64,000 bases of DNA. It comes from a bacterium. GTDB lineage: Bacteria > CLD3 > SB21. The notes below the pieces were generated by a model. It was not told the origin of the DNA. It saw only the letters and a program-made list of their open reading frames with translations, and did no database searches. Position numbers and translations under genes: made by a program. This document shows, in pieces, positions 1-64,000 of this stretch. The stretch is from NCBI GenBank assembly GCA_013360215.1, contig JABWCP010000001.1, positions 124,001-188,000 on the forward strand. The letters are read 5' to 3'. Position 1 is the first letter of the stretch; every line of letters starts with the position of its first letter.

Positions 1-264
1 CCAAACATGGCTGTGGCCTGTGTTCTCATTGATACTAGACACAATAACGAGTGACAACGAATCAACACGATCGTGCCCCAATGCAAATTGATGAGCCAAA
101 CAATACGGATGTTGGGCGTCTTCCCCTGTAGAATAGCCGATATCGCTGCTGGCAATTTCAACCGTATGAACCGATATGCCGCACTGATCCGTATGCAGCA
201 TCGGTAGCAGGCTACAAACGATCAGATAAAAAACAATGTATAAATATCGTAACAAAGAGTGCAC
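1..264 (-). CDS. Small secreted His/Cys protein, partial (runs off the left edge)
   Basis: Reading leftward from a GTG at 264, the frame stays open to the window edge (88 codons). The product begins with a hydrophobic segment (LYIVFYLIVCSLL), then PMLHTDQC, and later YCLAHQ. The same two landmarks, LPxxHTD and (F/Y)CLAHQ, occur in the protein at 3406-3735, so the two are paralogues placed on either side of a lipoprotein/TonB-receptor pair. A weak GGAAAG lies about 6 bases before the GTG. The conserved His and Cys residues suggest metal or thiol chemistry outside the cytoplasm, loosely like DUF2946-type proteins, but this is inference. The C-terminus is missing. Confidence 0.6.
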   Translation of the reverse strand, partial: MHSLLRYLYIVFYLIVCSLLPMLHTDQCGISVHTVEIASSDIGYSTGEDAQHPYCLAHQFALGHDRVDSLSLVIVSSINENTGHSHVW

Positions 265-290
265 GTTCCGCTTTCCGATTAGAACTAATA

Positions 291-317
291 AAGGCGTCAC
301 ATGATAAGTAACGCCTT
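291..317 (-). terminator. Probable terminator after the lipoprotein gene
   Basis: Inverted repeat AAGGCGT / ACGCCTT with a 13-base loop, just downstream of the lipoprotein stop at 334 on the minus strand. It is followed on that strand by TTATTAGTT, a weak U-tract. It separates the lipoprotein gene from the small secreted protein gene that follows. Confidence 0.45.
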
Positions 318-333
318 GTATTTATGAGAAACC

Positions 334-888
334 TTATTGAATCCGAATCGGAAACTCCACCTCAATATCCGTTTCGCCGGGTGTAGATGTACCGTTTTTG
401 ACTCCGGGCTGGTGTTTAAGCGTCACATGCGCTTCGCCGCTTGAGGCCGCACCGGTAATCCAACGCGTCAGTAAACCGACGGGAATATTATTATCATCCA
501 CATCGCGATAGTTTACGACAAGGTTAACATCGTGGCCATGAAAGAAAAACATATGATCATTACGTTCATCATACACTTCATTGGAAATCGTATCGGCGGG
601 TTCTTCCGTTTCGTTTAATAAAACGATCGTAGCGTGATAGGTTTTGTTTGCGGCTAATTTAATTGTATCAAACTGTACCGGATCCGCGCCGCCTTCACCG
701 TCCAAATCGCGAAACGAGGCCGTAACCGTATTCGCCGCATTCGAAGTATCTACAAACTTAATCACGACCGATGTGATGAGTTCTTCCGGATTGGTTTCCT
801 TATCGTCTTTTTCGCATCCGCTGAATACAAATAATGACATCAGTATAGTTACAGTTAATAACGCTGTTTTTGAGAAAACACGTGTCAT
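334..888 (-). CDS. Lipoprotein partner of the TonB receptor (type 1 periplasmic-binding-fold-like)
   Basis: 184 residues. It has a lipoprotein signal (hydrophobic LLTVTILMSLFVF, lipobox FSGC with Cys25) and an acidic EKDDKE stretch after the Cys, as is common for surface-exposed Bacteroidetes lipoproteins. The body (FRDLDGEGG, IVLLNETEEPAD, ITGAASSGEAHVTLKHQPG, GETDIEVEFP) resembles small Bacteroidetes proteins annotated as type 1 periplasmic binding fold superfamily that sit beside TonB receptors. An internal HGH motif could bind metal. AAGGGGTG lies just before the ATG. The gene follows the receptor by 40 bases, so the two are probably co-transcribed. The ligand is not known; zinc is suggested only by the neighbour. 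Confidence 0.7.
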   Translation of the reverse strand: MTRVFSKTALLTVTILMSLFVFSGCEKDDKETNPEELITSVVIKFVDTSNAANTVTASFRDLDGEGGADPVQFDTIKLAANKTYHATIVLLNETEEPADTISNEVYDERNDHMFFFHGHDVNLVVNYRDVDDNNIPVGLLTRWITGAASSGEAHVTLKHQPGVKNGTSTPGETDIEVEFPIRIQ

Positions 889-928
889 ACAACACCCCTT
901 AAGTTTTTCGATTAATGATTTATTTTAA

Positions 929-3325
929 CTAAAATTCTAGGTTACCAAACGGAATCTGAACACGCAGCACAATATTGCGACCGGGATCATCTATATAATA
1001 TCGAAACCGGCTCAGATAATTCGCGTACCGCGTATTGAATACATTATTGATGGCCAGACTGATCGTGATCGGCGACCAGGATGTATGCCATTCGCACCCA
1101 ACTTCAAAATCAACCGTCACATAGCCGGGTGGCGGAGTGACCGTAACCGAGTCGGCATCGTTTACAAACGTCTCGGCACCTTCAGGTACATGCGATTGAC
1201 GGCGATACCATGTTATCCCGATATCCACATACGGTTCATGGATCGTACCCGCATCTGAAAAATGCCAATGCATAAGTCCACTAAATCGGTCGGAAGGCAT
1301 ATAAATCAGGGGCTCATCTTTTTTCAAATCGCGACCGCGCACGATAGACCATCCGGCATCAAGACGCACAATGTCAAGGGCATGCCATTGGATCTGACCG
1401 TCAATACCGGTCAATTGAGCTTCGGTCTGCGCATAACGAAACGTCGGAAAAGCCCCCCTGATCGTGAGCGTAGGTTTACGCGATGGATACAAATGAATAT
1501 AGTTATCCATGCGGTTTACAAACACACTCACATCGCCGTTGATCTTTTCACTGTTATGATGCAAAGTGATATCCGTACTGTAGCTTTTTTCTACACCCAT
1601 CGCAGGATCGCCGATTTCGTATTGTGCCGTGCCATGGTGAACTCCGTTACTATATAACTCATTTACTCCCGGCGGTCGCCACGCCGTACCGGCATTGATC
1701 CCGATTGACCAATATTCCGCAAAACGCCGGTTCACACCGACGGCCGCCGAAGTACTGCGATAAACATGGTCTTCATTTTCATTTACACCCAACTTCAACT
1801 GTTGTTGTGCTGTAAAGGAAGCATCCAGCCATCGTTGGTCATAGCGTAACCCCGCCTCTGCTGACCAATCATCTTGCACCCATTTTTCGATCCAGTACAG
1901 ACCGGCATTATATGTACGGAAACTGGGAATCAGACGTATCGCTTGATTGACATTGCGCTGCCGCATGACATTGACGCCGATGGTTCCGGCAAAGTCCCCG
2001 ATCGGACGATGACGCCATCGTACATCGGCGGTGTAGGTGTACAGCGAAAGATCAAAGGAAGGTTTTTTTAAATCCTCGGCCGGTGTACCGAGCGGCTTAT
2101 GCGAATCAAACTCCTGACGATGATTGCGTTGCCAACCGCCCTGAAATTCGAAACGATCACCGGCATCCGTTTGACGGTGCACACGAGCTGATATCAGATC
2201 ATGAGTGATTACCTGACGTGGATTTCCGATCGCGAAGGAAAAATCATCCTCGGTTAATGGAACACGGTTGCGTTTTATCGCAGCGATAAGATCGCTGGTA
2301 TTCCCGATATGCGAACCTTTGTAGATACCAAGTTCCGTTCCAAAATGACTATAATACAATTGCGATTCCCAGCGATGGTTTCGAAATCCCACCGCCGCAG
2401 ATCCGTTGAACTCCTGAAATCCGGAATTACCTATGACATAACGCGGTGTTTGAGCATTACCCGCCTTACGCCCGCTGACCTGTGCACGCCAACCAAAACC
2501 GGGTTTATTGGCAAGGCCCCCTTCGATTCGCAATGCTCCGGCCATTTGGCGATTATTGGTAAAACCGTTGAGAGAGAGCTCGCCTCCGATTCCGGCATGT
2601 TCCGGTAACGGACTTGGCTCTACACGTATCACGCCGCCGATAGCACCTGCTCCGTATTCTAAACCCGAAGCGCCGCGTATCACCGTAATGCTTCCGGCCG
2701 CAAACGGATCTATTTCGGGTGCGTGTTCCCCTCCCCACTGCTGTCCTTCCTGCGTTACGCCGTCATTGAGCACGACGACGCGTTGGCTATGCAGGCCGCG
2801 CACTACCGGTTTGGCAATCGACGGACCGGTTTGGAGTAACGAGACCCCCGGAACATCCTTTAGGGTTTCTCCCAGGGTTTGTCCGCGATGTTGATCCAGC
2901 TGCCCTTCATCCAGTGCCGTCACGGATTGATAGGAATCCATTACATTATCCCGCTCCACGGTTACAGTTGAACCTTCGATCTGTAACGGATCCGGAGTTA
3001 ATGTGATGTCCAATGTTATTGAACGATTGAGTTCGATCGTTTTTTTATAAATACCGTAACCGATGATCTGGGCCGTAACTTCATACGTACCGGCCTTGAG
3101 ACCGCTGATCACATAATGACCGTGCGCATCCGTAATTGTTCCCTTTTTTAAGGCGGGAAAAAATACAGACACACCGGGTAATCCATCATGGGTATCTTTA
3201 TCGTACACAGTTCCGCTGAGTTTGAATGTCTCACCGGGATTTTCTTCAGCAACAGCCGTCGAAAAACCAAATATGAGCATGACCCAAACCACAACGGAAG
3301 TACGATGCATCGTTAAAATAGGCAT
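929..3325 (-). CDS. TonB-dependent outer-membrane receptor, ZnuD-like
   Basis: 798 residues from the ATG at 3325, chosen because GAAGGA stands 6 bases before it; an in-frame upstream ATG at 3373 has no such site. In order: a signal peptide (VVVWVMLIFGFSTAVA), a CarboxypepD_reg-like domain at about residues 28-115 (SGTVYDKDT, GVSVFFP, GLKAGTYEVTAQ), a TonB plug at about 120-245 (TLGETLKDVPGVS, RGLHSQRVVVLNDGV, IRGASGLEYGAGAIGG) and a beta-barrel ending in aromatic NLEF. The stretch ELYSNGVHHGTAQYEIGDP resembles the same region of ZnuD-type zinc receptors, so zinc or another metal is a plausible substrate (inference). It would take up its ligand with TonB/ExbBD energy. It is flanked by a lipoprotein and two small His/Cys proteins. 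Confidence 0.85.
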   Translation of the reverse strand: MPILTMHRTSVVVWVMLIFGFSTAVAEENPGETFKLSGTVYDKDTHDGLPGVSVFFPALKKGTITDAHGHYVISGLKAGTYEVTAQIIGYGIYKKTIELNRSITLDITLTPDPLQIEGSTVTVERDNVMDSYQSVTALDEGQLDQHRGQTLGETLKDVPGVSLLQTGPSIAKPVVRGLHSQRVVVLNDGVTQEGQQWGGEHAPEIDPFAAGSITVIRGASGLEYGAGAIGGVIRVEPSPLPEHAGIGGELSLNGFTNNRQMAGALRIEGGLANKPGFGWRAQVSGRKAGNAQTPRYVIGNSGFQEFNGSAAVGFRNHRWESQLYYSHFGTELGIYKGSHIGNTSDLIAAIKRNRVPLTEDDFSFAIGNPRQVITHDLISARVHRQTDAGDRFEFQGGWQRNHRQEFDSHKPLGTPAEDLKKPSFDLSLYTYTADVRWRHRPIGDFAGTIGVNVMRQRNVNQAIRLIPSFRTYNAGLYWIEKWVQDDWSAEAGLRYDQRWLDASFTAQQQLKLGVNENEDHVYRSTSAAVGVNRRFAEYWSIGINAGTAWRPPGVNELYSNGVHHGTAQYEIGDPAMGVEKSYSTDITLHHNSEKINGDVSVFVNRMDNYIHLYPSRKPTLTIRGAFPTFRYAQTEAQLTGIDGQIQWHALDIVRLDAGWSIVRGRDLKKDEPLIYMPSDRFSGLMHWHFSDAGTIHEPYVDIGITWYRRQSHVPEGAETFVNDADSVTVTPPPGYVTVDFEVGCEWHTSWSPITISLAINNVFNTRYANYLSRFRYYIDDPGRNIVLRVQIPFGNLEF

Positions 3326-3405
3326 GCATTTCCTTCGTGTAGATCGCGGCAAACTAAATGTCGCCGGATACAATCATGAAACCAAAAGGGAGTTTTAAAT
3401 GGAAA

Positions 3406-3735
3406 CTAGGAAATTACGGGAGGACCGCGACCGGCATGAACCTGATCAAGTGATGCGGTGTGTATCGGTGAGTAACAAACAATTTCAAATAACGGAATAT
3501 AAACATGCGAAACGCCGTGAAATTGGACTAAACTATGTGATGCGCTGTACTGGTGCGCCAAACAAAAGTCCGCGTCATCCGATAAATGATGACCGTTTTC
3601 AACGTCGGTAATGATCGTTTGCGCAGCTCCGCTACAAGGCAAACGATCCGTATGAAAAAACGGCAGCAGCATAACCAGCGGTACATACGCGATCAATATC
3701 AGGCGCGATAAAATATGTTTAGCCGGTTGCTTCAT
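3406..3735 (-). CDS. Small secreted His/Cys protein, paralogue of the gene at 1-264
   Basis: 109 residues. An N-terminal hydrophobic segment (LILIAYVPLVMLLPFF) acts as signal or anchor, followed by HTDRLPC and FCLAHQYSASHS. About nine histidines and three cysteines lie after the hydrophobic part. The HTD...CLAHQ landmarks are shared with the partial gene at 1-264. It lies upstream of the TonB receptor on the same strand and probably starts the operon. There is no convincing Shine-Dalgarno sequence. The function is unknown; a metal-binding or metal-sensing role outside the cytoplasm is inferred from composition and context. Confidence 0.6.
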   Translation of the reverse strand: MKQPAKHILSRLILIAYVPLVMLLPFFHTDRLPCSGAAQTIITDVENGHHLSDDADFCLAHQYSASHSLVQFHGVSHVYIPLFEIVCYSPIHTASLDQVHAGRGPPVIS

Positions 3736-3758
3736 AAAGTATGATAAGATATCGTTAG

Positions 3759-4325
3759 TTATTTGTCAAGCGGTTTGACGTTGGCCGCTTCATCCAAAAT
3801 ATCAAACAGACGACGGAGCGTTTCGCTTGTTATAACGATAGGATTTTCAGCTGTTGGTTTAGAGGTGATACTCGGGGACGCATCGGCGCTATCGGGTTGA
3901 TTTTTGTTGGCATCCGGTATCACGTGCAGCTTAAAAATTGAAAGACCGATTCCGCCTTCAGCCATAAGTTCGTCTGACAAATGTGCTATAGCCGATATTT
4001 TGATGACATAGATACCATCTGTCAAAAGTTTTGCGGGAGTGGTAATGGCCGTTTCGTGATGTTGGCCATATCTGATTTTTCTGACACTTCCGGGTATCAT
4101 CGAGGCGCGCCAGCATTCTTCGATGCGTTTTCTTCCGTTCTGGCTTTCTTCCGGTAAATACCGGCCTACCGTGATGGTAAAATAATCAATCATCATCGGT
4201 ACATCCGCCACGGTGCTCCATTCGATTTCCCAATTCTCCTCAGGAACAGTCATACCGCGTTGCTGCGGCTTCTGTATGGCATCCTGAGGACGCACTTGTA
4301 TAAAAAATCGTTCCATACCTACCAA
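3759..4325 (-). CDS. Uncharacterised protein
   Basis: 188 residues, not recognised. There is no signal peptide or membrane segment. The N-terminal 130 residues look like a compact mixed fold (FFIQVRPQDA, IDYFTITVGRYLPEE). The C-terminal part has a low-complexity Asp/Ser/Pro stretch (NQPDSADASPSITSKPT) and then a helix (SETLRRLFDILDEAAN). It overlaps the end of the exonuclease gene by 7 bases, so translation is probably coupled and it may serve the same process. A second ATG (MERFF) three codons in could also be used. Confidence 0.6.
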   Translation of the reverse strand: MVGMERFFIQVRPQDAIQKPQQRGMTVPEENWEIEWSTVADVPMMIDYFTITVGRYLPEESQNGRKRIEECWRASMIPGSVRKIRYGQHHETAITTPAKLLTDGIYVIKISAIAHLSDELMAEGGIGLSIFKLHVIPDANKNQPDSADASPSITSKPTAENPIVITSETLRRLFDILDEAANVKPLDK

Positions 4326-4960
4326 TTAACCTCTATTTGAATCGGTTTATTTCCGCGATCAAAATATTTGACGTGGCCTTCACGTACACCGTATTCTACC
4401 ACATCACGCAAAACCTGCACATCTTGCTTACAATAGTCAATGATCTCCTGTATCCGCCCTTCTTTCCACCATTTAAGCGCTTCCAGACCATCCGCACTTT
4501 TACCCACATTTAAAGTCGCAGTTGCCACACTGTCCAACTTGATGCGATGTTTGAGTTTGAAACTCAGATATTGCGCGACGTCAAACGAACGCTTGTTGAT
4601 TGGGGAAACATCTCCGTAATGCGATAATACTTTACTGTCAAAGTTATCGCCATTAAATGAGACAACTTTATCAAAGCCGCTCATATACTGAATCATCGCA
4701 GGCACATCTTTTTCATACCATACCTTGAAACCATCATTTTCCGCATAGGTTACCGCAATAGAAATCAGCATCAGATCCGCTCTATCCCAGCCACCGACTT
4801 CTTCGGCCAGTTTCTGAGTTTCCACATCGTAGTATACCAAACGTTTTCCGGCTGTGATCGGCTCTTCAACCTGAATCGTTGAAGATTCCAGATCAAAATG
4901 CGAATAACAGCTAAACCAATATTCCGCAGGATAGCGATCTTCAGGTACAACAAGCGTCAT
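4319..4960 (-). CDS. DEDD-type 3'-5' exonuclease (RNase H-like fold, YprB/PolB-exonuclease type)
   Basis: 213 residues. All three exonuclease motifs can be read: ExoI with YYDVET (Asp and Glu, about residues 44-49), ExoII with FNGDNFDSKVL (about 102-112) and ExoIII with YCKQDVQVL (Tyr and Asp four apart, about 176-184), which marks the DEDDy subclass. Such proteins remove nucleotides from 3' ends of DNA or RNA using two metal ions. No polymerase or helicase domain is attached. The start codon directly follows the apt stop (TAAATG), and the next gene overlaps its end, so this is one transcription unit. The natural substrate is unknown. Confidence 0.75.
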   Translation of the reverse strand: MTLVVPEDRYPAEYWFSCYSHFDLESSTIQVEEPITAGKRLVYYDVETQKLAEEVGGWDRADLMLISIAVTYAENDGFKVWYEKDVPAMIQYMSGFDKVVSFNGDNFDSKVLSHYGDVSPINKRSFDVAQYLSFKLKHRIKLDSVATATLNVGKSADGLEALKWWKEGRIQEIIDYCKQDVQVLRDVVEYGVREGHVKYFDRGNKPIQIEVNW

Positions 4961-5494
4961 TTATTCCCCGCTGTAATCCACTAAACTCAGGACTTTATAC
5001 GGATTCAGTTTTTCTCGTGCACCTAGAAACGATAACTCGATTACGACGCTTATCGCGGCCACTTTACCTCCCAATTTCTCCACTAATGCGCACGTCGCAC
5101 CGACCGTACCGCCGGTTGCCAAAAGATCGTCCACGATCAACACGCGTTGTTCTGGTTGGATCGCATCGGTATGCATGTGCAACGTGTTTTCACCATACTC
5201 AAGTGCATACGAAGCGGATATCGTTTGATACGGCAGTTTCCCCGGCTTGCGAACGGGAATAAATCCAACTCCCATTTTTTCAGCGATGGCTGCACCAAAA
5301 ATAAATCCACGCGATTCGATGCCGGCAATAAGATCAATTTTCAGTTCAGCGGCGGCTTCTGTCATTGTACGAATAACATGCCTAAAAGCATCCGCATCAC
5401 CTACCAATGTCGAAATGTCTTTAAAATTAATTCCCGGCTTTGGAAAATCCGGAACTTCACGTATATATTTTTTATAGTCCATAATACGATGCAC
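4961..5494 (-). CDS. apt: Adenine phosphoribosyltransferase
   Basis: 177 residues, normal length. The enzyme makes AMP from adenine and PRPP in purine salvage. Landmarks are the N-terminal VPDFPKPGINFKDIS, GIESRGFIFGAAIA and the PRPP-binding loop VLIVDDLLATGGT (about residues 119-131). The chosen ATG has GAAGTG five bases upstream; an ATG four codons later (MDYKKY) is the alternative. It is the first of three closely packed minus-strand genes (apt, exonuclease, unknown) and follows acylphosphatase. Confidence 0.93.
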   Translation of the reverse strand: MHRIMDYKKYIREVPDFPKPGINFKDISTLVGDADAFRHVIRTMTEAAAELKIDLIAGIESRGFIFGAAIAEKMGVGFIPVRKPGKLPYQTISASYALEYGENTLHMHTDAIQPEQRVLIVDDLLATGGTVGATCALVEKLGGKVAAISVVIELSFLGAREKLNPYKVLSLVDYSGE

Positions 5495-5502
5495 ACTTCA
5501 AA

Positions 5503-5775
5503 CTAATATTTAATCATAAAACCGGTGAATTCGGATGTTGCATGCACCCATTCGACGTTTACATTTGTTACACGCGCAAACGTCGGGCCCTTGCGAAGAT
5601 ATTGGAGAAATTGATCGAGTTCGGTGTCATGCCCTTCGACGACGCAGTATACATCGCCATTCTCGAGGTTTTTTACCCAACCGTTCAGTTTACATTCAGC
5701 GGCGCGCTTTTCCACAAATCGGCGATACCCGACACCTTGCACCATTCCGCTGACGGTGATGACGGCCCGTTTCAT
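5503..5775 (-). CDS. acyP: Acylphosphatase
   Basis: 90 residues, the usual size. It hydrolyses acyl phosphates such as carbamoyl or 1,3-bisphosphoglyceroyl phosphate. The signature VSGMVQGVGYRRFV contains the catalytic Arg, and GWVKNLENGDVYCVVEG contains the catalytic Asn. Its ATG overlaps the TGA of the preceding REC-GGDEF gene (ATGA), so the two are translationally coupled although no functional link is obvious. Confidence 0.92.
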   Translation of the reverse strand: MKRAVITVSGMVQGVGYRRFVEKRAAECKLNGWVKNLENGDVYCVVEGHDTELDQFLQYLRKGPTFARVTNVNVEWVHATSEFTGFMIKY

Positions 5776-6782
5776 CCTTTGATTTGCTTGTACTCCGGCA
5801 GATCCGAATAACGTACCGTCTGGTTACGACCATGTTCTTTAGCGTAGTATAAACCTTTATCGGCCCATTCAATCAACGTAAACTGGTCATTCATCAGATC
5901 GTCAGGAAGTGACGAAATACCGACGCTCACCGTCCTGCGAATGGAATTGGTCGCATCTTTAAATTCATGCTCTTCGACTTTTTTACGAATACGATCCGCC
6001 ACTACAAATGCATTATCAATATCCGTATCCGGAAGAATCGCAATAAATTCCTCGCCGCCAAAACGTCCGCAAATATCTACCAATCGCGCCGTTTCAAGAA
6101 TTATCGCGGCAATGTCCTTAAGCACCACATCGCCAAAGGCATGGCCATAGGTATCGTTTACTGATTTGAAATGATCCGCGTCAAACATGATAACGGATAA
6201 AGGACGCTTATAACGTACGGCACGACGAAATTCGTCATCGAGTTTTTTGTTGATGTATCGGCGGTTGTATAACTTGGTCAATTCATCCGTAACCGATAAT
6301 TCTTCAAGTTGACGGTTGGCGTTACGAAGCGAATCATTGAGTTGCTTGATGCGCAACATGGAACGAATACGCGCTTGCAATTCGCCCATATCGTAAGGTT
6401 TTGTGAGGTATTCATCGGCACCGCAATCAAGTCCTTCGATTTTGCTCATCAGTTCGCTTTTCGCCGTCAGAAGAATGATCGGAATATACTGACCTTCCTC
6501 GGTAGCTTTCACGCGTTTGCATACTTCGAAACCGTTCAATTTGGGCATCATGACATCCAAAAGAATAATGTCCGGTATCAATGCCTCCGCCTTATGCAGC
6601 GCTTCTTCGCCGTCCTTGGCCGTGTACACTTCGTACTTCATTTTGGATAAAAGAAGCTTGAGGATGTACAACCCGTCATCATCGTCATCCACGACCAATA
6701 CACGCGTCGGGCGTTTATTGTCTTCCGCGTTGCGCTGGGCTTCGTCTTCTTTGATTGTGTCTTTCGTCTGCAATTCCATCAT
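5772..6782 (-). CDS. Response regulator with diguanylate cyclase output (REC-GGDEF)
   Basis: 336 residues. The REC domain is at about 27-145 (acidic pocket VVDDDDD, phospho-acceptor in LLDVMMPKLNG, conserved Lys in LTKPYD). A short coiled linker (LNDSLRNANRQLEEL) leads to a GGDEF domain at about 170-325 (VTDELTKLYNRRY, DADHFKSVNDTYGH, active-site GGEEF in RFGGEEF). RLVD sits five residues before GGEEF, the position of the inhibitory c-di-GMP I-site RxxD. It is therefore predicted to make c-di-GMP under phosphorylation control and product inhibition, like PleD with a single receiver. No histidine kinase lies next to it. Confidence 0.92.
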   Translation of the reverse strand: MMELQTKDTIKEDEAQRNAEDNKRPTRVLVVDDDDDGLYILKLLLSKMKYEVYTAKDGEEALHKAEALIPDIILLDVMMPKLNGFEVCKRVKATEEGQYIPIILLTAKSELMSKIEGLDCGADEYLTKPYDMGELQARIRSMLRIKQLNDSLRNANRQLEELSVTDELTKLYNRRYINKKLDDEFRRAVRYKRPLSVIMFDADHFKSVNDTYGHAFGDVVLKDIAAIILETARLVDICGRFGGEEFIAILPDTDIDNAFVVADRIRKKVEEHEFKDATNSIRRTVSVGISSLPDDLMNDQFTLIEWADKGLYYAKEHGRNQTVRYSDLPEYKQIKG

Positions 6783-6793
6783 GGCTTCGCCTT

Positions 6794-7486
6794 TTAATAA
6801 TCTCCATGGGAAGGTTTTATGATCATTTCTTCGATAACCGTAGGTGGTGGCACATGATACGCATAAACCACCGTATTTGCAATATCTGCGGGCGGTATCA
6901 TGGTTTGGGTATCAAACGTCGTTTTGTTCTTTTCCCAAAAATCAGTTCGCACTCCGCCGACCGTAAGATGTGTTACGCGAATTCCTAACGGTCGCATTTC
7001 TTCGCGTAGCACTTCGCAAAATCCGAATAATCCAAACTTGGACGCACTGTATGCGCCGTTTTTGATAAATCCTTTGCGCCCGGCCGTTGAACCGACTAAA
7101 AAAATATGCGCTTTGCTACTCTTTCGCATAAGCGGCAAAAGGGCCTTCGTCAAATAAAAAGAACCGTTCAGATTGGTATCTATAACCTGCGTCCAATCAC
7201 GATGCATTGTGTTTTCGATCGTATCAAAAAATCCGACGCCTGCGCAGTGAACCAAAACATCAAGTGTCGGTGTGTGTTCAGATATTTTAGAGACCGCTTC
7301 CTCGACCGATTTTTCCGAACGTATATCGCAAGGAATCGAAATCAGACGACTTTTTAAGTCGTTCGTTGTATCATGTTTTGAGGTTCGGGACATTGCAAAA
7401 ACATCCGCACCCTCAGCCAACCATGCTTTCACCGCTGCCGCGCCAATACCGCCGGTCGCTCCGGTTACGGCCACTTTGAGAACCAT
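6794..7486 (-). CDS. Short-chain dehydrogenase/reductase
   Basis: 230 residues. Classical SDR with the nucleotide-binding TGATGGIG at the N-terminus, the CAGVGF (NAG-equivalent) strand, catalytic Ser in VGSTAGRKG and YSASK (YxxxK) at about residues 143-147. Typical of cytoplasmic NAD(P)H-dependent oxidoreductases acting on carbonyl or hydroxyl groups; the substrate cannot be read. It sits 11 bases upstream of the REC-GGDEF gene on the same strand. Confidence 0.85.
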   Translation of the reverse strand: MVLKVAVTGATGGIGAAAVKAWLAEGADVFAMSRTSKHDTTNDLKSRLISIPCDIRSEKSVEEAVSKISEHTPTLDVLVHCAGVGFFDTIENTMHRDWTQVIDTNLNGSFYLTKALLPLMRKSSKAHIFLVGSTAGRKGFIKNGAYSASKFGLFGFCEVLREEMRPLGIRVTHLTVGGVRTDFWEKNKTTFDTQTMIPPADIANTVVYAYHVPPPTVIEEMIIKPSHGDY

Positions 7487-7558
7487 ACTTTACGGTGATT
7501 TATTGATATGATAAATTAAGTAAAACTACGCAATTATGCGCGCACTAGCAACCCTTTT

Positions 7559-7885
7559 CTAATGCGGACGCATAATGTCACTGATGAGATTTGCCAAAGG
7601 CTCTTCATTTCTTTTTTTGGCCGCTTCTTCGATCGCACGTAGTACATTTATTTTTGAGTCCAGCGTAGATGAGGTTTCCTCATGCGGCTGATGGGTTATT
7701 AGAGACTGGGCGTAATCCAATAAAAGAAATCGCTGTTCCAGCGTCATTTCGTCAATGAGCTTATGTAACCATCGGCGTGCATTATTCGTTTGCAAAATCA
7801 AAATCCGGTCGTCATCCAGACCCGGTTCACTCACAATGGGTTTTGAAATTTCTATTTCATCATACTGTATATTCATAGTCCTCAT
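7559..7885 (-). CDS. Uncharacterised small protein coupled to UbiA
   Basis: 108 residues, not recognised. It is soluble, mostly helical and acidic (ARRWLHKLIDEMTLEQRFLLLDYAQSL). Its ATG shares one base with the TAA of the UbiA-type gene (TAATG), so it is translationally coupled to it. An ATG three codons downstream (MNIQY) is an alternative start. Confidence 0.6.
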   Translation of the reverse strand: MRTMNIQYDEIEISKPIVSEPGLDDDRILILQTNNARRWLHKLIDEMTLEQRFLLLDYAQSLITHQPHEETSSTLDSKINVLRAIEEAAKKRNEEPLANLISDIMRPH

Positions 7886-8727
7886 TATCCGTTGTATATT
7901 GCAAATAATCCGATAAACATGGCTAACTTCAGAAGTTGATTCAGCCGGCGTATTTTGAGTGCGGATGTATCACGCCACATCATAAAAGTCACCGCAACGA
8001 TCAAAGGCATCAATCCGCTCAGCACGATCAGCGCATACCACTTACCATAAAAACCGGTATGATAAGGCCAGTACATCGCAATGCTAAGAATGATAAATGA
8101 CAACGTCACGATAAGCAATGATGCACGAACGCCATACAGTACGGGAAATGTATTCGCACCGCCGACACGATCGCCTTCGATATCCTCTACGTCTTTAAGT
8201 AACTCACGCCCGAACTGAAATAAGAAGGTAAATAACGCAGGATACCACGCATGTTCCGTTTGATCAAAGGCCATACCTCCGGCCAAAAAGTTTACCGATG
8301 TAAAAAAACAAACGGTCAGGTTACCCCAGATCGGTGTGCGCTTAAGATATACACTGTAATAGTATAATAGTAGAACAGAAAAAACTACGATACCAAAAAC
8401 AGCCCAATTTATCCAAGTACTCAAAATTACGGCCGAACCCGTTAAAAAAACATAATACCGTCTCGCAGCCATCAATGACATAGCCCCGCTGGCTATTACG
8501 CGGTGCGGTTTATTGATACGATCAATCTCAAGATCAAAAATATCATTGATCACATTGGCTCCCGCACAGACAAAGGCCGCCACAATTCCGGAAAGCAGCG
8601 CAATACCCCATGCGACTTCATCTTCTGATGCATCGCTGATCACGAGGATCAACATCGGCGAGAGAAATGAAATCAACGCATTGAGCGGTCGTATAATAGT
8701 CAAATAAGGAGTGATACGATGCATCAT
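7885..8727 (-). CDS. UbiA-family prenyltransferase (geranylgeranylglycerol-phosphate transferase-like)
   Basis: 280 residues with about eight membrane helices. The first Asp-rich motif NDIFDLEIDRINKPHR (about residues 61-76) and the second DVEDIEGDR (about 176-184) bind the polyprenyl diphosphate through Mg2+. The family attaches isoprenoid chains to quinone, chlorin or glycerol-phosphate acceptors; the spacing and the NKPHR element resemble the digeranylgeranylglyceryl-phosphate/4-hydroxybenzoate branch, but the acceptor cannot be fixed from sequence. No menaquinone or haem genes are adjacent. It begins ATGATG with no clear Shine-Dalgarno sequence. Confidence 0.85.
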   Translation of the reverse strand: MMHRITPYLTIIRPLNALISFLSPMLILVISDASEDEVAWGIALLSGIVAAFVCAGANVINDIFDLEIDRINKPHRVIASGAMSLMAARRYYVFLTGSAVILSTWINWAVFGIVVFSVLLLYYYSVYLKRTPIWGNLTVCFFTSVNFLAGGMAFDQTEHAWYPALFTFLFQFGRELLKDVEDIEGDRVGGANTFPVLYGVRASLLIVTLSFIILSIAMYWPYHTGFYGKWYALIVLSGLMPLIVAVTFMMWRDTSALKIRRLNQLLKLAMFIGLFAIYNG

Positions 8728-8762
8728 GTTAAATGTCGTAACAATGGCAATGGAACCGAATA

Positions 8763-8797
8763 AGAAAAAAAAAAGGGCATGCCAATCGCATACCCTT
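8763..8797 (-). terminator. Intrinsic terminator of the rpsP-rplS operon
   Basis: On the minus strand a 10-bp stem AAGGGTATGC / GCATGCCCTT (one G-T wobble) with a 5-base loop is followed by a run of ten T. It lies 20 bases after the rplS stop and before ubiA, so it ends the ribosomal operon. Confidence 0.9.
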
Positions 8798-8816
8798 ATT
8801 CAATAAAAGTCGAAAC

Positions 8817-9191
8817 TTATTTTGCGGCCGTTTGTGCCGTTTCCGTTGTATCCACAATATCTTGAATACGTGCACTCTTACCACGGCGACCGCGGATATA
8901 ATAAAGTTTGGCACGACGAACACGACCACGCTTCAAAACTTCGACGGTACCAAGGCGGGGCGAATTAGCCAAAAAGATACGTTCCACGCCGACACCGTTT
9001 GAAATTTTGCGAACGGTGAATGATTCATGGATACCGCTTCCACGGCGTTGGATTACGACGCCTTCAAATGTCTGAATACGTTCTTTATCGCCTTCAACTA
9101 CTTTTACATCTACGGCAACCGTATCGCCTGCGCGAAATTCCGGTATATCGTTACGCAACTGGAATGCCGTAAAGGCATCTACTTTGTTCAT
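8817..9191 (-). CDS. rplS: 50S ribosomal protein L19
   Basis: 124 residues from the ATG at 9191; GGAGG five bases before it decides the start over an in-frame ATG four codons upstream. Family landmarks are [29 protein letters not shown] and [19 protein letters not shown]19 lies at the interface of the 30S and 50S subunits. It is the last gene of the operon and is followed by a strong terminator. Confidence 0.95.
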
Positions 9192-9219
9192 GGGTTCCTC
9201 CAAAATATGTATTGTTAAA

Positions 9220-9963
9220 TTATTTTTTTAATACTTCTTCTTTACGTATCAAATCGGGACGAAGCTTACGCGTCATTGCCAACCTTTGCTCTTCCCGCCA
9301 TGTTTGTATCGCTTCGTGATGCCCTTGCAGTAATACCTCAGGTACTTTCATTCCACGAAAGTTTTCCGGCCGCGTATAATACGGGCAATCTAAAACACCT
9401 TCCTGAAACGAATCCGTCAACGCCGACTGCGCATCACCGATGGCACCCGGTAAAAGTCGAACCGTCGCATCCACCATTGCCAAAACCGGTATCTCGCCGC
9501 CGGTCAGAACATAATCTCCGATGGAAACAGATTGGGTAACTAGTTTTTCATGGACCCTTTCGTCTATACCTTTGTAATGGCCGCAAATAAAAACCAGATG
9601 TTTTTTCAATGAAAATTCCACGGCTTTTTTCTGGTCAAATGTTTGCCCCATCGGTGAGGTCATAATTACATCCGTATCCGGACTAATCACATCGCGTACA
9701 TGATTTGCACTGGTGATCGGAGGAATCTGAAGCACCTCCTCAATACAAGCAAACATCGGCTCCGGTTTGATAAGCATACCGCCGCCGCCGCCGTAAGGTG
9801 TATCGTCTATGGTGCGATGCCGATCTTGCGTGTATGTACGCAGATCAATGGCACGAATCTGTACCAGCCCTTTTTTGGCCGCACGTCCCACGATACTGTG
9901 ACCCAGTGCATCGCCGATCATTTTCGGAAATGCCGTGATGATGTCTATACGTAAAGTACTCAT
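9220..9963 (-). CDS. trmD: tRNA (guanine-N1-)-methyltransferase
   Basis: 247 residues, full length. TrmD methylates G37 of tRNAs reading CNN codons to prevent +1 frameshifting. It is a SPOUT enzyme with the trefoil-knot SAM site visible as [16 protein letters not shown] and [17 protein letters not shown]; the start is [10 protein letters not shown]. It lies between rimM and rplS, the standard bacterial order. Confidence 0.96.
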
Positions 9964-9984
9964 TGTAAAAGAACATCGCTCCGT

Positions 9985-10512
9985 TTAGGAGACCGTCTGA
10001 TATTCCAGCAAACCCGGAATCAGATGTATTGTAATAACGCCGGTTTCTTTATTGATAGCCTTAATAAATTCTGCAACGGCCGGAATTCGGTATCTTTTGC
10101 CTTGCACCTCAATGACGTACAGATCATGTGCAGGTGAGGTTTCGACATCGGCTAAAATTCCTATTTTTTTTCCGGATTCGTCCCGCACTTCCAAACCCGT
10201 AATATCCTTCACATAAAAAGCATCTTCGGGTAAAGCCGGCAACAACTTTTCGAGTAACCATATTTCGCCTTGCGACCAAACATCCGCGGAAGACTTATCC
10301 TGCATCTCACGCAATTTCAGGATCGTATCATTACCAAAACGTATGCGCTCAATATGCATTTCCGCTTGTTTACCGAACCGCGACTTTAAAACACAGGGCG
10401 TACCGGATTCCAATTCTTCCAGACCGTCGTTGAAAACTTCGATCTTAAGTTCGCCACGTAAACCGTGGCTGCGCAAAATACGACCGACCTGAATTAATGC
10501 CTCGGATTGCAC
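9985..10512 (-). CDS. rimM: Ribosome maturation factor RimM
   Basis: 175 residues. The N-terminal RimM domain (VGRILRSHGLRGELKIEVF) and C-terminal PRC-barrel (YVKDITGLEVRDESG, IPAVAEFI) are both present. It helps assemble the 3' domain of the 30S subunit near S19. It sits 6 bases after khpA in the conserved rpsP operon. Confidence 0.94.
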   Translation of the reverse strand: MQSEALIQVGRILRSHGLRGELKIEVFNDGLEELESGTPCVLKSRFGKQAEMHIERIRFGNDTILKLREMQDKSSADVWSQGEIWLLEKLLPALPEDAFYVKDITGLEVRDESGKKIGILADVETSPAHDLYVIEVQGKRYRIPAVAEFIKAINKETGVITIHLIPGLLEYQTVS

Positions 10513-10518
10513 GTACAG

Positions 10519-10749
10519 TTACTCCAGGATCTCCAGCACGGCGCGTTTACCGGCGCGTGCCGAAGCGGCCGCGAGCAGAGTTCGTAAGGCTTTGGCGTTT
10601 TGTCCGCGTTTGCCGATCACTTTGCCCAGGTCGCCTTGGCCTACCTTGAGTTCGTAAACGACTACACGTTCACCATCCACCTCTTTGACTTCGACTTCAT
10701 CGGGTTTATCAACCAGGTGTTTGACAACAAATTCAATGAAGCTCTGCAT
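10519..10749 (-). CDS. khpA: KH-domain RNA-binding protein KhpA
   Basis: 76 residues from the ATG at 10749; AAGGAGG seven bases upstream selects it over an ATG two codons earlier. The single KH domain has the core GKVIGKRGQNAKALRTLL (the GxxG loop is GKRG). It stands between rpsP and rimM, its usual place. In Gram-positives KhpA pairs with KhpB/Jag and affects cell-division RNA; its role here is inferred. Confidence 0.92.
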   Translation of the reverse strand: MQSFIEFVVKHLVDKPDEVEVKEVDGERVVVYELKVGQGDLGKVIGKRGQNAKALRTLLAAASARAGKRAVLEILE

Positions 10750-10794
10750 CGTCATTCCTCCTTAGAAGTTAGTTGCAGACCAGTCCTGTATGAA

Positions 10795-11196
10795 TTAAGC
10801 CGCAGATCCTTCAGAAGCTTTTTCAGTTTTTTTCTTCACCGCTTTTGTACGTTTGGCACGTTTTTCCGCGGCTTTTTTAGCTTGATTGGCTTTCCACTTT
10901 TCCATTTCGGCGTTGACTTCTTCGACGGAAAGACCTTTCGCCGTCAGGCGCCAGCGGTGCAGAATACCCGCACTGCGGAATAATGTCTTTACCGTATCCG
11001 AAGGTTGTGCACCATCCGTAAGCCATTTCAGCGCTTTCTTCTCGTCAATCGTGATTTGCGGCGGAGTCGTCAGCGGATTATAACTGCCGATACGTTCGAT
11101 ATAATCACCGTCGCGTTTACGCGTGCTGTGCGCCGCTACAATACGATAAAACGGTTGATGGGCTTTGCCCCCGCGCTGCATTCTGATCTTAACCAA
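10795..11196 (-). CDS. rpsP: 30S ribosomal protein S16, TTG start
   Basis: 133 residues. S16 core (VKIRMQRGG, PFYRIVAAHSTRKRDG, ERIGSYNP) with a Lys/Ala/Glu-rich C-terminal tail of about 45 residues beyond the core (AKKAAEKRAKRTKAVKKK), as seen in many Bacteroidetes. The start is TTG at 11196, supported by GGAGGT eight bases before it; the next ATG would remove conserved residues. First gene of the five-gene operon, with a good promoter upstream. Confidence 0.94.
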   Translation of the reverse strand: MVKIRMQRGGKAHQPFYRIVAAHSTRKRDGDYIERIGSYNPLTTPPQITIDEKKALKWLTDGAQPSDTVKTLFRSAGILHRWRLTAKGLSVEEVNAEMEKWKANQAKKAAEKRAKRTKAVKKKTEKASEGSAA

Positions 11197-11284
11197 GGTA
11201 TTTTACCTCCAATTCGATGTACGTTAATTTTATATATAAACTACTAAACTTTTTATACTTAACACATTTTTCACTTTAGCGCAC

Positions 11285-11313
11285 ATCATAAAAAAAACAA
11301 AGGATTAACGCAA
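11285..11313 (-). promoter_or_regulatory. Promoter of the rpsP operon
   Basis: Minus strand: TTGCGT, 17-base spacer, TATGAT, about 85-90 bases before the rpsP start. The roughly 200 bases between rpsP and ffh are otherwise AT-rich and hold no gene. The same -35 (TTGCGT, N17) precedes nrdJ. Confidence 0.55.
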
Positions 11314-11396
11314 GATTTTTTTTGTTCAGATATCAATGCGCTATTTCCATTCCTACAGACGTGTACGCCGTGTTACAACTCATCTATTCTCAAACC

Positions 11397-12734
11397 CTAT
11401 CGCCCCATTTGCGACATCATATTCATCACTTCAGCCGGATTCATTTTTCCGATCTTTTTCATCATGCGTTTCATATCATCAAATTGTTTAAGCAGACGGT
11501 TCACTTCCTGTACCGAAGTGCCGCTGCCGCGGGCAATACGCAAACGGCGGCGCCCGTCCAGCATCTGCGGACGTTCGCGTTCTTTGGGGGTCATGGAAGA
11601 AATAATCGCCTCCATGCGAACCAAAACTTTATCGTCCATCTGCATGCCTTTGATTTTGCTGCCGACACCCGGTATCATCGAAAGAATAGATTCCAGCGAA
11701 CCGAGTTTTTTGATCTGCCCGAGTTGCGTCGAAAAATCGGCGAGCGTAAACTCGTTTTTCATCATCTTCTCGTGCATCTTCTGGGCCTGCTCTTGATCAA
11801 TCGTCTCTTGCGCTTTTTCCACGAGACTGACGATGTCGCCCATACCCAAAATACGCGACGCCATGCGATCCGGATAAAATTCTTCCAGCGCATCCATTTT
11901 TTCGCCGGTACCGATAAATTTGATCGGTTTTCCCGTAATACTGCGTATAGATAATGCCGCACCGCCGCGCGCATCACCGTCCAACTTGGTCAGTACTACA
12001 CCGTCAAAATCCAATCGTTTGACAAACTCGGCCGCGGTATTAACGGCGTCTTGTCCGGTCATACCGTCGGCAACAAATAAAATTTCGTTAGGCTGCGTTT
12101 TAACTTTGATCTGTTCGAGCTCCGTCATCAATGCATCATCAATATGCAAACGACCGGCCGTATCGAGTACGATCAGATCACGCCCGTGTTGCCGTGCATA
12201 GGTCACCGCATCAAAACAGATTTTGACCGGATCAAGGGAACCCGCTTCGTCGGGAGAAAATGTCGGAATATCGAGCGTTTTGCCAAGGGTGCGCAACTGA
12301 TCGGCCGCAGCCGGACGATATACGTCCGCCGCCACCAGCATGGGCTTACGACCTTTTTTTCTCAGATAGTTTGCTAATTTGCCGGAAAACGTCGTCTTAC
12401 CGGAACCTTGCAAACCGACGACCATCACTACTGTCGGGGGAATGCCTGCGTGTTTGAGCGGCGCGTGTTCGTGCCCGAGTGTCTCGACCAGTTCATCATA
12501 CACGATCTTGACGAGCTGATCACCCGGCGAAACGCTGCGCAACACTTCCTGTCCGAGCGCTTTGGCCGTGGCTTTATCAATAAAGTCTTTGACTACTTTA
12601 AAATTGACGTCGGCTTCCAAAAGCGCCATACGAATTTCGCGCAACGCTTCCTGGATATTCTTTTCATTGATAACGCCGCGCCCGGCAAGACGCTTGAAAG
12701 CACCTTCTATTTTGGCCGAAAGATCATTGAACAT
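11397..12734 (-). CDS. ffh: Signal recognition particle protein Ffh (SRP54)
   Basis: 445 residues. N domain, then the GTPase G domain (GLQGSGKTTFSGKLA at about residues 107-121, DTAGRLHIDD, TKLDGDARGGAAL), then the Met-rich M domain at about 310-440 (DMKRMMKKIGKMNPAEVMNMMSQ in pieces) that binds signal peptides and 4.5S RNA. It targets membrane proteins to FtsY/SecYEG. The gene lies 22 bases after typA and is probably transcribed with it; rpsP downstream has its own promoter. Confidence 0.96.
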   Translation of the reverse strand: MFNDLSAKIEGAFKRLAGRGVINEKNIQEALREIRMALLEADVNFKVVKDFIDKATAKALGQEVLRSVSPGDQLVKIVYDELVETLGHEHAPLKHAGIPPTVVMVVGLQGSGKTTFSGKLANYLRKKGRKPMLVAADVYRPAAADQLRTLGKTLDIPTFSPDEAGSLDPVKICFDAVTYARQHGRDLIVLDTAGRLHIDDALMTELEQIKVKTQPNEILFVADGMTGQDAVNTAAEFVKRLDFDGVVLTKLDGDARGGAALSIRSITGKPIKFIGTGEKMDALEEFYPDRMASRILGMGDIVSLVEKAQETIDQEQAQKMHEKMMKNEFTLADFSTQLGQIKKLGSLESILSMIPGVGSKIKGMQMDDKVLVRMEAIISSMTPKERERPQMLDGRRRLRIARGSGTSVQEVNRLLKQFDDMKRMMKKIGKMNPAEVMNMMSQMGR

Positions 12735-12756
12735 ATTTTATCCTGTAGTCTGATCC

Positions 12757-14628
12757 TTAATCTTTTTTCTTACGCTCTTCACGACGACGATCCGATTCTT
12801 TGAGTACTTTTTTACGAAGACGGAATGTTTTAGGCGTAATTTCAACCAATTCGTCATCATTAATGAACTCAATATAATCTTCCAAACTCATCGGACGCAC
12901 CGGTTCCAATCGAACCGCATCATCCGAACCGGAAGCACGCATGTTGGTCAGTTTTTTTCCTTTTCCAACATTCACGACAAGATCGTTTTCACGGGAATGT
13001 TTACCGATGATCATTCCTTCGTAAACCGGTGTCTGAGGATCCACGATCAATTCACCGCGTTCCTGCAAACCAAACAATGCATACGCTACGGTTTCCGTTT
13101 GTTCCATCGAGATCAAAACACCGTTTAAGCGTCCGCCGATATCGCCTTTGTACGGCGCGTAGTCGTGAAAAATATGATTGAGTACGCCGGTTCCGCGGGT
13201 ATCGGTGAGAAATTCACCGCGATATCCGATCAATCCGCGCGCCGGAATAACAAATTCGATTTTCACCTGTTTATTGTCCAAGTGAATCAGGTTTTTCATC
13301 TCGGCTTTACGCTTACCCAATTTTTCGATCACGACACCCATATACTCTTCTGGTACGTCAATGATCAGATATTCCATCGGCTCCAGTAATTGGCCGTCGA
13401 CGCGTTTCATGATCACTTCGGGACGCGACACTTGAAATTCAAATCCTTCACGCCGCATATTTTCGATAAGAATACAAAGGTGCAGTTCACCGCGTCCGGA
13501 TACTTTGAACGTATCCATACTTTCGGTATCTTCGACGCGCAATGCGAGATTCGACAATAATTCTTTATACAAACGTTCGCGTAAATGGCGTGACGTTACA
13601 AATTTTCCGTCTTGCCCTGCGAAGGGTGAATTATTGACGATAAAATTCATAGCAATCGTAGGTTCATCCACGTGTATCGGTTCCAGTGCTTCCGGATTAT
13701 TGTAATCCGCGATCGTTTCACCGATCTGAATTTCCTCCATACCCGCCATGGCTACGATTTCACCGGAGTAGGCGCTTTCCGTTTCCGTACGTTTCAAGCC
13801 TTCATAGGCGAAAAGCTTCACCACACGGCTATTGTAGCGCGTACCGTCTTTTTTCATAACGGCCACATTTTGGCCGGTTTTGATTTCGCCCCGCTGAATG
13901 CGACCGATAGCAATCCGTCCGAGATAATCGGAATAGTCTATATTGGCTACCAGCATTTGAAACGCCGCTTCCCGTTCGCCCGGCGGACTCGGGATACGTT
14001 CGAGGATCGTATCGAACAGGGGCACCATGTCGCTATTGGCCTGATCAATTTCATACTGCGCAAATCCCATCTTAGCTGACGCGTAGATGGTGGCGAAGTC
14101 CAACTGCTCGTCGTTGGCGTTGAGTTCGAGAAAAAGATTAAATACTTCGTCGAGCACTTCGTGCGGCCGCGCACCAGGGCGGTCAATTTTATTGATCACG
14201 ACGATCGGTGTACAGTTGGAAGCGAGAGCTTTTTTGAGTACAAATTTGGTTTGCGGCATAGGCCCGTCAAACGCATCCACTAGTAGCAATACGCCATCCA
14301 CCATGGTCATGATACGTTCCACTTCACCGCCAAAGTCGGCGTGACCGGGTGTATCCACGATATTGATTTTTGCGCCTTTGTAACGAATCGACGTGTTTTT
14401 AGCTAAAATGGTAATGCCGCGTTCACGTTCGAGATCGTTGGAGTCCATCACGCGTTCGGCGACCTGTTGATTTTCGCGAAACGTGCCGCTTTGGCGCAAG
14501 AGCTGATCCACCAAGGTTGTTTTGCCGTGATCAACGTGGGCTATGATAGCTACATTGCGAATGTCCGTTCGGCGCTTCATGGAAGGGGTACTCCCCTTTT
14601 TTTCTTCAGAAATCACATCTTCGATCAT
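12757..14628 (-). CDS. typA: Ribosome-associated GTPase TypA/BipA
   Basis: 623 residues. Translational GTPase with P-loop AHVDHGKTTLVD, RERGITI (G2), DTPGHADFGGEVER (G3) and NKIDRPGARP (G4), then EF-G-like domains and the BipA-specific C-terminus (RASGSDDAVRLEPVR). It assists 50S assembly and stress translation. The ATG at 14628 has TGGAG four bases upstream and adds 16 residues before the usual beginning (MKRRTDIRNVAII, ATG at 14580). A GC hairpin at 14583-14598 lies in this extension, so the shorter start remains possible. Confidence 0.93.
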   Translation of the reverse strand: MIEDVISEEKKGSTPSMKRRTDIRNVAIIAHVDHGKTTLVDQLLRQSGTFRENQQVAERVMDSNDLERERGITILAKNTSIRYKGAKINIVDTPGHADFGGEVERIMTMVDGVLLLVDAFDGPMPQTKFVLKKALASNCTPIVVINKIDRPGARPHEVLDEVFNLFLELNANDEQLDFATIYASAKMGFAQYEIDQANSDMVPLFDTILERIPSPPGEREAAFQMLVANIDYSDYLGRIAIGRIQRGEIKTGQNVAVMKKDGTRYNSRVVKLFAYEGLKRTETESAYSGEIVAMAGMEEIQIGETIADYNNPEALEPIHVDEPTIAMNFIVNNSPFAGQDGKFVTSRHLRERLYKELLSNLALRVEDTESMDTFKVSGRGELHLCILIENMRREGFEFQVSRPEVIMKRVDGQLLEPMEYLIIDVPEEYMGVVIEKLGKRKAEMKNLIHLDNKQVKIEFVIPARGLIGYRGEFLTDTRGTGVLNHIFHDYAPYKGDIGGRLNGVLISMEQTETVAYALFGLQERGELIVDPQTPVYEGMIIGKHSRENDLVVNVGKGKKLTNMRASGSDDAVRLEPVRPMSLEDYIEFINDDELVEITPKTFRLRKKVLKESDRRREERKKKD

Positions 14629-14810
14629 AAGACTCCAGGATATTTATCAAAAACAAAAACAATAAATTACGTGTTTATTCAAAGGCGCGGCAATATATTT
14701 ATCCGACCCTGCAAAAACAAGTACTTTTATAGCAAAATCCAATCATTACGAATGCACGGCAAAACTTTTAAATTAGATTAGAATCTTTTTATCCTTTTTT
14801 TATTTTTATG

Positions 14811-14825
14811 TGCTACACTGTAGCA
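14811..14825. promoter_or_regulatory. 15-base perfect palindrome (operator candidate)
   Basis: TGCTACA-C-TGTAGCA, a perfect 7-bp inverted repeat around one base, in the gap between divergent genes. The size and symmetry suit a dimeric repressor. The regulator is not known. Confidence 0.4.
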
Positions 14826-14966
14826 TAACGTGCGCATTTAATGCCGCACGTACCGTGGCGGCGCTTTTAAGTCGCACATCAAATTGTTTATGTATTAGTA
14901 TGTAAAATAAAACAAATAATTTTTAAAATATTATATAACAATCAAATATGGCTAATAAATACTAAT

Positions 14967-14982
14967 AAAATAGTACTATTTT
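14967..14982. promoter_or_regulatory. 16-base perfect palindrome next to the lipid-operon -35
   Basis: AAAATAGTACTATTTT, perfectly self-complementary, ending four bases before the putative -35 TTGACA. A protein bound here would touch RNA polymerase at the desaturase promoter. AT-rich palindromes can arise by chance, so this is only a candidate operator. Confidence 0.45.
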
Positions 14983-14986
14983 CTAC

Positions 14987-15014
14987 TTGACAATAGTTTT
15001 ATTTTGTTTAACAT
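14987..15014 (+). promoter_or_regulatory. Promoter of the lipid-modification operon
   Basis: Perfect -35 TTGACA, 16-base spacer, -10 TAACAT, about 57 bases before the desaturase ATG. It is the only convincing promoter ahead of nine closely packed plus-strand genes. Confidence 0.5.
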
Positions 15015-15071
15015 TTAGTTGTCCATATTAAACATTTTAACGCTACTATTTAAACGCGAGGAAGATGTCGT

Positions 15072-15818
15072 ATGGAAATTGCGATTTTTTTTGCAGGACA
15101 TTGGTTCACGTCCTTGTTTTCCCAAAGTTTCTTTTTACACCGTTATTCGGCTCACAAGATGTTTAATATGAACGCGTTTTGGGAAAGGTTCTTTTATTTT
15201 TTCACGTTTCTGACGCAAGGATCGTCGTTTCTCAACCCGCGTGCATACGCCGTGATGCATCGAATGCACCACGCTTTCAGTGATACCGAAAAAGATCCGC
15301 ATTCACCGCATTTTTTTAAGGATGTGTTTCGCCTGATGTGGCATACCAAAAAAGTTTATTTTGACCTGTTGACGGGAAAAACTATTCCCGAACAACAATT
15401 TGACGGCGATACGCCGCGCTGGGGTTGGCTTGATGCGATGTCCAATGCCTGGGTCGTGCGCGTCGCGTGGGGTGTAGGATACTTTATTTTTTATTATTTT
15501 TTCGTCCCGGAAGGATATACCTGGCTATACGCCCTTTTACCACTGCATTTTTTGATGGGACCGATACACGGCGCGATTGTCAACTGGTGCGGACATAAGT
15601 ACGGATATGCTAATTTTGACAATCGTGATAAATCGAAAAATTCACTCGTCTGGGACTTTATGTTGCTGGGCGAATTATTTCAAAATAATCATCATAAATA
15701 CCCTAACCGGCCTAATTTTGCCGTGCGTTGGTTCGAATTGGATCCGACCTATCCGATTATGAAGGTTTTGGATTGGATGCGAATCATACGTATACGCCGC
15801 AAATCCAACGCCGCGTAG
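15072..15818 (+). CDS. Fatty acid (acyl-CoA/acyl-lipid) desaturase
   Basis: 248 residues, a short Bacteroidetes-type member of the membrane di-iron desaturases. The His boxes are HRYSAH (about residues 23-28), HRMHH (about 64-68) and QNNHH (about 202-206), where Gln replaces the first His of the usual third box. Membrane helices surround them. It would introduce a cis double bond into membrane acyl chains using O2 and reduced ferredoxin or cytochrome. As first gene of the operon it could supply the unsaturated substrate for the methyltransferases downstream (inference). GAGGAAG lies about 7 bases before the ATG. Confidence 0.88.
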   Translation: MEIAIFFAGHWFTSLFSQSFFLHRYSAHKMFNMNAFWERFFYFFTFLTQGSSFLNPRAYAVMHRMHHAFSDTEKDPHSPHFFKDVFRLMWHTKKVYFDLLTGKTIPEQQFDGDTPRWGWLDAMSNAWVVRVAWGVGYFIFYYFFVPEGYTWLYALLPLHFLMGPIHGAIVNWCGHKYGYANFDNRDKSKNSLVWDFMLLGELFQNNHHKYPNRPNFAVRWFELDPTYPIMKVLDWMRIIRIRRKSNAA

Positions 15819-15828
15819 AAAGAGAACC

Positions 15829-16179
15829 ATGCTTACTTTTCTGAAAATCCTATTCAGCGTTATTTTTGCGGGCATGATCGCCGTCGTGGTTACTACCAGC
15901 TACGAAAGTAATCTATTTACTCTGATCGCTACCTGGGATCCCGCGAATTCTATGGCCCCGTGGTTTTCGGCCACGCTGTGGGATTTTTATGCTAATGTCG
16001 TTTTTATTTTTGTGTGGGTTGCATATAAAGAAAACAATGTTCTTCGCAGTATTGTGTGGTTGATCTTGCTGGTTACTCTCGGAAGCATCGCCACGGCACT
16101 GTACGCATTGATTCAGCTTTTCAAACTGCAAACCGGGCAAACTATACGTGATTTTTTTACGGCACAAAACGCAGCATAA
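15829..16179 (+). CDS. DUF1475-like membrane protein
   Basis: 116 residues with three predicted membrane helices (about 4-24, 44-66, 72-96). The pattern WDPANSMAPWFSATLWDFYANVV followed by WVAYKE (quoted separately) recalls the DUF1475 family; this rests on memory of the family, not a search. It lies 10 bases after the desaturase and is probably an accessory of lipid modification. Function unknown. Confidence 0.6.
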   Translation: MLTFLKILFSVIFAGMIAVVVTTSYESNLFTLIATWDPANSMAPWFSATLWDFYANVVFIFVWVAYKENNVLRSIVWLILLVTLGSIATALYALIQLFKLQTGQTIRDFFTAQNAA

Positions 16180-16194
16180 GCGCAGAAAAGACGC

Positions 16195-16974
16195 ATGGTA
16201 CATGATTTTTGGAACTATCAGCTGATCGCGCTGATCGTCATGATTTTAATTATGACGATTGTTTGGATTATCCATCTGATTATCCGGCGCGCCGATATTG
16301 TTGATATCGCTTGGGCATACAGCCTGTCGATATTGGCTGGAATGTTTGCCTTGTTATCACCGCACGAAGGTTTGCGCCCTGTTCTGATGGCCGTGCTTGT
16401 CGGGATTTGGGGTTTACGACTTGGTACGCACCTCTTGTTGCGTATCGCGGGTCATGAGGAAGACGGCCGCTATCAACAAATGCGTCGCGAAGGAAAAGGA
16501 GCATTGGATTTTTTTTGGTTTTTTCAATTTCAAGCCCTGCTCAATGTCATACTCTGTATTCCGTTTTCATTCGTTGCACTCAACCCCGTCAACCGCCTCG
16601 GCTTTTTTGAATACGCAGGTTTGAGTATCGGCGTTATTGCGATTATCGGTGAATCGCTCGCGGATGCGCAACTCCGTCGTTTCAAGGCGCGTACCGGCAC
16701 CCGCGGCCAAGTCTGTCGCGATGGATTATGGAAGTATTCACGCCATCCTAATTATTTTTTCGAATGGTTGATATGGGTGGCCCTTTTTGTTTTCGCCTGC
16801 GGCTCACCGCTCGGGTGGATTTCCTTTATCGGCCCTTTATTGATGCTGTATTTTCTTTTTAAAGTCACCGGTATTCCGGCTACGGAAGCGCAAGCATTGC
16901 GTTCCAAAGGCCTCGCATATGCAGAGTATCAACGCACCACCAGCGCGTTCGTACCGTGGGTCAATAAACAATAA
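16195..16974 (+). CDS. DUF1295 membrane protein (steroid 5-alpha-reductase C-terminal-like)
   Basis: 259 residues with about six membrane helices. The C-terminal landmark WKYSRHPNYFFEWLIW (about residues 179-194) is diagnostic of the DUF1295/steroid 5-alpha-reductase/isoprenylcysteine methyltransferase superfamily. Family members reduce or methylate lipid-like substrates with NADPH or SAM. DUF1295 genes recur in bacterial cfa-type clusters beside the FAD oxidoreductase and DUF1365 genes found here. Exact reaction unknown. Confidence 0.82.
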   Translation: MVHDFWNYQLIALIVMILIMTIVWIIHLIIRRADIVDIAWAYSLSILAGMFALLSPHEGLRPVLMAVLVGIWGLRLGTHLLLRIAGHEEDGRYQQMRREGKGALDFFWFFQFQALLNVILCIPFSFVALNPVNRLGFFEYAGLSIGVIAIIGESLADAQLRRFKARTGTRGQVCRDGLWKYSRHPNYFFEWLIWVALFVFACGSPLGWISFIGPLLMLYFLFKVTGIPATEAQALRSKGLAYAEYQRTTSAFVPWVNKQ

Positions 16975-16995
16975 CAAAATATACAAAACTACGAC

Positions 16996-18024
16996 ATGAT
17001 TCATACCCTACTTAAAAACGACCTCATTCCGGATGCATTCATTCGTTACGGTATTCGCAGACTATTACGTCAGCGTTTGTTTGAAGAAAAGAAACCGACG
17101 ATCGAACTCCAATGGCAGCACTGGAAAAACTATATCAATATGCTCAAAGAAAGCCCTATCGCCATTGATACCAAGGCCGCGAATGAGCAACATTACGAGG
17201 TGCCAACCCGTTTTTTTCAGCTCGTACTGGGACGGCATCTGAAATACAGTTCCGGCTATTGGCAAGAAGGTGTCACGGAATTGGATCGCGCCGAAAAAGA
17301 CATGCTGGCCTTAACTTGTAGCCGAGCCGATCTGCGTGACGGACAGGATATTTTGGAACTCGGATGCGGTTGGGGCTCCCTATCGCTTTATATGGCCGAA
17401 CATTTTCCTCAAAGCCGCATCACCGCGGTTTCCAATTCCCGCACCCAAAAGGAATTTATTGATGCCACAGCACGGCAACGCGGGTTTAATAATCTGACGA
17501 TCATCACCGCCGACATGAATCATTTTACGACCGATCAAAAATTTGATCGCGTGGTGTCTGTAGAAATGTTTGAACACATGCGCAATTACCGCACGCTTCT
17601 CGCCAAGGTCGCCCAGTTTATGAAAGACGATGCCCGGCTTTTTGTACATATCTTTACCCACCGGGAGTATGCCTATCTTTTCGAAGTGCGCGATGAAAGC
17701 GATTGGATGGCCAAATATTTTTTTACCGGCGGTCAGATGCCCGGTGATATGCTTTTTCATTATTTCAATGAAGATCTTCGCATTGAAGAACATTGGCGCG
17801 TATCGGGTTTGCATTACGCCAAAACATCCGAAGCGTGGCTGGCCAACATGGATCGCCACCGCAAGGAAATCATGCCGCTTTTGGAATCAACCTATGGCAG
17901 CAACAATGCGCGCATGTGGTGGGTGTACTGGCGAATATTTTTTATGGCCTGCGCCGAACTATGGCAGTACAACCAAGGTGACGAATGGTTAGTCAGTCAT
18001 TACCGATTCAGGAAAAATATATGA
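16996..18024 (+). CDS. CFA-synthase-like SAM-dependent methyltransferase (coclaurine-N-methyltransferase-like)
   Basis: 342 residues. The N-terminal half has the lipid-binding HYEVPTRFFQLVLG and YSSGYW of the cyclopropane-fatty-acid synthase superfamily; the SAM site is ILELGCGWGSLSLYMA (about residues 117-132), followed by VSVEMFEHMRNY. It is shorter than true CFA synthase and diverges from the operon's second copy (20792-22063). It likely methylates an unsaturated acyl chain or another amphipathic acceptor. Its TGA overlaps the ATG of the next gene (ATGA). Confidence 0.82.
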   Translation: MIHTLLKNDLIPDAFIRYGIRRLLRQRLFEEKKPTIELQWQHWKNYINMLKESPIAIDTKAANEQHYEVPTRFFQLVLGRHLKYSSGYWQEGVTELDRAEKDMLALTCSRADLRDGQDILELGCGWGSLSLYMAEHFPQSRITAVSNSRTQKEFIDATARQRGFNNLTIITADMNHFTTDQKFDRVVSVEMFEHMRNYRTLLAKVAQFMKDDARLFVHIFTHREYAYLFEVRDESDWMAKYFFTGGQMPGDMLFHYFNEDLRIEEHWRVSGLHYAKTSEAWLANMDRHRKEIMPLLESTYGSNNARMWWVYWRIFFMACAELWQYNQGDEWLVSHYRFRKNI

Positions 18025-18746
18025 ACCTGAAACGATCCTATTACCTTTTGTTTGCGCTTTCGTCGGTCAGTTTGTCGGCCATAGTGTCGCCGACGGAAAC
18101 GCCGACACTGCAACTTAAAACACCGGCATGGGATAACAAAAGCGGGACTCTGTTGTACACGGAGGAACGTAAACAATTTGACTCCGATGGAAAACCGGGA
18201 CGATGGGAGTTTAATTATCAAAATCCCAAAGGACAAATCGTCGTTCAACGTTCAGTAAATTTTCAGCAAGACAAGCTCAAGCCTTCTTTTATACTTCGCG
18301 ATTTACGCAACGGCTATAGTGAAGGCGCAGAAATCATCGGTAATAAAATCAAAGTTTTTAGCGGCGGTTCGCCGGACGATCCGTACCAGGAAAAAACAAT
18401 CCGGGTTCCTGAACCGGCTGTGATTGATGCAGGATTCCATTTTTTCATCGAACAACATTGGCGTGCTTTACTGAACGGTGAAACTAAAACGTTTTATTTC
18501 GTTGCACCGAGCCAATTGGATTATTTTTCATTTCGCGTTTATAAATCCGGTGAAACTCAGACCGGAGGCCGCACCGCGTATCAGTTGACTATGGATATTG
18601 ATAATTTTTTACTCCGTCTTTTCGTGGACCCGATACGACTTACATATGATCCGGAAAGCCGTAAACTGATCGGATACGAGGGCATTTCCAATATCTACAA
18701 CGACGAAGGCAAAGCCCATCATGTACGCATGGAATTTGTTTATTAA
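18021..18746 (+). CDS. Putative exported protein of the lipid operon
   Basis: 241 residues from the ATG at 18021, chosen because AGGAA lies just before it and it overlaps the preceding TGA by four bases. There is a signal peptide (YYLLFALSSVSLSAIVS). The mature part is beta-rich (GKPGRWEFNYQNPKG, FHFFIEQHWRALLNGET, TFYFVAPSQLDYFSFRVY), recalling lipid-binding periplasmic proteins such as DUF3108 or lipocalin-like folds, but no family was firmly recognised. It could carry or sense the modified lipid. Confidence 0.65.
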   Translation: MNLKRSYYLLFALSSVSLSAIVSPTETPTLQLKTPAWDNKSGTLLYTEERKQFDSDGKPGRWEFNYQNPKGQIVVQRSVNFQQDKLKPSFILRDLRNGYSEGAEIIGNKIKVFSGGSPDDPYQEKTIRVPEPAVIDAGFHFFIEQHWRALLNGETKTFYFVAPSQLDYFSFRVYKSGETQTGGRTAYQLTMDIDNFLLRLFVDPIRLTYDPESRKLIGYEGISNIYNDEGKAHHVRMEFVY

Positions 18747-18769
18747 TTTCAATTCGGAGCGAGACTGAT

Positions 18770-20035
18770 TTGGAACGGTTAGCTATTATAGGCACAGGCA
18801 TTGCCGGAATGGGATGTGCTCATTTTTTAAATCACCGGTATGACATTACGATGTACGAACAAAACAACTACATCGGAGGACATACTCATACGGTCACCGT
18901 AGATGAAGAAGGTTCGCCTGTTTTTATTGATACCGGCTTTATGGTTTTTAACTTGGTTACGTATCCTAACTTAGTGCGACTCTTTAAAGAACTGGGCGTA
19001 GACTATAAGCCGACTTCCATGTCTTTTAGTGTTCAGCATGTACCCAGCAAATTAGAATTTAACGGATCCGGCCTTAACGAATTATTTGCGCAACGTAAAA
19101 ATTTGTTTAACCCGCCCTATATCCGCATGCTTTTGGAAATAAATCGTTTTAACAATACGTGCCGTGAAGTGATCGAAAAATCGCAGTTCGCCGATTATAC
19201 GCTCAAAGAATACGTTGAGGAAAAAGGATATAGTGACGATTTTTTGATGAAGTATCTCGTACCGATGAGTTCCGCAGTATGGTCTACCCCGCCGGATGCG
19301 ATGCTTGGTTTTCCAGCCGCAGCGCTGGTTCGCTTTTTTGATAACCACGGTTTTCTCGGTTTACATACCCAACATCCATGGTACACACCGGTCAACGGGA
19401 GTCAACAATATCGGGAAAAGCTTATCGCACCTTTTAGGGATCGTATTTTTACGGATCGAGCCGCCGTGCACGTTCGTCGCGAGAATGGGAAAGTTTTCAT
19501 TACGGATAAACGCGGCGACAAAGCTGCTTTTGATAAAGTCATTATAGCATCGCACGCCGACCAAGCGCTGGCCATGTTGGAGCAACCGTCGGAAGCCGAA
19601 TATCGTTTGTTGAAAGAATTCAAATACCAAAAAAATATTACTACATTGCATACGGATGCATCCGGCATGCCGCGAACCCGCCGGGCCTGGGCTTCATGGA
19701 ATTATCGAATGGATCAAAAACATGACGGTTCACTTGAGGCGCATACGATTTATTGGATGAATTCGCTCCAGCATGTATCCCAAAAAACAAATTATTTTGT
19801 TTCGATCAATGGCGCGGAACGCATTGCACCGGATCGCGTGATTCGCCGCATGACCTATGAGCACCCCGTTTTTTCAGTAGCCGCGATGAAAGCGCAATCC
19901 GAGCTCCCGACCCTCAACACCAAAGGACCGGTGTATTTTTGCGGGAGTTATTTTCGCTATGGATTTCATGAAGATGCGTTTATGTCCGCATTGGCATTGT
20001 GCCGTCAAATCACGGGAGAAGCGATTTGGTTATGA
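18770..20035 (+). CDS. FAD-dependent oxidoreductase of cfa-type clusters (amine-oxidase fold)
   Basis: 421 residues from a TTG start at 18770 (GGAGCGAG upstream). The N-terminal FAD-binding Rossmann motif is IIGTGIAGMGCAHFL, then YEQNNYIGGHTHTV, with a C-terminal FCGSYFRYGFHEDAFMSAL that closes the FAD site. This flavoprotein accompanies DUF1365 and cfa genes in many proteobacteria; related flavoproteins (UfaD in Rhodobacter) desaturate methylated fatty acids on the way to furan fatty acids. The reaction here is inferred. It overlaps the DUF1365 gene by ATGA. Confidence 0.85.
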   Translation: MERLAIIGTGIAGMGCAHFLNHRYDITMYEQNNYIGGHTHTVTVDEEGSPVFIDTGFMVFNLVTYPNLVRLFKELGVDYKPTSMSFSVQHVPSKLEFNGSGLNELFAQRKNLFNPPYIRMLLEINRFNNTCREVIEKSQFADYTLKEYVEEKGYSDDFLMKYLVPMSSAVWSTPPDAMLGFPAAALVRFFDNHGFLGLHTQHPWYTPVNGSQQYREKLIAPFRDRIFTDRAAVHVRRENGKVFITDKRGDKAAFDKVIIASHADQALAMLEQPSEAEYRLLKEFKYQKNITTLHTDASGMPRTRRAWASWNYRMDQKHDGSLEAHTIYWMNSLQHVSQKTNYFVSINGAERIAPDRVIRRMTYEHPVFSVAAMKAQSELPTLNTKGPVYFCGSYFRYGFHEDAFMSALALCRQITGEAIWL

Positions 20036-20835
20036 ATTCATGCCTGTACCGATGCCGTGTCATGCATCACCGGATGGAACCGAAGCCGCATCGCTTTTTC
20101 TATAATATTTTCATGTTCTATCTGGATTTGGACGAATTGGACACACTATCCGATAAACTTACACTTTTCGGACATAATGCATTTGCAGTTTTCAATTTTA
20201 AAGACACCGATCATTTATTTTATAGCGGCACATCGCGACGTGAGCATATCACAACCTATCTGCGACAAAACGGCATTACTTCTCCGGTAGGTCGTATCAT
20301 GTTGCTGACGCATGTTCGTATGTTGGGTTATGTATTCAATCCCGTGTCGTTTTATTTTATTTTCGATAATGACGACCAACCGATTTGCGCCATTCCGGAA
20401 GTTGGCAACACGTTTGGCGAAATGAAACCCTACTTGATTCGCCGCAGCATGGAATCGTCCCATACATTTTACCTGAAAACCACAAAATTTTTTTATGTCT
20501 CCCCATTTATTGATATGGATGCAGAGTTTGAATTTGACCTCACGTTGCCGGACGATCAGCTGATGATGCGTATCAATGATATTCAGAATAATCGCCGTTT
20601 TTTTGTCAGCACCTTATCCGGAAAACGACAGATACTAACCGATGCAAGATTGGCACTGTATCTTCTTCGGTTTCCACTCGTAACCTTGCAGGTGATATTT
20701 TTTATTCACTGGCAGGCATTTAGACTGTGGTTGAAAAAATTACATTATCATAAAAAAACGGATTTTCCCGACTTACAACGGGAGGTACATCATGCAGGAA
20801 GTTATGTTAACGCCATTGCCACAGAGCGCCGATAA
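20032..20835 (+). CDS. DUF1365 protein
   Basis: 267 residues from the ATG at 20032, which overlaps the TGA of the FAD oxidoreductase; a longer frame from 19999 lies inside that gene. Family signatures are the start CLYRCRVMHHRMEPKPHRF and the central MLGYVFNPVSFYF. One C-terminal membrane segment (LVTLQVIFFIHW). DUF1365 proteins accompany the FAD oxidoreductase and CFA synthase in many genomes. The biochemical role is unknown. Its 3' end overlaps the next gene by 44 bases. Confidence 0.85.
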   Translation: MNSCLYRCRVMHHRMEPKPHRFFYNIFMFYLDLDELDTLSDKLTLFGHNAFAVFNFKDTDHLFYSGTSRREHITTYLRQNGITSPVGRIMLLTHVRMLGYVFNPVSFYFIFDNDDQPICAIPEVGNTFGEMKPYLIRRSMESSHTFYLKTTKFFYVSPFIDMDAEFEFDLTLPDDQLMMRINDIQNNRRFFVSTLSGKRQILTDARLALYLLRFPLVTLQVIFFIHWQAFRLWLKKLHYHKKTDFPDLQREVHHAGSYVNAIATERR

Positions 20836-22063
20836 CACCAAAAAATTAATGCCGGGTTTTTACGAAAAACTGGTACTTCGTACGTTCGAAGGAATGCATC
20901 AAGGTTACATGCGCATCCATTTGCCGGACGGACGAATGTATACGTACGGTAATGCCAATGCCGAATTGCAGGCAACAATCCAAGTGCGCAGCAATAATTT
21001 TTTTAAGAAATGCGCTCTTTACGGTGATATCGGTTTCGGCGAAGCCTATGTGGATGGCGATTGGGACACCGACAGCGTTACCCGTGTGATTCGCTGGTTT
21101 TTGCTCAACGTCGAACAAGCGCCTACCATTTCCGGATCCAAGCGCCGCATCGTCACCGCTAATTTTCTCAAAGGGATAAATCGTTTATATCATCGGTTGC
21201 GGGAAAATACCGTCAAACTTGCGCGTAAGAATATTCAGGCTCATTACGATCTGAGCAATGAATTTTTCAAAACGTTTCTGGATGCTTCCATGACTTATTC
21301 AAGCGCGTATTTCCGTACGCCCGATATGTCGCTGGAAGCCGCACAAACGGAAAAATATGACCGTCTTTGCCGTCAGCTGAAACTCAAGCCGACGGATCAC
21401 GTTCTCGAAATCGGTAGCGGCTGGGGCGGGTTTGCCTTGCATGCGGTCAAACACTACGGTTGTAAGATTACGACGATTACGATTTCAGAAGAACAGTATC
21501 ATTATGCCCGCGCACGTTTTGCAGCCGAGGGATTTGCGGATCGGATTTCAATATTGTTTACGGACTATCGCAATGTCAGTGGTCAATTTGACAAAATCGT
21601 ATCCATCGAAATGCTGGAGGCCGTAGGGCATCGCTATTTCAAAACTTACTTTGCAAAACTTCATGAAGTACTAAAACCCAATGGCCTTGTCGGCTTGCAA
21701 GTCATTATATGCCCCGATTCACGCTACACCGCATTGCGCAAAGGTGTGGACTGGATTCAAAAACATATTTTTCCCGGATCCTTGTTGCCATCCGTAGGTG
21801 TGCTCCATGAGGCCGCTCATCGCACCGGCGATCTTTCACTGGTTGATCTCAAACATCTTGGTCGTCATTATGCCCGCACATTGGCCACTTGGCGTGATCG
21901 CTTTAATCAGAATAACGAACTGGTACAGGCGCTGGGTTTTGATGAAAGTTTTCGACGGAAATGGAATTATTATCTTAGCTATTGCGAAGCGGCTTTCGAA
22001 GCGCGTAATATAGGTGTTGTACAAATGATATGGTCACGCCCCAATAATATGCTGGTTTCATGA
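20792..22063 (+). CDS. cfa: Cyclopropane-fatty-acyl-phospholipid synthase family methyltransferase
   Basis: 423 residues, near the length of classical CFA synthases. In order: an N-terminal lipid-binding domain (ALYGDIGFGEAYVDGDWDTD), then ARKNIQAHYDLSNEFF and MTYSSAYF, SAM-binding VLEIGSGWGGFALHAV (about residues 202-217) and SIEMLEAVGHRYF. It transfers a methylene from SAM to a cis double bond of a phospholipid acyl chain. The start is fixed by GGGAGG six bases upstream, so the gene overlaps DUF1365 by 44 bases. The substrate double bond would come from the desaturase at 15072. Confidence 0.9.
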   Translation: MQEVMLTPLPQSADNTKKLMPGFYEKLVLRTFEGMHQGYMRIHLPDGRMYTYGNANAELQATIQVRSNNFFKKCALYGDIGFGEAYVDGDWDTDSVTRVIRWFLLNVEQAPTISGSKRRIVTANFLKGINRLYHRLRENTVKLARKNIQAHYDLSNEFFKTFLDASMTYSSAYFRTPDMSLEAAQTEKYDRLCRQLKLKPTDHVLEIGSGWGGFALHAVKHYGCKITTITISEEQYHYARARFAAEGFADRISILFTDYRNVSGQFDKIVSIEMLEAVGHRYFKTYFAKLHEVLKPNGLVGLQVIICPDSRYTALRKGVDWIQKHIFPGSLLPSVGVLHEAAHRTGDLSLVDLKHLGRHYARTLATWRDRFNQNNELVQALGFDESFRRKWNYYLSYCEAAFEARNIGVVQMIWSRPNNMLVS

Positions 22064-22539
22064 TCACCGATTTCTTTCGACGACGCCTTATTCAGCCGCT
22101 GATGGATTTGTTACGCCAAGGCCTTTCCGCCGAAAAACTTGCGCTGAGTGTCAGCCTCGGTTTTGTGTTGGGTATATTCCCTATGATCGGCGCCACGACC
22201 ATTTTATGTTTGGTGATCGGAGCGCTTTTTCGTGTTAACCAACTGGCCATTCAAACGGTTAATTATTTTCTCTTTCCTGTACAAATCGCTTTTTATATTC
22301 CTTTTTTTCAGATGGGTGCTTGGCTTTTCGGATACGATCATTTTCCTTTCACGTTTGAAGAGATCGCAACCATGCTCAGCCGTAATCCATGGCAAGCCAT
22401 CGTATCCCTATGGTGGGCCAATCTGCGTGCTATAACGGCATGGCTTCTTACGGCGCCGCTTTTAGGCGGAATACTCTATCTGATTTTAGTTCCCGTTTTC
22501 AAACCTATCACAGCGCGTTTCTTTCCGGACAAGGCTTGA
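22060..22539 (+). CDS. DUF2062 membrane protein
   Basis: 159 residues. DUF2062 signature: SVSLGFVLGIFPMIGATTI (about residues 30-48), then two to three further membrane helices (QTVNYFLFPVQIAFYIPFF, LLTAPLLGGILYLILVPVF). Overlaps the cfa stop by ATGA and ends the nine-gene run. DUF2062 proteins often neighbour lipid or glycan genes; no reaction is known. Confidence 0.8.
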   Translation: MITDFFRRRLIQPLMDLLRQGLSAEKLALSVSLGFVLGIFPMIGATTILCLVIGALFRVNQLAIQTVNYFLFPVQIAFYIPFFQMGAWLFGYDHFPFTFEEIATMLSRNPWQAIVSLWWANLRAITAWLLTAPLLGGILYLILVPVFKPITARFFPDKA

Positions 22540-22584
22540 ATTCCAAAACTCAGCAATGTATCTTCATCGGATAGCCGGAATAAC

Positions 22585-22612
22585 TTGATTACGTTTTTCG
22601 TTGTAGTATCAT
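22585..22612 (+). promoter_or_regulatory. Promoter of the GWxTD/TPR gene
   Basis: TTGATT, 16-base spacer, TATCAT, 28 bases before the ATG at 22640, in the 100-base gap after the lipid operon. Confidence 0.4.
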
Positions 22613-22639
22613 AATCCTTTTTTTGAAAGCTATAGACGC

Positions 22640-24622
22640 ATGGCACCGCTGCGTAGGATGATCCTTACGTTGTTCTATCCGCTTGCTTTTATACTGGCGA
22701 GTAATAACGGCGGGAATCCACTTGTAGATTCTCTTTCGAGCATTTCGCCCGAATCACCATACTATTCCACGGCTATGGTACGCCTGTCTGAAATTCTCAT
22801 GACGGAAAACACCGTGTTATCCCGACGTGCCGCGGAGGAGGCTATGCGCAATGCTATACGCACATCGCCCGACGATCCGTGGCACTATGTACGTTTAAGC
22901 AAAATACAATTTGAACGCAGTTTTTACCGTTCTGCGTTTGCCGCCTGCGATGATGCGATCCGGGTCAATCAATCTAAACCAGTGCCTTATCATGATGTTT
23001 TTTCCGAAGCCTATTACTACAAAGGCCTGATCAAAGAACGGCAAGCGCTCAAATACAAAGATATGATCAGCCCCGTTAACGAAGATTTCAGCATTTCTTT
23101 ATCCAATTTCGGTTACGAAGATATGTTGGAATCAGCGCGATACTACGAAAAAGCGCTGGAATATAATGGCACACATCGGGACGCCCTTTTTCATCTGGGG
23201 TTGTTGTATTATGAAATTCGTGCGTTTGATAAAATGTCGGCTTTGTTTGAAAAAATCATTCAGTATAAGCCGGAAGACAAAGATGCCTTGATGTTTTTGG
23301 GGCTGGCTTATTATCACCGCGGCGATTTTGCACAAAGCCACACCTACTACCAACGCGCCATGCATGCGATGTCGCCGGAAGAGGCTTCGCGTGTTAATCA
23401 TATCGGACATATCATACCCCGAGACGATAAAGAAAGCTATTTGTCCCGCGCCGGAAGCCCTACGCAATCATCAGCTTATGCGGCACAGTTTTGGCGGAAG
23501 CGTGATCCCCTGTTGTCGTCGGATTACAATGAACGTATGTTGGAACATTATAATCGAATGGCGTACGTCAATCTTCGTTTTGGAATACCGCGACAGAATA
23601 TCATGGGTTGGGAAACAGAACGGGGTATGATCTACATTCGGTACGGCAAACCCTCGCAATGGGTGCGCACACAACCGGACGAAAAAATGCTGGGCGGTAC
23701 CGAAATATGGTATTATCCGAGGTTCTCATTTCGTTTTGAGGATCATTACAGCAGCGGAAAATTTTTGCTGGATAATCCCTCACTGCTCGCATCGGAATCG
23801 GCCTATAACGAGCATTCGGAAGATTACGTATTTCCGGCCGAACGTTTATTCCCTGTGACGGCCAGAGTGTATCAATTCAAATCCCAATCCGGTCTCAACA
23901 AAATACGCGTGTATTATTCCGCCCTGATCAAGTCCATGGACCCCGATTATGAGACCTACGGTCCGACCGGCAAAACACAAACCGGTTTTTTTATCACAGA
24001 TTCCGAGCGAAACATTTTATCTAAAACCATGGATACTTCGCTCGTTGAACCGAAAGAAACCCGGGATGCGCATGTATATAAAACGACCACGATGGAGACC
24101 TTCATACAAAGTAAAGAGCCCGTGCAGTGGTCTCTCGAATTAAAATCTTTGGGTGAATTTCGTTATGCGATGGCCGGCGATTCGTTGACCCTCCGAAGTT
24201 TTTCGTCACGCACTTTGGATATGAGCGATGTTGTTTTGGCCGATTATGTTGACGAAAATAAACCTTATGCCGTTTTTGCCAATACCCAAGGTGTTTTGCA
24301 GGCAGACAAACCCCTATACTTTTTTGCCGAAGTGTACAACCTTACTTTAGAAAAAGATCAAAGCCGTTTTGTCGTGGAAGCCGGATTAGCGCCGCATGCG
24401 ACGGGTGGCATACGAACCTTTTTGCAAAAAATTTTCGGAAACACCGATGCCTTGGTGTATTCGACGTTTGAACAAACCGGCACGTCCCGTGATGATACCG
24501 TTACCTTTGCGCTCAATGTCAGTGAGGTACCGCCGGGAAACTATGATGCCGTTGTACGTATAAGGGATTTGATTTCCGGGCATACCACCGAACAGAAAAC
24601 ATCTATCAGGATCGTACGATGA
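22640..24622 (+). CDS. TPR protein with GWxTD domain, exported
   Basis: 660 residues. Signal peptide (MILTLFYPLAFILASNNGG). TPR-like repeats at about residues 50-260 (YSTAMVRLSEIL, ALFHLGLLYYEIRAFDKM, ALMFLGLAYYHRGDFAQSHTYY). The GWxTD motif is GWETERGMIYIRYGKPSQW (about residues 321-339); such domains are found mainly in FCB-group bacteria and have no settled function. The C-terminal part is beta-rich (FFAEVYNLTLEKDQSRFVVE). It overlaps the thioredoxin-like gene by ATGA. An envelope role is likely. Confidence 0.8.
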   Translation: MAPLRRMILTLFYPLAFILASNNGGNPLVDSLSSISPESPYYSTAMVRLSEILMTENTVLSRRAAEEAMRNAIRTSPDDPWHYVRLSKIQFERSFYRSAFAACDDAIRVNQSKPVPYHDVFSEAYYYKGLIKERQALKYKDMISPVNEDFSISLSNFGYEDMLESARYYEKALEYNGTHRDALFHLGLLYYEIRAFDKMSALFEKIIQYKPEDKDALMFLGLAYYHRGDFAQSHTYYQRAMHAMSPEEASRVNHIGHIIPRDDKESYLSRAGSPTQSSAYAAQFWRKRDPLLSSDYNERMLEHYNRMAYVNLRFGIPRQNIMGWETERGMIYIRYGKPSQWVRTQPDEKMLGGTEIWYYPRFSFRFEDHYSSGKFLLDNPSLLASESAYNEHSEDYVFPAERLFPVTARVYQFKSQSGLNKIRVYYSALIKSMDPDYETYGPTGKTQTGFFITDSERNILSKTMDTSLVEPKETRDAHVYKTTTMETFIQSKEPVQWSLELKSLGEFRYAMAGDSLTLRSFSSRTLDMSDVVLADYVDENKPYAVFANTQGVLQADKPLYFFAEVYNLTLEKDQSRFVVEAGLAPHATGGIRTFLQKIFGNTDALVYSTFEQTGTSRDDTVTFALNVSEVPPGNYDAVVRIRDLISGHTTEQKTSIRIVR

Positions 24623-24897
24623 AATGGTTAGGATGGTTTCATAAACCCAAATCAGCTATTTCCGTTGAAATTTTTAGCAAATCGGATTGTCATTTATGCG
24701 ATGAGATATCCGATGCGTTTCATGGTCTGCAAAATGAATTCCCCATGACCATAAAATACACCGATATTACTTCCGATGAAACCTTGTTTGAAAAATACCG
24801 CTACGATATTCCCGTAGTATTTGTCAATGGCCGCAAAGCATTCAAGTATCGCGCAACAACCGATGCGATACGAAAACGTTTGCGCAGAGAGATATAA
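24619..24897 (+). CDS. Glutaredoxin/thioredoxin-like protein (DUF836 type)
   Basis: 92 residues. Thioredoxin fold with the redox pair CHLC (about residues 26-29), cis-Pro in YDIPVVFVNGRKAF and a helical end. Such small proteins catalyse thiol-disulphide exchange in the cytoplasm; the partner is unknown. It overlaps the GWxTD gene by ATGA and ends one base before the convergent channel gene. Confidence 0.82.
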   Translation: MKWLGWFHKPKSAISVEIFSKSDCHLCDEISDAFHGLQNEFPMTIKYTDITSDETLFEKYRYDIPVVFVNGRKAFKYRATTDAIRKRLRREI

Positions 24898-24898
24898 A

Positions 24899-25882
24899 CT
24901 AAGCCGCGGTCTCTTTTACGTTATGCAAGCGTTCAAAAATCCCCACTTTATCCAAATGGAGCACCGTTGCCGTTCCATCCGGTGATGGCGCAAACATCGG
25001 CAAAAAACGTGCATTCCATTCGAAGTCGGCATGCAAATAAGAACGCCGTGCACTCGCGATTTGCATGGAAGTTTCCTCCGTGCCTTTGAGCGATACGATG
25101 AGTTCGGCCTCACCTTGCATCAAATCGGCAGGCGTCAAACCATTCAAAGGACTTTCAGCGTTCAACGGATGTACGACAGTCCAGTTGAGCGGAAGAAAGT
25201 TGACCGTGGAACGCTCCAAATTCAGATTAAAAAATTTACGCGTCGGTGCTCCCGATTCATCCAATACCATTGAAAACATCATATTGACTTCAACATCCAT
25301 CAGCTGTGTGTCTTTGGAATTGGCCAGCCGCATCATGACCGCCTGTCCGTCGCGATACGGAGCGATCAAAACTTTATCGCTCCAAACGATTTTGGCGTCC
25401 GGTCTGGAAAAACGAGCATAAAGTAACCCGGTCGCAAGAGCAAAACAGAGTAGCCCGATCAATGCCTCCGCCGAAGCGACAATATTGGCTGCAACGCCTG
25501 TGGGATTGACGCGCCCGTAACCCACTGTCGTAAGAGTCTGTGCGCTAAAGAAAAAATCTTCGATATATTCACTGGCTGTATCAGAGGACAATAAGCCTGA
25601 AAAATGTTCCCGGCCGATCACAAAATATACCGACGCAAACACAAGGTTAATCGCAGTATAGATACCAAAGATAACGGCAAAAAATCGCCCCCAACTCATA
25701 GTTAGTAACGCATTGAGATAACTAAAACGATCCGCAAAGGATGCGCCGCGTTTGATCACATTAAATCGCCCGTCGGCATTCATCAGACGTTTGCCCTGAT
25801 TATTGATCGTGCTGCTAAAACCGGAATCGTTGTAATCTTTGATCGTACGCGCAAGTTTCGTGAGCATAGGTTTTTCTGCCAA
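24899..25882 (-). CDS. Inward-rectifier-type potassium channel (KirBac-like)
   Basis: 327 residues. Two membrane helices (about 57-82 and 133-158) flank the pore helix and K+ selectivity filter TVGYG (about residues 117-121). The slide helix region (FADRFSYLNALLTMSWGRF in pieces) precedes TM1. The rest is the cytoplasmic Kir immunoglobulin-like domain (KVLIAPYRDGQAVMMRLAN, NLNLERSTVNFLPLNWTVVHPL in pieces). It conducts K+ across the inner membrane. M1 is a TTG at 25882; the ATG at 25867 is equally plausible. Confidence 0.9.
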   Translation of the reverse strand: MAEKPMLTKLARTIKDYNDSGFSSTINNQGKRLMNADGRFNVIKRGASFADRFSYLNALLTMSWGRFFAVIFGIYTAINLVFASVYFVIGREHFSGLLSSDTASEYIEDFFFSAQTLTTVGYGRVNPTGVAANIVASAEALIGLLCFALATGLLYARFSRPDAKIVWSDKVLIAPYRDGQAVMMRLANSKDTQLMDVEVNMMFSMVLDESGAPTRKFFNLNLERSTVNFLPLNWTVVHPLNAESPLNGLTPADLMQGEAELIVSLKGTEETSMQIASARRSYLHADFEWNARFLPMFAPSPDGTATVLHLDKVGIFERLHNVKETAA

Positions 25883-25958
25883 TTCGTAGGTGAATTAAAA
25901 AGTAATTTTATAAATTTTTGACTGCAATGACGGTCGCTAATCGGTTACCGACGAACCA

Positions 25959-27302
25959 TTATAATAGATTACTGGCCAATTCTGCCAAGGCGCTGCGCTC
26001 CCCTTTGAGCAAATTGACATGCGCAAACAGATCCTGACCTTTCATGCGATCCACCAGATACGCCAAACCATTGGACTGTGTATCAAGATACGGTGAATCA
26101 ATTTGATAAATATCGCCGACAAATACCATTTTAGCACCTTCGCCCGCACGGGTGATAATGGTTTTTATTTCATGCGGCGTCAGGTTTTGCGCTTCATCTA
26201 CGATAAAAAATATTTTATCCAGGCTCCGCCCGCGGATATAAGCCAGCGGCGCAATGACCAATTTTTCGCGCTCAAGCATTTCAGCAATGCGTGTCACTTC
26301 GGTGCTTTCCTGAGAAAATTTATTTTTTATCACGGCTAGATTATCCCACAGCGGTTGCATATACGGATCAAGTTTTTCATGGACATCGCCCGGCAGGTAT
26401 CCGATATCCCGATTACTGAGCGGTACGACCGGTCGTGCTAAGTATATTTGACTGTAAAGCTGTCTTTGCTGCAGTGCGGCGGCCAGCGCCAGCAGCGTTT
26501 TGCCCGTACCGGCTTTACCCGTCAGCGTAACCACCGCAACCTCCGGGCGCATGAGCGCATCCAATGCAAACACCTGCTCCGCATTGCGGGGTTCGATGCC
26601 ATACGCTCGTTTTTTCTCGATACGTTCCAAACCCTGCGCCGATGGATTATAGTGTGTGAGTACGCTGCTGCTGTGATTTTTGAGAATATAGTATTCATTA
26701 GCTACCGGTTTACGCGGCAGTTTGAGATCATCGGCCGGGACGGCCTCAGTCTGTTCATAAAATCTGCGGATCACCTCGGTATTAAAATTTTCATGCGTCT
26801 GAATGCCCGTGTACAGTTCGTCCACGTTGCGAATTTTCCCGGTCTCATAATCCTCCGCCGGAATGCCAAGCGATTTGGCTTTCATCCGGAGATTGATGTC
26901 TTTGCTGATGATGATGACTTCGCGATCCGTACGCTTATGCCGTAGCTGATCCGCCAGCGCCAAAATTCGGTGATCGGGTTTATTGGTCGTAAAGGCATTA
27001 TACACGAGCTCCGAGTGCGCCTCACCGACTTCGACAAATAAACGCCCGTGGCCTTTTTTTAATTGAAGGCCTTTATTGAATAATTGTGCCTTGGATAACT
27101 TATCCATCTCGCGGATAAATTCGCGCGCCTGAAAATTGATCAGATCACTACCTTTTTTGAATTGATCAATTTCTTCCAGTACGACGATGGGTATCACGAC
27201 ATCGTGCTCTTTAAAATTATAAATGCACGTGTAGTCATACAGGATCACATTGGTGTCGAGGATAAAAAGTTTCGTTTCGGGCTTGGTTTTAGAATTCGGC
27301 AT
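25959..27302 (-). CDS. PIN-PhoH fusion ATPase (PhoH2/YlaK type)
   Basis: 447 residues. N-terminal PIN-domain ribonuclease (LFILDTNVILYD at 11-22, VVLEEIDQFKKG, further acids to about 130), a linker, and a C-terminal PhoH ATPase with Walker A TGKAGTGKTLLALAAA (about 261-276), RPVVPLSNRDIGYLPGD and Walker B FFIVDEAQNLTPHE (about 366-379). PhoH2 proteins unwind and cleave RNA in an ATP-dependent way. No antitoxin-like gene precedes it. It is 12 bases downstream of the serine hydrolase gene. Confidence 0.92.
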   Translation of the reverse strand: MPNSKTKPETKLFILDTNVILYDYTCIYNFKEHDVVIPIVVLEEIDQFKKGSDLINFQAREFIREMDKLSKAQLFNKGLQLKKGHGRLFVEVGEAHSELVYNAFTTNKPDHRILALADQLRHKRTDREVIIISKDINLRMKAKSLGIPAEDYETGKIRNVDELYTGIQTHENFNTEVIRRFYEQTEAVPADDLKLPRKPVANEYYILKNHSSSVLTHYNPSAQGLERIEKKRAYGIEPRNAEQVFALDALMRPEVAVVTLTGKAGTGKTLLALAAALQQRQLYSQIYLARPVVPLSNRDIGYLPGDVHEKLDPYMQPLWDNLAVIKNKFSQESTEVTRIAEMLEREKLVIAPLAYIRGRSLDKIFFIVDEAQNLTPHEIKTIITRAGEGAKMVFVGDIYQIDSPYLDTQSNGLAYLVDRMKGQDLFAHVNLLKGERSALAELASNLL

Positions 27303-27314
27303 AGGCTTCCTTGG

Positions 27315-28358
27315 TTAAGGGATCACGGAAGGAAGAATATCGTTGTGAATTATTTGGCGAACGGATGTCAGGACTTGATCGGATACGGTATAGTTGACAT
27401 GAGGGTCGGCGGTTGCGATCACCACGATATCCAGCGCCGGTACGACGTAGATCAACTGTCCGCCATAACCGAAGGCATAAGCCGCCGGATAATCCATAGC
27501 CTCATCCAACCACCACAGATGGCCATACGCGTGGTTATCATCCAAAACATCGGTAAAAGAAATATCCGGCCATAAATCTGAAAAAACACGCTGCCCGTCG
27601 TAACAACCACCGTCCAGATACGTCATACCGATCTTGGCCATATCCCGTGCCCGCAGATATAAACCCGTACCGCCCAAAGGAATCCCCTGCGGATCGGCCT
27701 GCCAATGCATCGAATCAATTCCAAGCTTCGAAAAAAATTTATTCCTAGACCATGATATTAATTTATTATCGGTACGATCTGACAATATACCCGAGATAAT
27801 ATGCGGCACGGCCGAACTGTAGTTAAAAACACGCCCCGGCACGGTATCCATCGGGAGGTGTACTGCGAATGAAACATAATTCCCATACAAGCGATCGGCG
27901 ACTTCATTCCACGCATATCCCGCAGACATCGTCAGGAGATGTTTCAATGTGATTTGCCGTGCACGGTTATCGCTGATATCTTCATAATATTTTGGGAAAT
28001 ACCGGCTGAGTTTATCGGAAACATTGTGGATGGTATGATCATACAGCGCAACACCGGTCAAAGCACCGACGATGCTTTTGGTAACCGAACGTTGTTCAAA
28101 AAATGTTGCTGAATCCGCAGACTGAAAATATTTTTCAAACACCAAGCCGTTTCCCCGCACGACCAATAAAGCGTAGAGTGTTTCGATCGCGGATGCATGG
28201 CTGTTCCACACATTGACGCTTGTAGAATCCATTCTCGCCTCCGCAAAAGATATACGGCGCAAAGCGGCCGTTTCATCGCACGGCGGTTCCTGCAGGTCAT
28301 TGCTACGACAGGAGGTAAATAATAGAAAAAATGTAAGAAGTTTCCTAAGTTCTCTCAT
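27315..28358 (-). CDS. Serine hydrolase of the beta-lactamase/class C PBP family, lipoprotein
   Basis: 347 residues from the ATG at 28358 (AGGGTG just upstream); a TTG five codons earlier is the alternative. The lipobox is FTSC after FFLL, so it is probably anchored in the envelope. Catalytic SxxK is SVTK in EQRSVTKSIVGAL; YSS in FNYSSAVPHIISGIL is the Tyr-containing second motif. Such proteins are esterases, peptidases or beta-lactamases acting in the periplasm; substrate unknown. Confidence 0.82.
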   Translation of the reverse strand: MRELRKLLTFFLLFTSCRSNDLQEPPCDETAALRRISFAEARMDSTSVNVWNSHASAIETLYALLVVRGNGLVFEKYFQSADSATFFEQRSVTKSIVGALTGVALYDHTIHNVSDKLSRYFPKYYEDISDNRARQITLKHLLTMSAGYAWNEVADRLYGNYVSFAVHLPMDTVPGRVFNYSSAVPHIISGILSDRTDNKLISWSRNKFFSKLGIDSMHWQADPQGIPLGGTGLYLRARDMAKIGMTYLDGGCYDGQRVFSDLWPDISFTDVLDDNHAYGHLWWLDEAMDYPAAYAFGYGGQLIYVVPALDIVVIATADPHVNYTVSDQVLTSVRQIIHNDILPSVIP

Positions 28359-28396
28359 ACACCCTACGCTCAAACATTAAAATTCACGTTGAATTT

Positions 28397-30277
28397 CTAT
28401 TTATCTAATAATTTTATGATAGCGTCAAGAAAATCAAAATAATCTGGGTGTATATCAGAATACTTTAGTTCATCAAAAAGGGTATCTTTAAATTCATTCA
28501 CAAATTCTTCAGAATCATCTTTACTTATATCATTTTGATTTAACCAAAGTTTCAATGCGAATATTTTACCTTTTGAGTGATTACTAAATTCTTTTTTTTT
28601 CTTAAAACCCTTTTTTGAAATTAAATTTTCTAAGGTCTTTTGAAAGTATTCATCTTTTATAAAGTCCTCACTGGTAACGGCTTGAACCGTTTTGAATAAT
28701 TCATCGTATCTTTTCCAAACTCCGTAGACTCTTTCCTTTTGAAACTCCTTTTGTCTTGAAACAGCAGCCTCATCAGCATCGCTAATAATCAGACACTCTC
28801 GTCTTGCAAGTTCCATTAATGGTGTGATCATTTTTATTGATGAAACACCTTTTGCATGAGTAACACCAATTCCTTCAAAAAACTCTTTTTGAGTTTTGTG
28901 CGATTTACTACTTAGTGCAGTTTTAAATAATTTTTTGTCTTTCCAGCCTTCAAAAATAATATTCTTTTTTTTAAGAACCTCGTACACAGAAAACCCGAGT
29001 GCTCTATATATCAACTCTTCGTCTTTGAAGTTAGAATCGTTCGCAATACTTATATTGGTTACTTCATTTTCTTTTTTTACAATTAAATGCCTCTCAATGT
29101 TTTCATTATCTATCATAAAAATGGAGTGCGTTGATGCAAACACATAATTATTATTTTTTGAAATCCTAATTAACTCATCCCTCAAGTAACGAGTTCCCGA
29201 TGGGTGTAATCCAGTATCTGGCTCATCAAACAATAACAATGAATTAATTAAGCTTTGATTTTTTGCGCTTATCGAAACAGTCAAAAGAAATGAAACAAAT
29301 CTTTTAAATCCATCACTTCGCATAGCTAGTGGAAAACTATTTTTTTCCGAAACAGCTATCCGGATATTTGTCCCATCAGGTTCTAATAAAAATTCAACCT
29401 TATCATATTCCTTCCATATATTTTGGAATAACTCCGTAGTATGGTAAGCAACACTTTTAAGAAGATTCTTCAAACCAGTTGACGATTTTTCTCTGGCAGT
29501 TGCAATTGCGACATCAATATCGCTTACTCCTGCAAGTTTAAACATGTTTTTTAGAGGAATGCATATTTCTGGATTAGTTGCGAACCTATTAAGGTCAACT
29601 TCCGATGGAAGTAAATTTTTTTCATCATACTCCCATAATATTACTTCTGGTAGATTTTCCTCTATAACACTTATGGCGCAGTCTCTAAGTAGTAGTAGGA
29701 TATCTTCAATTTTAGCGTCCTCCCAATCATCATCTTGCAGTGACGATGTATCATAAATAAATGATTTGCCTTCAAATCCTGAGGGTGTTTTTGATCCTTT
29801 CTTTATTTTTTTCCATCCTTTTTCTAATATTATACCTGCTGTATTAGACCTTAGAGCTGAAAATTTTTGTTCTTTACCTATATTAATACGAAAGACTGCT
29901 TCGCAATAGTTTCTTAAAAAGTCTTTAAATAAAACTATTTCTTCAGTTTTACTTTTTTTTAGTAAATTAAATTCACCTGTAATACTGAATAAACTGTTGA
30001 TAAAAGCTGATTCTATTTGAATGTATTCATCATCCGTGAATTCAAATACAAATCTTATAAATGACTCATCCCCTTTTACCGGTTCTTCATTTGGCAGAGC
30101 CTCTCGAATATCTGTTTTTTTGGGCTCTTTATCTTTCGAAAGTAATGACAACGCGCTAAGAACATTAGATTTTCCACTTTCATTTATCCCTACCAAAAAA
30201 TAACAATTTTTTGAAAGGTCTATTTTCAGATTTTTGATTGACCTAAAATTCTCAATTTGCACATAGTTTAAAACCAT
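28397..30277 (-). CDS. OLD-family ATP-dependent endonuclease (AAA ATPase + TOPRIM)
   Basis: 626 residues from the ATG at 30277 (GAGGGA six bases upstream; a 23-residue longer frame has no ribosome site). ABC/RecF-like ATPase: Walker A GINESGKSN (about 29-37), Walker B LLFDEPDTGLHP (about 345-356), H-loop ASTHS. The C-terminal TOPRIM has the Glu in FEGWKD (about 440) and the DxD in ISDADE (about 498-503). This is the architecture of OLD nucleases and GajA; no UvrD-like GajB helicase is adjacent, so a stand-alone class is likely. It is clearly more AT-rich than its neighbours, suggesting transfer. An anti-phage role is inferred. Confidence 0.82.
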   Translation of the reverse strand: MVLNYVQIENFRSIKNLKIDLSKNCYFLVGINESGKSNVLSALSLLSKDKEPKKTDIREALPNEEPVKGDESFIRFVFEFTDDEYIQIESAFINSLFSITGEFNLLKKSKTEEIVLFKDFLRNYCEAVFRINIGKEQKFSALRSNTAGIILEKGWKKIKKGSKTPSGFEGKSFIYDTSSLQDDDWEDAKIEDILLLLRDCAISVIEENLPEVILWEYDEKNLLPSEVDLNRFATNPEICIPLKNMFKLAGVSDIDVAIATAREKSSTGLKNLLKSVAYHTTELFQNIWKEYDKVEFLLEPDGTNIRIAVSEKNSFPLAMRSDGFKRFVSFLLTVSISAKNQSLINSLLLFDEPDTGLHPSGTRYLRDELIRISKNNNYVFASTHSIFMIDNENIERHLIVKKENEVTNISIANDSNFKDEELIYRALGFSVYEVLKKKNIIFEGWKDKKLFKTALSSKSHKTQKEFFEGIGVTHAKGVSSIKMITPLMELARRECLIISDADEAAVSRQKEFQKERVYGVWKRYDELFKTVQAVTSEDFIKDEYFQKTLENLISKKGFKKKKEFSNHSKGKIFALKLWLNQNDISKDDSEEFVNEFKDTLFDELKYSDIHPDYFDFLDAIIKLLDK

Positions 30278-30297
30278 AGTATTTCCCTCAAAAATAA

Positions 30298-30336
30298 AGC
30301 ACGACAATACATCCGTTACCGGATCATCATCGTGCT
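30298..30336 (-). terminator. Two-stem hairpin after nrdJ (terminator or OLD-gene leader)
   Basis: Outer stem AGCACGA / TCGTGCT and inner stem ATCCG / CGGAT form a nested hairpin; on the minus strand it is followed by TTATTTTTG. It lies 110 bases after the nrdJ stop and only 20 bases before the OLD-gene start, so it may end nrdJ transcription or attenuate read-through into the nuclease gene. Confidence 0.5.
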
Positions 30337-30445
30337 CTCTATTCATAACTCAAGGACAGTCAGCATTCAGTAGATTCGACCTTTTCTTTATAGTCGGTCA
30401 CTTCCCAAAAAACGCTGCAATTCTTTTCAAAACCATATGCCCGGA

Positions 30446-33400
30446 TTACGAGCAGCCCATACTGTTACCGCAGTTCAGACACTTGTAGCAAGCGCCGTTA
30501 CGAACCGTCATATGCCCGCATACATCGCAAGCCGGCGCATCACCCATCATTTCGCTCAGTTGTTTTTCCATCGGATTGGCTGAGGCGTCATGCGCATGAG
30601 TATCATGCGTATGGGAATGTGAAGCCGTCGGCGTTTCGTTTGTCCCCGATTGGGCAACCGGTGCCGTAGCCGTATCAATCTGCGGCGGCACATGTACGAA
30701 GTCCATACGTCCGAGATACTCCATCGCCAATACGCGGAAAATGAAGTCTATGATGGATGTCGCATTTTTAATATTGGGATGGTTTGTAAAACCGCTCGGT
30801 TCAAACCGTGTGAACGTAAACTTCTCTACAAATTTTTCAAGCGGCACACCGTACTGCAAACCCATGGAGACGGCCACGGCAAAACAGTTTAACAAACTGC
30901 GATAAGCCGCTCCTTCTTTAAACATATCGATGAATACTTCACCGATCTGACCGTCTTCGTATTCACCCGTACGGAAATAAATCTTGTGACCGCCAAGCTC
31001 AACCTCTTGGGTAAACCCGTTACGTTTGAGCGGCATCGGTTTTTTCTGGCCCCGCCGCAATTCTTTGGCCGCATGTTCGATCGCAGCTTTGACCGCAGCA
31101 TCAATTTGGGCTTTCACTTCTTCCGCACTTTGTCCGGCCTCAGACTCCGTCGACAGGCCTTTGCTGCTCAGCGGTTGGGAAAATTTGGATCCGTCGCGAT
31201 ACAGCGCTACGGCTTTCAGCCCGAGCTTCCAGCCTTCGAAGTAGATTTTCTCGATATCTTTGACGCTGGCTTCGTTAGGAATATTCACTGTCTTGGAAAT
31301 CGCTCCAGACAGGAAAGGTTGCGCGGCGGACATCATCTTGATATGTCCCATCGGGTCAATAAACCGTTTACCGATACCGCATTTATTGGCACAATCAAAT
31401 ACGGCCAAATGTTCCTCTTTGAGTAAATGCGTGCCTTCGACCGTTTGCGCGCCACCGATATAGATCACCGCACGGGAGATCTGTTCGCCGCTGAGGCCTT
31501 TGGTTTTGAGGCTTTTGATATTGATATGCGGCGTCCACTCATCAAGCGATTTGTTTTTCTGTACGTAGGCTTCGGCTTCAGCGATCTCCGCATCGGCAAA
31601 ACCCATTTGTTTCAGCTGTTCGGGATTGACGTACGGCGCCCCTTCGAACGTACCATGGCCGAGAATATATTTGATGATACCGTCAATATCATCGGCGGAG
31701 TAACCGAGATTGCGCAATGCTTGGGGGATCGAATTGTTGACGATTTTGAAATAACCGCCGCCGGCCAATTTTTTCCATTTGACGAGCGAAAATTCGGGTT
31801 CCACACCTGTCGTATCGCAGTCCATCAGCAATCCGATCGTACCGGTCGGAGCCAACACGGTAGCTTGGGCGTTGCGGTAGCCATATTTTTCGCCCATCTT
31901 GACGCAGGTATCCCAATCTTCTTGGGCCGCCTTCAGCAAGGCTTCGTCGTGACTGAATTCCGGGTTGATTTTATATGCCGCGTCACGGTGCTTATTCATT
32001 ACACGCAACATGGGTTTTTCATTTTTCTTATAACCCGCAAAAGGTCCTTTGATGGAAGCCACTTCCGCAGAACCGCGGAATCCCCATGCGTGCATGATCG
32101 CCGTGATCGCACCGGCCATCGCACGGCCTTCTTCGGAGTCGTATGCAAGCCCGTTGACCATCAGGAGCGTACCAAGGTTGGCATAACCCAAACCGAGCGG
32201 GCGGTAGTCATGACTGTTTTGCGCGATCTGCTGCGTCGGATAACTGGACATATCCACAAGGATTTCCTGCGCAATGATAAAAATGCGGCACGCTTGACGA
32301 AAACCTTCGATGTCAAACTTACCCGATTCATCGGCAAACTTCATCAGATTGATGGAAGCGAGGTTGCAGGCGGAGTCATCAAGGAACATGTATTCCGAGC
32401 AGGGATTGGATGCATGGATTTTGTCTGTATTGGGACACGTATGCCAATCATTGATCGTATCATCAAACTGTACGCCCGGGTCGGCGCATGCCCAGGCCGC
32501 ATAAGCGATTTGCTCATACAAGTTGCGCGCGTCGTGGGTTTCCACCGTTTTACCAGTGGTGCGTGCGATGGTATCCCATTTGCCGTTTTCCAAAACGGCA
32601 TTCATAAATTTATCGCTGATACGTACGGAATTATTGGAGTTCTGTCCGGACACCGTCTGATACGCTTCGCCGTTGAAATCGGATTCGTATCCGGCGTCAA
32701 TTAACGCTTTGACTTTTTTCTCTTCTTTCACTTTCCAGTTGATAAAATCTACGATTTCAGGATGATCCATATCAAGACAGACCATCTTTGCCGCACGGCG
32801 CGTCGTGCCGCCGGACTTGGTAGCACCGGCACCGCGATCCAAAACAGTCAGAAAGGACATCAAACCGGACGATGTACCCCCGCCGGATAGTTTTTCCTGC
32901 TTACCGCGCAACGAAGAAAAATTAGAACCCGTACCGGAACCGTATTTGAAAAGTTTAGCCTCGTTTTTGGCTAATTCAAAAATACCCATCAGATCGTCCG
33001 ACACGGATTGAATGAAACACGCCGAGCATTGGGGTTTGGAATACGAATCTTCCGTCATTTCGATTTTGCCGGATTGCGCATTCCAGTAAAAATTACCACC
33101 GCTGCCCTTAATCTGATATTCATGATAAAGACCGCAGTTAAACCATACCGGTGAATTGAAGGCACCTTTCTGATTCACAAGCAGGTGCGTAAGTTCCAAT
33201 TCAAAAACTTCCGCATCGGCCGACGAATCAAAATACCCCATCGCTTCGCCTTCGATGCGAATCGTATGGGCCACACGATGAACAAGTTGTTTGACGCTGA
33301 TTTCGCGTCCCGTTCCCGGCACACCAGCTTTACGGAAATATTTGGAAGCCGCGATATCCGTAGCCAACTGAGACCACTCGCGGGGTATCTCCAGATCACG

Positions 33401-33607
33401 CATTTCAAATACGACGCGACCATCGGGTTCGGTGATCACGCTGGAACGCTTTTCCCACACGATCTCATCAAATGGATGTATGTTTTCTTTGGTAAAAAAG
33501 CGATTAAATCGAAGACCCTTCGCGCCTTCATAATTAACGCCATTGAGCATCGCCGCATCCGCCTTCTTGGGAGATGCTTTTTTCACATCACGCTCTTGAA
33601 TTGCCAT
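30446..33607 (-). CDS. nrdJ: Vitamin B12-dependent (class II) ribonucleotide reductase
   Basis: 1053 residues. It reduces ribonucleotides to deoxyribonucleotides with adenosylcobalamin. Landmarks: FNSPVWFNCGLY, PQCSACFIQSV (an active-site Cys region), the finger-loop region NPCSEYMFLDDSACNLASINLM in pieces, PTGTIGLLMDCDTTG, and a C-terminal zinc-ribbon tail with CDVCG, CYKCLNCGNSMGCS. It lies alone behind its own promoter and a structured leader, and no NrdAB or NrdD is in the window. GGAG is two bases and AAGGA about 17 bases before the ATG. Confidence 0.96.
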   Translation of the reverse strand: MAIQERDVKKASPKKADAAMLNGVNYEGAKGLRFNRFFTKENIHPFDEIVWEKRSSVITEPDGRVVFEMRDLEIPREWSQLATDIAASKYFRKAGVPGTGREISVKQLVHRVAHTIRIEGEAMGYFDSSADAEVFELELTHLLVNQKGAFNSPVWFNCGLYHEYQIKGSGGNFYWNAQSGKIEMTEDSYSKPQCSACFIQSVSDDLMGIFELAKNEAKLFKYGSGTGSNFSSLRGKQEKLSGGGTSSGLMSFLTVLDRGAGATKSGGTTRRAAKMVCLDMDHPEIVDFINWKVKEEKKVKALIDAGYESDFNGEAYQTVSGQNSNNSVRISDKFMNAVLENGKWDTIARTTGKTVETHDARNLYEQIAYAAWACADPGVQFDDTINDWHTCPNTDKIHASNPCSEYMFLDDSACNLASINLMKFADESGKFDIEGFRQACRIFIIAQEILVDMSSYPTQQIAQNSHDYRPLGLGYANLGTLLMVNGLAYDSEEGRAMAGAITAIMHAWGFRGSAEVASIKGPFAGYKKNEKPMLRVMNKHRDAAYKINPEFSHDEALLKAAQEDWDTCVKMGEKYGYRNAQATVLAPTGTIGLLMDCDTTGVEPEFSLVKWKKLAGGGYFKIVNNSIPQALRNLGYSADDIDGIIKYILGHGTFEGAPYVNPEQLKQMGFADAEIAEAEAYVQKNKSLDEWTPHINIKSLKTKGLSGEQISRAVIYIGGAQTVEGTHLLKEEHLAVFDCANKCGIGKRFIDPMGHIKMMSAAQPFLSGAISKTVNIPNEASVKDIEKIYFEGWKLGLKAVALYRDGSKFSQPLSSKGLSTESEAGQSAEEVKAQIDAAVKAAIEHAAKELRRGQKKPMPLKRNGFTQEVELGGHKIYFRTGEYEDGQIGEVFIDMFKEGAAYRSLLNCFAVAVSMGLQYGVPLEKFVEKFTFTRFEPSGFTNHPNIKNATSIIDFIFRVLAMEYLGRMDFVHVPPQIDTATAPVAQSGTNETPTASHSHTHDTHAHDASANPMEKQLSEMMGDAPACDVCGHMTVRNGACYKCLNCGNSMGCS

Positions 33608-33813
33608 GGCTCCAAGATTCCTTTAGAATAAGGTTTGATAAACAGTTATAAAAAACTTATTAAAAACGTTTTTTCCTGTCTTACGAGCCGTCTGTAGAAG
33701 GGACAAAAGAACCGTAGGTCTGAATCGTCTTTTCAGACAACCTTCCCGATGTCCACCGGCCTCTCAACTCCTGTGGACGAACCGAAAGCCATGTCGCTCT
33801 CAAAAACAGGGGT
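33608..33813 (-). promoter_or_regulatory. Structured 5' leader of nrdJ (candidate regulatory RNA)
   Basis: About 206 bases from the predicted transcription start to the nrdJ ATG, GC-richer than the flanking DNA. In transcript order: stem GAGAGC/GCTTTC with a 6-base loop (33784-33801), stem GTCCAC/GTGGAC (33751-33778) and stem GTCTGAA/TTCAGAC with a 7-base loop (33718-33738). A later CAGAC at about 33690 could pair with GTCTG, giving a pseudoknot. I looked for the B12 box and core of the cobalamin riboswitch and did not find them. An nrdJ-associated RNA motif has been described in the literature; identity with it is unchecked. Confidence 0.5.
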
Positions 33814-33819
33814 AAGCAC

Positions 33820-33848
33820 ATAATAAAGTCCCACCTAAAAAAACGCAA
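33820..33848 (-). promoter_or_regulatory. nrdJ promoter
   Basis: Minus strand TTGCGT, 17-base spacer, TATTAT, placing the transcription start near 33813, at the beginning of the structured leader. Same -35 and spacing as the rpsP promoter. Confidence 0.55.
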
Positions 33849-34215
33849 GCCGAATTTTCGCATTTCAAGATAATAACAAGTTATCAACATGATAAATATT
33901 TATATTTATTAACTATAAATAATAGCAATATTGAATTGCCAACAATTTTGTTAATAAAAAATTACCAACATTATCTAAACAAAAAACGAAGTTAATTTTG
34001 AATGATTATTTATTAAGATTTTACGTGCTGTTTGTGCTCAAAAAAGGCCAAATAGCTAAAAATCTGAAGAAATCATTAGAAATCGTTATTATAAAATTCA
34101 CCATCACTCATGTAAATTATTAAAGCCATGCGTTCATTTAAAAGCCAATGATCATTATTTTATCGGAGCATCTTATCCAGCGGAGCAATAATCGTAGCGC
34201 AAGTTTAATCAATAC
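33849..34215. other. AT-rich intergenic stretch between divergent nrdJ and sdhC
   Basis: About 370 bases, strongly AT-rich, with short runs such as TTATTAACTATAAATAATAG. Open frames here lack ribosome sites and look like noise. No NrdR box, tRNA or repeat was recognised. Confidence 0.5.
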
Positions 34216-34222
34216 AATCCCC

Positions 34223-34252
34223 TTGCATTTTTTTTTTCATTCCCGTATTTTG
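34223..34252 (+). promoter_or_regulatory. Bacteroidetes-type promoter of sdhCAB
   Basis: TTG at 34223-34225, exactly 20 bases, then TATTTTG (TAnnTTG) at 34246-34252. This matches the Bacteroidetes -33 TTG / -7 TAnnTTTG pattern. The start would be about 65 bases before the sdhC ATG. Confidence 0.5.
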
Positions 34253-34323
34253 CCTTTGTTCATTCCGACAGCAATTCGTTTCTTCATAATATCATTATTT
34301 ACCACGTTTCCGGAGTTTACTAT

Positions 34324-35019
34324 ATGCAGGTTCCCTTTTCGACGCTGGTAACCTCCTCCGTCGGCAAAAAAATCATGACCGGCTTGACGGGGTTGGGTTT
34401 GTGTCTTTTTATTCTTTCTCACCTCCTCGGTAATTTTAATCTTTTTCTCGGCCCGGATGCTTTCAATCAATACACCAAAACCCTGGAGAGTTTCGGCAAA
34501 GCGCTGTATGTGATCGAAGCCTTGCTCGTTTTGGCCTTTGTAATGCACGCGGTCGTAGGCATCTCCGTATGGCAGAGCAAACGGCGCGCGCGTCCCGAAG
34601 CCTATCACAAGACGGCTTACGCCGGAGGCAACAGCAAAAAATCCTTTGCTTCGCTTTCAATGCTTTATACCGGTCTTATTATTCTTCTGTTTCTTTTTAT
34701 TCACATCAAATCGCTTAAGTTTGGACCCAATATGGCCGAAGGGTATGTCTACACCCACACAGTCACTGGCGAAAAAATGCGAGACATGTACAAACTGACG
34801 GTCGAACACTTTAAAAACCCGTTTTATGCGTTCGGTTATGCGTTGGTAATGCTGCTCCTTGGCGTCCACCTCCGGCATGGATTTTGGAGCGCCTTCCAAT
34901 CGCTGGGCCTTACGCATCAGCGTTTGAAGCCGCTTATTTTTTCGGTGGGAATTCTTTTTGCCTCAGCGATGGCGTTGGGCTTTTTTGTGCTCCCGCTGTG
35001 GATTTATTTTTCACGGTAG
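34324..35019 (+). CDS. sdhC: Succinate dehydrogenase/fumarate reductase cytochrome b subunit
   Basis: 231 residues with five membrane helices, the Bacteroidetes/epsilon-type single membrane anchor that carries two haems b. Landmarks: KKIMTGLTGLGLCLFILSHLLGN (pieces; His in SHLLGN is a likely haem ligand), ALLVLAFVMHAVVGI (His), ILLFLFIHIKSL (His) and LLLGVHLRHGFWSAFQSLG (His). It passes electrons between the quinone pool and SdhB. First of three genes. Confidence 0.92.
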   Translation: MQVPFSTLVTSSVGKKIMTGLTGLGLCLFILSHLLGNFNLFLGPDAFNQYTKTLESFGKALYVIEALLVLAFVMHAVVGISVWQSKRRARPEAYHKTAYAGGNSKKSFASLSMLYTGLIILLFLFIHIKSLKFGPNMAEGYVYTHTVTGEKMRDMYKLTVEHFKNPFYAFGYALVMLLLGVHLRHGFWSAFQSLGLTHQRLKPLIFSVGILFASAMALGFFVLPLWIYFSR

Positions 35020-35077
35020 GACATGCTTTACGATAATATCTGCATCCTAATGACTATATAAGCTTACGAGGATACTC

Positions 35078-36991
35078 ATGAAACTTGATTCCAAAATTCC
35101 CTCAGGCCCGCTCGCGGATAAATGGAGCCAACATAAGTTCAATATGAAGTTGGTCAATCCTGCGAATCGCCGTAAATATACTGTCATTGTCGTCGGTACG
35201 GGGCTTGCCGGTGCATCCGCCGCAGCAACCCTCGGCGAACTCGGCTACAATGTACATTCTTTTTGCATTCAGGATTCGCCCCGCCGAGCTCACTCGATCG
35301 CGGCGCAGGGCGGCATCAATGCGGCAAAAAATTATTCTAACGACGGAGACAGTGTGCACCGTTTGTTTTATGACACGATCAAAGGCGGAGATTACCGCGC
35401 ACGCGAAGCTAATGTCCATCGTTTAGCGGAGCTTTCCGTCAATATTATAGACCAGTGCGTCGCACAAGGCGTCCCGTTTGCACGTGAATACGGCGGCCAA
35501 CTAGATAACCGCTCCTTTGGCGGTGCGCAGGTATCGCGTACATTTTATGCCCGCGGCCAAACCGGACAACAACTTCTCCTTGGCGCCTACGGTTCGCTGA
35601 TGCGTCAGGTCAATGAAGGCGCCGTCAAAATGTTCCCCCGTCGAGAAATGCTGGATCTGGTGGTGATTGACGGTCAGGCCCGCGGCATCGTCGTCCGCAA
35701 TCTCGTGACCGGTGCGATCGAATCCTATGCCGGTGACGCCGTACTGCTGTGTACCGGTGGCTACGGAAACGTTTTTTATCTTTCGACCAATGCTAAAAAT
35801 TCCAACGTTACTGCTTCGTGGCGATGCTATAAAAAAGGTGCGTTTTTCGGCAATCCCTGCTACACGCAGATTCACCCGACCTGTATCCCCCAAAGCGGCG
35901 ATTATCAGGCCAAACTGACGCTCATGAGCGAAAGCCTCCGTAATGACGGGCGCGTATGGGTTCCTAAAACCAAAGGTGATAAACGTCCGCCGGAACAAAT
36001 TCCTGAAAATGAACGCGACTATTATTTGGAACGTAAGTACCCGAGTTTCGGAAATCTTGTACCGCGTGATGTGGCATCCCGTAATGCCAAATCCGTATGT
36101 GATGAAGGACGCGGTGTCGGCGAAACAGGTCTCGCCGTATATCTTGATTTTTCAGATGCCATCAAACGCCTCGGTGAAGACGATATTCGTGAAAAATACG
36201 GCAACCTTTTTGATATGTACGAACGTATCACCGGCGACAATCCTTATAAGACACCGATGCGTATATATCCTGCCGTTCACTATACGATGGGCGGTCTTTG
36301 GGTGGATTATAATCTGATGTCCACCGTTCCGGGCTTGTTTGTATTGGGTGAGGCCAATTTCTCGGATCACGGAGCCAATCGCCTTGGCGCCAGCGCCTTG
36401 ATGCAAGGACTCGCCGACGGCTATTTCGTGATTCCTTATACCTTGGCTAACTATCTCGCCTCGTCAAGTTTTAATAAAATCACGACGGATCACCAGGCGT
36501 TCAAAACAGCCGCAACCGCAGTAACCGAACAAACGAAAAAACTATTGGCCATCAAAGGCAAAAAAACCGTTTTGGAATTTCATCGCGAACTCGGCAAAAT
36601 TATGTGGGACGAAGTCGGTATGGCTCGCAATAAAGCAGGATTGGAACGCGCTTTAAGTGAAATCCCAAAACTCCGTGAAGAATTTTGGAAAAATGTCAAT
36701 GTTCCCGGCGAAGGTGAATTACTCAACAAAAACCTCGAATTTGCGGGACGTGTTGCTGATTTCTTGGAACTTGGCGAGCTCATGGCAATGGACGCACTGC
36801 AACGCGAGGAATCATGCGGAGGCCACTTCCGTGAAGAACATCAGACACCGGATGGTGAAGCCAAACGTAATGACGAACAGTTTGCTTACGTCGCGGCATG
36901 GGAATATGCCGGTGCCGACAAAGCGCCGATACTCAACAAAGAAGAACTGACGTTTGAAAACGTTCATCTTGCCCAACGAAGCTATAAATAA
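35078..36991 (+). CDS. sdhA: Succinate dehydrogenase/fumarate reductase flavoprotein subunit
   Basis: 637 residues. FAD-binding [19 protein letters not shown], then the [14 protein letters not shown] segment whose His attaches FAD covalently, FARTYGG-equivalent [23 protein letters not shown] and the active-site region around [12 protein letters not shown] and [14 protein letters not shown]. Catalyses succinate/fumarate interconversion on the cytoplasmic face. The 637-residue length is typical of the Bacteroidetes form. Confidence 0.95.
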
Positions 36992-37039
36992 TCTGAACCG
37001 AAGCGCCGCAACGCGGCACTTAATAGATAAGAGGAAATT

Positions 37040-37795
37040 ATGGAACAAAAGAAAATGACCCTTCACCTGAAGATCTGGCGCCAGAAAAACATGCAAAGCG
37101 CCGGTAAAATGGTGGATTATACGTTGGACAATGTATCAACCGATATGTCGTTTCTCGAAATGCTGGACGTTCTCAATGAACGCATCATCAAAAACGGTGA
37201 GGATCCCATCGAATACGATAATGATTGCCGGGAGGGTATTTGCGGTATGTGCAGCATGGTGATCAACGGTGTTGCCCACGGTCCTGAAAAAGGCACGGCC
37301 ACCTGCCAGCTCCACATGCGCAAATTTAAGGACGGCGACCACATCACGGTAGAACCTTGGCGCGCATCACCCTTTCCCGTTGTTAAAGATTTAGCCACGG
37401 ATCGTTCGGCTTTTGATGCGATTATTGCCGCCGGTGGTTATACCTCGTGCCGTGTTGGCTCCGCGGCCGAAGCCAATGCGTTACTGGTTCCCAAAGATAT
37501 GGCCGATAAAGCGATGGATGCGGCCGCATGTATCGGTTGCGGCGCTTGCGTAGCGGCCTGCCCCAACGGCTCCGCTTCCCTTTTTGTATCCGCTAAAATC
37601 GCGCAGTTTACTTATCTGCCCCAAGGTCACGCCGAACGGAAGCAACGCGTACTCAATATGGTCAATAAAATGGATGAACTCGGTTTTGGCGACTGCTCCA
37701 ATCACGGTGAATGCGAAGCTGTTTGCCCGAAAGAAATATCCATCACTCATATAGCTATCATGCGCAAAGAATATCTTAAAGCCGCACTGAGCTAA
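37040..37795 (+). CDS. sdhB: Succinate dehydrogenase/fumarate reductase iron-sulphur subunit
   Basis: 251 residues. The [2Fe-2S] Cys ligands are in CREGICGMCSM and later TATCQLH; [4Fe-4S] and [3Fe-4S] ligands are in CIGCGACVAACPNGS and CSNHGECEAVCPKEI. It wires FADH2 in SdhA to the haems of SdhC. GAGGAA is about 5 bases upstream of the ATG. Last gene before a strong terminator. Confidence 0.95.
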   Translation: MEQKKMTLHLKIWRQKNMQSAGKMVDYTLDNVSTDMSFLEMLDVLNERIIKNGEDPIEYDNDCREGICGMCSMVINGVAHGPEKGTATCQLHMRKFKDGDHITVEPWRASPFPVVKDLATDRSAFDAIIAAGGYTSCRVGSAAEANALLVPKDMADKAMDAAACIGCGACVAACPNGSASLFVSAKIAQFTYLPQGHAERKQRVLNMVNKMDELGFGDCSNHGECEAVCPKEISITHIAIMRKEYLKAALS

Positions 37796-37818
37796 ATGCT
37801 AATAATTTTGTCCCTTTG

Positions 37819-37850
37819 AAAAAGGCGAGCGATGCATGCTCGCCTTTTTT
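37819..37850 (+). terminator. Intrinsic terminator of sdhCAB
   Basis: AAAGGCGAGC, loop GATGCAT, GCTCGCCTTT, then T6; a 10-bp GC-rich stem 24 bases after the sdhB stop. Confidence 0.93.
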
Positions 37851-37951
37851 GTAATAGTATTTTTACAATTTTTTAATTTTTTTGTGAAACCTTAAACCAT
37901 AAGCATCGTATTCATTATTGGTTACACCATTAATGAAAGGTGGTTTGTACT

Positions 37952-39694
37952 ATGGCAGGTGTTTATAAATTCTCAGACATGCGCAGTCCCCTGCTTTTTG
38001 TTTCCCTGCTTTTTTCCGCATTACCCGCGTTTGCTCAAACATCCGTAGCGGAACTGAAAAACTTTGAGATGGATAAAATCTATGTCAAAGGATTCAGCGT
38101 TTCCAAAAACTCATCCGTGCATATCAAAGGCATCGGTGTGATGTCGGATCACGAAAAATGGTATCGCTGGAATCCCATGATCGCCTACGGATGGATCATC
38201 AACGCGGATACCCGTGAATTGGTTTGGACCATGGATCCTTCCAACGTCACCAGCAATTGGAACTCGCGCAACATAGTTTACGAGGGCAATCTGACGTTAG
38301 CGCCGGGTAATTATGAAGCCTATTACACCACGACGGGCCAAAAGGTTATTCGTATCTCCCGCTCACAAAGTTATTTCAATCAATTCTTCAAAAATCTGGC
38401 CAATGTTTTTGTTGACGATGCCGATTTGTACGAAAACGCGGATGAGTGGTTATTACAAATCACATCGGATGAAAGACCATCCAATTTTGGTTCATACGAC
38501 GGCGCTTTACCCAAAAGCGTTTTCCTGAACCTTTGCGGCGCCCGCGACAGCGATTACCGGGAAAAAGGTTTTACGCTGGAGCGCGACATCAAAGTCAAAG
38601 TGTATTGCAACGGCGAAGGCCAAGACCGGCGCATGTATGATTATGGCTGGATCGCTGAGGATAAATCTTCAAAGACCGTATGGGAAATGCGTTTTGATAA
38701 TACCGAACACGGCGGTGGCGCTGAAAAAAATCGTTTGTATCGCGGCATCATCACCTTGCCCGCCGGCAACTATGTTGCAACATTCCTAACGGATGATTCG
38801 CATTCGTTTATGGATTGGAATATGCAACCGCCGTACGATCCCTCTTCATGGGGTATGATGCTGAGTGTCGTTGACGAGCGCGATTTGGATTTTGTACGCG
38901 AATACAAAAAAGCCAAGAAACAGGAAATTCTTTCCATTACCGGTGTCGGCGATGAACAGTTCCGTTCTGAAGGCTTATCGCTCAGCCGTAAAACGGATCT
39001 ACATGTTTTTGCCCTGGGAGAAGGCCGTGAAAACCGGATGTACGATTATGGATGGATCGTCAATGCGCGCGACGGCAACACGATATGGGAAATGCGATTC
39101 CGCGATACCAAGTTCGCCGGTGGCGCCGACAAAAACCGTTTATTTGATGGAGTCGTATCGTTACCTGCCGGTGAATATATGGTGTACTATCGTACCGACG
39201 GTTCGCATTCGGCTGAAGATTGGAACGATGATCCGCCATACAACCAACAAAAATGGGGCATTACGTTAAGTCTTGTTAATAACAGCGATGCATCGTCCAT
39301 CAGCAAACTTAATGAATTGCCGGAAGATAATAATGTTCTCGCACAGATCGTTCGCGTCGGAGATGACGAATACGAAACCCGCGACTTTTCGCTGAATCGC
39401 GCCACCGAAGTGCGCATCCAATGCATCGGTGAAGGACGTTCCGGAAGAATGTACGATTACGGATGGATAAAAAACGCTGAAACCGGTCAGACTGTTTGGA
39501 AAATGCTGTATGAAGATACCGAGCCAGCTGGTGGTGCACGAAAAAACAGATCATTTAATGGTGTGGTCCTATTGGCTCCGGGAAATTACAAGGTAACTTT
39601 TATTTCGGATGATTCACATTCCTACGAAGATTGGAACGACGATCCGCCGAATTTACCGGACCGCTGGGGTATTACGGTACGCGTCAATAAATAG
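37952..39694 (+). CDS. Secreted protein with four tandem ~135-residue repeats
   Basis: 580 residues from the ATG at 37952 (AAAGGTGG eight bases upstream; a GTG at 37940 would add four residues). Signal peptide LLFVSLLFSALPAFAQ. Repeats 2-4 each contain MYDYGWI (about residues 228, 364, 500), a TVWEM-like strand, AGGAxKNR, LPAGNY, (T/S)DDSHS, DWNxxPP and WGI. Repeat 1 is degenerate (MIAYGWI, LVWTM, LAPGNYEAYY). The motifs suggest a beta-sandwich repeat with possible ligand loops. I know similar unannotated proteins from FCB bacteria, but no function. It sits alone between two terminators. Confidence 0.75.
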   Translation: MAGVYKFSDMRSPLLFVSLLFSALPAFAQTSVAELKNFEMDKIYVKGFSVSKNSSVHIKGIGVMSDHEKWYRWNPMIAYGWIINADTRELVWTMDPSNVTSNWNSRNIVYEGNLTLAPGNYEAYYTTTGQKVIRISRSQSYFNQFFKNLANVFVDDADLYENADEWLLQITSDERPSNFGSYDGALPKSVFLNLCGARDSDYREKGFTLERDIKVKVYCNGEGQDRRMYDYGWIAEDKSSKTVWEMRFDNTEHGGGAEKNRLYRGIITLPAGNYVATFLTDDSHSFMDWNMQPPYDPSSWGMMLSVVDERDLDFVREYKKAKKQEILSITGVGDEQFRSEGLSLSRKTDLHVFALGEGRENRMYDYGWIVNARDGNTIWEMRFRDTKFAGGADKNRLFDGVVSLPAGEYMVYYRTDGSHSAEDWNDDPPYNQQKWGITLSLVNNSDASSISKLNELPEDNNVLAQIVRVGDDEYETRDFSLNRATEVRIQCIGEGRSGRMYDYGWIKNAETGQTVWKMLYEDTEPAGGARKNRSFNGVVLLAPGNYKVTFISDDSHSYEDWNDDPPNLPDRWGITVRVNK

Positions 39695-39714
39695 TTTTCC
39701 CCTACTGAAAAAAT

Positions 39715-39743
39715 AAAACCCTGAGTTGAACTCAGGGTTTTTT
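39715..39743. terminator. Bidirectional intrinsic terminator
   Basis: AAAACCCTGAGTT / AACTCAGGGTTTT, a perfect 13-base inverted repeat with A-runs on the left and T-runs on the right. It lies between the convergent repeat-protein and acyl-CoA dehydrogenase genes and can serve both. Confidence 0.93.
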
Positions 39744-39765
39744 ATTGCCATTTTTATAAATTGCC

Positions 39766-41649
39766 TCAAGCGGCTACGGTCGGCGCAGATTGTGATTTAG
39801 TTTTTGATTCTTTGGATTCCGCGATACCCGCTTCCATCCAACCGTATTTATTATTCAAAATATCTTTGGCCATGTTGTATTTAGCGTTGTCATCATTATT
39901 CCACATGGCTTTGAATGACACTTCGACGCGACGTCGTGCGTTACGGCAAAAAAGATCCGCAAGCTTCATCGCATCGGAATTACCTTCTTTGGCCATCTTG
40001 ACGGCACGCGACATCGTAGCCGACATAGCAAAAAGTTCGGCACCGATATCAACGGCGCGGAACAAGAATGCCTGTTTGTATGCCAGTTTAGCTTGATGAC
40101 GCATCATTCCGTGGAAAATCTCCCGGGATAATTTGCGTGTTTTGCGTTCGACAAAACGCATGTGCGTCGCGAGCGGACCAAATTCACTAAAACGTGGCCA
40201 CCGTCCCCAACCTAACCAGCGTGTCGGATACCAAATGCCATAAAACAGCGCAATCTTAGGCAGAGCTCCCAGTTTTTCACCGATAGAGGATTTGGGATCG
40301 ATCATTTTCCAAGCAACTTCCAAATGTTTATCTACGGCTTCCCGCGCAATAAACAAGCGCATAATTTCACTCGATCCTTCAAAAATCAAATTAATTCGAA
40401 AATCACGCATCATACGTTCAACAGCAACCGGATCTTCACCGCGTGCGCGTAAAGAATCGGCCGTTTCATATCCGCGGCCGCCGCGTATCTGCAGCGTATC
40501 ATCTACAATTTTCCAACCGGCTTCGGTATTATACATTTTACCGACAGCGGCCTCTAGGCGAATGTCCAACTTCTTATCCGCCATGGCTGTAGATAACGAA
40601 GCAACCGATTCCATGGCAAACGTCATGGAAGCCATATCGGCAATTTTTTGTGCGATGGCTTCATGTTTACCGATGGGTTGTCCCCACTGTACACGCTTGG
40701 AAGCCCATTCCCGCGCAACATGGAGGCATGCTTTCGCCGTTCCCGCCGCTCCCGCCGGCAGTGTCAATCGCCCGGTATTGAGCGTGATTAACGCCAACTT
40801 GAGACCTTTACCTCTACCCCAAATGATGTTTTCTTTGGGCACGCGCACGTCTTTGAATGACAGAACCGCATTTTCCAATGCTTTGAGACCCATGAAGTAA
40901 CAGCGATGATCTACTTTTACGCCGGGCCATTTGGTCTCAACGATAAACGCTGTGATCGCTCCGTCTTCAGGATGACGTGCCATCACAACGATGATATCAG
41001 CGATTGTACCGTTGGTACACCATAGTTTTTCACCATTGAGTATGTACGACTGACCGTCTTCGCTTTCAACAGCGGTGGTGTGCAACTTGGCAGGATCCGA
41101 ACCGGCTTCAGGTTCCGTCAGCGCAAACGCTGAAATTTCGCCTTTGGCTAATCGAGGCAGATACTTTTGTTTTTGTTCGTCGGTACCAAATAGCATCAGC
41201 GGTTGAGGTACGCCGATGGATTGATGTGCAGACAATAAGGCAATCACATTGCCATCTTTCGTACAGATCAATTCCATTATTTTATTATATTCGGCTTGCG
41301 AAAATTCCAAACCACCGTACTCTTTTTTGATCTTCATGCCGAACGCACCCATCGCCTTGAGCCGGTCGCGCACCGCCATGGGTATTTTTCCTTCACGATC
41401 GATCGCATCGGAATCCACTTCCTCTTCGATGAACTTCTTGAACTCGGTATAAAACTGCTGAAATTCGGGACGGTTAATTCCCTTGGGTTCCGGATACGGA
41501 TGAACTAAATCCAGACGAAGGTTACCTAAAAAAATTTCACGCAAAAAACTGGGATTTTCCCATTTGCTCTCGCGGGCGGATTCGGCTACTTCCCGAGCCT
41601 CTTCCTCGGTGACATGGCGCTTGCCGCTTTGTGCATCATGAGCTGACAT
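39766..41649 (-). CDS. Acyl-CoA dehydrogenase with extended C-terminus
   Basis: 627 residues from the ATG at 41649; an in-frame extension to 41712 has no ribosome site. Acyl-CoA dehydrogenase core with [12 protein letters not shown] (FAD/substrate loop), GEKLWCTNG and [15 protein letters not shown], whose Glu is the catalytic base (about residue 425). About 170 further residues follow, as in very-long-chain enzymes. It catalyses the first, FAD-dependent step of beta-oxidation. The FadJ-type enzyme at 44910 could do the next two steps. No electron-transfer flavoprotein genes are nearby. Confidence 0.88.
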
Positions 41650-41772
41650 TATCGGATTACCTTTCCTGTAATAACATATGTGATAAATAAAAAGCTTGTT
41701 TGTATAAATCAAATATCCAAATTCATTGCACTAAATTCAAATTAAAAATACGCCGTCAGACGGATATTACGC

Positions 41773-41801
41773 TTGTATTTTTACATGTGGTCGGCTATAT
41801 T
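41773..41801 (+). promoter_or_regulatory. Promoter of the SpoIIE-phosphatase gene
   Basis: TTGTAT, 17-base spacer, TATATT; the -10 lies 39 bases before the ATG at 41840 in the gap between divergent genes. Confidence 0.5.
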
Positions 41802-41839
41802 AGCCCGCTTTTTAATTTTCGTTCAAATCTTACGATTTC

Positions 41840-43810
41840 ATGTTCAATTTTTCTCGTACGCTGCTTCGTGATGTCATCTTATATGCCGTCCTCGTTGCTA
41901 TTTTTATCGCTATTTTTCTCATCGGAGAATACATCTCCGACAGTTACTTTCCGCGCACCAGCGACTATGTGATTTTTTTCTTCAAAGCTCTGGTTTTCAT
42001 CCTCATTTACGAGCCTATCCGTAAACTCACGGAACTCTATATCCGGAAAATCGTTTTTAGCTATTACTACCGTCGCCAGGAAGATCTCCGTGATTTGGAT
42101 GCCCGGTTGGTTTCCACGATGGGTTATCATGAAATGGCCGATATTATCACCGAACGGATTAGTGGATTGCTGAATGTCAAATACGCCGCGATTTACCTTC
42201 GCATCCCCGAATTTTTTTCATTGGTGAGTTCGTATGGCCGCAGTGACCTCATTACCAAACGTATTAAAGCCGACATGGCCGTTTATGATGCCTTGTTATC
42301 CGGCAAACGCGTATTCACAATAAATGAACTGTTTGTTATGCATCAGACCGTTTTAACCGATGATGCGTTAAAAGTTTTCAAACACGAAGGCTGCAAATAC
42401 ATCATACCGATGTTAAAAAAAGACGGCATTAGCGCCTTGCTCGTGTTGGGTGAAGAAACGCAGATTCGCTACGATCTGAGCGACGAAGATAAAAAAATCC
42501 TCTGGCAATCCATGCAACGCGTCGGCAATACGCTTGAGAGTACGCGCCTCTATAGTCAACTTCAAAAATCGCTCGTAGAAAAAGAAATCGTTCTAGAGAT
42601 TGCCAAAAAATTTAACGGTGAAATTCATACCGAAAAATTGCTCGATAATATTCTCGATGCCGTCAAATCCATCGTGCCGTACGATGCCGCCGGTATTTTC
42701 CTGGTGAATGAAGTGACGCAAGAAATCGAAAGTGCGGTCATGCGCGGTTACGATCCTGAAGTAATGGAACAAATTCGCATGAAAGTCGGAACCGGTCTGA
42801 TCGGTCACGTTGCGATCATTGGCAAACCGGTCATCGTAAAAGACGTCAATTTTGATGAACACTACGTCAGTGTTCGTGACAATACCCGATCCGAAATAAC
42901 AATTCCCATCAAGGACAGCGACCGTACCATCGGTGTACTCAATCTCGAAAGTGACATGCTCGGCGCTTACCATGAGGGATTTCTCGATATACTCAATGCA
43001 ATCGCCGGCGAAGCCGGAATTGCCATACAAAATGCACAGCTCAACGAGCAAGCCATTCGCAATGAAGAATTGCAAAAAGAACTTAAAATTGCAGGTAAGA
43101 TCCAGCAGGCTATCCTCCCGCAGCAGTTACCGCGTATTCCCAATCTGCAAATAACGGCCAAAAGCCTTCCCTGTTATGCTGTCGGCGGCGACTTCTATGA
43201 TGTGCTAAAGCTTAATGATCATCAGGTCACGGTTTCCATCGGCGATGTATCCGGAAAAGGCGTACCGGGCGCCATCATGATGTCCGTATTGTACACCAGC
43301 TATCGTGGCATGGTGCACGAATACAAAACGAGCTGGGAAGTCGTTAATAGTTTGAACAACCTCCTTTGCACACATACGGCCGAAGGCCGCTATGCAACGT
43401 TCTTTCACTGCATAATTGATTTTGAACGCCTCATCATGTATTATACGAATGCGGGCCATAATCCGCCGATGATCCGTAAAGAAAGCGGCGAATGGATCAA
43501 ACTTCGGGAGGGCGGCATTGTATTGGGATTCATCCCCGATCAGGATTATCGTCAGATGACCCAGCCGCTTGATCCGGGCGACATCATCGTATTGTACACA
43601 GACGGGATTACGGAAGTATTCAGCGAAGCCGAAGAATTGTTCGGCGAAGAGCGTCTCAAAGAGGTTATAGAAAATAACCGTGAAACTTCTGCTAAAAATA
43701 TTCAGGACGAAATCATCGCCGCGGTCAGCACATTTGCCCCGGATCAGGAAATGCAACAGGACGATATTACACTCGTGATTATTAAAATCGAAAAAAGTAC
43801 ATTAGTATAA
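41840..43810 (+). CDS. Membrane GAF-SpoIIE (PP2C) serine phosphatase, RsbU-like
   Basis: 656 residues. Two N-terminal membrane helices (about 9-31 and 46-62), a GAF-like region (about 80-230), a clearer GAF at about 260-400 (GIFLVNEVTQEIESAVMRGYD in pieces), a coiled linker (NEELQKELKIAGKIQQAILPQQ in pieces) and a SpoIIE domain at about 440-650 (GGDFYD, IGDVSGKGVPGAIMM, NAGHNPP, LYTDGITE). It should dephosphorylate a STAS anti-anti-sigma factor. The STAS gene at 55687 is a candidate substrate, though a second phosphatase sits closer to it. Confidence 0.9.
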   Translation: MFNFSRTLLRDVILYAVLVAIFIAIFLIGEYISDSYFPRTSDYVIFFFKALVFILIYEPIRKLTELYIRKIVFSYYYRRQEDLRDLDARLVSTMGYHEMADIITERISGLLNVKYAAIYLRIPEFFSLVSSYGRSDLITKRIKADMAVYDALLSGKRVFTINELFVMHQTVLTDDALKVFKHEGCKYIIPMLKKDGISALLVLGEETQIRYDLSDEDKKILWQSMQRVGNTLESTRLYSQLQKSLVEKEIVLEIAKKFNGEIHTEKLLDNILDAVKSIVPYDAAGIFLVNEVTQEIESAVMRGYDPEVMEQIRMKVGTGLIGHVAIIGKPVIVKDVNFDEHYVSVRDNTRSEITIPIKDSDRTIGVLNLESDMLGAYHEGFLDILNAIAGEAGIAIQNAQLNEQAIRNEELQKELKIAGKIQQAILPQQLPRIPNLQITAKSLPCYAVGGDFYDVLKLNDHQVTVSIGDVSGKGVPGAIMMSVLYTSYRGMVHEYKTSWEVVNSLNNLLCTHTAEGRYATFFHCIIDFERLIMYYTNAGHNPPMIRKESGEWIKLREGGIVLGFIPDQDYRQMTQPLDPGDIIVLYTDGITEVFSEAEELFGEERLKEVIENNRETSAKNIQDEIIAAVSTFAPDQEMQQDDITLVIIKIEKSTLV

Positions 43811-43838
43811 ATGATACAGTTTTGGAGCAAGGGACATC

Positions 43839-44834
43839 ATGGCATCGGTTGACATCAAAGCACTGAACGAGCGCATTTATATCGAAAGCGGATTCATTGA
43901 CAACATTCTCAAAGAAGTCGGCCTCGTTATCGTCGGTCAAAAGTATATGATCGAGCGTTTATTAGTAGCGCTTTTGTCCAACGGCCACGTTCTGCTCGAA
44001 GGCGTGCCGGGTCTTGCGAAAACCTTAGCGATCAAAACATTGTCGGAAACGATTCATACCAAGTTTCAACGTATTCAGTTCACGCCCGACCTTTTGCCCG
44101 CCGATTTGCTCGGAACGCTGATTTACAATCAGAAAGAAGGAAATTTTTATACCCGCAAAGGACCGGTTTTTTCCAATCTTATTTTAGCGGATGAAATCAA
44201 CCGTTCACCGGCCAAAGTGCAAAGCGCGTTGCTTGAAGCTATGCAAGAGCGTCAGGTTACCATCAGCGATACGACGTATCCTCTGCCGGAACCTTTTCTC
44301 GTATTGGCGACGCAAAATCCCGTCGAGCAGGAAGGAACATATCCTCTGCCCGAAGCGCAAGTGGATCGCTTTATGCTCAAACTCAAGGTGGGTTATCCTA
44401 CGCGCGATGAGGAATTGGAGATTATACGCCGCAATGCAACGACGGCACCGCAACTGAAAGTTAAGCCGGTGGCGACCCCGGAAGAAATTTTACGCGCACG
44501 CAAAACGGTAAACGAAATATACATGGACGAAAAAATCGAAAACTATATTGTCGATCTCGTTTTTGCGACACGTCAACCGGAAAAATATGGATTGCCGGAG
44601 TTAAAGCCGCTGATTCACTTTGGCGCTTCACCGCGCGCATCCATCAGTTTGACCCTTGCATCCAAAGCGTATGCATTTCTCAAGCGTCGGGGTTATGTGA
44701 TCCCGGAAGACGTACGCGCCGTGGCTATGGATGTATTGCGTCATCGCGTTATACTCACTTACGAGGCCGAAGCCGAGGAACTGACTACCGAAGAAATCAT
44801 TACGCAAGTTTTGAATAAAGTCGAAGTACCGTAA
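43839..44834 (+). CDS. MoxR-family AAA+ ATPase
   Basis: 331 residues. Walker A GVPGLAKT, Walker B LILADEINRSPAKVQ, sensor region VLATQNPVEQEGTYPLPEAQVDRF (in pieces) and sensor 2 FGASPRASI. MoxR ATPases act as chaperones that insert cofactors or activate complexes, usually with DUF58 and VWA genes; none follows here, which is unusual. AAGGGA stands six bases before the ATG, 28 bases after the phosphatase gene. Confidence 0.92.
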   Translation: MASVDIKALNERIYIESGFIDNILKEVGLVIVGQKYMIERLLVALLSNGHVLLEGVPGLAKTLAIKTLSETIHTKFQRIQFTPDLLPADLLGTLIYNQKEGNFYTRKGPVFSNLILADEINRSPAKVQSALLEAMQERQVTISDTTYPLPEPFLVLATQNPVEQEGTYPLPEAQVDRFMLKLKVGYPTRDEELEIIRRNATTAPQLKVKPVATPEEILRARKTVNEIYMDEKIENYIVDLVFATRQPEKYGLPELKPLIHFGASPRASISLTLASKAYAFLKRRGYVIPEDVRAVAMDVLRHRVILTYEAEAEELTTEEIITQVLNKVEVP

Positions 44835-44909
44835 CATCGGTTCAGCCGCATTTGCGATCATACGCAGATCGGCTTTCTAACTTTCAACGCTCACCCGAGT
44901 ATATATAAT

Positions 44910-47048
44910 ATGGATTCCTTATTTAGTCTTAAGCTGAAGATCGAAGGCGGTCTGGCATGGCTGACCTTTGACTATCCCGGTGAAAAATTTAATAAACTTT
45001 CCACCCCCGTCATGCAAGCGCTCAATCAGGCTTTGGATTATTTGGCAAGTCAGTCGCCATCTATACAGGGCTGTATCATTCACAGTGCCAAAGACGGTAT
45101 TTTTATCGTCGGTGCGGATATTGATGAAATCAAAAATATCACCGACCCCAAAATCGCGGAAGCCGCCGCCGCGCAGGGACAAGCCATTTTCACGAAAATA
45201 GAAAAACTTCCCTTCCCGACCGTTTGCCTTATTCATGGCGCGTGTATGGGAGGTGGTACGGAGTTAGCACTGGCCTGCACCTACCGTATTGCAACCGATT
45301 CACCTAAAACAAAAATCGGCCTTCCGGAAGTCATGATCGGCATAGTGCCGGGTTTTGGCGGAACCCAGCGTCTGCCTCGTCTTATAGGCCTCCAGCGTGC
45401 CCTCCCCATGATTTTGTCAGGTAAAGCTTACGACGGGAAAAATGCATTGAGGAACGGTGTTGTAGACAAAGTCATACCGTCTGAATTTGCCGAACGCTAT
45501 GCTGCCGCTTTTGTACAAGAAATTATTTCCGGAAAAACAACCGGGTATGTCAAACGACGTAAACCATCGGGGCTCATTAATTTTTTACTCGAATCCGTTG
45601 GCAAACCGCTGATCTACAGTCAGGCGCGTAAAAGTGTACTCAAAGAAAGCAAAGGCCAATACCCCGCTCCGTTAAAAGCATTAGACGCTGTACGCGAAGG
45701 GTATTCCCAATCGCTTGAAAACGGATTGAAAATTGAGGCGCGTTATTTAGGCGAAATGGTTGCTTCTCCGATTTCTAAAAATCTGATACGGATTTTTAGG
45801 CTCACTGAGCAAATTAAAAAAGATACAGGGGTAACCGACAAATCCGTAAAATCGCCCGAGATACGTTATGCCGGTGTACTGGGCGCAGGCGTCATGGGTG
45901 GCGGAATCGCCTATCTTTTTTCTAATTATGATATCGAAGTACGACTAAAAGACATCAACCATCAAGCAATCACATTGGGTCTCGACTCAGCTAAAAAAGT
46001 ATATGAGCGGGCATTAAAACGACGTAAACTAACCAAACAAACGTTCAACAGGAAAATGTCCTATATCACCGGCGCATTGGATTATTCCGGTTTTCGCCGT
46101 TGCGATCTGGTTGTCGAAGCCATCGTCGAAAATATGGATGTGAAGAAAAAAGTTATCGGTGAACTTTCAAGTCACGTCAGCGATAGCTGTATCGTAGCGT
46201 CCAATACGTCTTCCTTATCCATAACCGAAATGGCGAAGGCTTATAAAAATCCCGACAAATTTATCGGAATGCATTTTTTTAACCCGGTACACAAAATGCC
46301 GCTCGTCGAAATTATTCGCGGAGAAAAAACATCGGATGCGACAGTGGCCACGATCTATGCGTTGTCAAAAAAGCTCGGTAAACAGCCTATCGTCGTAAAG
46401 GACGGACCGGGGTTTCTTGTCAATCGTCTCTTGATGCCCTATCTCAATGAAGCCGGGCATCTGATGGAGCAAGGCGTTACCATCGAACTATTGGATAAAA
46501 CGATGCTCGATTTCGGTATGCCGATGGGTCCGGCGCTACTTATCGATGAAGTCGGAATTGACGTAGCGTACAAAGTCGGCCATATTTTTTACGATGCATT
46601 CGGCAAACGCGTACAACCGTCCCGCGTTGTCGAAAAACTTTATGAGGCCAAACGTCTCGGAAAAAAAGGAAAATTAGGATTTTATAAACACGCTGACGAC
46701 AAACCTCAGGTTGATCCTGCCGTCTACGCGCTTATAGGAGCAAATCAAACTTCGACTATCCGTTCAGAAGAAATGGTCGAACGCATGACCTATACGATGA
46801 TCAACGAAGCGGCCATGTGTTTGGCCGAAGGAATCGTCAGCCAACCTAGCGATGTCGAAATCGGGATGATCTTCGGAACAGGTTTTGCTCCATTTCGCGG
46901 TGGCCTTTTGCGATACGCCGACAGCGAAGGTCTTGATAAAATAGTTGCACAGCTTGAAAAATATGCGCACACTTACGGCGTACGTTTTACCCCATGCGAT
47001 TATTTGGTACAGTTGCAAAAATCAGGTAAAAAATTTTATAACGAATAA
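44910..47048 (+). CDS. fadJ: Bifunctional enoyl-CoA hydratase / 3-hydroxyacyl-CoA dehydrogenase
   Basis: 712 residues. N-terminal crotonase domain with the oxyanion-hole region [14 protein letters not shown] and catalytic Glu residues in GGGTEL and [16 protein letters not shown]-terminal dehydrogenase with Rossmann [16 protein letters not shown] (about 318-333) and catalytic His in [17 protein letters not shown]. It performs steps two and three of beta-oxidation. No thiolase gene is in the window. FadJ rather than FadB is chosen only by general resemblance. Confidence 0.93.
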
Positions 47049-47081
47049 CTAAATCAAACGAACAAACGAAAGGACTGAATC

Positions 47082-47240
47082 ATGCTTGGCGATAAACTCA
47101 TCAGCAAAGGTGTTATCAATCAATCCCAACTGGACGAATGCCTCAAAGAACAACAAAGCAGCGGTAAAAAACTCGGTGAAGTTATCATCGCCAAAGGCTA
47201 TGCGACACAAGCTCAGATTGATGCCGCTTTAGCCGGATAG
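47082..47240 (+). CDS. Stand-alone MshEN-type mini-protein (candidate c-di-GMP binder)
   Basis: 52 residues, ATG at 47082 with AAAGGA seven bases upstream, 33 bases after fadJ. It consists of two copies of one motif: LGDKLISKGVINQSQLDECL..Q and LGEVIIAKGYATQAQIDAAL, joined by the five residues SSGKK. This is the plan of MshEN (T2SSE N-terminal) domains, LGxxLxxxGxLxxxxLxxxLxxQ twice with a 5-residue spacer, which bind c-di-GMP at the front of GspE/PilB-type ATPases. Here nothing follows. The second copy lacks the closing Gln and the Arg before LG is absent or Lys, so binding is uncertain. Confidence 0.75.
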   Translation: MLGDKLISKGVINQSQLDECLKEQQSSGKKLGEVIIAKGYATQAQIDAALAG

Positions 47241-47327
47241 ACTTCGGATTATCGCTTGAAATCTTTTGCACAGCCGCGTATATTCGACTGCATTTAACAT
47301 TTCATTTTATATTCAGGCCCAGCCCTT

Positions 47328-48836
47328 ATGGATAAAGACCTCATCGCTATTCAAGAAGCACGCGACATCGCCCGTGCAGCTAAAGCCGCACAAAAAGAGT
47401 TTGCAAAATTTACGCAACAAAAAGTAGATGCCCTTGTCAAAGCGATGGCCGATGCCGGGCTGGCCGCCGCAGATCGTTTGGCGCGTATGGCCGCCGACGA
47501 AACGCGTATGGGACGTTATGAGGATAAGATTGTAAAAAATCAATTTGGCACACGCGATGTGTACGAATACATCAAGGACATGAAAACGGTCGGTGTCTTG
47601 CGGTACGATGATAAACTCAAATTTTATGAGATCGGTACTCCGATGGGTGTCGTATGCGCTATTATCCCTACGACCAATCCCACATCTACCGTGATGTATA
47701 AAATTTTAATATCGCTTAAAGCCGGTAATGCCATCGCTATCGCTCCCCATCCGCGTGCAGCCAAGTGTACTTATGAAGCCATGCGCATCCTCCGCGACGT
47801 TGCCGAATCTATGGGCGCACCCAAAGGTCTCATCGGTTGCATCGAACATCCGACGCTTGAAGGAACACAAGCATTGATGAAGTGCCCGGAGACTTCGGTG
47901 ATTTTGGCTACCGGCGGGCCCGGTATTGTACGCGAAGCGTACAGTTCGGGTAAACCGGCTCTGGGCGTAGGCTCTGGCAATGTCCCCGCTTTTATCGAAA
48001 AAACGGCGAATGTTAAAAAAGCTATCGCCGATATCGTCGCGGGTAAATGTTTCGATTACGGTTTATTATGTTCATCTGAAAACTCCATCGTTGCCGACGC
48101 CGCACTGCGTGATCAGGTTATTGCTGAATTGAAAGCCAATCGCGCATATGTTTGCAATAACGAAGAAAAAATTAAGCTTCAGCAACTGATGTTTCCTAAA
48201 GGAAAATTGAATACCCAGATTATTGGCCTTCCTGCACCTAAAATTGCGCAAATGGCCGGTGTAGCGGCACCATCGGATGCGACGGTCCTGGTTGTTCCTT
48301 GCGAAAAAGTCGGCAAAGAAGAACCCCTGTCAGCCGAAAAACTTTCACCGGTATTATCGCTTTTTTGGGTAAACGGGTGGGAACAAGGCTGTGACCGCGC
48401 GCTGGAAATTCTCAATTTCGGCGGTATAGGACATACGATGTCCATTCATTCGCAGGATAATGATGTGATCATGAAGTTCGGCCTCGAAAAACCGGCCTTC
48501 CGTATTTGCGTGAACACCGTTTCCACCTTAGGCGCTGTCGGTTACACGACCGGCCTCGCACCGTCCATGACACTCGGACCCGGCACACTCGGAGGCTCTA
48601 TCACGACGGATAATATCATGCCGTATCATTTGATGAACGTAAAGCGGCTTGCTTTCGAAATACGCCCGTTCAAATCTTCTTTAGTTCACGGCAATACCGA
48701 ATCACCGGCAAAAGATACAAGCAAAAAAACCGCCGAAATATCGCCTGCCCCCGTTTCTTCTTCGCCTAAGAATGATTCTTTGTCGGAAAAAGAAATAGAT
48801 AAAATCGTAGAGGAATTCATTCGCAGCAGAAAATAG
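47328..48836 (+). CDS. CoA-acylating aldehyde dehydrogenase (EutE/PduP-like) with C-terminal helical tail
   Basis: 502 residues. It interconverts an aldehyde and acyl-CoA with NAD+. Catalytic Cys248 lies in YGLLCSSEN; PTTNPTSTV and ATGGPGIV bind the nucleotide. The N-terminal helix (EARDIARAAKAAQKEFAKF) is typical of microcompartment-type enzymes. After the core ends at EIRPF a 54-residue tail follows: a Pro/Ser/Lys-rich linker (SPAPVSSSPKND) and a terminal amphipathic helix (SEKEIDKIVEEFIRSRK), the layout of a shell-targeting encapsulation peptide. No shell-protein or alcohol dehydrogenase gene is in the window. Confidence 0.9.
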   Translation: MDKDLIAIQEARDIARAAKAAQKEFAKFTQQKVDALVKAMADAGLAAADRLARMAADETRMGRYEDKIVKNQFGTRDVYEYIKDMKTVGVLRYDDKLKFYEIGTPMGVVCAIIPTTNPTSTVMYKILISLKAGNAIAIAPHPRAAKCTYEAMRILRDVAESMGAPKGLIGCIEHPTLEGTQALMKCPETSVILATGGPGIVREAYSSGKPALGVGSGNVPAFIEKTANVKKAIADIVAGKCFDYGLLCSSENSIVADAALRDQVIAELKANRAYVCNNEEKIKLQQLMFPKGKLNTQIIGLPAPKIAQMAGVAAPSDATVLVVPCEKVGKEEPLSAEKLSPVLSLFWVNGWEQGCDRALEILNFGGIGHTMSIHSQDNDVIMKFGLEKPAFRICVNTVSTLGAVGYTTGLAPSMTLGPGTLGGSITTDNIMPYHLMNVKRLAFEIRPFKSSLVHGNTESPAKDTSKKTAEISPAPVSSSPKNDSLSEKEIDKIVEEFIRSRK

Positions 48837-48890
48837 CATATAAAATCTATTGCAAATTAACGTGTTTTACGTGACATTGCATCAGCTTTT

Positions 48891-48920
48891 AAGCACTTCG
48901 CTCAACGTGAAGTGCTTTTT
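48891..48920 (+). terminator. Intrinsic terminator after the aldehyde dehydrogenase gene
   Basis: AAGCACTTC, loop of nine bases, GAAGTGCTT, then T-run; 54 bases after the stop and just before the next gene's ribosome site. Confidence 0.85.
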
Positions 48921-48943
48921 CATTAAAGGAGATAACACCCCTC

Positions 48944-50236
48944 GTGGTTATTGATATCTTAGTAATCCTTATACTCGTTTTACTCAACGGCTTTTTTGTC
49001 GCCGCCGAATTTGCCATCGTTAAAGTGCGTTCAACGCAAATCGACACCATCGAACAAAAAAACATCCGTGCACGCATCGCTAAAGAAGTTATTATGCACC
49101 TCGATGCGTATCTGTCTGCAACCCAGCTTGGTATTACGATTACAAGTATTGCGCTCGGCTGGATCGGCGAACCCGCCATTTCACGCATGATTGAGCCTAT
49201 TATCAATTATTTTGGAATAACCAATCCGCAAGTGATTCATGCCTTGTCTTTTGGTATCGGTTTTTCCGTGATTACGTTTTTACACATCACGATGGGCGAA
49301 CTGGGCCCCAAATCCATTGCTATCCAATATCCTAAACAAACAACGCTTTGGATTGCATCACCGCTTCATCTTTTTTATGTCGTTTTCAAACCGTTCATAT
49401 TCATACTCAATAAAAGCGCTAATCTCATGCTTCGTATGGTTGGGATTCACCCAGCCGGTGAACATGAGTTGTCTCACTCCGAAGAAGAAATTCGTATGCT
49501 CATTGCTGATGGTCGTAAAAGCGGTGTGATTGATGCTACGGAGTACAAGTTGATCGAAAATATTTTCAATTTTACCGAAACTTCAGTAAAAGAAATAATG
49601 ATTCCCCGCATGGATGTATTTGCCTTGGATATAGAGAAACCGGTTGTTGAAAATCTGAAATCGGCGATAGACAGCGGCTATACGCGCATACCAGTGTACC
49701 GTGAGTCAATTGATACATTGATCGGTATTCTTTATGTCAAAGACTTATTCAAAATTGACCGCGATACGATAACGACCGCTTCCTTTGAAACGATACTGCG
49801 ACCTGCTTATTTTGCACCGGAAAGCATCAGTATCAATCGTCTGATGCAGGACTTTCTGCAACAGCGGTTTCATATGGCGATTATCATTGACGAATTCGGC
49901 GGAACGAGCGGTGTTGTCACACTTGAAAACATAATCGAAAAAATAGTCGGCCAGCAGATTCAGGACGAATACGACGATGAAAAAAAGGAATTTGAAATTT
50001 TATCTGACGGCAGCTATACGGTACAGGCCAAGATGCGAATCGGCGATTTTAATCAGCAATTTCAGGCTAACATACCCGAGGATGATAACTACGAAACGTT
50101 AGCCGGTTTTCTGAATAATGTGGCAGGTCATATTCCCAACAACGGAGAAGAAATTCGGTATCAAAATCTAAGTTTCAGGATTACCAAAAAATCACCGAAG
50201 CTCGTTCAACAAGTGCGTTTTGCTAAACTTACTTAA
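48944..50236 (+). CDS. CNNM/CorC-type membrane protein (DUF21-CBS-CorC_HlyC)
   Basis: 430 residues, GTG start with AAAGGAG upstream. The DUF21 membrane domain (about 1-190; VLLNGFFVAAEFAIVKVR, TQLGITITSIALGWIGEPA) is followed by paired CBS domains (about 205-330; IMIPRMDVFALD, GYTRIPVYRESIDTLIGILYVKDL in pieces, DEFGGTSGVVTLEN) and a C-terminal CorC_HlyC domain. Related proteins export Mg2+ or Co2+ or modulate ion transport; hemolysin in older names is misleading. Single gene with its own terminator. Confidence 0.9.
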   Translation: MVIDILVILILVLLNGFFVAAEFAIVKVRSTQIDTIEQKNIRARIAKEVIMHLDAYLSATQLGITITSIALGWIGEPAISRMIEPIINYFGITNPQVIHALSFGIGFSVITFLHITMGELGPKSIAIQYPKQTTLWIASPLHLFYVVFKPFIFILNKSANLMLRMVGIHPAGEHELSHSEEEIRMLIADGRKSGVIDATEYKLIENIFNFTETSVKEIMIPRMDVFALDIEKPVVENLKSAIDSGYTRIPVYRESIDTLIGILYVKDLFKIDRDTITTASFETILRPAYFAPESISINRLMQDFLQQRFHMAIIIDEFGGTSGVVTLENIIEKIVGQQIQDEYDDEKKEFEILSDGSYTVQAKMRIGDFNQQFQANIPEDDNYETLAGFLNNVAGHIPNNGEEIRYQNLSFRITKKSPKLVQQVRFAKLT

Positions 50237-50247
50237 TCAGCTATCCT

Positions 50248-51156
50248 TCAAACTTTCGAAAGCCGGTGTTTAGATAACCGGCTTTTTTCTTTTTTGAGTG
50301 CCATGAATATCGCATTTATAGAGACATCCACCGACTTTTCTCCGGCCGCTATGAGTTCATTCATTTTTTCAAATGCCGCCCAATGATGATGTCCGACTTC
50401 AGGTCGAATATGTACCGTTGACCTGGAACACATAAGAGCATTGGCTTGCAGGGCTGTGATAAGATGAGTTCTAAATAATAAATCAATCATATTCGCCGGC
50501 GGTGCCTCTCCGGCCAGAGTGCGCGACGTATCAACAGCGATCACATAGTCAGCCCCCATCTCCCATGCCGCATCTACCGGCGTCTGCGCAGCGACAGCAC
50601 CATCCACTAAGACTTTATCTTCGTATTGCATCGGCGGTAAAAAACCCGGGATAGATGAACTGGCCTTCGCGGCTTCTTTGATTGAACCTTCTCTGAAAAT
50701 TTCCGTTTTTCCGGTGATCATGTTTGTTGCAACAGCGGCAAATTGAATGCGGGTATTTTCGATTAAACCATCTCCTAACAATTCATCCATCACGATGCCG
50801 AGTCGGTTTTCTTTCATCAAAGACATTCGATCGGCGTACAACTGAATCAGCAACTCATTCCCTACTGCCCGGGCTATTTGTCCGAAAAAATTTTCAGGAT
50901 GCATATCACGACGAAAAAGGTGGAGTCCCGTTTTTTTAAAATCATCGCCAAGAAAGAACTTTTTAATCCGAGATTCTACCTCAACAATATGCAAACTCTG
51001 AGCATACATCGCTCCGACGACAGCGCCTATACCGCTACCGACGATGATATCCATCGGAATATGATGGCGTTCTAAAGTTTTGAGTACACCGATGTGGGCC
51101 AAACCGCGCGCACCGCCGCCGCCCAAAGCTAATGCAATTTTCCGCTGTCCAAACAT
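50248..51156 (-). CDS. Patatin-like phospholipase family protein with altered nucleophile elbow
   Basis: 302 residues. Oxyanion loop LGGGGARGLAHIGVL is intact and the catalytic-Asp motif is present as VDGAVAAQTPVD. The nucleophile elbow, normally GxSxG (for example GTSIG), reads GSGIG (codons GGT AGC GGT ATA GGC at about residues 41-45), so the usual Ser position is Gly and a Ser stands one place earlier. Either the protein is catalytically dead or the elbow is shifted. It resembles the RssA/YchK branch. The 3' end overlaps the terminator of the convergent CBS gene. Confidence 0.85.
   Translation of the reverse strand: MFGQRKIALALGGGGARGLAHIGVLKTLERHHIPMDIIVGSGIGAVVGAMYAQSLHIVEVESRIKKFFLGDDFKKTGLHLFRRDMHPENFFGQIARAVGNELLIQLYADRMSLMKENRLGIVMDELLGDGLIENTRIQFAAVATNMITGKTEIFREGSIKEAAKASSSIPGFLPPMQYEDKVLVDGAVAAQTPVDAAWEMGADYVIAVDTSRTLAGEAPPANMIDLLFRTHLITALQANALMCSRSTVHIRPEVGHHHWAAFEKMNELIAAGEKSVDVSINAIFMALKKEKSRLSKHRLSKV
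50260..50288 (+). terminator. Terminator of the CBS/CorC gene, inside the patatin 3' end
   Basis: AAGCCGGT, 9-base loop, ACCGGCTT and a T-run, 24 bases after the plus-strand stop at 50236. The whole hairpin lies within the last codons of the convergent patatin gene. Confidence 0.85.
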
Positions 51157-51159
51157 TCG

Positions 51160-52200
51160 TTATTTTAAAACGATTTCACGTTTTTCTTTGGCCGATTGAT
51201 AAATCGCTTCCGAAATGCGCATGATCTCCATAGCTTCTTCGCCGCTGGACATCGAAGGCCGGTTATTTTTAATGCATTCCACGAAGTGCTTCAGTTCGTA
51301 TTCATAAGATTTTTTATAATTATTTTCCGGCTTTTCCATTTTTTGAGGCGTCACATTGACAAGGTTGCCGTGCATTTCTTTGTGAATACGCAGCGGATTG
51401 AGCAAAGCGCCCCCGCTTGTACCAAAAAGATTGGAATACATAAAATCATTTTCCATAAGTAATGTCCAGCTGACTTCGATGGAAAGCACGACATCGTTTT
51501 CAAAACGAATCATTACCGCCGCCGAATCTTCGACGCCGTCTTTCTGAAAATGGCTGTACATCGTGCTAAAAACACTATGAACTTTAGGATTGTCCATCAG
51601 CCATATGGAAAGGTCCAGCATCGGAATTCCCAGATCCATAAAAACACCGCCGCCGGAAACATTTTTCTTTTTGGCCCAATCGGTTTCATTCCAGCTGCCG
51701 CGACGACGCAGCCAACCCGATTTGGTGTAAAATATTTTACCAAGCTCTTTACCTTTAACGAAATTTTTAAGAACCATCGCATCCGGACGGAAACGATGAT
51801 TCATTCCCACCATAAGAATCTTTTTCCGTTTTTTGGATTCTTCGACCATGGCTTTGGATTCTTCATAGGTAAGTGCGATGGGCTTTTCCACCAGAACATG
51901 TTTCCCTGCGGATAATGCTGATTTAGCCATCGGCGCATGCATACTGTTAGGCGTACATATATGAACGCCCTGAATTTCTTCCATTGCCAAAAGTTTTTCA
52001 AAATCGGTAAAAACATTGGGGATATGATACTTTTCCGCCAACGCTCCTACTTTGGTTTTATCCGAATCCGCGATAGCCACGATTTCAACATCGTTCATTT
52101 TAGAAAGTATAGGTAAATGGATTACCTGTGAAATAGCGCCGGCACCGACGATCCCCAATTTCACTTTTTCCGTATTCGCTTTGCCTTTGTCCTTGGGCAT
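51160..52200 (-). CDS. Gfo/Idh/MocA-family NAD(P)-dependent oxidoreductase
   Basis: 346 residues. Rossmann motif GIVGAGAISQVIHLPIL at the N-terminus, then EKPIALTYEESKAMVE (the EKP motif, Lys about residue 102) and GGGVFMDLGIPMLDLSIWLMDNP (pieces) in the C-terminal alpha/beta domain. Family members oxidise or reduce sugars and related alcohols; substrate unknown. GGAGG lies four bases before the ATG. It sits three bases upstream of patatin and downstream of aroA on one strand. Confidence 0.87.
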   Translation of the reverse strand: MPKDKGKANTEKVKLGIVGAGAISQVIHLPILSKMNDVEIVAIADSDKTKVGALAEKYHIPNVFTDFEKLLAMEEIQGVHICTPNSMHAPMAKSALSAGKHVLVEKPIALTYEESKAMVEESKKRKKILMVGMNHRFRPDAMVLKNFVKGKELGKIFYTKSGWLRRRGSWNETDWAKKKNVSGGGVFMDLGIPMLDLSIWLMDNPKVHSVFSTMYSHFQKDGVEDSAAVMIRFENDVVLSIEVSWTLLMENDFMYSNLFGTSGGALLNPLRIHKEMHGNLVNVTPQKMEKPENNYKKSYEYELKHFVECIKNNRPSMSSGEEAMEIMRISEAIYQSAKEKREIVLK

Positions 52201-52221
52201 AAAACCTCCGTAAGAATAAAA

Positions 52222-53529
52222 CTATTGATGAACCGCCATGCGGTCCGAAGATAAGGATATATTTAATATACTATAAAATTCAGGGAAAGAAATACGTACA
52301 GCCTCTGCAGAGTGTACGATAGATTCACCGCCTTCAGCAATCAAAGCGGCAACTGTAAATGCCATTGCAATGCGATGATCATCAAATGAATCTATTTCTG
52401 ACGATCGAAATGAACCGGGATAAATACGAAATCCGTCATCAAATTCATCAATTCGTACTCCCATAGACCGCATGTTTTTTACAATGGCTTCGATACGATC
52501 ACATTCTTTATTGCGTAGTTCACGTGCATCACGGACTTCCAAACCATCTTTCAAATGAGTTCCTAGCACGGCCAATATCGGAATTTCATCAATCAAAGCA
52601 GCTACAACCGAGCCGCTTAATTGTACCGATTTTAATTCGCGGGTATGACGCGCGACGATATCACCATAAGGTTCTCGCGCCTCAGTGATATTATGAATAG
52701 TAATATCCGCACCCATATCTTTCAAAATTTCCAAAAAGGCAATGCGAGTGGGGTTTAGCGAAACATGGCGTATAGTCACTTCACTTTCAGGCACCAAGAG
52801 CCCTGCCACAATCAAAAAGGCGGCCGAAGATAAATCACCGGGAATCGTCATATGCTCAAAACGAAAAGAATCACCTCCCGTAACCGACAAACGAATCCGG
52901 CCTACTTCAACCGATTTTTTTATCGTCGGTAGAAGACGCTCCGTGTGATCCCGAGTCATGACCGCTTCGCGAACGGTTGTTGTTCCTTTAGCATAATGAC
53001 CGGCCAGCAAAATACAACTTTTGACTTGAGCGCTTGCAATCGGTAAACTGTAATCGATGGCTTTTAATTCTGTACCTTCAATTTCTATCGGTAAAGTTTG
53101 CTGTGCTGATGTTTTTATTTTGGCACCCATTTGAGTCAGCGGTTCAATAATGCGTCTCATCGGGCGTCGGGATAAAGACGCGTCGCCACTAAGTTCAGAT
53201 TTAAAACTTTGACCGGAAAGAATACCCGCCAATAATCTTGCCGTTGTTCCTGAATTCCCGCACTCCAAAGGCGCGGATGGTGGTACAAAACCATGCATAC
53301 CGCATCCGGTAATGTGCAACTCTGAACCGTTTTGATCGACCTTCACACCCAATCGGCGCATACAATCTATAGTACTTTGCACATCTGCGCCGGTTGCAAT
53401 ATTAAGCAAGGAGACGATGCTTTCAGACATAGCTGAAAAAATAACCGCACGGTGTGTGATGGATTTATCACCGGGTATTCTACAATCAATTCTGATCTTT
53501 GTCGCAGGTTTAATGAGCGCCGTTGCCAT
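52222..53529 (-). CDS. aroA: 3-phosphoshikimate 1-carboxyvinyltransferase (EPSP synthase)
   Basis: 435 residues. Joins shikimate-3-phosphate and phosphoenolpyruvate in the sixth step of the shikimate pathway. Landmarks: PGDKSITHRAVIFSA (Lys and Ser binding S3P), LECGNSGTTARLLAGIL (PEP site), SRRPMRRIIEPL, the catalytic-Asp region DEIPILAVLGTH and FDDHRIAMAF. The single-gene context does not include other aro genes. Confidence 0.95.
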   Translation of the reverse strand: MATALIKPATKIRIDCRIPGDKSITHRAVIFSAMSESIVSLLNIATGADVQSTIDCMRRLGVKVDQNGSELHITGCGMHGFVPPSAPLECGNSGTTARLLAGILSGQSFKSELSGDASLSRRPMRRIIEPLTQMGAKIKTSAQQTLPIEIEGTELKAIDYSLPIASAQVKSCILLAGHYAKGTTTVREAVMTRDHTERLLPTIKKSVEVGRIRLSVTGGDSFRFEHMTIPGDLSSAAFLIVAGLLVPESEVTIRHVSLNPTRIAFLEILKDMGADITIHNITEAREPYGDIVARHTRELKSVQLSGSVVAALIDEIPILAVLGTHLKDGLEVRDARELRNKECDRIEAIVKNMRSMGVRIDEFDDGFRIYPGSFRSSEIDSFDDHRIAMAFTVAALIAEGGESIVHSAEAVRISFPEFYSILNISLSSDRMAVHQ

Positions 53530-53599
53530 AACATTTCAAACAAATAATTGGTAACAAAAATACACATGCAACGATGAAAAAGCAACGGTAAAGGGGGCT

Positions 53600-55228
53600 T
53601 TATTCAAGCCAAATCGGGTTCGTGTAGCAGAAATTTTGACTTTTCGTAGTAACGCTCAAACGTATATAACTCGGCGCATCCGCCGTCGTATGGAATTCTC
53701 CTTGATCGCACCATGCATCAACCGCCACCGTAGAAACCTTTTCGTGCGGTTCGCCGATAACTCCTTGAAAGACGCTAATCGTTTCGAGCGCACCAAACTC
53801 TTGCGCGCTTGATGCTTCCCATGCAATCCGAAACCGTCGTCCTCTAGCATTTTGACCGATGCGGCTAGAAAGGCCTGCTTCGTTTACGACATTAAAAACA
53901 ATGTACGGGCCCGTCGAAATAATCGCGCATCCTTCACGAATGGCGTTGATTGTGTTTTCCGTATTAGGTTTTTGTTCACCGAGGTATAATACGGTTCTCG
54001 CCCATCCCAGTTGTTTGTGATGCGACACATCTTCGATGGTCCAAAAAGGAATACGCACCTGACGGTTACGATTAAAGTTGCCATGCGCATCGTTTCCGGC
54101 AACGATATAAACACGTCGGCCAGACAACAAAAGATGCACCCACAAGCCCAATCCTTGCTTGAATGCCGTATCGTTACTACCATTTAAAATTTGTAAGACC
54201 TCCGCCGAACGATTATAAAAATCTTCTAAACGCCATACCCCCCGCTGCAAAAAAGTACGCTCCATGGGAGATGGTTTTTCTAAAGGATGCGCAGCCATAA
54301 TAAGAGTTTTTTTACTCAATAAACGGGTCATTTCCGACACCGTATGTTCGGAGGATGTGTTTAGCGGATTTTTACCTCCGTCGCCGGAACCATAAAAAAA
54401 TTGATCCGAATTAAGAATCAACGCATGTATATTTTCATCGGCAATATTCATACATGATAACTCTTCACCGGCCAGCAATAATACTTTTGAAGTGGGTTCA
54501 TCATTCATCTGTTTCACGGATTCGAGAAATGCGCGCCATTGCGCAAGCGTAGGATCGGATTGATTATAATCCTCTTTCTTATTGTCCAAGTCATAGGAAT
54601 GGTCTGTCACGGCGATAAAATTTAATCCCAATGCCTCGCTCGCAGCTCTGAGCATGGGCAGCGGAGCCCCATATTCTATAGCATCTTCGGTATAGTCGCT
54701 GTGTACATGCAAATCACCGTTAAACCACCCTTGGGGTTGCGGCCAATGATCCCCGCTCACATAGACATCAAACGGGGCCTTTGTTGTTCCAATTATATTG
54801 TCGGCTTCGACGGTATGCGTGACCCCGGCTGTTCTGTATTCGACAACAATACGCAGTTGAACAGTATGACCTATCCATGATTCGTTTACGGCGATATCCC
54901 ACTTTTTCCACCACCAATGTTGACGTATTTCCTCTTGTACCGGGAAAATCAATTCATCACTATTTGCGCCTTTTGTAATGATGATACGAACAGAGAGAAT
55001 GGACGTAGGATAGAGATGCGCATCTTTGATCAAAACAAAAACCGGCATCCTTTGACCACGATCTATACGATGTGGAATATCCGCAATGATTTCAGGTTCT
55101 TTTTTGAAATATCGGCTGAACGGAAAGAATCGGAAGCGGTAATGAATTTCTGGATATAATAAAAAAAACGGAAGGATCAGAGAGGACGTGGTTTGCAGGG
55201 ATTCAAGAGTTAAAGAAGTGAACGTCAT
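53600..55228 (-). CDS. PHP-domain metallohydrolase (CehA/McbA type)
   Basis: 542 residues. The N-terminal about 165 residues are beta-rich with one hydrophobic segment (TSSLILPFFLLYPEIHYRF). The PHP metal site follows: NGDLHVHSDYTEDAI (about residues 168-182), FIAVTDHSYDLD, MAAHPLEKP and GNDAHGNFN, all with the expected His and Asp residues. Relatives are phosphoesterases or carbamate hydrolases. The substrate is unknown. No clear Shine-Dalgarno sequence, so the start is uncertain. Confidence 0.82.
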   Translation of the reverse strand: MTFTSLTLESLQTTSSLILPFFLLYPEIHYRFRFFPFSRYFKKEPEIIADIPHRIDRGQRMPVFVLIKDAHLYPTSILSVRIIITKGANSDELIFPVQEEIRQHWWWKKWDIAVNESWIGHTVQLRIVVEYRTAGVTHTVEADNIIGTTKAPFDVYVSGDHWPQPQGWFNGDLHVHSDYTEDAIEYGAPLPMLRAASEALGLNFIAVTDHSYDLDNKKEDYNQSDPTLAQWRAFLESVKQMNDEPTSKVLLLAGEELSCMNIADENIHALILNSDQFFYGSGDGGKNPLNTSSEHTVSEMTRLLSKKTLIMAAHPLEKPSPMERTFLQRGVWRLEDFYNRSAEVLQILNGSNDTAFKQGLGLWVHLLLSGRRVYIVAGNDAHGNFNRNRQVRIPFWTIEDVSHHKQLGWARTVLYLGEQKPNTENTINAIREGCAIISTGPYIVFNVVNEAGLSSRIGQNARGRRFRIAWEASSAQEFGALETISVFQGVIGEPHEKVSTVAVDAWCDQGEFHTTADAPSYIRLSVTTKSQNFCYTNPIWLE

Positions 55229-55246
55229 GAATTAGTGTCGAAGTCG

Positions 55247-55684
55247 TCACGAAACGTATTTGATCATTTTAACACGATTTTTTTCGCCGGGATGAATATC
55301 AAAAACCACTTCATCCATCATTCGTTTGATCAGCGCTATTCCAAGGCCTCCGCGCGCATGTTTCTGAAGACGCTGTTGAGGTGTTTCCAGACGATCCGGA
55401 TCGAACCCTTCGCCTTCATCGGAAATAATGATGGTAAATTTACTACCGTTGGTTTCTACTGTAATATCAATATTTTTGGATTCGTCATATTTATACGCGT
55501 GCTTGATCACATTGGCACATGCTTCATCAACGGCCAATTCGATTTCACCGATCGCATCATCGTTAAATCCAAACCGTCGGGCGATCGACGTGATAAACTC
55601 ACGAATGATCCCCAGATTATCCGTACGGCTCGGGATGGCCATATTAAATGAATTTGTTGTAACGCTGGACACCGTTGTTTCCAC
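55247..55684 (-). CDS. Anti-sigma regulatory kinase (RsbW-like HATPase)
   Basis: 145 residues, one GHKL ATPase domain: N-box DEACANVIKHAYKYD (about residues 50-64), G1 SDEGEGFDPDRL, G2 GGLGIALIKRMMDEV. In partner switching this kinase binds a sigma factor or other client and phosphorylates the STAS protein encoded directly upstream (3-base gap). The client is unknown; no SigB-type gene lies adjacent. Confidence 0.92.
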   Translation of the reverse strand: METTVSSVTTNSFNMAIPSRTDNLGIIREFITSIARRFGFNDDAIGEIELAVDEACANVIKHAYKYDESKNIDITVETNGSKFTIIISDEGEGFDPDRLETPQQRLQKHARGGLGIALIKRMMDEVVFDIHPGEKNRVKMIKYVS

Positions 55685-55686
55685 GA

Positions 55687-56046
55687 TTATTGTTTGTTGG
55701 CCTGTACAAAGTGATCGCGCGCTTCCGAAGGATCTTTGAGTATCTGATAAATCGTCGGAAAACCGAGCAAATCGAAAACTTTATATACTTTGGTGGACAT
55801 CGTACACAGCTTGATATCACCTTGATTTTCGCGAACTGTTTCAATAAAGCCCATAAAAACGCCCAACCCGGCGCTTGAAATATAGCTCAGCTCCTGAAAA
55901 TCCACGACGATCCGGTAACGTTTTTCTTCCATCAATTTTTGAAGCTCGCCTTCAAAATGCGGATACGTGTGCGCGTCAAGATATCCCTTCAAGTACAGAA
56001 CAGTGATATCCTGCTCGTCTTTTCGCGTGACTTCGAACCCGTTCAT
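55687..56046 (-). CDS. Anti-anti-sigma factor (STAS domain, RsbV-like)
   Basis: 119 residues. STAS fold with DITVLYLKGYLDAHTYPHFEGEL (pieces) and the phosphorylation loop SYISSAGLGVFMGF, in which one of the two Ser residues at about 57-58 should be the kinase target. Unphosphorylated it would bind the RsbW-like kinase at 55247 and release its client. It has its own promoter in the gap after the SpoIIE gene. Confidence 0.92.
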   Translation of the reverse strand: MNGFEVTRKDEQDITVLYLKGYLDAHTYPHFEGELQKLMEEKRYRIVVDFQELSYISSAGLGVFMGFIETVRENQGDIKLCTMSTKVYKVFDLLGFPTIYQILKDPSEARDHFVQANKQ

Positions 56047-56069
56047 GGTTTGTTCCTATCGTTATAAAA

Positions 56070-56088
56070 TGAAAACTGAAGTGTCGCT
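56070..56088. repeat. Copy 1 of a 19-base element shared by two regulatory intergenic regions
   Basis: TGAAAACTGAAGTGTCGCT, identical at 18 of 19 positions to 59623-59641. It lies just downstream of the predicted start of the STAS transcript, in the antisense orientation to that gene. Confidence 0.5.
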
Positions 56089-56099
56089 TTTTGAAAAAT

Positions 56100-56128
56100 A
56101 TTGTACTTCAATTTTTCATCTATTTCAA
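56100..56128 (-). promoter_or_regulatory. Promoter of the STAS/anti-sigma kinase pair
   Basis: Minus strand TTGAAA, 17-base spacer, TACAAT, in the 89-base gap between the SpoIIE-phosphatase stop and the STAS start. It would allow STAS and kinase expression independent of the phosphatase. Confidence 0.6.
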
Positions 56129-56135
56129 GCACAAA

Positions 56136-58412
56136 TCAAACGCGTCGTACGGCTGTGATTTCCCCTGTTTCCGCTTCGGTGACAGGGGCCACCGGAACAA
56201 CTTGTTTCTGCAAATCTGCCAACCTGAAAACAACGCAAGTCAAATCATCGTGTGTTTTCGCCGAACCGACAAATCGTTTTACGTCGGCTATAATTTTATC
56301 TTTAATAACTCCGGCCGGAAGATGCTCGACACCGTCAAGACATTTACTGAGGCGCTCTTCACCGTACTCTTCATCCTTCGCATTTCGCGCTTCAACCAAT
56401 CCGTCGCTGTACATGACAAATACATCCCGATCATCAATTCGTATTGTCTTCTCTTCGATAGCTTGACGAAAAAGATTACCTTTATCCAATCCTAAGCCGA
56501 TGCCGTTGGGCTGAATATAGGTTTTGACGCCATCGCGCATGTGCAGTAAAGGACAGTGGCCGGCCCGCGCAAAACGCAGTTCGCTCTTTGATATATCCAC
56601 GTCCGCATATAGCAACGTAATAAACGATTTGCGATCAATCGTTCCAAAAAGTACGTCATTAACGGCGATCAAAAGGTCTTTAGGGGCGGAATAAATACCG
56701 GCTAAGGCTTGAATTATGCCTTTGATCTCTGCCATATAAAAAGCGGCCGAGGTACCCTTTCCGGAAACGTCGGCTACCGCAATTCCGCAGCGCCAGTCGG
56801 CCAGACGAACAAAATCATAATAATCACCCCCTACTTCATTGGCAGGCACTGTCGTCGCGCCGATATCAAGCGTCATTTTAGATAGGTCATGGCGTATATC
56901 GGGAATTTCCTGCGGTATAAGCTTCATCTGCACATCATGGGCGATGCGCAATTCTTCCGCAAGACGTTCTTTTTCAAGTGACTCTTTGACCAAACGCGTG
57001 TTTTCGATAGCTACCGTCGTCTGATTGGCTAACGCTGATATGATCGCAATGTCATCCTGATCAAATCCGAACGAAGTTGATTTGACGGCAAAAATAATCC
57101 CGAGCATACCATCCGACGTGATCAAAGGCACACCAATAAGCGACTCGATGGGTGTGCGTTTCAGATCTTTTGTTCGTTTATCGCGTTTGACTTGATTGAT
57201 CAAAATCGGCTGTTTGTTATTGATGATCCAATCCGTCGGTTCGGTCAGATAGTAATGGTGATGCTGATCGTTGGATGGTATCAATCTTGCATTTTCATGT
57301 TTAGAAAGAAATTTACGAAAGCTAACTTCGAGAAAATGAACCTGAAACGGTTCTCTCTGACGTACAGCCGCAAAATCAAAATGCGTACGGAAGGCAGGGT
57401 TTTTTGTATTGGCCAGTTCCAACCAACACGCATTGGCGCCTGTCGCATCGCACACCAATTCGGTCACGGAGACCACGATTTTTTCCACATCAAAGAGCGA
57501 ATTGATCGTGCGACTCAGCGAGTAAATTGAATTGATTTCGCGAACTTTTTTATCATAAATGGCGGCCGTCGGCAAGTGCAGCAGTGTATTGATCGTCGTA
57601 CTGATACTATATACAAAAACAAAAACCGTCATTAAAAAAAGAAAACTCCCGGCTGTACGGCTATAGGAATACACCATGTCAGCATAGGTGGCACCACCAC
57701 CGATCTCCGCACCCAAAAGTCCGGCCGAAATTAGGGTAAATACCAACCCGCCGATAAATGTAAGAAACTTCTGACGTCGGTTGAGAACAGTTACCCATGT
57801 CACACGTCCCGCATTGATCAGAAGAAAAATAGTGGTAATAACAAGAAGGTTAAATGTGATGATGTGATTAGAGGACGGATCGTACTTCAGTGGCCGCCCC
57901 GTAATCGCGGTTGATAAGGCCGTCAAAGCACCAAAAAGTAAGAACAAATGAAAAAAAGTAGCCGTATTCTTTTTTCGACGATAGAAAATCAATGTCTGCA
58001 AAATCCGAAGGCATGAACCCAGCGATAATACGGCCACGAATCCGATCACATGCGCGACTATGACACCTGACCATGTATAAGCTCTGAGTACATAGGAACC
58101 GGAGTAACGCGGCGTGAAAAAAACGGGTTGGGTGACGAGCGTCATCAATAGGCCCACACCATAGATCGTTACAACGAAAAAAAGCGACAATCGCAATTTT
58201 TGTGTGATACTGATTGATTCAAATCGAGGATAATTAAACGCTACGTACAAAACCAAAGCAATAATAGCAATACTCAGAAGTTCACTGCCCCAGTCCCCTG
58301 CACTAAAACGAATTTTCGCATAGAACATAAACGAATTGAGAATCACTCCGATCACGAAGAGAATCGGAATAAAAATCAATGCGACACGAAACAATTTGTT
58401 CTTAGGATCCAT
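56136..58412 (-). CDS. Multi-pass membrane GAF-SpoIIE (PP2C) serine phosphatase
   Basis: 758 residues. About eight N-terminal membrane helices (1-310), a GAF domain at about 325-475 (GVPLITSDGMLGIIFAVKS in pieces), a helical linker (LAEELRIAHDVQMKLIPQE) and a SpoIIE domain at about 510-745 (EVGGDYYDFV, VADVSGKGTSAAFYMAEI, ARAGHCPLLHM, MYSDGLVEARN). As the gene before STAS and anti-sigma kinase, it is the likely activating phosphatase of this partner switch, with the membrane part sensing an envelope or ligand signal (inference). Confidence 0.92.
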   Translation of the reverse strand: MDPKNKLFRVALIFIPILFVIGVILNSFMFYAKIRFSAGDWGSELLSIAIIALVLYVAFNYPRFESISITQKLRLSLFFVVTIYGVGLLMTLVTQPVFFTPRYSGSYVLRAYTWSGVIVAHVIGFVAVLSLGSCLRILQTLIFYRRKKNTATFFHLFLLFGALTALSTAITGRPLKYDPSSNHIITFNLLVITTIFLLINAGRVTWVTVLNRRQKFLTFIGGLVFTLISAGLLGAEIGGGATYADMVYSYSRTAGSFLFLMTVFVFVYSISTTINTLLHLPTAAIYDKKVREINSIYSLSRTINSLFDVEKIVVSVTELVCDATGANACWLELANTKNPAFRTHFDFAAVRQREPFQVHFLEVSFRKFLSKHENARLIPSNDQHHHYYLTEPTDWIINNKQPILINQVKRDKRTKDLKRTPIESLIGVPLITSDGMLGIIFAVKSTSFGFDQDDIAIISALANQTTVAIENTRLVKESLEKERLAEELRIAHDVQMKLIPQEIPDIRHDLSKMTLDIGATTVPANEVGGDYYDFVRLADWRCGIAVADVSGKGTSAAFYMAEIKGIIQALAGIYSAPKDLLIAVNDVLFGTIDRKSFITLLYADVDISKSELRFARAGHCPLLHMRDGVKTYIQPNGIGLGLDKGNLFRQAIEEKTIRIDDRDVFVMYSDGLVEARNAKDEEYGEERLSKCLDGVEHLPAGVIKDKIIADVKRFVGSAKTHDDLTCVVFRLADLQKQVVPVAPVTEAETGEITAVRRV

Positions 58413-58524
58413 GCAACCCGTTTTAATTTCAAAAATGCTATCTAAGCTGGCATACGCAAAAATAACACATAGGTTTCCAATAATATGAACTTACGATAGG
58501 CCGATTACGATTTCAATACGAAAC

Positions 58525-59502
58525 TCACGCGCCTATACGAAGGATGATTTTTCCGATATTAAGATTTGACTTCATTCGCATATGAGCGGCCTCCGCGTCA
58601 AACCATGAATATTCCGAGTCAATAATCGGACGAAATAAACCGGAAGTGAAATGCGGCATGATCAGTTCTCTTATACTTTTGGTCAGATCTGATTTTTCTT
58701 CATGTGATTTGTTACGCAACGTGGAGCCGATAATGGAAATGTTTTTGGTCAATAATGTACCCGTCGGTAAATTGGAAGACGTACCGCCTAATAGCCCGAT
58801 TACGACGATGCGCGCCTTGTTGTTAGCGATGTCCACGTGATGTGACATATTTTCCCCGCCAACGGTATCCAATATGACATCCACGCCGCCACTACGCGTC
58901 TTTATAAGATTCCAAAAATCTTTGGAGTGATAATCAAATACAAAATCGGCGCCTAATTCATAACAAAAGCGCATTTTCTCCGAGTCGCCGACAGAGGCTA
59001 TGATCTTTGCATCTAAATTTTTAGCTAGTTGTATAGCCGCAGTTCCTACCCCACTTGCACCGGAATGAATGAGGGTGACTTCTCCGGCTTTGAGTTGAGC
59101 GATCGGAACAAGATTGAGATACGCGGTAAACCACGCTTCCGGTATCGCTGCAGCCTGAGCAAAACTCAGGTTTTCCGGTATCGGTATGATCATGGTCTCA
59201 TGAACAACTACTTTTTCTGCATATCCGCAGCCCGGCAAAAGAGCACACACCCGTTGCCCTGGGCTCCACTGCGTCACATTTGAGCCCACTGAAAGAATAA
59301 TGCCGGCACATTCCAATCCCAAAATATCGGGAACACCTGCCGGCGGCGGATAAAGCCCACGCCGCTGGAGCAGATCAGCACGATTGAGAGCTGTAGCTTT
59401 GATTGCGATCAATACATCATTCGGATGAACTATGGGTTCATCGACTTCGCCGATAACCAACCGTGATGTATTTTTTTCACGTTCTACGAGTATGGCTTTC
59501 AT
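58525..59502 (-). CDS. NAD(P)H:quinone oxidoreductase, zeta-crystallin type
   Basis: 325 residues from the ATG at 59502 (two residues shorter than a TTG start). Medium-chain dehydrogenase fold without structural zinc Cys; RADLLQRRGLYPPPAGVPDILGLE (pieces) and the nucleotide site IHSGASGVGTAAIQLAKNL (about residues 145-163) are typical of quinone oxidoreductases and the p53-inducible PIG3 group. Uses NADPH in the cytoplasm. Divergent from the ECF sigma gene. Confidence 0.87.
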   Translation of the reverse strand: MKAILVEREKNTSRLVIGEVDEPIVHPNDVLIAIKATALNRADLLQRRGLYPPPAGVPDILGLECAGIILSVGSNVTQWSPGQRVCALLPGCGYAEKVVVHETMIIPIPENLSFAQAAAIPEAWFTAYLNLVPIAQLKAGEVTLIHSGASGVGTAAIQLAKNLDAKIIASVGDSEKMRFCYELGADFVFDYHSKDFWNLIKTRSGGVDVILDTVGGENMSHHVDIANNKARIVVIGLLGGTSSNLPTGTLLTKNISIIGSTLRNKSHEEKSDLTKSIRELIMPHFTSGLFRPIIDSEYSWFDAEAAHMRMKSNLNIGKIILRIGA

Positions 59503-59580
59503 AAGCAATTAACAACAGTTAAAAGTAATGATACTTTCAAATCTAAAAAAATAATAAATAACCTATGAAATTTTGCATGT

Positions 59581-59596
59581 TGTGATATACGTCACA
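59581..59596. promoter_or_regulatory. Perfect Crp-type binding site
   Basis: TGTGA-TATACG-TCACA, the full consensus half-sites with the 6-base centre. It lies upstream of a perfect -10 that lacks a good -35, as expected for an activator-dependent promoter of the sigma gene, and 79 bases from the divergent oxidoreductase start. Confidence 0.6.
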
Positions 59597-59612
59597 GCAC
59601 GAGCGAAGCATT

Positions 59613-59618
59613 TATAAT
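59613..59618 (+). promoter_or_regulatory. -10 element of the ECF sigma operon
   Basis: TATAAT, with transcription start expected near 59625. No -35 match at 16-18 bases upstream (the place is taken by the Crp-type site), so activation by a Crp/Fnr-family protein is plausible. Confidence 0.5.
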
Positions 59619-59622
59619 AGCT

Positions 59623-59641
59623 TGAAAACCGAAGTGTCGCT
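59623..59641. repeat. Copy 2 of the shared 19-base element
   Basis: TGAAAACCGAAGTGTCGCT, differing from 56070-56088 at one base. It covers the expected transcription start of the sigma gene. Confidence 0.5.
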
Positions 59642-59693
59642 ATATCAAATCTAAGACATTTTTATTTAATTTCAACTAAAACAAAAACTTAAA

Positions 59694-60455
59694 ATGAACG
59701 TTGGCACACAACATAATGTCTCTGATAAGAAGCTCAATGCTTCAAGTAAGAGTGGTGTGGTGTGGCCTGCTCTGACTGAACGTGAGATTATACGTATTGC
59801 TGTTGAAGATGCAGCCCGTTTTGAACCCGCAATGTCGGAAATATGGGAACGCTACAAAAAACGTTTGTATCTTTATATAAAATATAAACTCAATATTAAT
59901 AAAGGTTTTGAAACTGATAAAGAACGTTACATTATCGAAGATATTCTTCAGAATACCTTTTGTGATGTTCTAGAAAACCTTAATGAATATAATCCTCAAT
60001 ATGAAGTTTCAACATGGATTTATAATATTTGTAACAAGCATATTGTACGTTATATCCGCGAAGTTCAAAAATATCAAGGACGTACGATAGCTATCGAAGA
60101 CGAATCCGTCGAGGTTATCCGACTATCCTCTGACTCTGTGAAGCCTGACCAAGAATTCGAAGTAAAAGAATTTGAACGAATCATAACCTTTTTTGTAAAA
60201 TCATTACAGCACAAAGCAGATCAGGAAGTGTTCCTTTTGTATTTACAGAATTTACATAATCATAACATTTCCGATCTTTTGGGTAAAACGCAAGACGCGG
60301 TACGAGCCCGGCTCAATCGCGTGATCAAACGGTTCAAAAAATTTATGACTAAGCAGTATCCGGAATATCTAAATTCAACGATGCTGTCGCAAATCAAAAA
60401 TCTTTCGTTTGGTTCGGCCAATACCGAAAATGATTTTTCACCTGAAAGAGGATAG
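59694..60455 (+). CDS. ECF-type RNA polymerase sigma factor
   Basis: 253 residues. Region 2 is visible at about 50-130 (WERYKKRLYLYIKYKL, FCDVLENLNEYNPQYEVSTWIYNI in pieces, NKHIVRYIREVQ) and region 4 at about 170-220 (DQEVFLLYLQNLHNHNISDLL, TQDAVRARLNRVIKRFKKF). It is longer than a minimal ECF factor (about 190) through an N-terminal extension and a short tail. It is followed after 14 bases by a gene that may encode its partner. Control by a Crp-type site is predicted. Confidence 0.82.
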   Translation: MNVGTQHNVSDKKLNASSKSGVVWPALTEREIIRIAVEDAARFEPAMSEIWERYKKRLYLYIKYKLNINKGFETDKERYIIEDILQNTFCDVLENLNEYNPQYEVSTWIYNICNKHIVRYIREVQKYQGRTIAIEDESVEVIRLSSDSVKPDQEFEVKEFERIITFFVKSLQHKADQEVFLLYLQNLHNHNISDLLGKTQDAVRARLNRVIKRFKKFMTKQYPEYLNSTMLSQIKNLSFGSANTENDFSPERG

Positions 60456-60469
60456 GTGGTAAGCGGATT

Positions 60470-61543
60470 ATGAAGCAACTTCAAAACAAAATCGAAGTTA
60501 CGGCTGACGAACTGTTTGAACAGTTTGTTCGCGAACTGGAAAATTACAGCACGAACGGCGTTGTTCGTTCGTTTGAAACGGACCGTCTCTGGCCGCTTGC
60601 TCAGCACTACATTGCGCAATGCGCGCCCATGCAAGAGCGCATGGATTTAGAAGAACGAATTCGCCTTCTTTTAGCATCGAAATATCAGTACACTTTGCAG
60701 GAATCCCGATTAAAACTCAGTGAAAATTTAGAACAAAGTATCAAAGAAAAAATCAGGGCCTTAGTCAAATCTAATATAGAAAATGCCGGTAAATTTGCTG
60801 CGTTGGCTTTCAATTGGACGGTCTTAAAGCCTTTGCAGTTTGCAAAGGATATTTTACAGCCAGTCGCAACCAATGCTATGCTTACCTATGCCGTAGCGAT
60901 TCAACCATCATTCACACCGGCTATGGATGCGATAAAATTAGAGTCTAAAATCCAAGCCTCGCATGTAGAAGTTGCTGACGAAATTAAGACTGATTTTTCA
61001 CGAGTTTATGAACTACCAAGTGTAAAAACATACTCTAATGAAGATCTGAATGCTATGAACGCCGGAGCCAATACACTGGCAGACGAAAAAGCTCCGATAA
61101 TTCAGAAAAATGTAAATAAGACGTATCACATAACACCTGTACAATCATCTCTTAAAGAGACTTCTAAGTTGACCATTGATGTGGAACGCGCTCGGTTGAT
61201 TCCGGAGACCATACCTTCAGTGACTTCTTCCCCCGTCTCTTACGACCGTACACGGCGTGAGTTGCGATCAATCGGTGAAGTTCAGCAAACTATCGGCCTG
61301 CATGAAAATAAGATTTTTAGTTGTTATCAGTCATATCGCAAAACTTCAAATAGAAAAAATGGACGTGTCGCCGTTAAGTTTTTAGTTTCGAGTAAAGGTG
61401 TGATCAAGGATGTACAGGTAACAGCTAATAGCTTTAACCGGCAAATGGCGGACCGCATTGTGGTCCAACTCAAAGCTATCAAGTTTAGCGAAGTAGAATC
61501 ACGCCATGGCGACCAGACTATATACCATACGTTCTATTTCTGA
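60470..61543 (+). CDS. AgmX/PglI-like C-terminal domain protein, putative partner of the sigma factor
   Basis: 357 residues. Residues 1-105 are charged and helical, about 110-150 hold a weak hydrophobic stretch (MLTYAVAIQPSF), a long Ser/Thr/Pro-rich linker follows, and the last about 95 residues (IGLHENKIFSCYQSYRK, GRVAVKFLVSSKGVIKDVQV) resemble the TonB-like AgmX/PglI C-terminal domain. Such domains occur in envelope and motility proteins. The cytoplasmic-looking front, possible membrane part and linked sigma gene suggest an anti-sigma factor or sensor, which is inference. Confidence 0.65.
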   Translation: MKQLQNKIEVTADELFEQFVRELENYSTNGVVRSFETDRLWPLAQHYIAQCAPMQERMDLEERIRLLLASKYQYTLQESRLKLSENLEQSIKEKIRALVKSNIENAGKFAALAFNWTVLKPLQFAKDILQPVATNAMLTYAVAIQPSFTPAMDAIKLESKIQASHVEVADEIKTDFSRVYELPSVKTYSNEDLNAMNAGANTLADEKAPIIQKNVNKTYHITPVQSSLKETSKLTIDVERARLIPETIPSVTSSPVSYDRTRRELRSIGEVQQTIGLHENKIFSCYQSYRKTSNRKNGRVAVKFLVSSKGVIKDVQVTANSFNRQMADRIVVQLKAIKFSEVESRHGDQTIYHTFYF

Positions 61544-61583
61544 TCGAATTATTTGAGAAAATAAGTAGAGAGGGGTTACTTTT

Positions 61584-61874
61584 ATGCTGGAGTACATGCT
61601 ACTCAAGTACGGGCTTATTTATATGCCGGCTTCGATCAATATTATCGCCAAACGTATCGGGATATCCGAAACCGATCGCAATCTTGAGGTTCTCAAAAAA
61701 GAATTGGATAAACTGGTTTCAAAGAAAAAGGCCTATCGCTCCGGCAACCGCTATGCGATAGATGCCGAAGGCGCACGCGCCATTTCAGAATACCAAGATC
61801 CTAAAAAACTGCAGGAAAAACCTAATCCGGAAAACTTTAAAAAAATTTTTAAGCAGTATTCTGTCGCACGCTAG
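61584..61874 (+). CDS. Small winged-helix-like protein, uncharacterised
   Basis: 96 residues. The first about 70 residues look like a helix-turn-helix (INIIAKRIGISETDRNLEVLKKEL) followed by a beta wing (KKAYRSGNRYAID), with a charged tail (KKIFKQYSVAR). GAGAGGGG lies about 8 bases before the ATG. It follows the AgmX-like gene by 40 bases and may be a regulator; no family was firmly recognised. Confidence 0.65.
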   Translation: MLEYMLLKYGLIYMPASINIIAKRIGISETDRNLEVLKKELDKLVSKKKAYRSGNRYAIDAEGARAISEYQDPKKLQEKPNPENFKKIFKQYSVAR

Positions 61875-61895
61875 GAAAAACGTGCGAATTTTAAG

Positions 61896-61925
61896 AAAGC
61901 CTAACGATAACCGTTAGGCTTTTTT
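61896..61925. terminator. Bidirectional intrinsic terminator
   Basis: AAAGCCTAACG, loop ATAAC, CGTTAGGCTTT then T-run; upstream A-residues give the reverse direction a weaker tract. It lies between the convergent winged-helix and CBM48 genes and reaches into the last codons of the latter. Confidence 0.9.
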
Positions 61926-62276
61926 CGTTTTAGAGGATTTTGCTTTGTTTGTACGAACCGCCGATTTCTTTTCGGTATTTGCTCGTTTTGGCAAATCAAC
62001 TACTACTGAAACCAAGCAATTTTCCGTACCAAAAGGATTGGTTTTACGCGGTGCTTTATCATCTACCATCCAGGCTTTTTTATTAACACGATAAAGAAAT
62101 TCGTACTCGCCCGTCGGCAATTTTAATGTTATAGACCAGTTACCTGATTTATCTTTTTTGAGAGAATGTTTATCTTCATCCCAACCGTTAAAATTTCCTA
62201 AAAGATTGACCGATTCCGCCTCGCTTAAATGAACAGAAAAAGTCGTCTTCCCCGTTTTAGAGTCTACCATTACCAT
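61914..62276 (-). CDS. Stand-alone CBM48 (glycogen-binding, AMPK-beta-like) protein
   Basis: 120 residues. One immunoglobulin-like CBM48 domain: TFSVHLSEAESVNLLGNFNGWD (pieces), HSLKKDKSGNWSITLKLPTGEYEFLYRV (pieces), and DDKAPRKTNPFGTENCLVSV. Trp and Lys residues of GNFNGWD and the NPFG end match the carbohydrate-binding site of glycogen-branching enzymes and AMPK-beta. The basic tail (KKSAVRTNKAKSSKTKKA) is unusual. No catalytic domain; role unknown. GAGGAAG precedes the ATG. Confidence 0.85.
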   Translation of the reverse strand: MVMVDSKTGKTTFSVHLSEAESVNLLGNFNGWDEDKHSLKKDKSGNWSITLKLPTGEYEFLYRVNKKAWMVDDKAPRKTNPFGTENCLVSVVVDLPKRANTEKKSAVRTNKAKSSKTKKA

Positions 62277-62419
62277 AAATTGCTTCCTCTCATTTTAGAT
62301 AAATAACTTAATGAATATACCTACAAATCATAAAAACACAAGCAAAAGCCGAAAAAATTACAAAATTCATGCGATTTCACGGTGTTTACCCGACAAAAAT
62401 ATACGTTTTTATAAAATTC

Positions 62420-62449
62420 TTGACTTTGGATATGCCATTCTCTACTTTG
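62420..62449 (+). promoter_or_regulatory. Bacteroidetes-type promoter of efp-accB
   Basis: TTG, exactly 20 bases, TACTTTG (TAnnTTG), ending 49 bases before the efp ATG. Same geometry as the sdhC promoter. It also fits TTGACT-N17-TACTTT. Confidence 0.55.
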
Positions 62450-62498
62450 AGCGGTCTAAAAAATACAATCGTTTACTTTCTTTAGGATTCAGATTTAC

Positions 62499-63065
62499 AT
62501 GGCAGGTGTCGCCGATTTTCGTACAGGTATGACCATTTTGATGGATGGTAATCTTTTTGTTGTTACTGAGTTTCAACATCGCAATCCAGGCAATTGGCGC
62601 GCTTTTGTCGTCGCTAAATTAAAAAATGTTCGCACCGGGCGAGTGATCGAAAAAACATTTCGTTCGCACGATAAATTAGAAGAAGTACGCGCCGAAAGCA
62701 AAAACATGGCCTACCTCTATTCCGATGGCGACATGATGTACTTTATGGATAACGAATCATTTGAACAAGTCGGTATACCCCGTGAATCTGTCGGTGAGGC
62801 GGCCAATTACCTGAAAGAAGGTATAGCGCCGGCTATTCTTTTTTATGAAGGCAATGCCGTCAGTATCGAAATGCCTATCACCGTTGAATTAAAAATCACA
62901 AGTACGGTTCCTGGAGTCAAGGGTGATACCGTGACCGGAGGCACCAAACCGGCAACCTTGGAGTCCGGTGCTGTAGTCAATGTACCTCTTTTTATCAATG
63001 AAGGCGATACGGTGAAAGTTGACACCCGCTCCGGTGATTATCTCGAACGCGTCAATACGAAATAA
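62499..63065 (+). CDS. efp: Elongation factor P, Asn-tip variant
   Basis: 188 residues, full length with three OB/KOW-like domains (GMTILMDGNLFVVTEFQHR in pieces; TGRVIEKTFRSHDKLEE; PITVELKITSTVPGVKGDT in pieces; the end GDTVKVDTRSGDYLERV). It relieves ribosome stalling at polyproline. The tip of the first domain, KPGKG in E. coli with modified Lys34, reads NPGNW, so Asn32 stands where Lys or Arg is modified. This excludes classical lysylation, hydroxylation or rhamnosylation at that residue. It is followed by accB after 29 bases. Confidence 0.94.
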   Translation: MAGVADFRTGMTILMDGNLFVVTEFQHRNPGNWRAFVVAKLKNVRTGRVIEKTFRSHDKLEEVRAESKNMAYLYSDGDMMYFMDNESFEQVGIPRESVGEAANYLKEGIAPAILFYEGNAVSIEMPITVELKITSTVPGVKGDTVTGGTKPATLESGAVVNVPLFINEGDTVKVDTRSGDYLERVNTK

Positions 63066-63094
63066 ATCTTCTGCACAAACGGAGAGAGAAACGC

Positions 63095-63622
63095 ATGGAT
63101 CTCAAAGACTTGAAAAATCTCATCAAAATGGTAGATGAGAGTAATGTCAATGAAGTCGAAATAGAGCAAGACAATGCCAAAACCAAAGGACGCCTGAAGA
63201 TACGGATAAGCAAATCCGGTACGACACATGCCATGGCTGTCGTTCAACATTCGGCTCCGATGGCTATGCCGCACCATGTACCGACACAACATCTTCCCCC
63301 GCCGGCTGTCCAATTTGAAAGCCAAGAGACGATAGAAAAATCTAAATCTGAAAGACCGGCCGGAGCCGTGGAGCAAGGCAACTTTATAGAGGTTAAGTCT
63401 CCTATTGTCGGCACTTTTTACCGTTCGCCCGCACCCGACGCCGATGTCTATGTTCAAGTGGGCTCTTCGGTCAAACCCGGGCAGACGCTTTGTATTATCG
63501 AAGCGATGAAAATAATGAACGAAATCGAATCTGAATCGTCCGGTAAAATCGCCAAGATCCTCGTAGAAAACGGCCAACCTGTGGAATACAATCAGACGCT
63601 TTTCTTGATCGAAAAAGCTTAA
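63095..63622 (+). CDS. accB: Biotin carboxyl carrier protein of acetyl-CoA carboxylase
   Basis: 175 residues. An N-terminal helix (LKDLKNLIKMVDESNVNEVEIE in pieces), a Pro/Ala/His-rich linker, then the biotinyl domain (SPIVGTFYRSPAPDADVYV) with EAMKIMNEI; Lys139 carries biotin. It moves carboxybiotin from AccC to the transferase in fatty-acid synthesis. GGAGAGAG precedes the ATG. The usual accC does not follow directly; an unrelated membrane-anchored gene does. Confidence 0.95.
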   Translation: MDLKDLKNLIKMVDESNVNEVEIEQDNAKTKGRLKIRISKSGTTHAMAVVQHSAPMAMPHHVPTQHLPPPAVQFESQETIEKSKSERPAGAVEQGNFIEVKSPIVGTFYRSPAPDADVYVQVGSSVKPGQTLCIIEAMKIMNEIESESSGKIAKILVENGQPVEYNQTLFLIEKA

Positions 63623-63643
63623 TCCCCGGCGAGAATAAACGCC

Positions 63644-64000
63644 GTGTCATTTCGGAAAAAAATATACATAACCGGTTTTTTACTGATAATAACCTGGCTT
63701 TTTGCCGGGTTTTATCTTTTAATGCACTACCAGCGTACACAGGAACTTACCGACACGCTAATCCCCTTCGAAATTGTCAAACTTAAATCCATCGAATATC
63801 TTCGTCGGCACGCTGATACATTTGAACGATATTGGAGCCCTACCGAAGAAACGCCAGTCCATCCGATCGTCCTTAATCAGGAATTAATCAAATTTGATGA
63901 AGAGATACAGTCGTTAATAAAGCTACATTGGGAAAGCAAGGCGTTTTGGGAGGCGCATGGGGATCACGTCGGCTCGTCATCTCTTGTCATGTACGTTACG
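63644..64000 (+). CDS. Membrane-anchored protein, partial (runs off the right edge)
   Basis: 119 codons open to the window end from a GTG at 63644 (GGCGAG about 10 bases upstream), 21 bases after accB. One N-terminal membrane helix (ITGFLLIITWLFAGFYLLM), then a charged helical region (TLIPFEIVKLKSIEYLRRHADTF in pieces) that would lie outside the cytoplasm. The beginning resembles the sensor part of a histidine kinase or adenylate/diguanylate cyclase, but the diagnostic domain is beyond the edge. Confidence 0.55.
   Translation, partial: MSFRKKIYITGFLLIITWLFAGFYLLMHYQRTQELTDTLIPFEIVKLKSIEYLRRHADTFERYWSPTEETPVHPIVLNQELIKFDEEIQSLIKLHWESKAFWEAHGDHVGSSSLVMYVT

Follow-up and report, generated by a model that had tools for sequence, protein, structure and literature searches.

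The stretch of 64,000 nucleotides analyzed here (hereafter the window; contig JABWCP010000001.1) carries a 52-codon gene that begins with ATG, located between genes for fatty-acid and aldehyde metabolism (Table 1). Its product, MLGDKLISKGVINQSQLDECLKEQQSSGKKLGEVIIAKGYATQAQIDAALAG, matched NCBIfam NF053729.1, the model of the MshE-type c-di-GMP-binding domain, over residues 2-51 of 52 with an E-value of 1e-17 (63.7 bits; the cut-off is 38), and the initial annotation was thus right to regard the protein as an MshEN domain and nothing else. NF053729 (c-di-GMP_motif, MshE-related) describes a full domain of 53 residues, of which positions 2-51 were matched; it is a domain model, and its strong matches in the genomes searched were nearly all in long frames. 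In phmmer, VcMshE (5htl) and Thermus PilF (6f8l) were retrieved at 5e-7 and 7.5e-10, respectively, and, as judged from the NF053729, MshE and PilF sequence matches, chance is no reasonable explanation for the resemblance. The Pfam search of the mini-protein yielded nothing above the Pfam cut-off, and the Rfam search of the window no RNA match. The ribosome site claimed initially corresponds to AAAGGA, which stands a few bases before the ATG.

Table 1. Positions of the features of the window referred to in the text
Feature	Position	Strand	Evidence or remark
REC-GGDEF diguanylate cyclase	5772..6782	-	GGDEF E = 3e-43; intact GGEEF; RxxD inhibitory-site motif
Acyl-CoA dehydrogenase-like ORF	39766..41712	-	judged by sequence alone; oriented divergently to the SpoIIE-MoxR-fadJ run
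GAF-SpoIIE (PP2C-type) phosphatase, first of run	41840..43810	+	conserved in relatives where contig reaches
MoxR-type AAA ATPase, upstream, same gene run	43839..44834	+	conserved in relatives
FadJ-type enoyl-CoA hydratase / 3-hydroxyacyl-CoA dehydrogenase (multifunctional), 33 nt gap to mini-gene	44910..47048	+	upstream neighbour in 7/7
Shine-Dalgarno-like AAAGGA 5' of start codon	47069..47074 (+/- about one base)	+	sequence
MshEN_N mini-protein gene, free-standing, 52 aa	47082..47240	+	NF053729 match, family conservation, third-position bias, four-helix model
Motif I, residues 1-24, MLGDKLISKGVINQSQLDECLKEQ; Arg9 -> Met1, Gln32 = Gln24	47082..47153	+	alignment to MshE and PilF
Motif II, residues 30-52 and the stop codon, KLGEVIIAKGYATQAQIDAALAG; Arg38 -> Lys30, Gln61 -> stop codon	47169..47240	+	alignment
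Promoter-like TTGAAA-17-TATATT, 10/12 match, weak	47256..47284	+	such sites no more frequent than in shuffled sequence
EutE-type acylating aldehyde dehydrogenase	47328..48836	+	probably separate transcription unit

The FadJ-type and EutE-type genes were found on either side of the mini-gene as had been described. The mini-gene is probably the last member of the run comprising the SpoIIE, MoxR and fadJ genes, and the aldehyde dehydrogenase gene, separated by a gap of 87 nt, probably forms a unit of its own. In all six relatives (6/6), an intrinsic terminator, namely a stable hairpin (about -18 to -26 kcal/mol) with a T-tract, starts within about 13-21 nt of the stop codon of the mini-gene, and we therefore disfavour a single operon including the aldehyde dehydrogenase gene. 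No terminator hairpin was found in the corresponding gap of the window, so that read-through into the aldehyde dehydrogenase gene is possible in this genome.

The aldehyde dehydrogenase ends, past a variable linker, in an amphipathic helix, LSEKEIDKIVEEFIRSRK, which is conserved and resembles an encapsulation peptide of microcompartments. Each of the nine genomes of the phylum carries BMC shell genes; in that of the window, they lie on other contigs. One of them (L126:6141-8029; G000:C8) codes for a two-domain BMC shell protein and stands beside a gene for an RnfC/PduS-like iron-sulfur flavoprotein; the genes upstream resemble those for RpiB and tryptophan 2,3-dioxygenase (both named solely by their sequences). 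This represents a dispersed microcompartment locus.

Conservation and selection

We sampled nine genomes of the phylum, seven belonging to the GTDB family of the window (four genera) and two to its sister family. The mini-gene was intact in 7/7 genomes of the family, constantly located directly after fadJ, and preceded in all seven by a purine-rich ribosome site upstream of its own start codon. The mini-proteins of the six relatives were 67-73% identical to that of the window. The aldehyde dehydrogenase gene followed on the 3' side wherever the contig reached (the G001 contig ends shortly past the mini-gene), and the intergenic DNA flanking the mini-gene aligned poorly. In the two genomes of the sister family (G007 and G008), the mini-gene was not found, and 3-hydroxyacyl-CoA dehydrogenase matches were only partial.

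Divergence was assessed by codon-position counts, and NG86/YN00 rates were obtained for a minority of the pairs. All 12 differences between G003 and G005, and 22 of the 24 between G002 and G004, fell on third codon positions; if the positions were equal, such biases would arise by chance with probabilities of about 2e-6 and 4e-9, respectively. For the latter pair, dN was about 0.009 as opposed to a dS above 1. The mini-gene is under purifying selection.

These results bear on the possibility, which the initial annotation had raised against its own proposal, that the frame is untranslated or is a fragment left by the decay of a GspE/PilB-type gene. The frame is indeed short, and the last residue of its second motif is absent. 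Nevertheless, decay would hardly leave a gene that has its own start codon and ribosome site, is intact in seven genomes belonging to four genera, and diverges with so strong a bias to third positions. There is no remnant of an ATPase beside it: the 52-aa protein has no T2SSE ATPase domain, and the neighbouring genes code for FadJ and an aldehyde dehydrogenase. Because of the conservation and the third-position bias, we reject the decayed fragment; to it, or to an untranslated frame, we concede only a very slight probability. Altogether, the mini-gene is confirmed as real, coding for a minimal, free-standing and conserved MshEN_N protein of a known domain kind. A short match in G001:C472 was set aside as a contig-edge truncation. 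An origin from a mobile element was likewise rejected, as the plasmid matches were all long ATPases, and the two matches in phage collections were weak and in unannotated records.

Predicted fold and ligand positions

The AlphaFold model, built with 20 aligned sequences, comprised four helices with a mean pLDDT of 93. In VIA-align, all 52 residues of this model were superimposed on c-di-GMP-bound MshE (5htl) with a Z of 10.6 and an rmsd of 0.7 Å, and the best PDB matches in Foldseek were c-di-GMP-bound MshE and PilF GSPII-B (TM 0.90-0.93). The Foldseek E-values were modest (0.015 at best), as expected for a protein so short. The mini-protein is thus predicted to adopt the four-helix MshEN_N fold, albeit the shared fold alone is no demonstration of ligand binding. 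Class II fumarase has a C-terminal domain (Pfam FumaraseC_C) with similarly arranged helices, to which the mini-protein showed a weak profile match (E = 4.5e-4, below the cut-off). The similarity is lower and there is no ligand motif, and the structural Z of about 7.4 is reachable by chance for small helical bundles; the likeness may reflect either a remote relationship or an arrangement of helices that is common.

The mini-protein shares with MshE of Vibrio cholerae the four-helix fold, the two 24-residue motifs and the 5-residue spacer, but has neither the MshEN_C subdomain nor the ATPase, and bears Met at the position of Arg9 and a stop codon at that of Gln61. In the numbering used here, Arg9 of VcMshE corresponds to Met1. 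The spacer (QSSGK, residues 25-29) is exactly five residues long, as claimed initially, and motif II has 23 of its 24 residues. Among the 12 ligand positions named for MshE (PMC5013675), eight are identical in the mini-protein, namely Leu2, Gly3, Leu17, Leu21, Gln24, Leu31, Gly32 and Leu50 (Leu10, Gly11, Leu25, Leu29, Gln32, Leu39, Gly40 and Leu58 of MshE, respectively). In the alignment, the remaining four are changed: Lys30 for Arg38 and Ile46 for Leu54 are conservative, Met1 is a hydrophobic residue in place of Arg9, and Gln61 is absent, as the stop codon stands exactly at its position. Thus, the leading Arg is missing as had been stated, but it is in motif II alone that the final Gln is lacking, motif I having kept its own. 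All seven orthologues have the Met and the Lys and are devoid of the second Gln, and five of the seven have Ile at the position of Leu31.

GSPII-B of Thermus thermophilus PilF (8pdk, 8pe0 and 9glg) is about 37% identical to the mini-protein (rmsd 0.8). Its motifs start with Lys and Leu and those of the mini-protein with Met and Lys, neither having Arg. GSPII-B resides within an ATPase of 889 residues and keeps both Gln, whereas the mini-protein is free and has lost the second. In GSPII-B, the KD was 6 nM for the wild type (Lys), 2 nM for K167L and 150 nM for K167R (PMC11731258). As these K and L variants bind tightly, the lack of the leading Arg, put forward initially as an objection to binding, is a weak caveat. 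The Q218E change at the position of MshE Gln61 raised the KD from 6 to 460 nM, a 77-fold loss with binding retained, while changing both Gln together abolished binding (PMC11731258). A Leu-to-Ile change in the hydrophobic clusters cost only about 2.4-fold in affinity (PMC12002112). Furthermore, VcMshE 1-62, the corresponding subdomain, binds c-di-GMP by itself at 0.35 uM (PMC5013675), and the C-terminal MshEN subdomain is therefore dispensable.

By analogy with these proteins, the missing second Gln should lower the affinity for c-di-GMP without necessarily abolishing it; as this phosphate-contacting residue is absent, the affinity is probably below that of canonical MshEN. Binding of c-di-GMP by the mini-protein is plausible, and the chance that it occurs at a useful affinity is about even. 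Gln24 is kept, as are both backbone Gly sites and the two Leu/Ile clusters that stack on the guanines. We infer that the C-terminal carboxylate would come near the expected position of a ligand phosphate, which speaks against a receptor.

The same evidence has to be weighed for a protein that has kept the MshEN_N fold and lost c-di-GMP binding, serving as a helical interaction module, for instance an adaptor or stabiliser of FadJ or MoxR. We consider this a substantial possibility, albeit one that falls somewhat short of an even chance. Arg9 and Gln61 are lost in 7/7 orthologues, and GSPII-A of Thermus, in which both Gln positions and one Arg are changed, is a folded domain that does not bind c-di-GMP (PMC12002112). 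The fold also matches the PilB-PilZ complex structures (7lkm, 7lkn and 7lko; Z 8.7-8.9), and the bundle at the N-terminus of Xanthomonas PilB, which is related and was solved with PilZ, may be such a module. On the other hand, the other ligand-facing positions are retained, among them Gln24, the Gly at both sites and the two hydrophobic clusters, and the published data show that the replacement of Arg and the change of a single Gln are tolerated.

Free-standing MshEN proteins in other genomes

A search with the family profile over 386 genomes (threshold 1e-9) found MshEN matches in 114, mostly inside long open frames. Short free-standing frames outside the family were few (G294, G315 and G196); a short frame in G239 was discarded as it seems to belong to a gene that is larger or broken. 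The gene of the G294 protein (L114:5073-5228, minus strand; 51 aa) is flanked by mutS on one side and on the other by a weakly receiver-like gene, which is followed by mutL. This protein has neither Gln, a point in favour of free MshEN modules without the ligand. The class of G294 is represented by two sampled genomes, and the gene was not found in the other; its conservation is thus not shown. In contrast to the mini-protein of the window, the 65-aa protein of G315 (L116:4911-5108) keeps both Gln, and is for that reason the better candidate for tight binding; its neighbours are different as well.

In another phylum, the Spirochaetes MAG UWPOB_SPIRO2 (L047) possesses a 52-aa mini-protein 67% identical to that of the window, with a GAGGAGGT site and unrelated neighbours. 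L047 and L114 (51-52 residues) have the start of the motif and the place of the stop in common with the mini-protein, while their neighbours differ. For a copy found in a SAR324 MAG, the match was confined to residues 1-38. With FadJ of the window as the query, no match at E <= 1e-50 was obtained in the Spirochaetes and SAR324 MAGs (G098 and G099). Stand-alone MshEN mini-proteins, proposed initially as worth seeking, do occur elsewhere (the Spirochaetes MAG, G294, G315 and G196), and the different neighbours together with the lack of FadJ matches suggest that the free form is recurrent with no general tie to beta-oxidation. No report on free-standing MshEN proteins was recognised in a literature search that covered few subscription journals.

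Possible roles of the mini-protein

The MshEN domain, a widespread receptor of c-di-GMP, is known from large proteins of which it forms a part, and such proteins are encoded in the genome of the window. One is a CheA-like hybrid kinase (L042:2928-5849, minus strand; G000:C39) with two Hpt, HATPase, CheW and REC domains, in which an MshEN segment lies between the Hpt and kinase parts, and another is a DUF4388 protein that matches MshEN in part. The window also encodes, in agreement with the initial annotation, a c-di-GMP-making protein, namely the active-looking diguanylate cyclase in Table 1. The diguanylate cyclase and the CheA-like and DUF4388 MshEN proteins make c-di-GMP signalling plausible in this organism.

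We favour, with a confidence that stops just short of even, the reading that the product of the mini-gene is a free, minimal MshEN_N bundle that binds c-di-GMP and acts in trans on a partner protein. c-di-GMP would be bound, probably more weakly than by canonical MshEN, with its bases capped by Met1 and Lys30. The ligand may then alter the surface or the stability of the mini-protein, which would dock on, or leave, its partner. The MshEN domain covalently attached in pilus ATPases is thought to act likewise. FadJ and MoxR are the first candidates for the partner, because their genes adjoin the mini-gene.

A more specific version, in which a diffusible single-domain MshEN receptor binds FadJ or MoxR in response to c-di-GMP and controls it allosterically, appears unlikely at present. 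The regulator of metabolism envisaged initially loses its tie to the aldehyde dehydrogenase with the terminators of the six relatives; what stands is a beta-oxidation role read from the position in the operon, which is a weak reading, and a role in fatty-acid metabolism deduced from the gene order is a guess. The mini-protein might alternatively buffer c-di-GMP or compete with full-length MshEN proteins such as the CheA-type hybrid kinase. The genome does offer full-length targets to mimic in its CheA-like and DUF4388 proteins, but both high expression and high affinity would be required, and the tight synteny with fadJ would be left unexplained; we regard this role as improbable.

If c-di-GMP does control FadJ or MoxR through the mini-protein, a second messenger of lifestyle would be coupled directly to fatty-acid degradation. 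As a 52-mer, the protein is accessible by peptide synthesis, so that binding is directly testable, and it constitutes a natural test of the contribution of the second Gln. A conserved, free MshEN of 52 residues would rank among the smallest c-di-GMP receptor candidates, and MshEN in this free form could act in trans on targets beyond pili and secretion.
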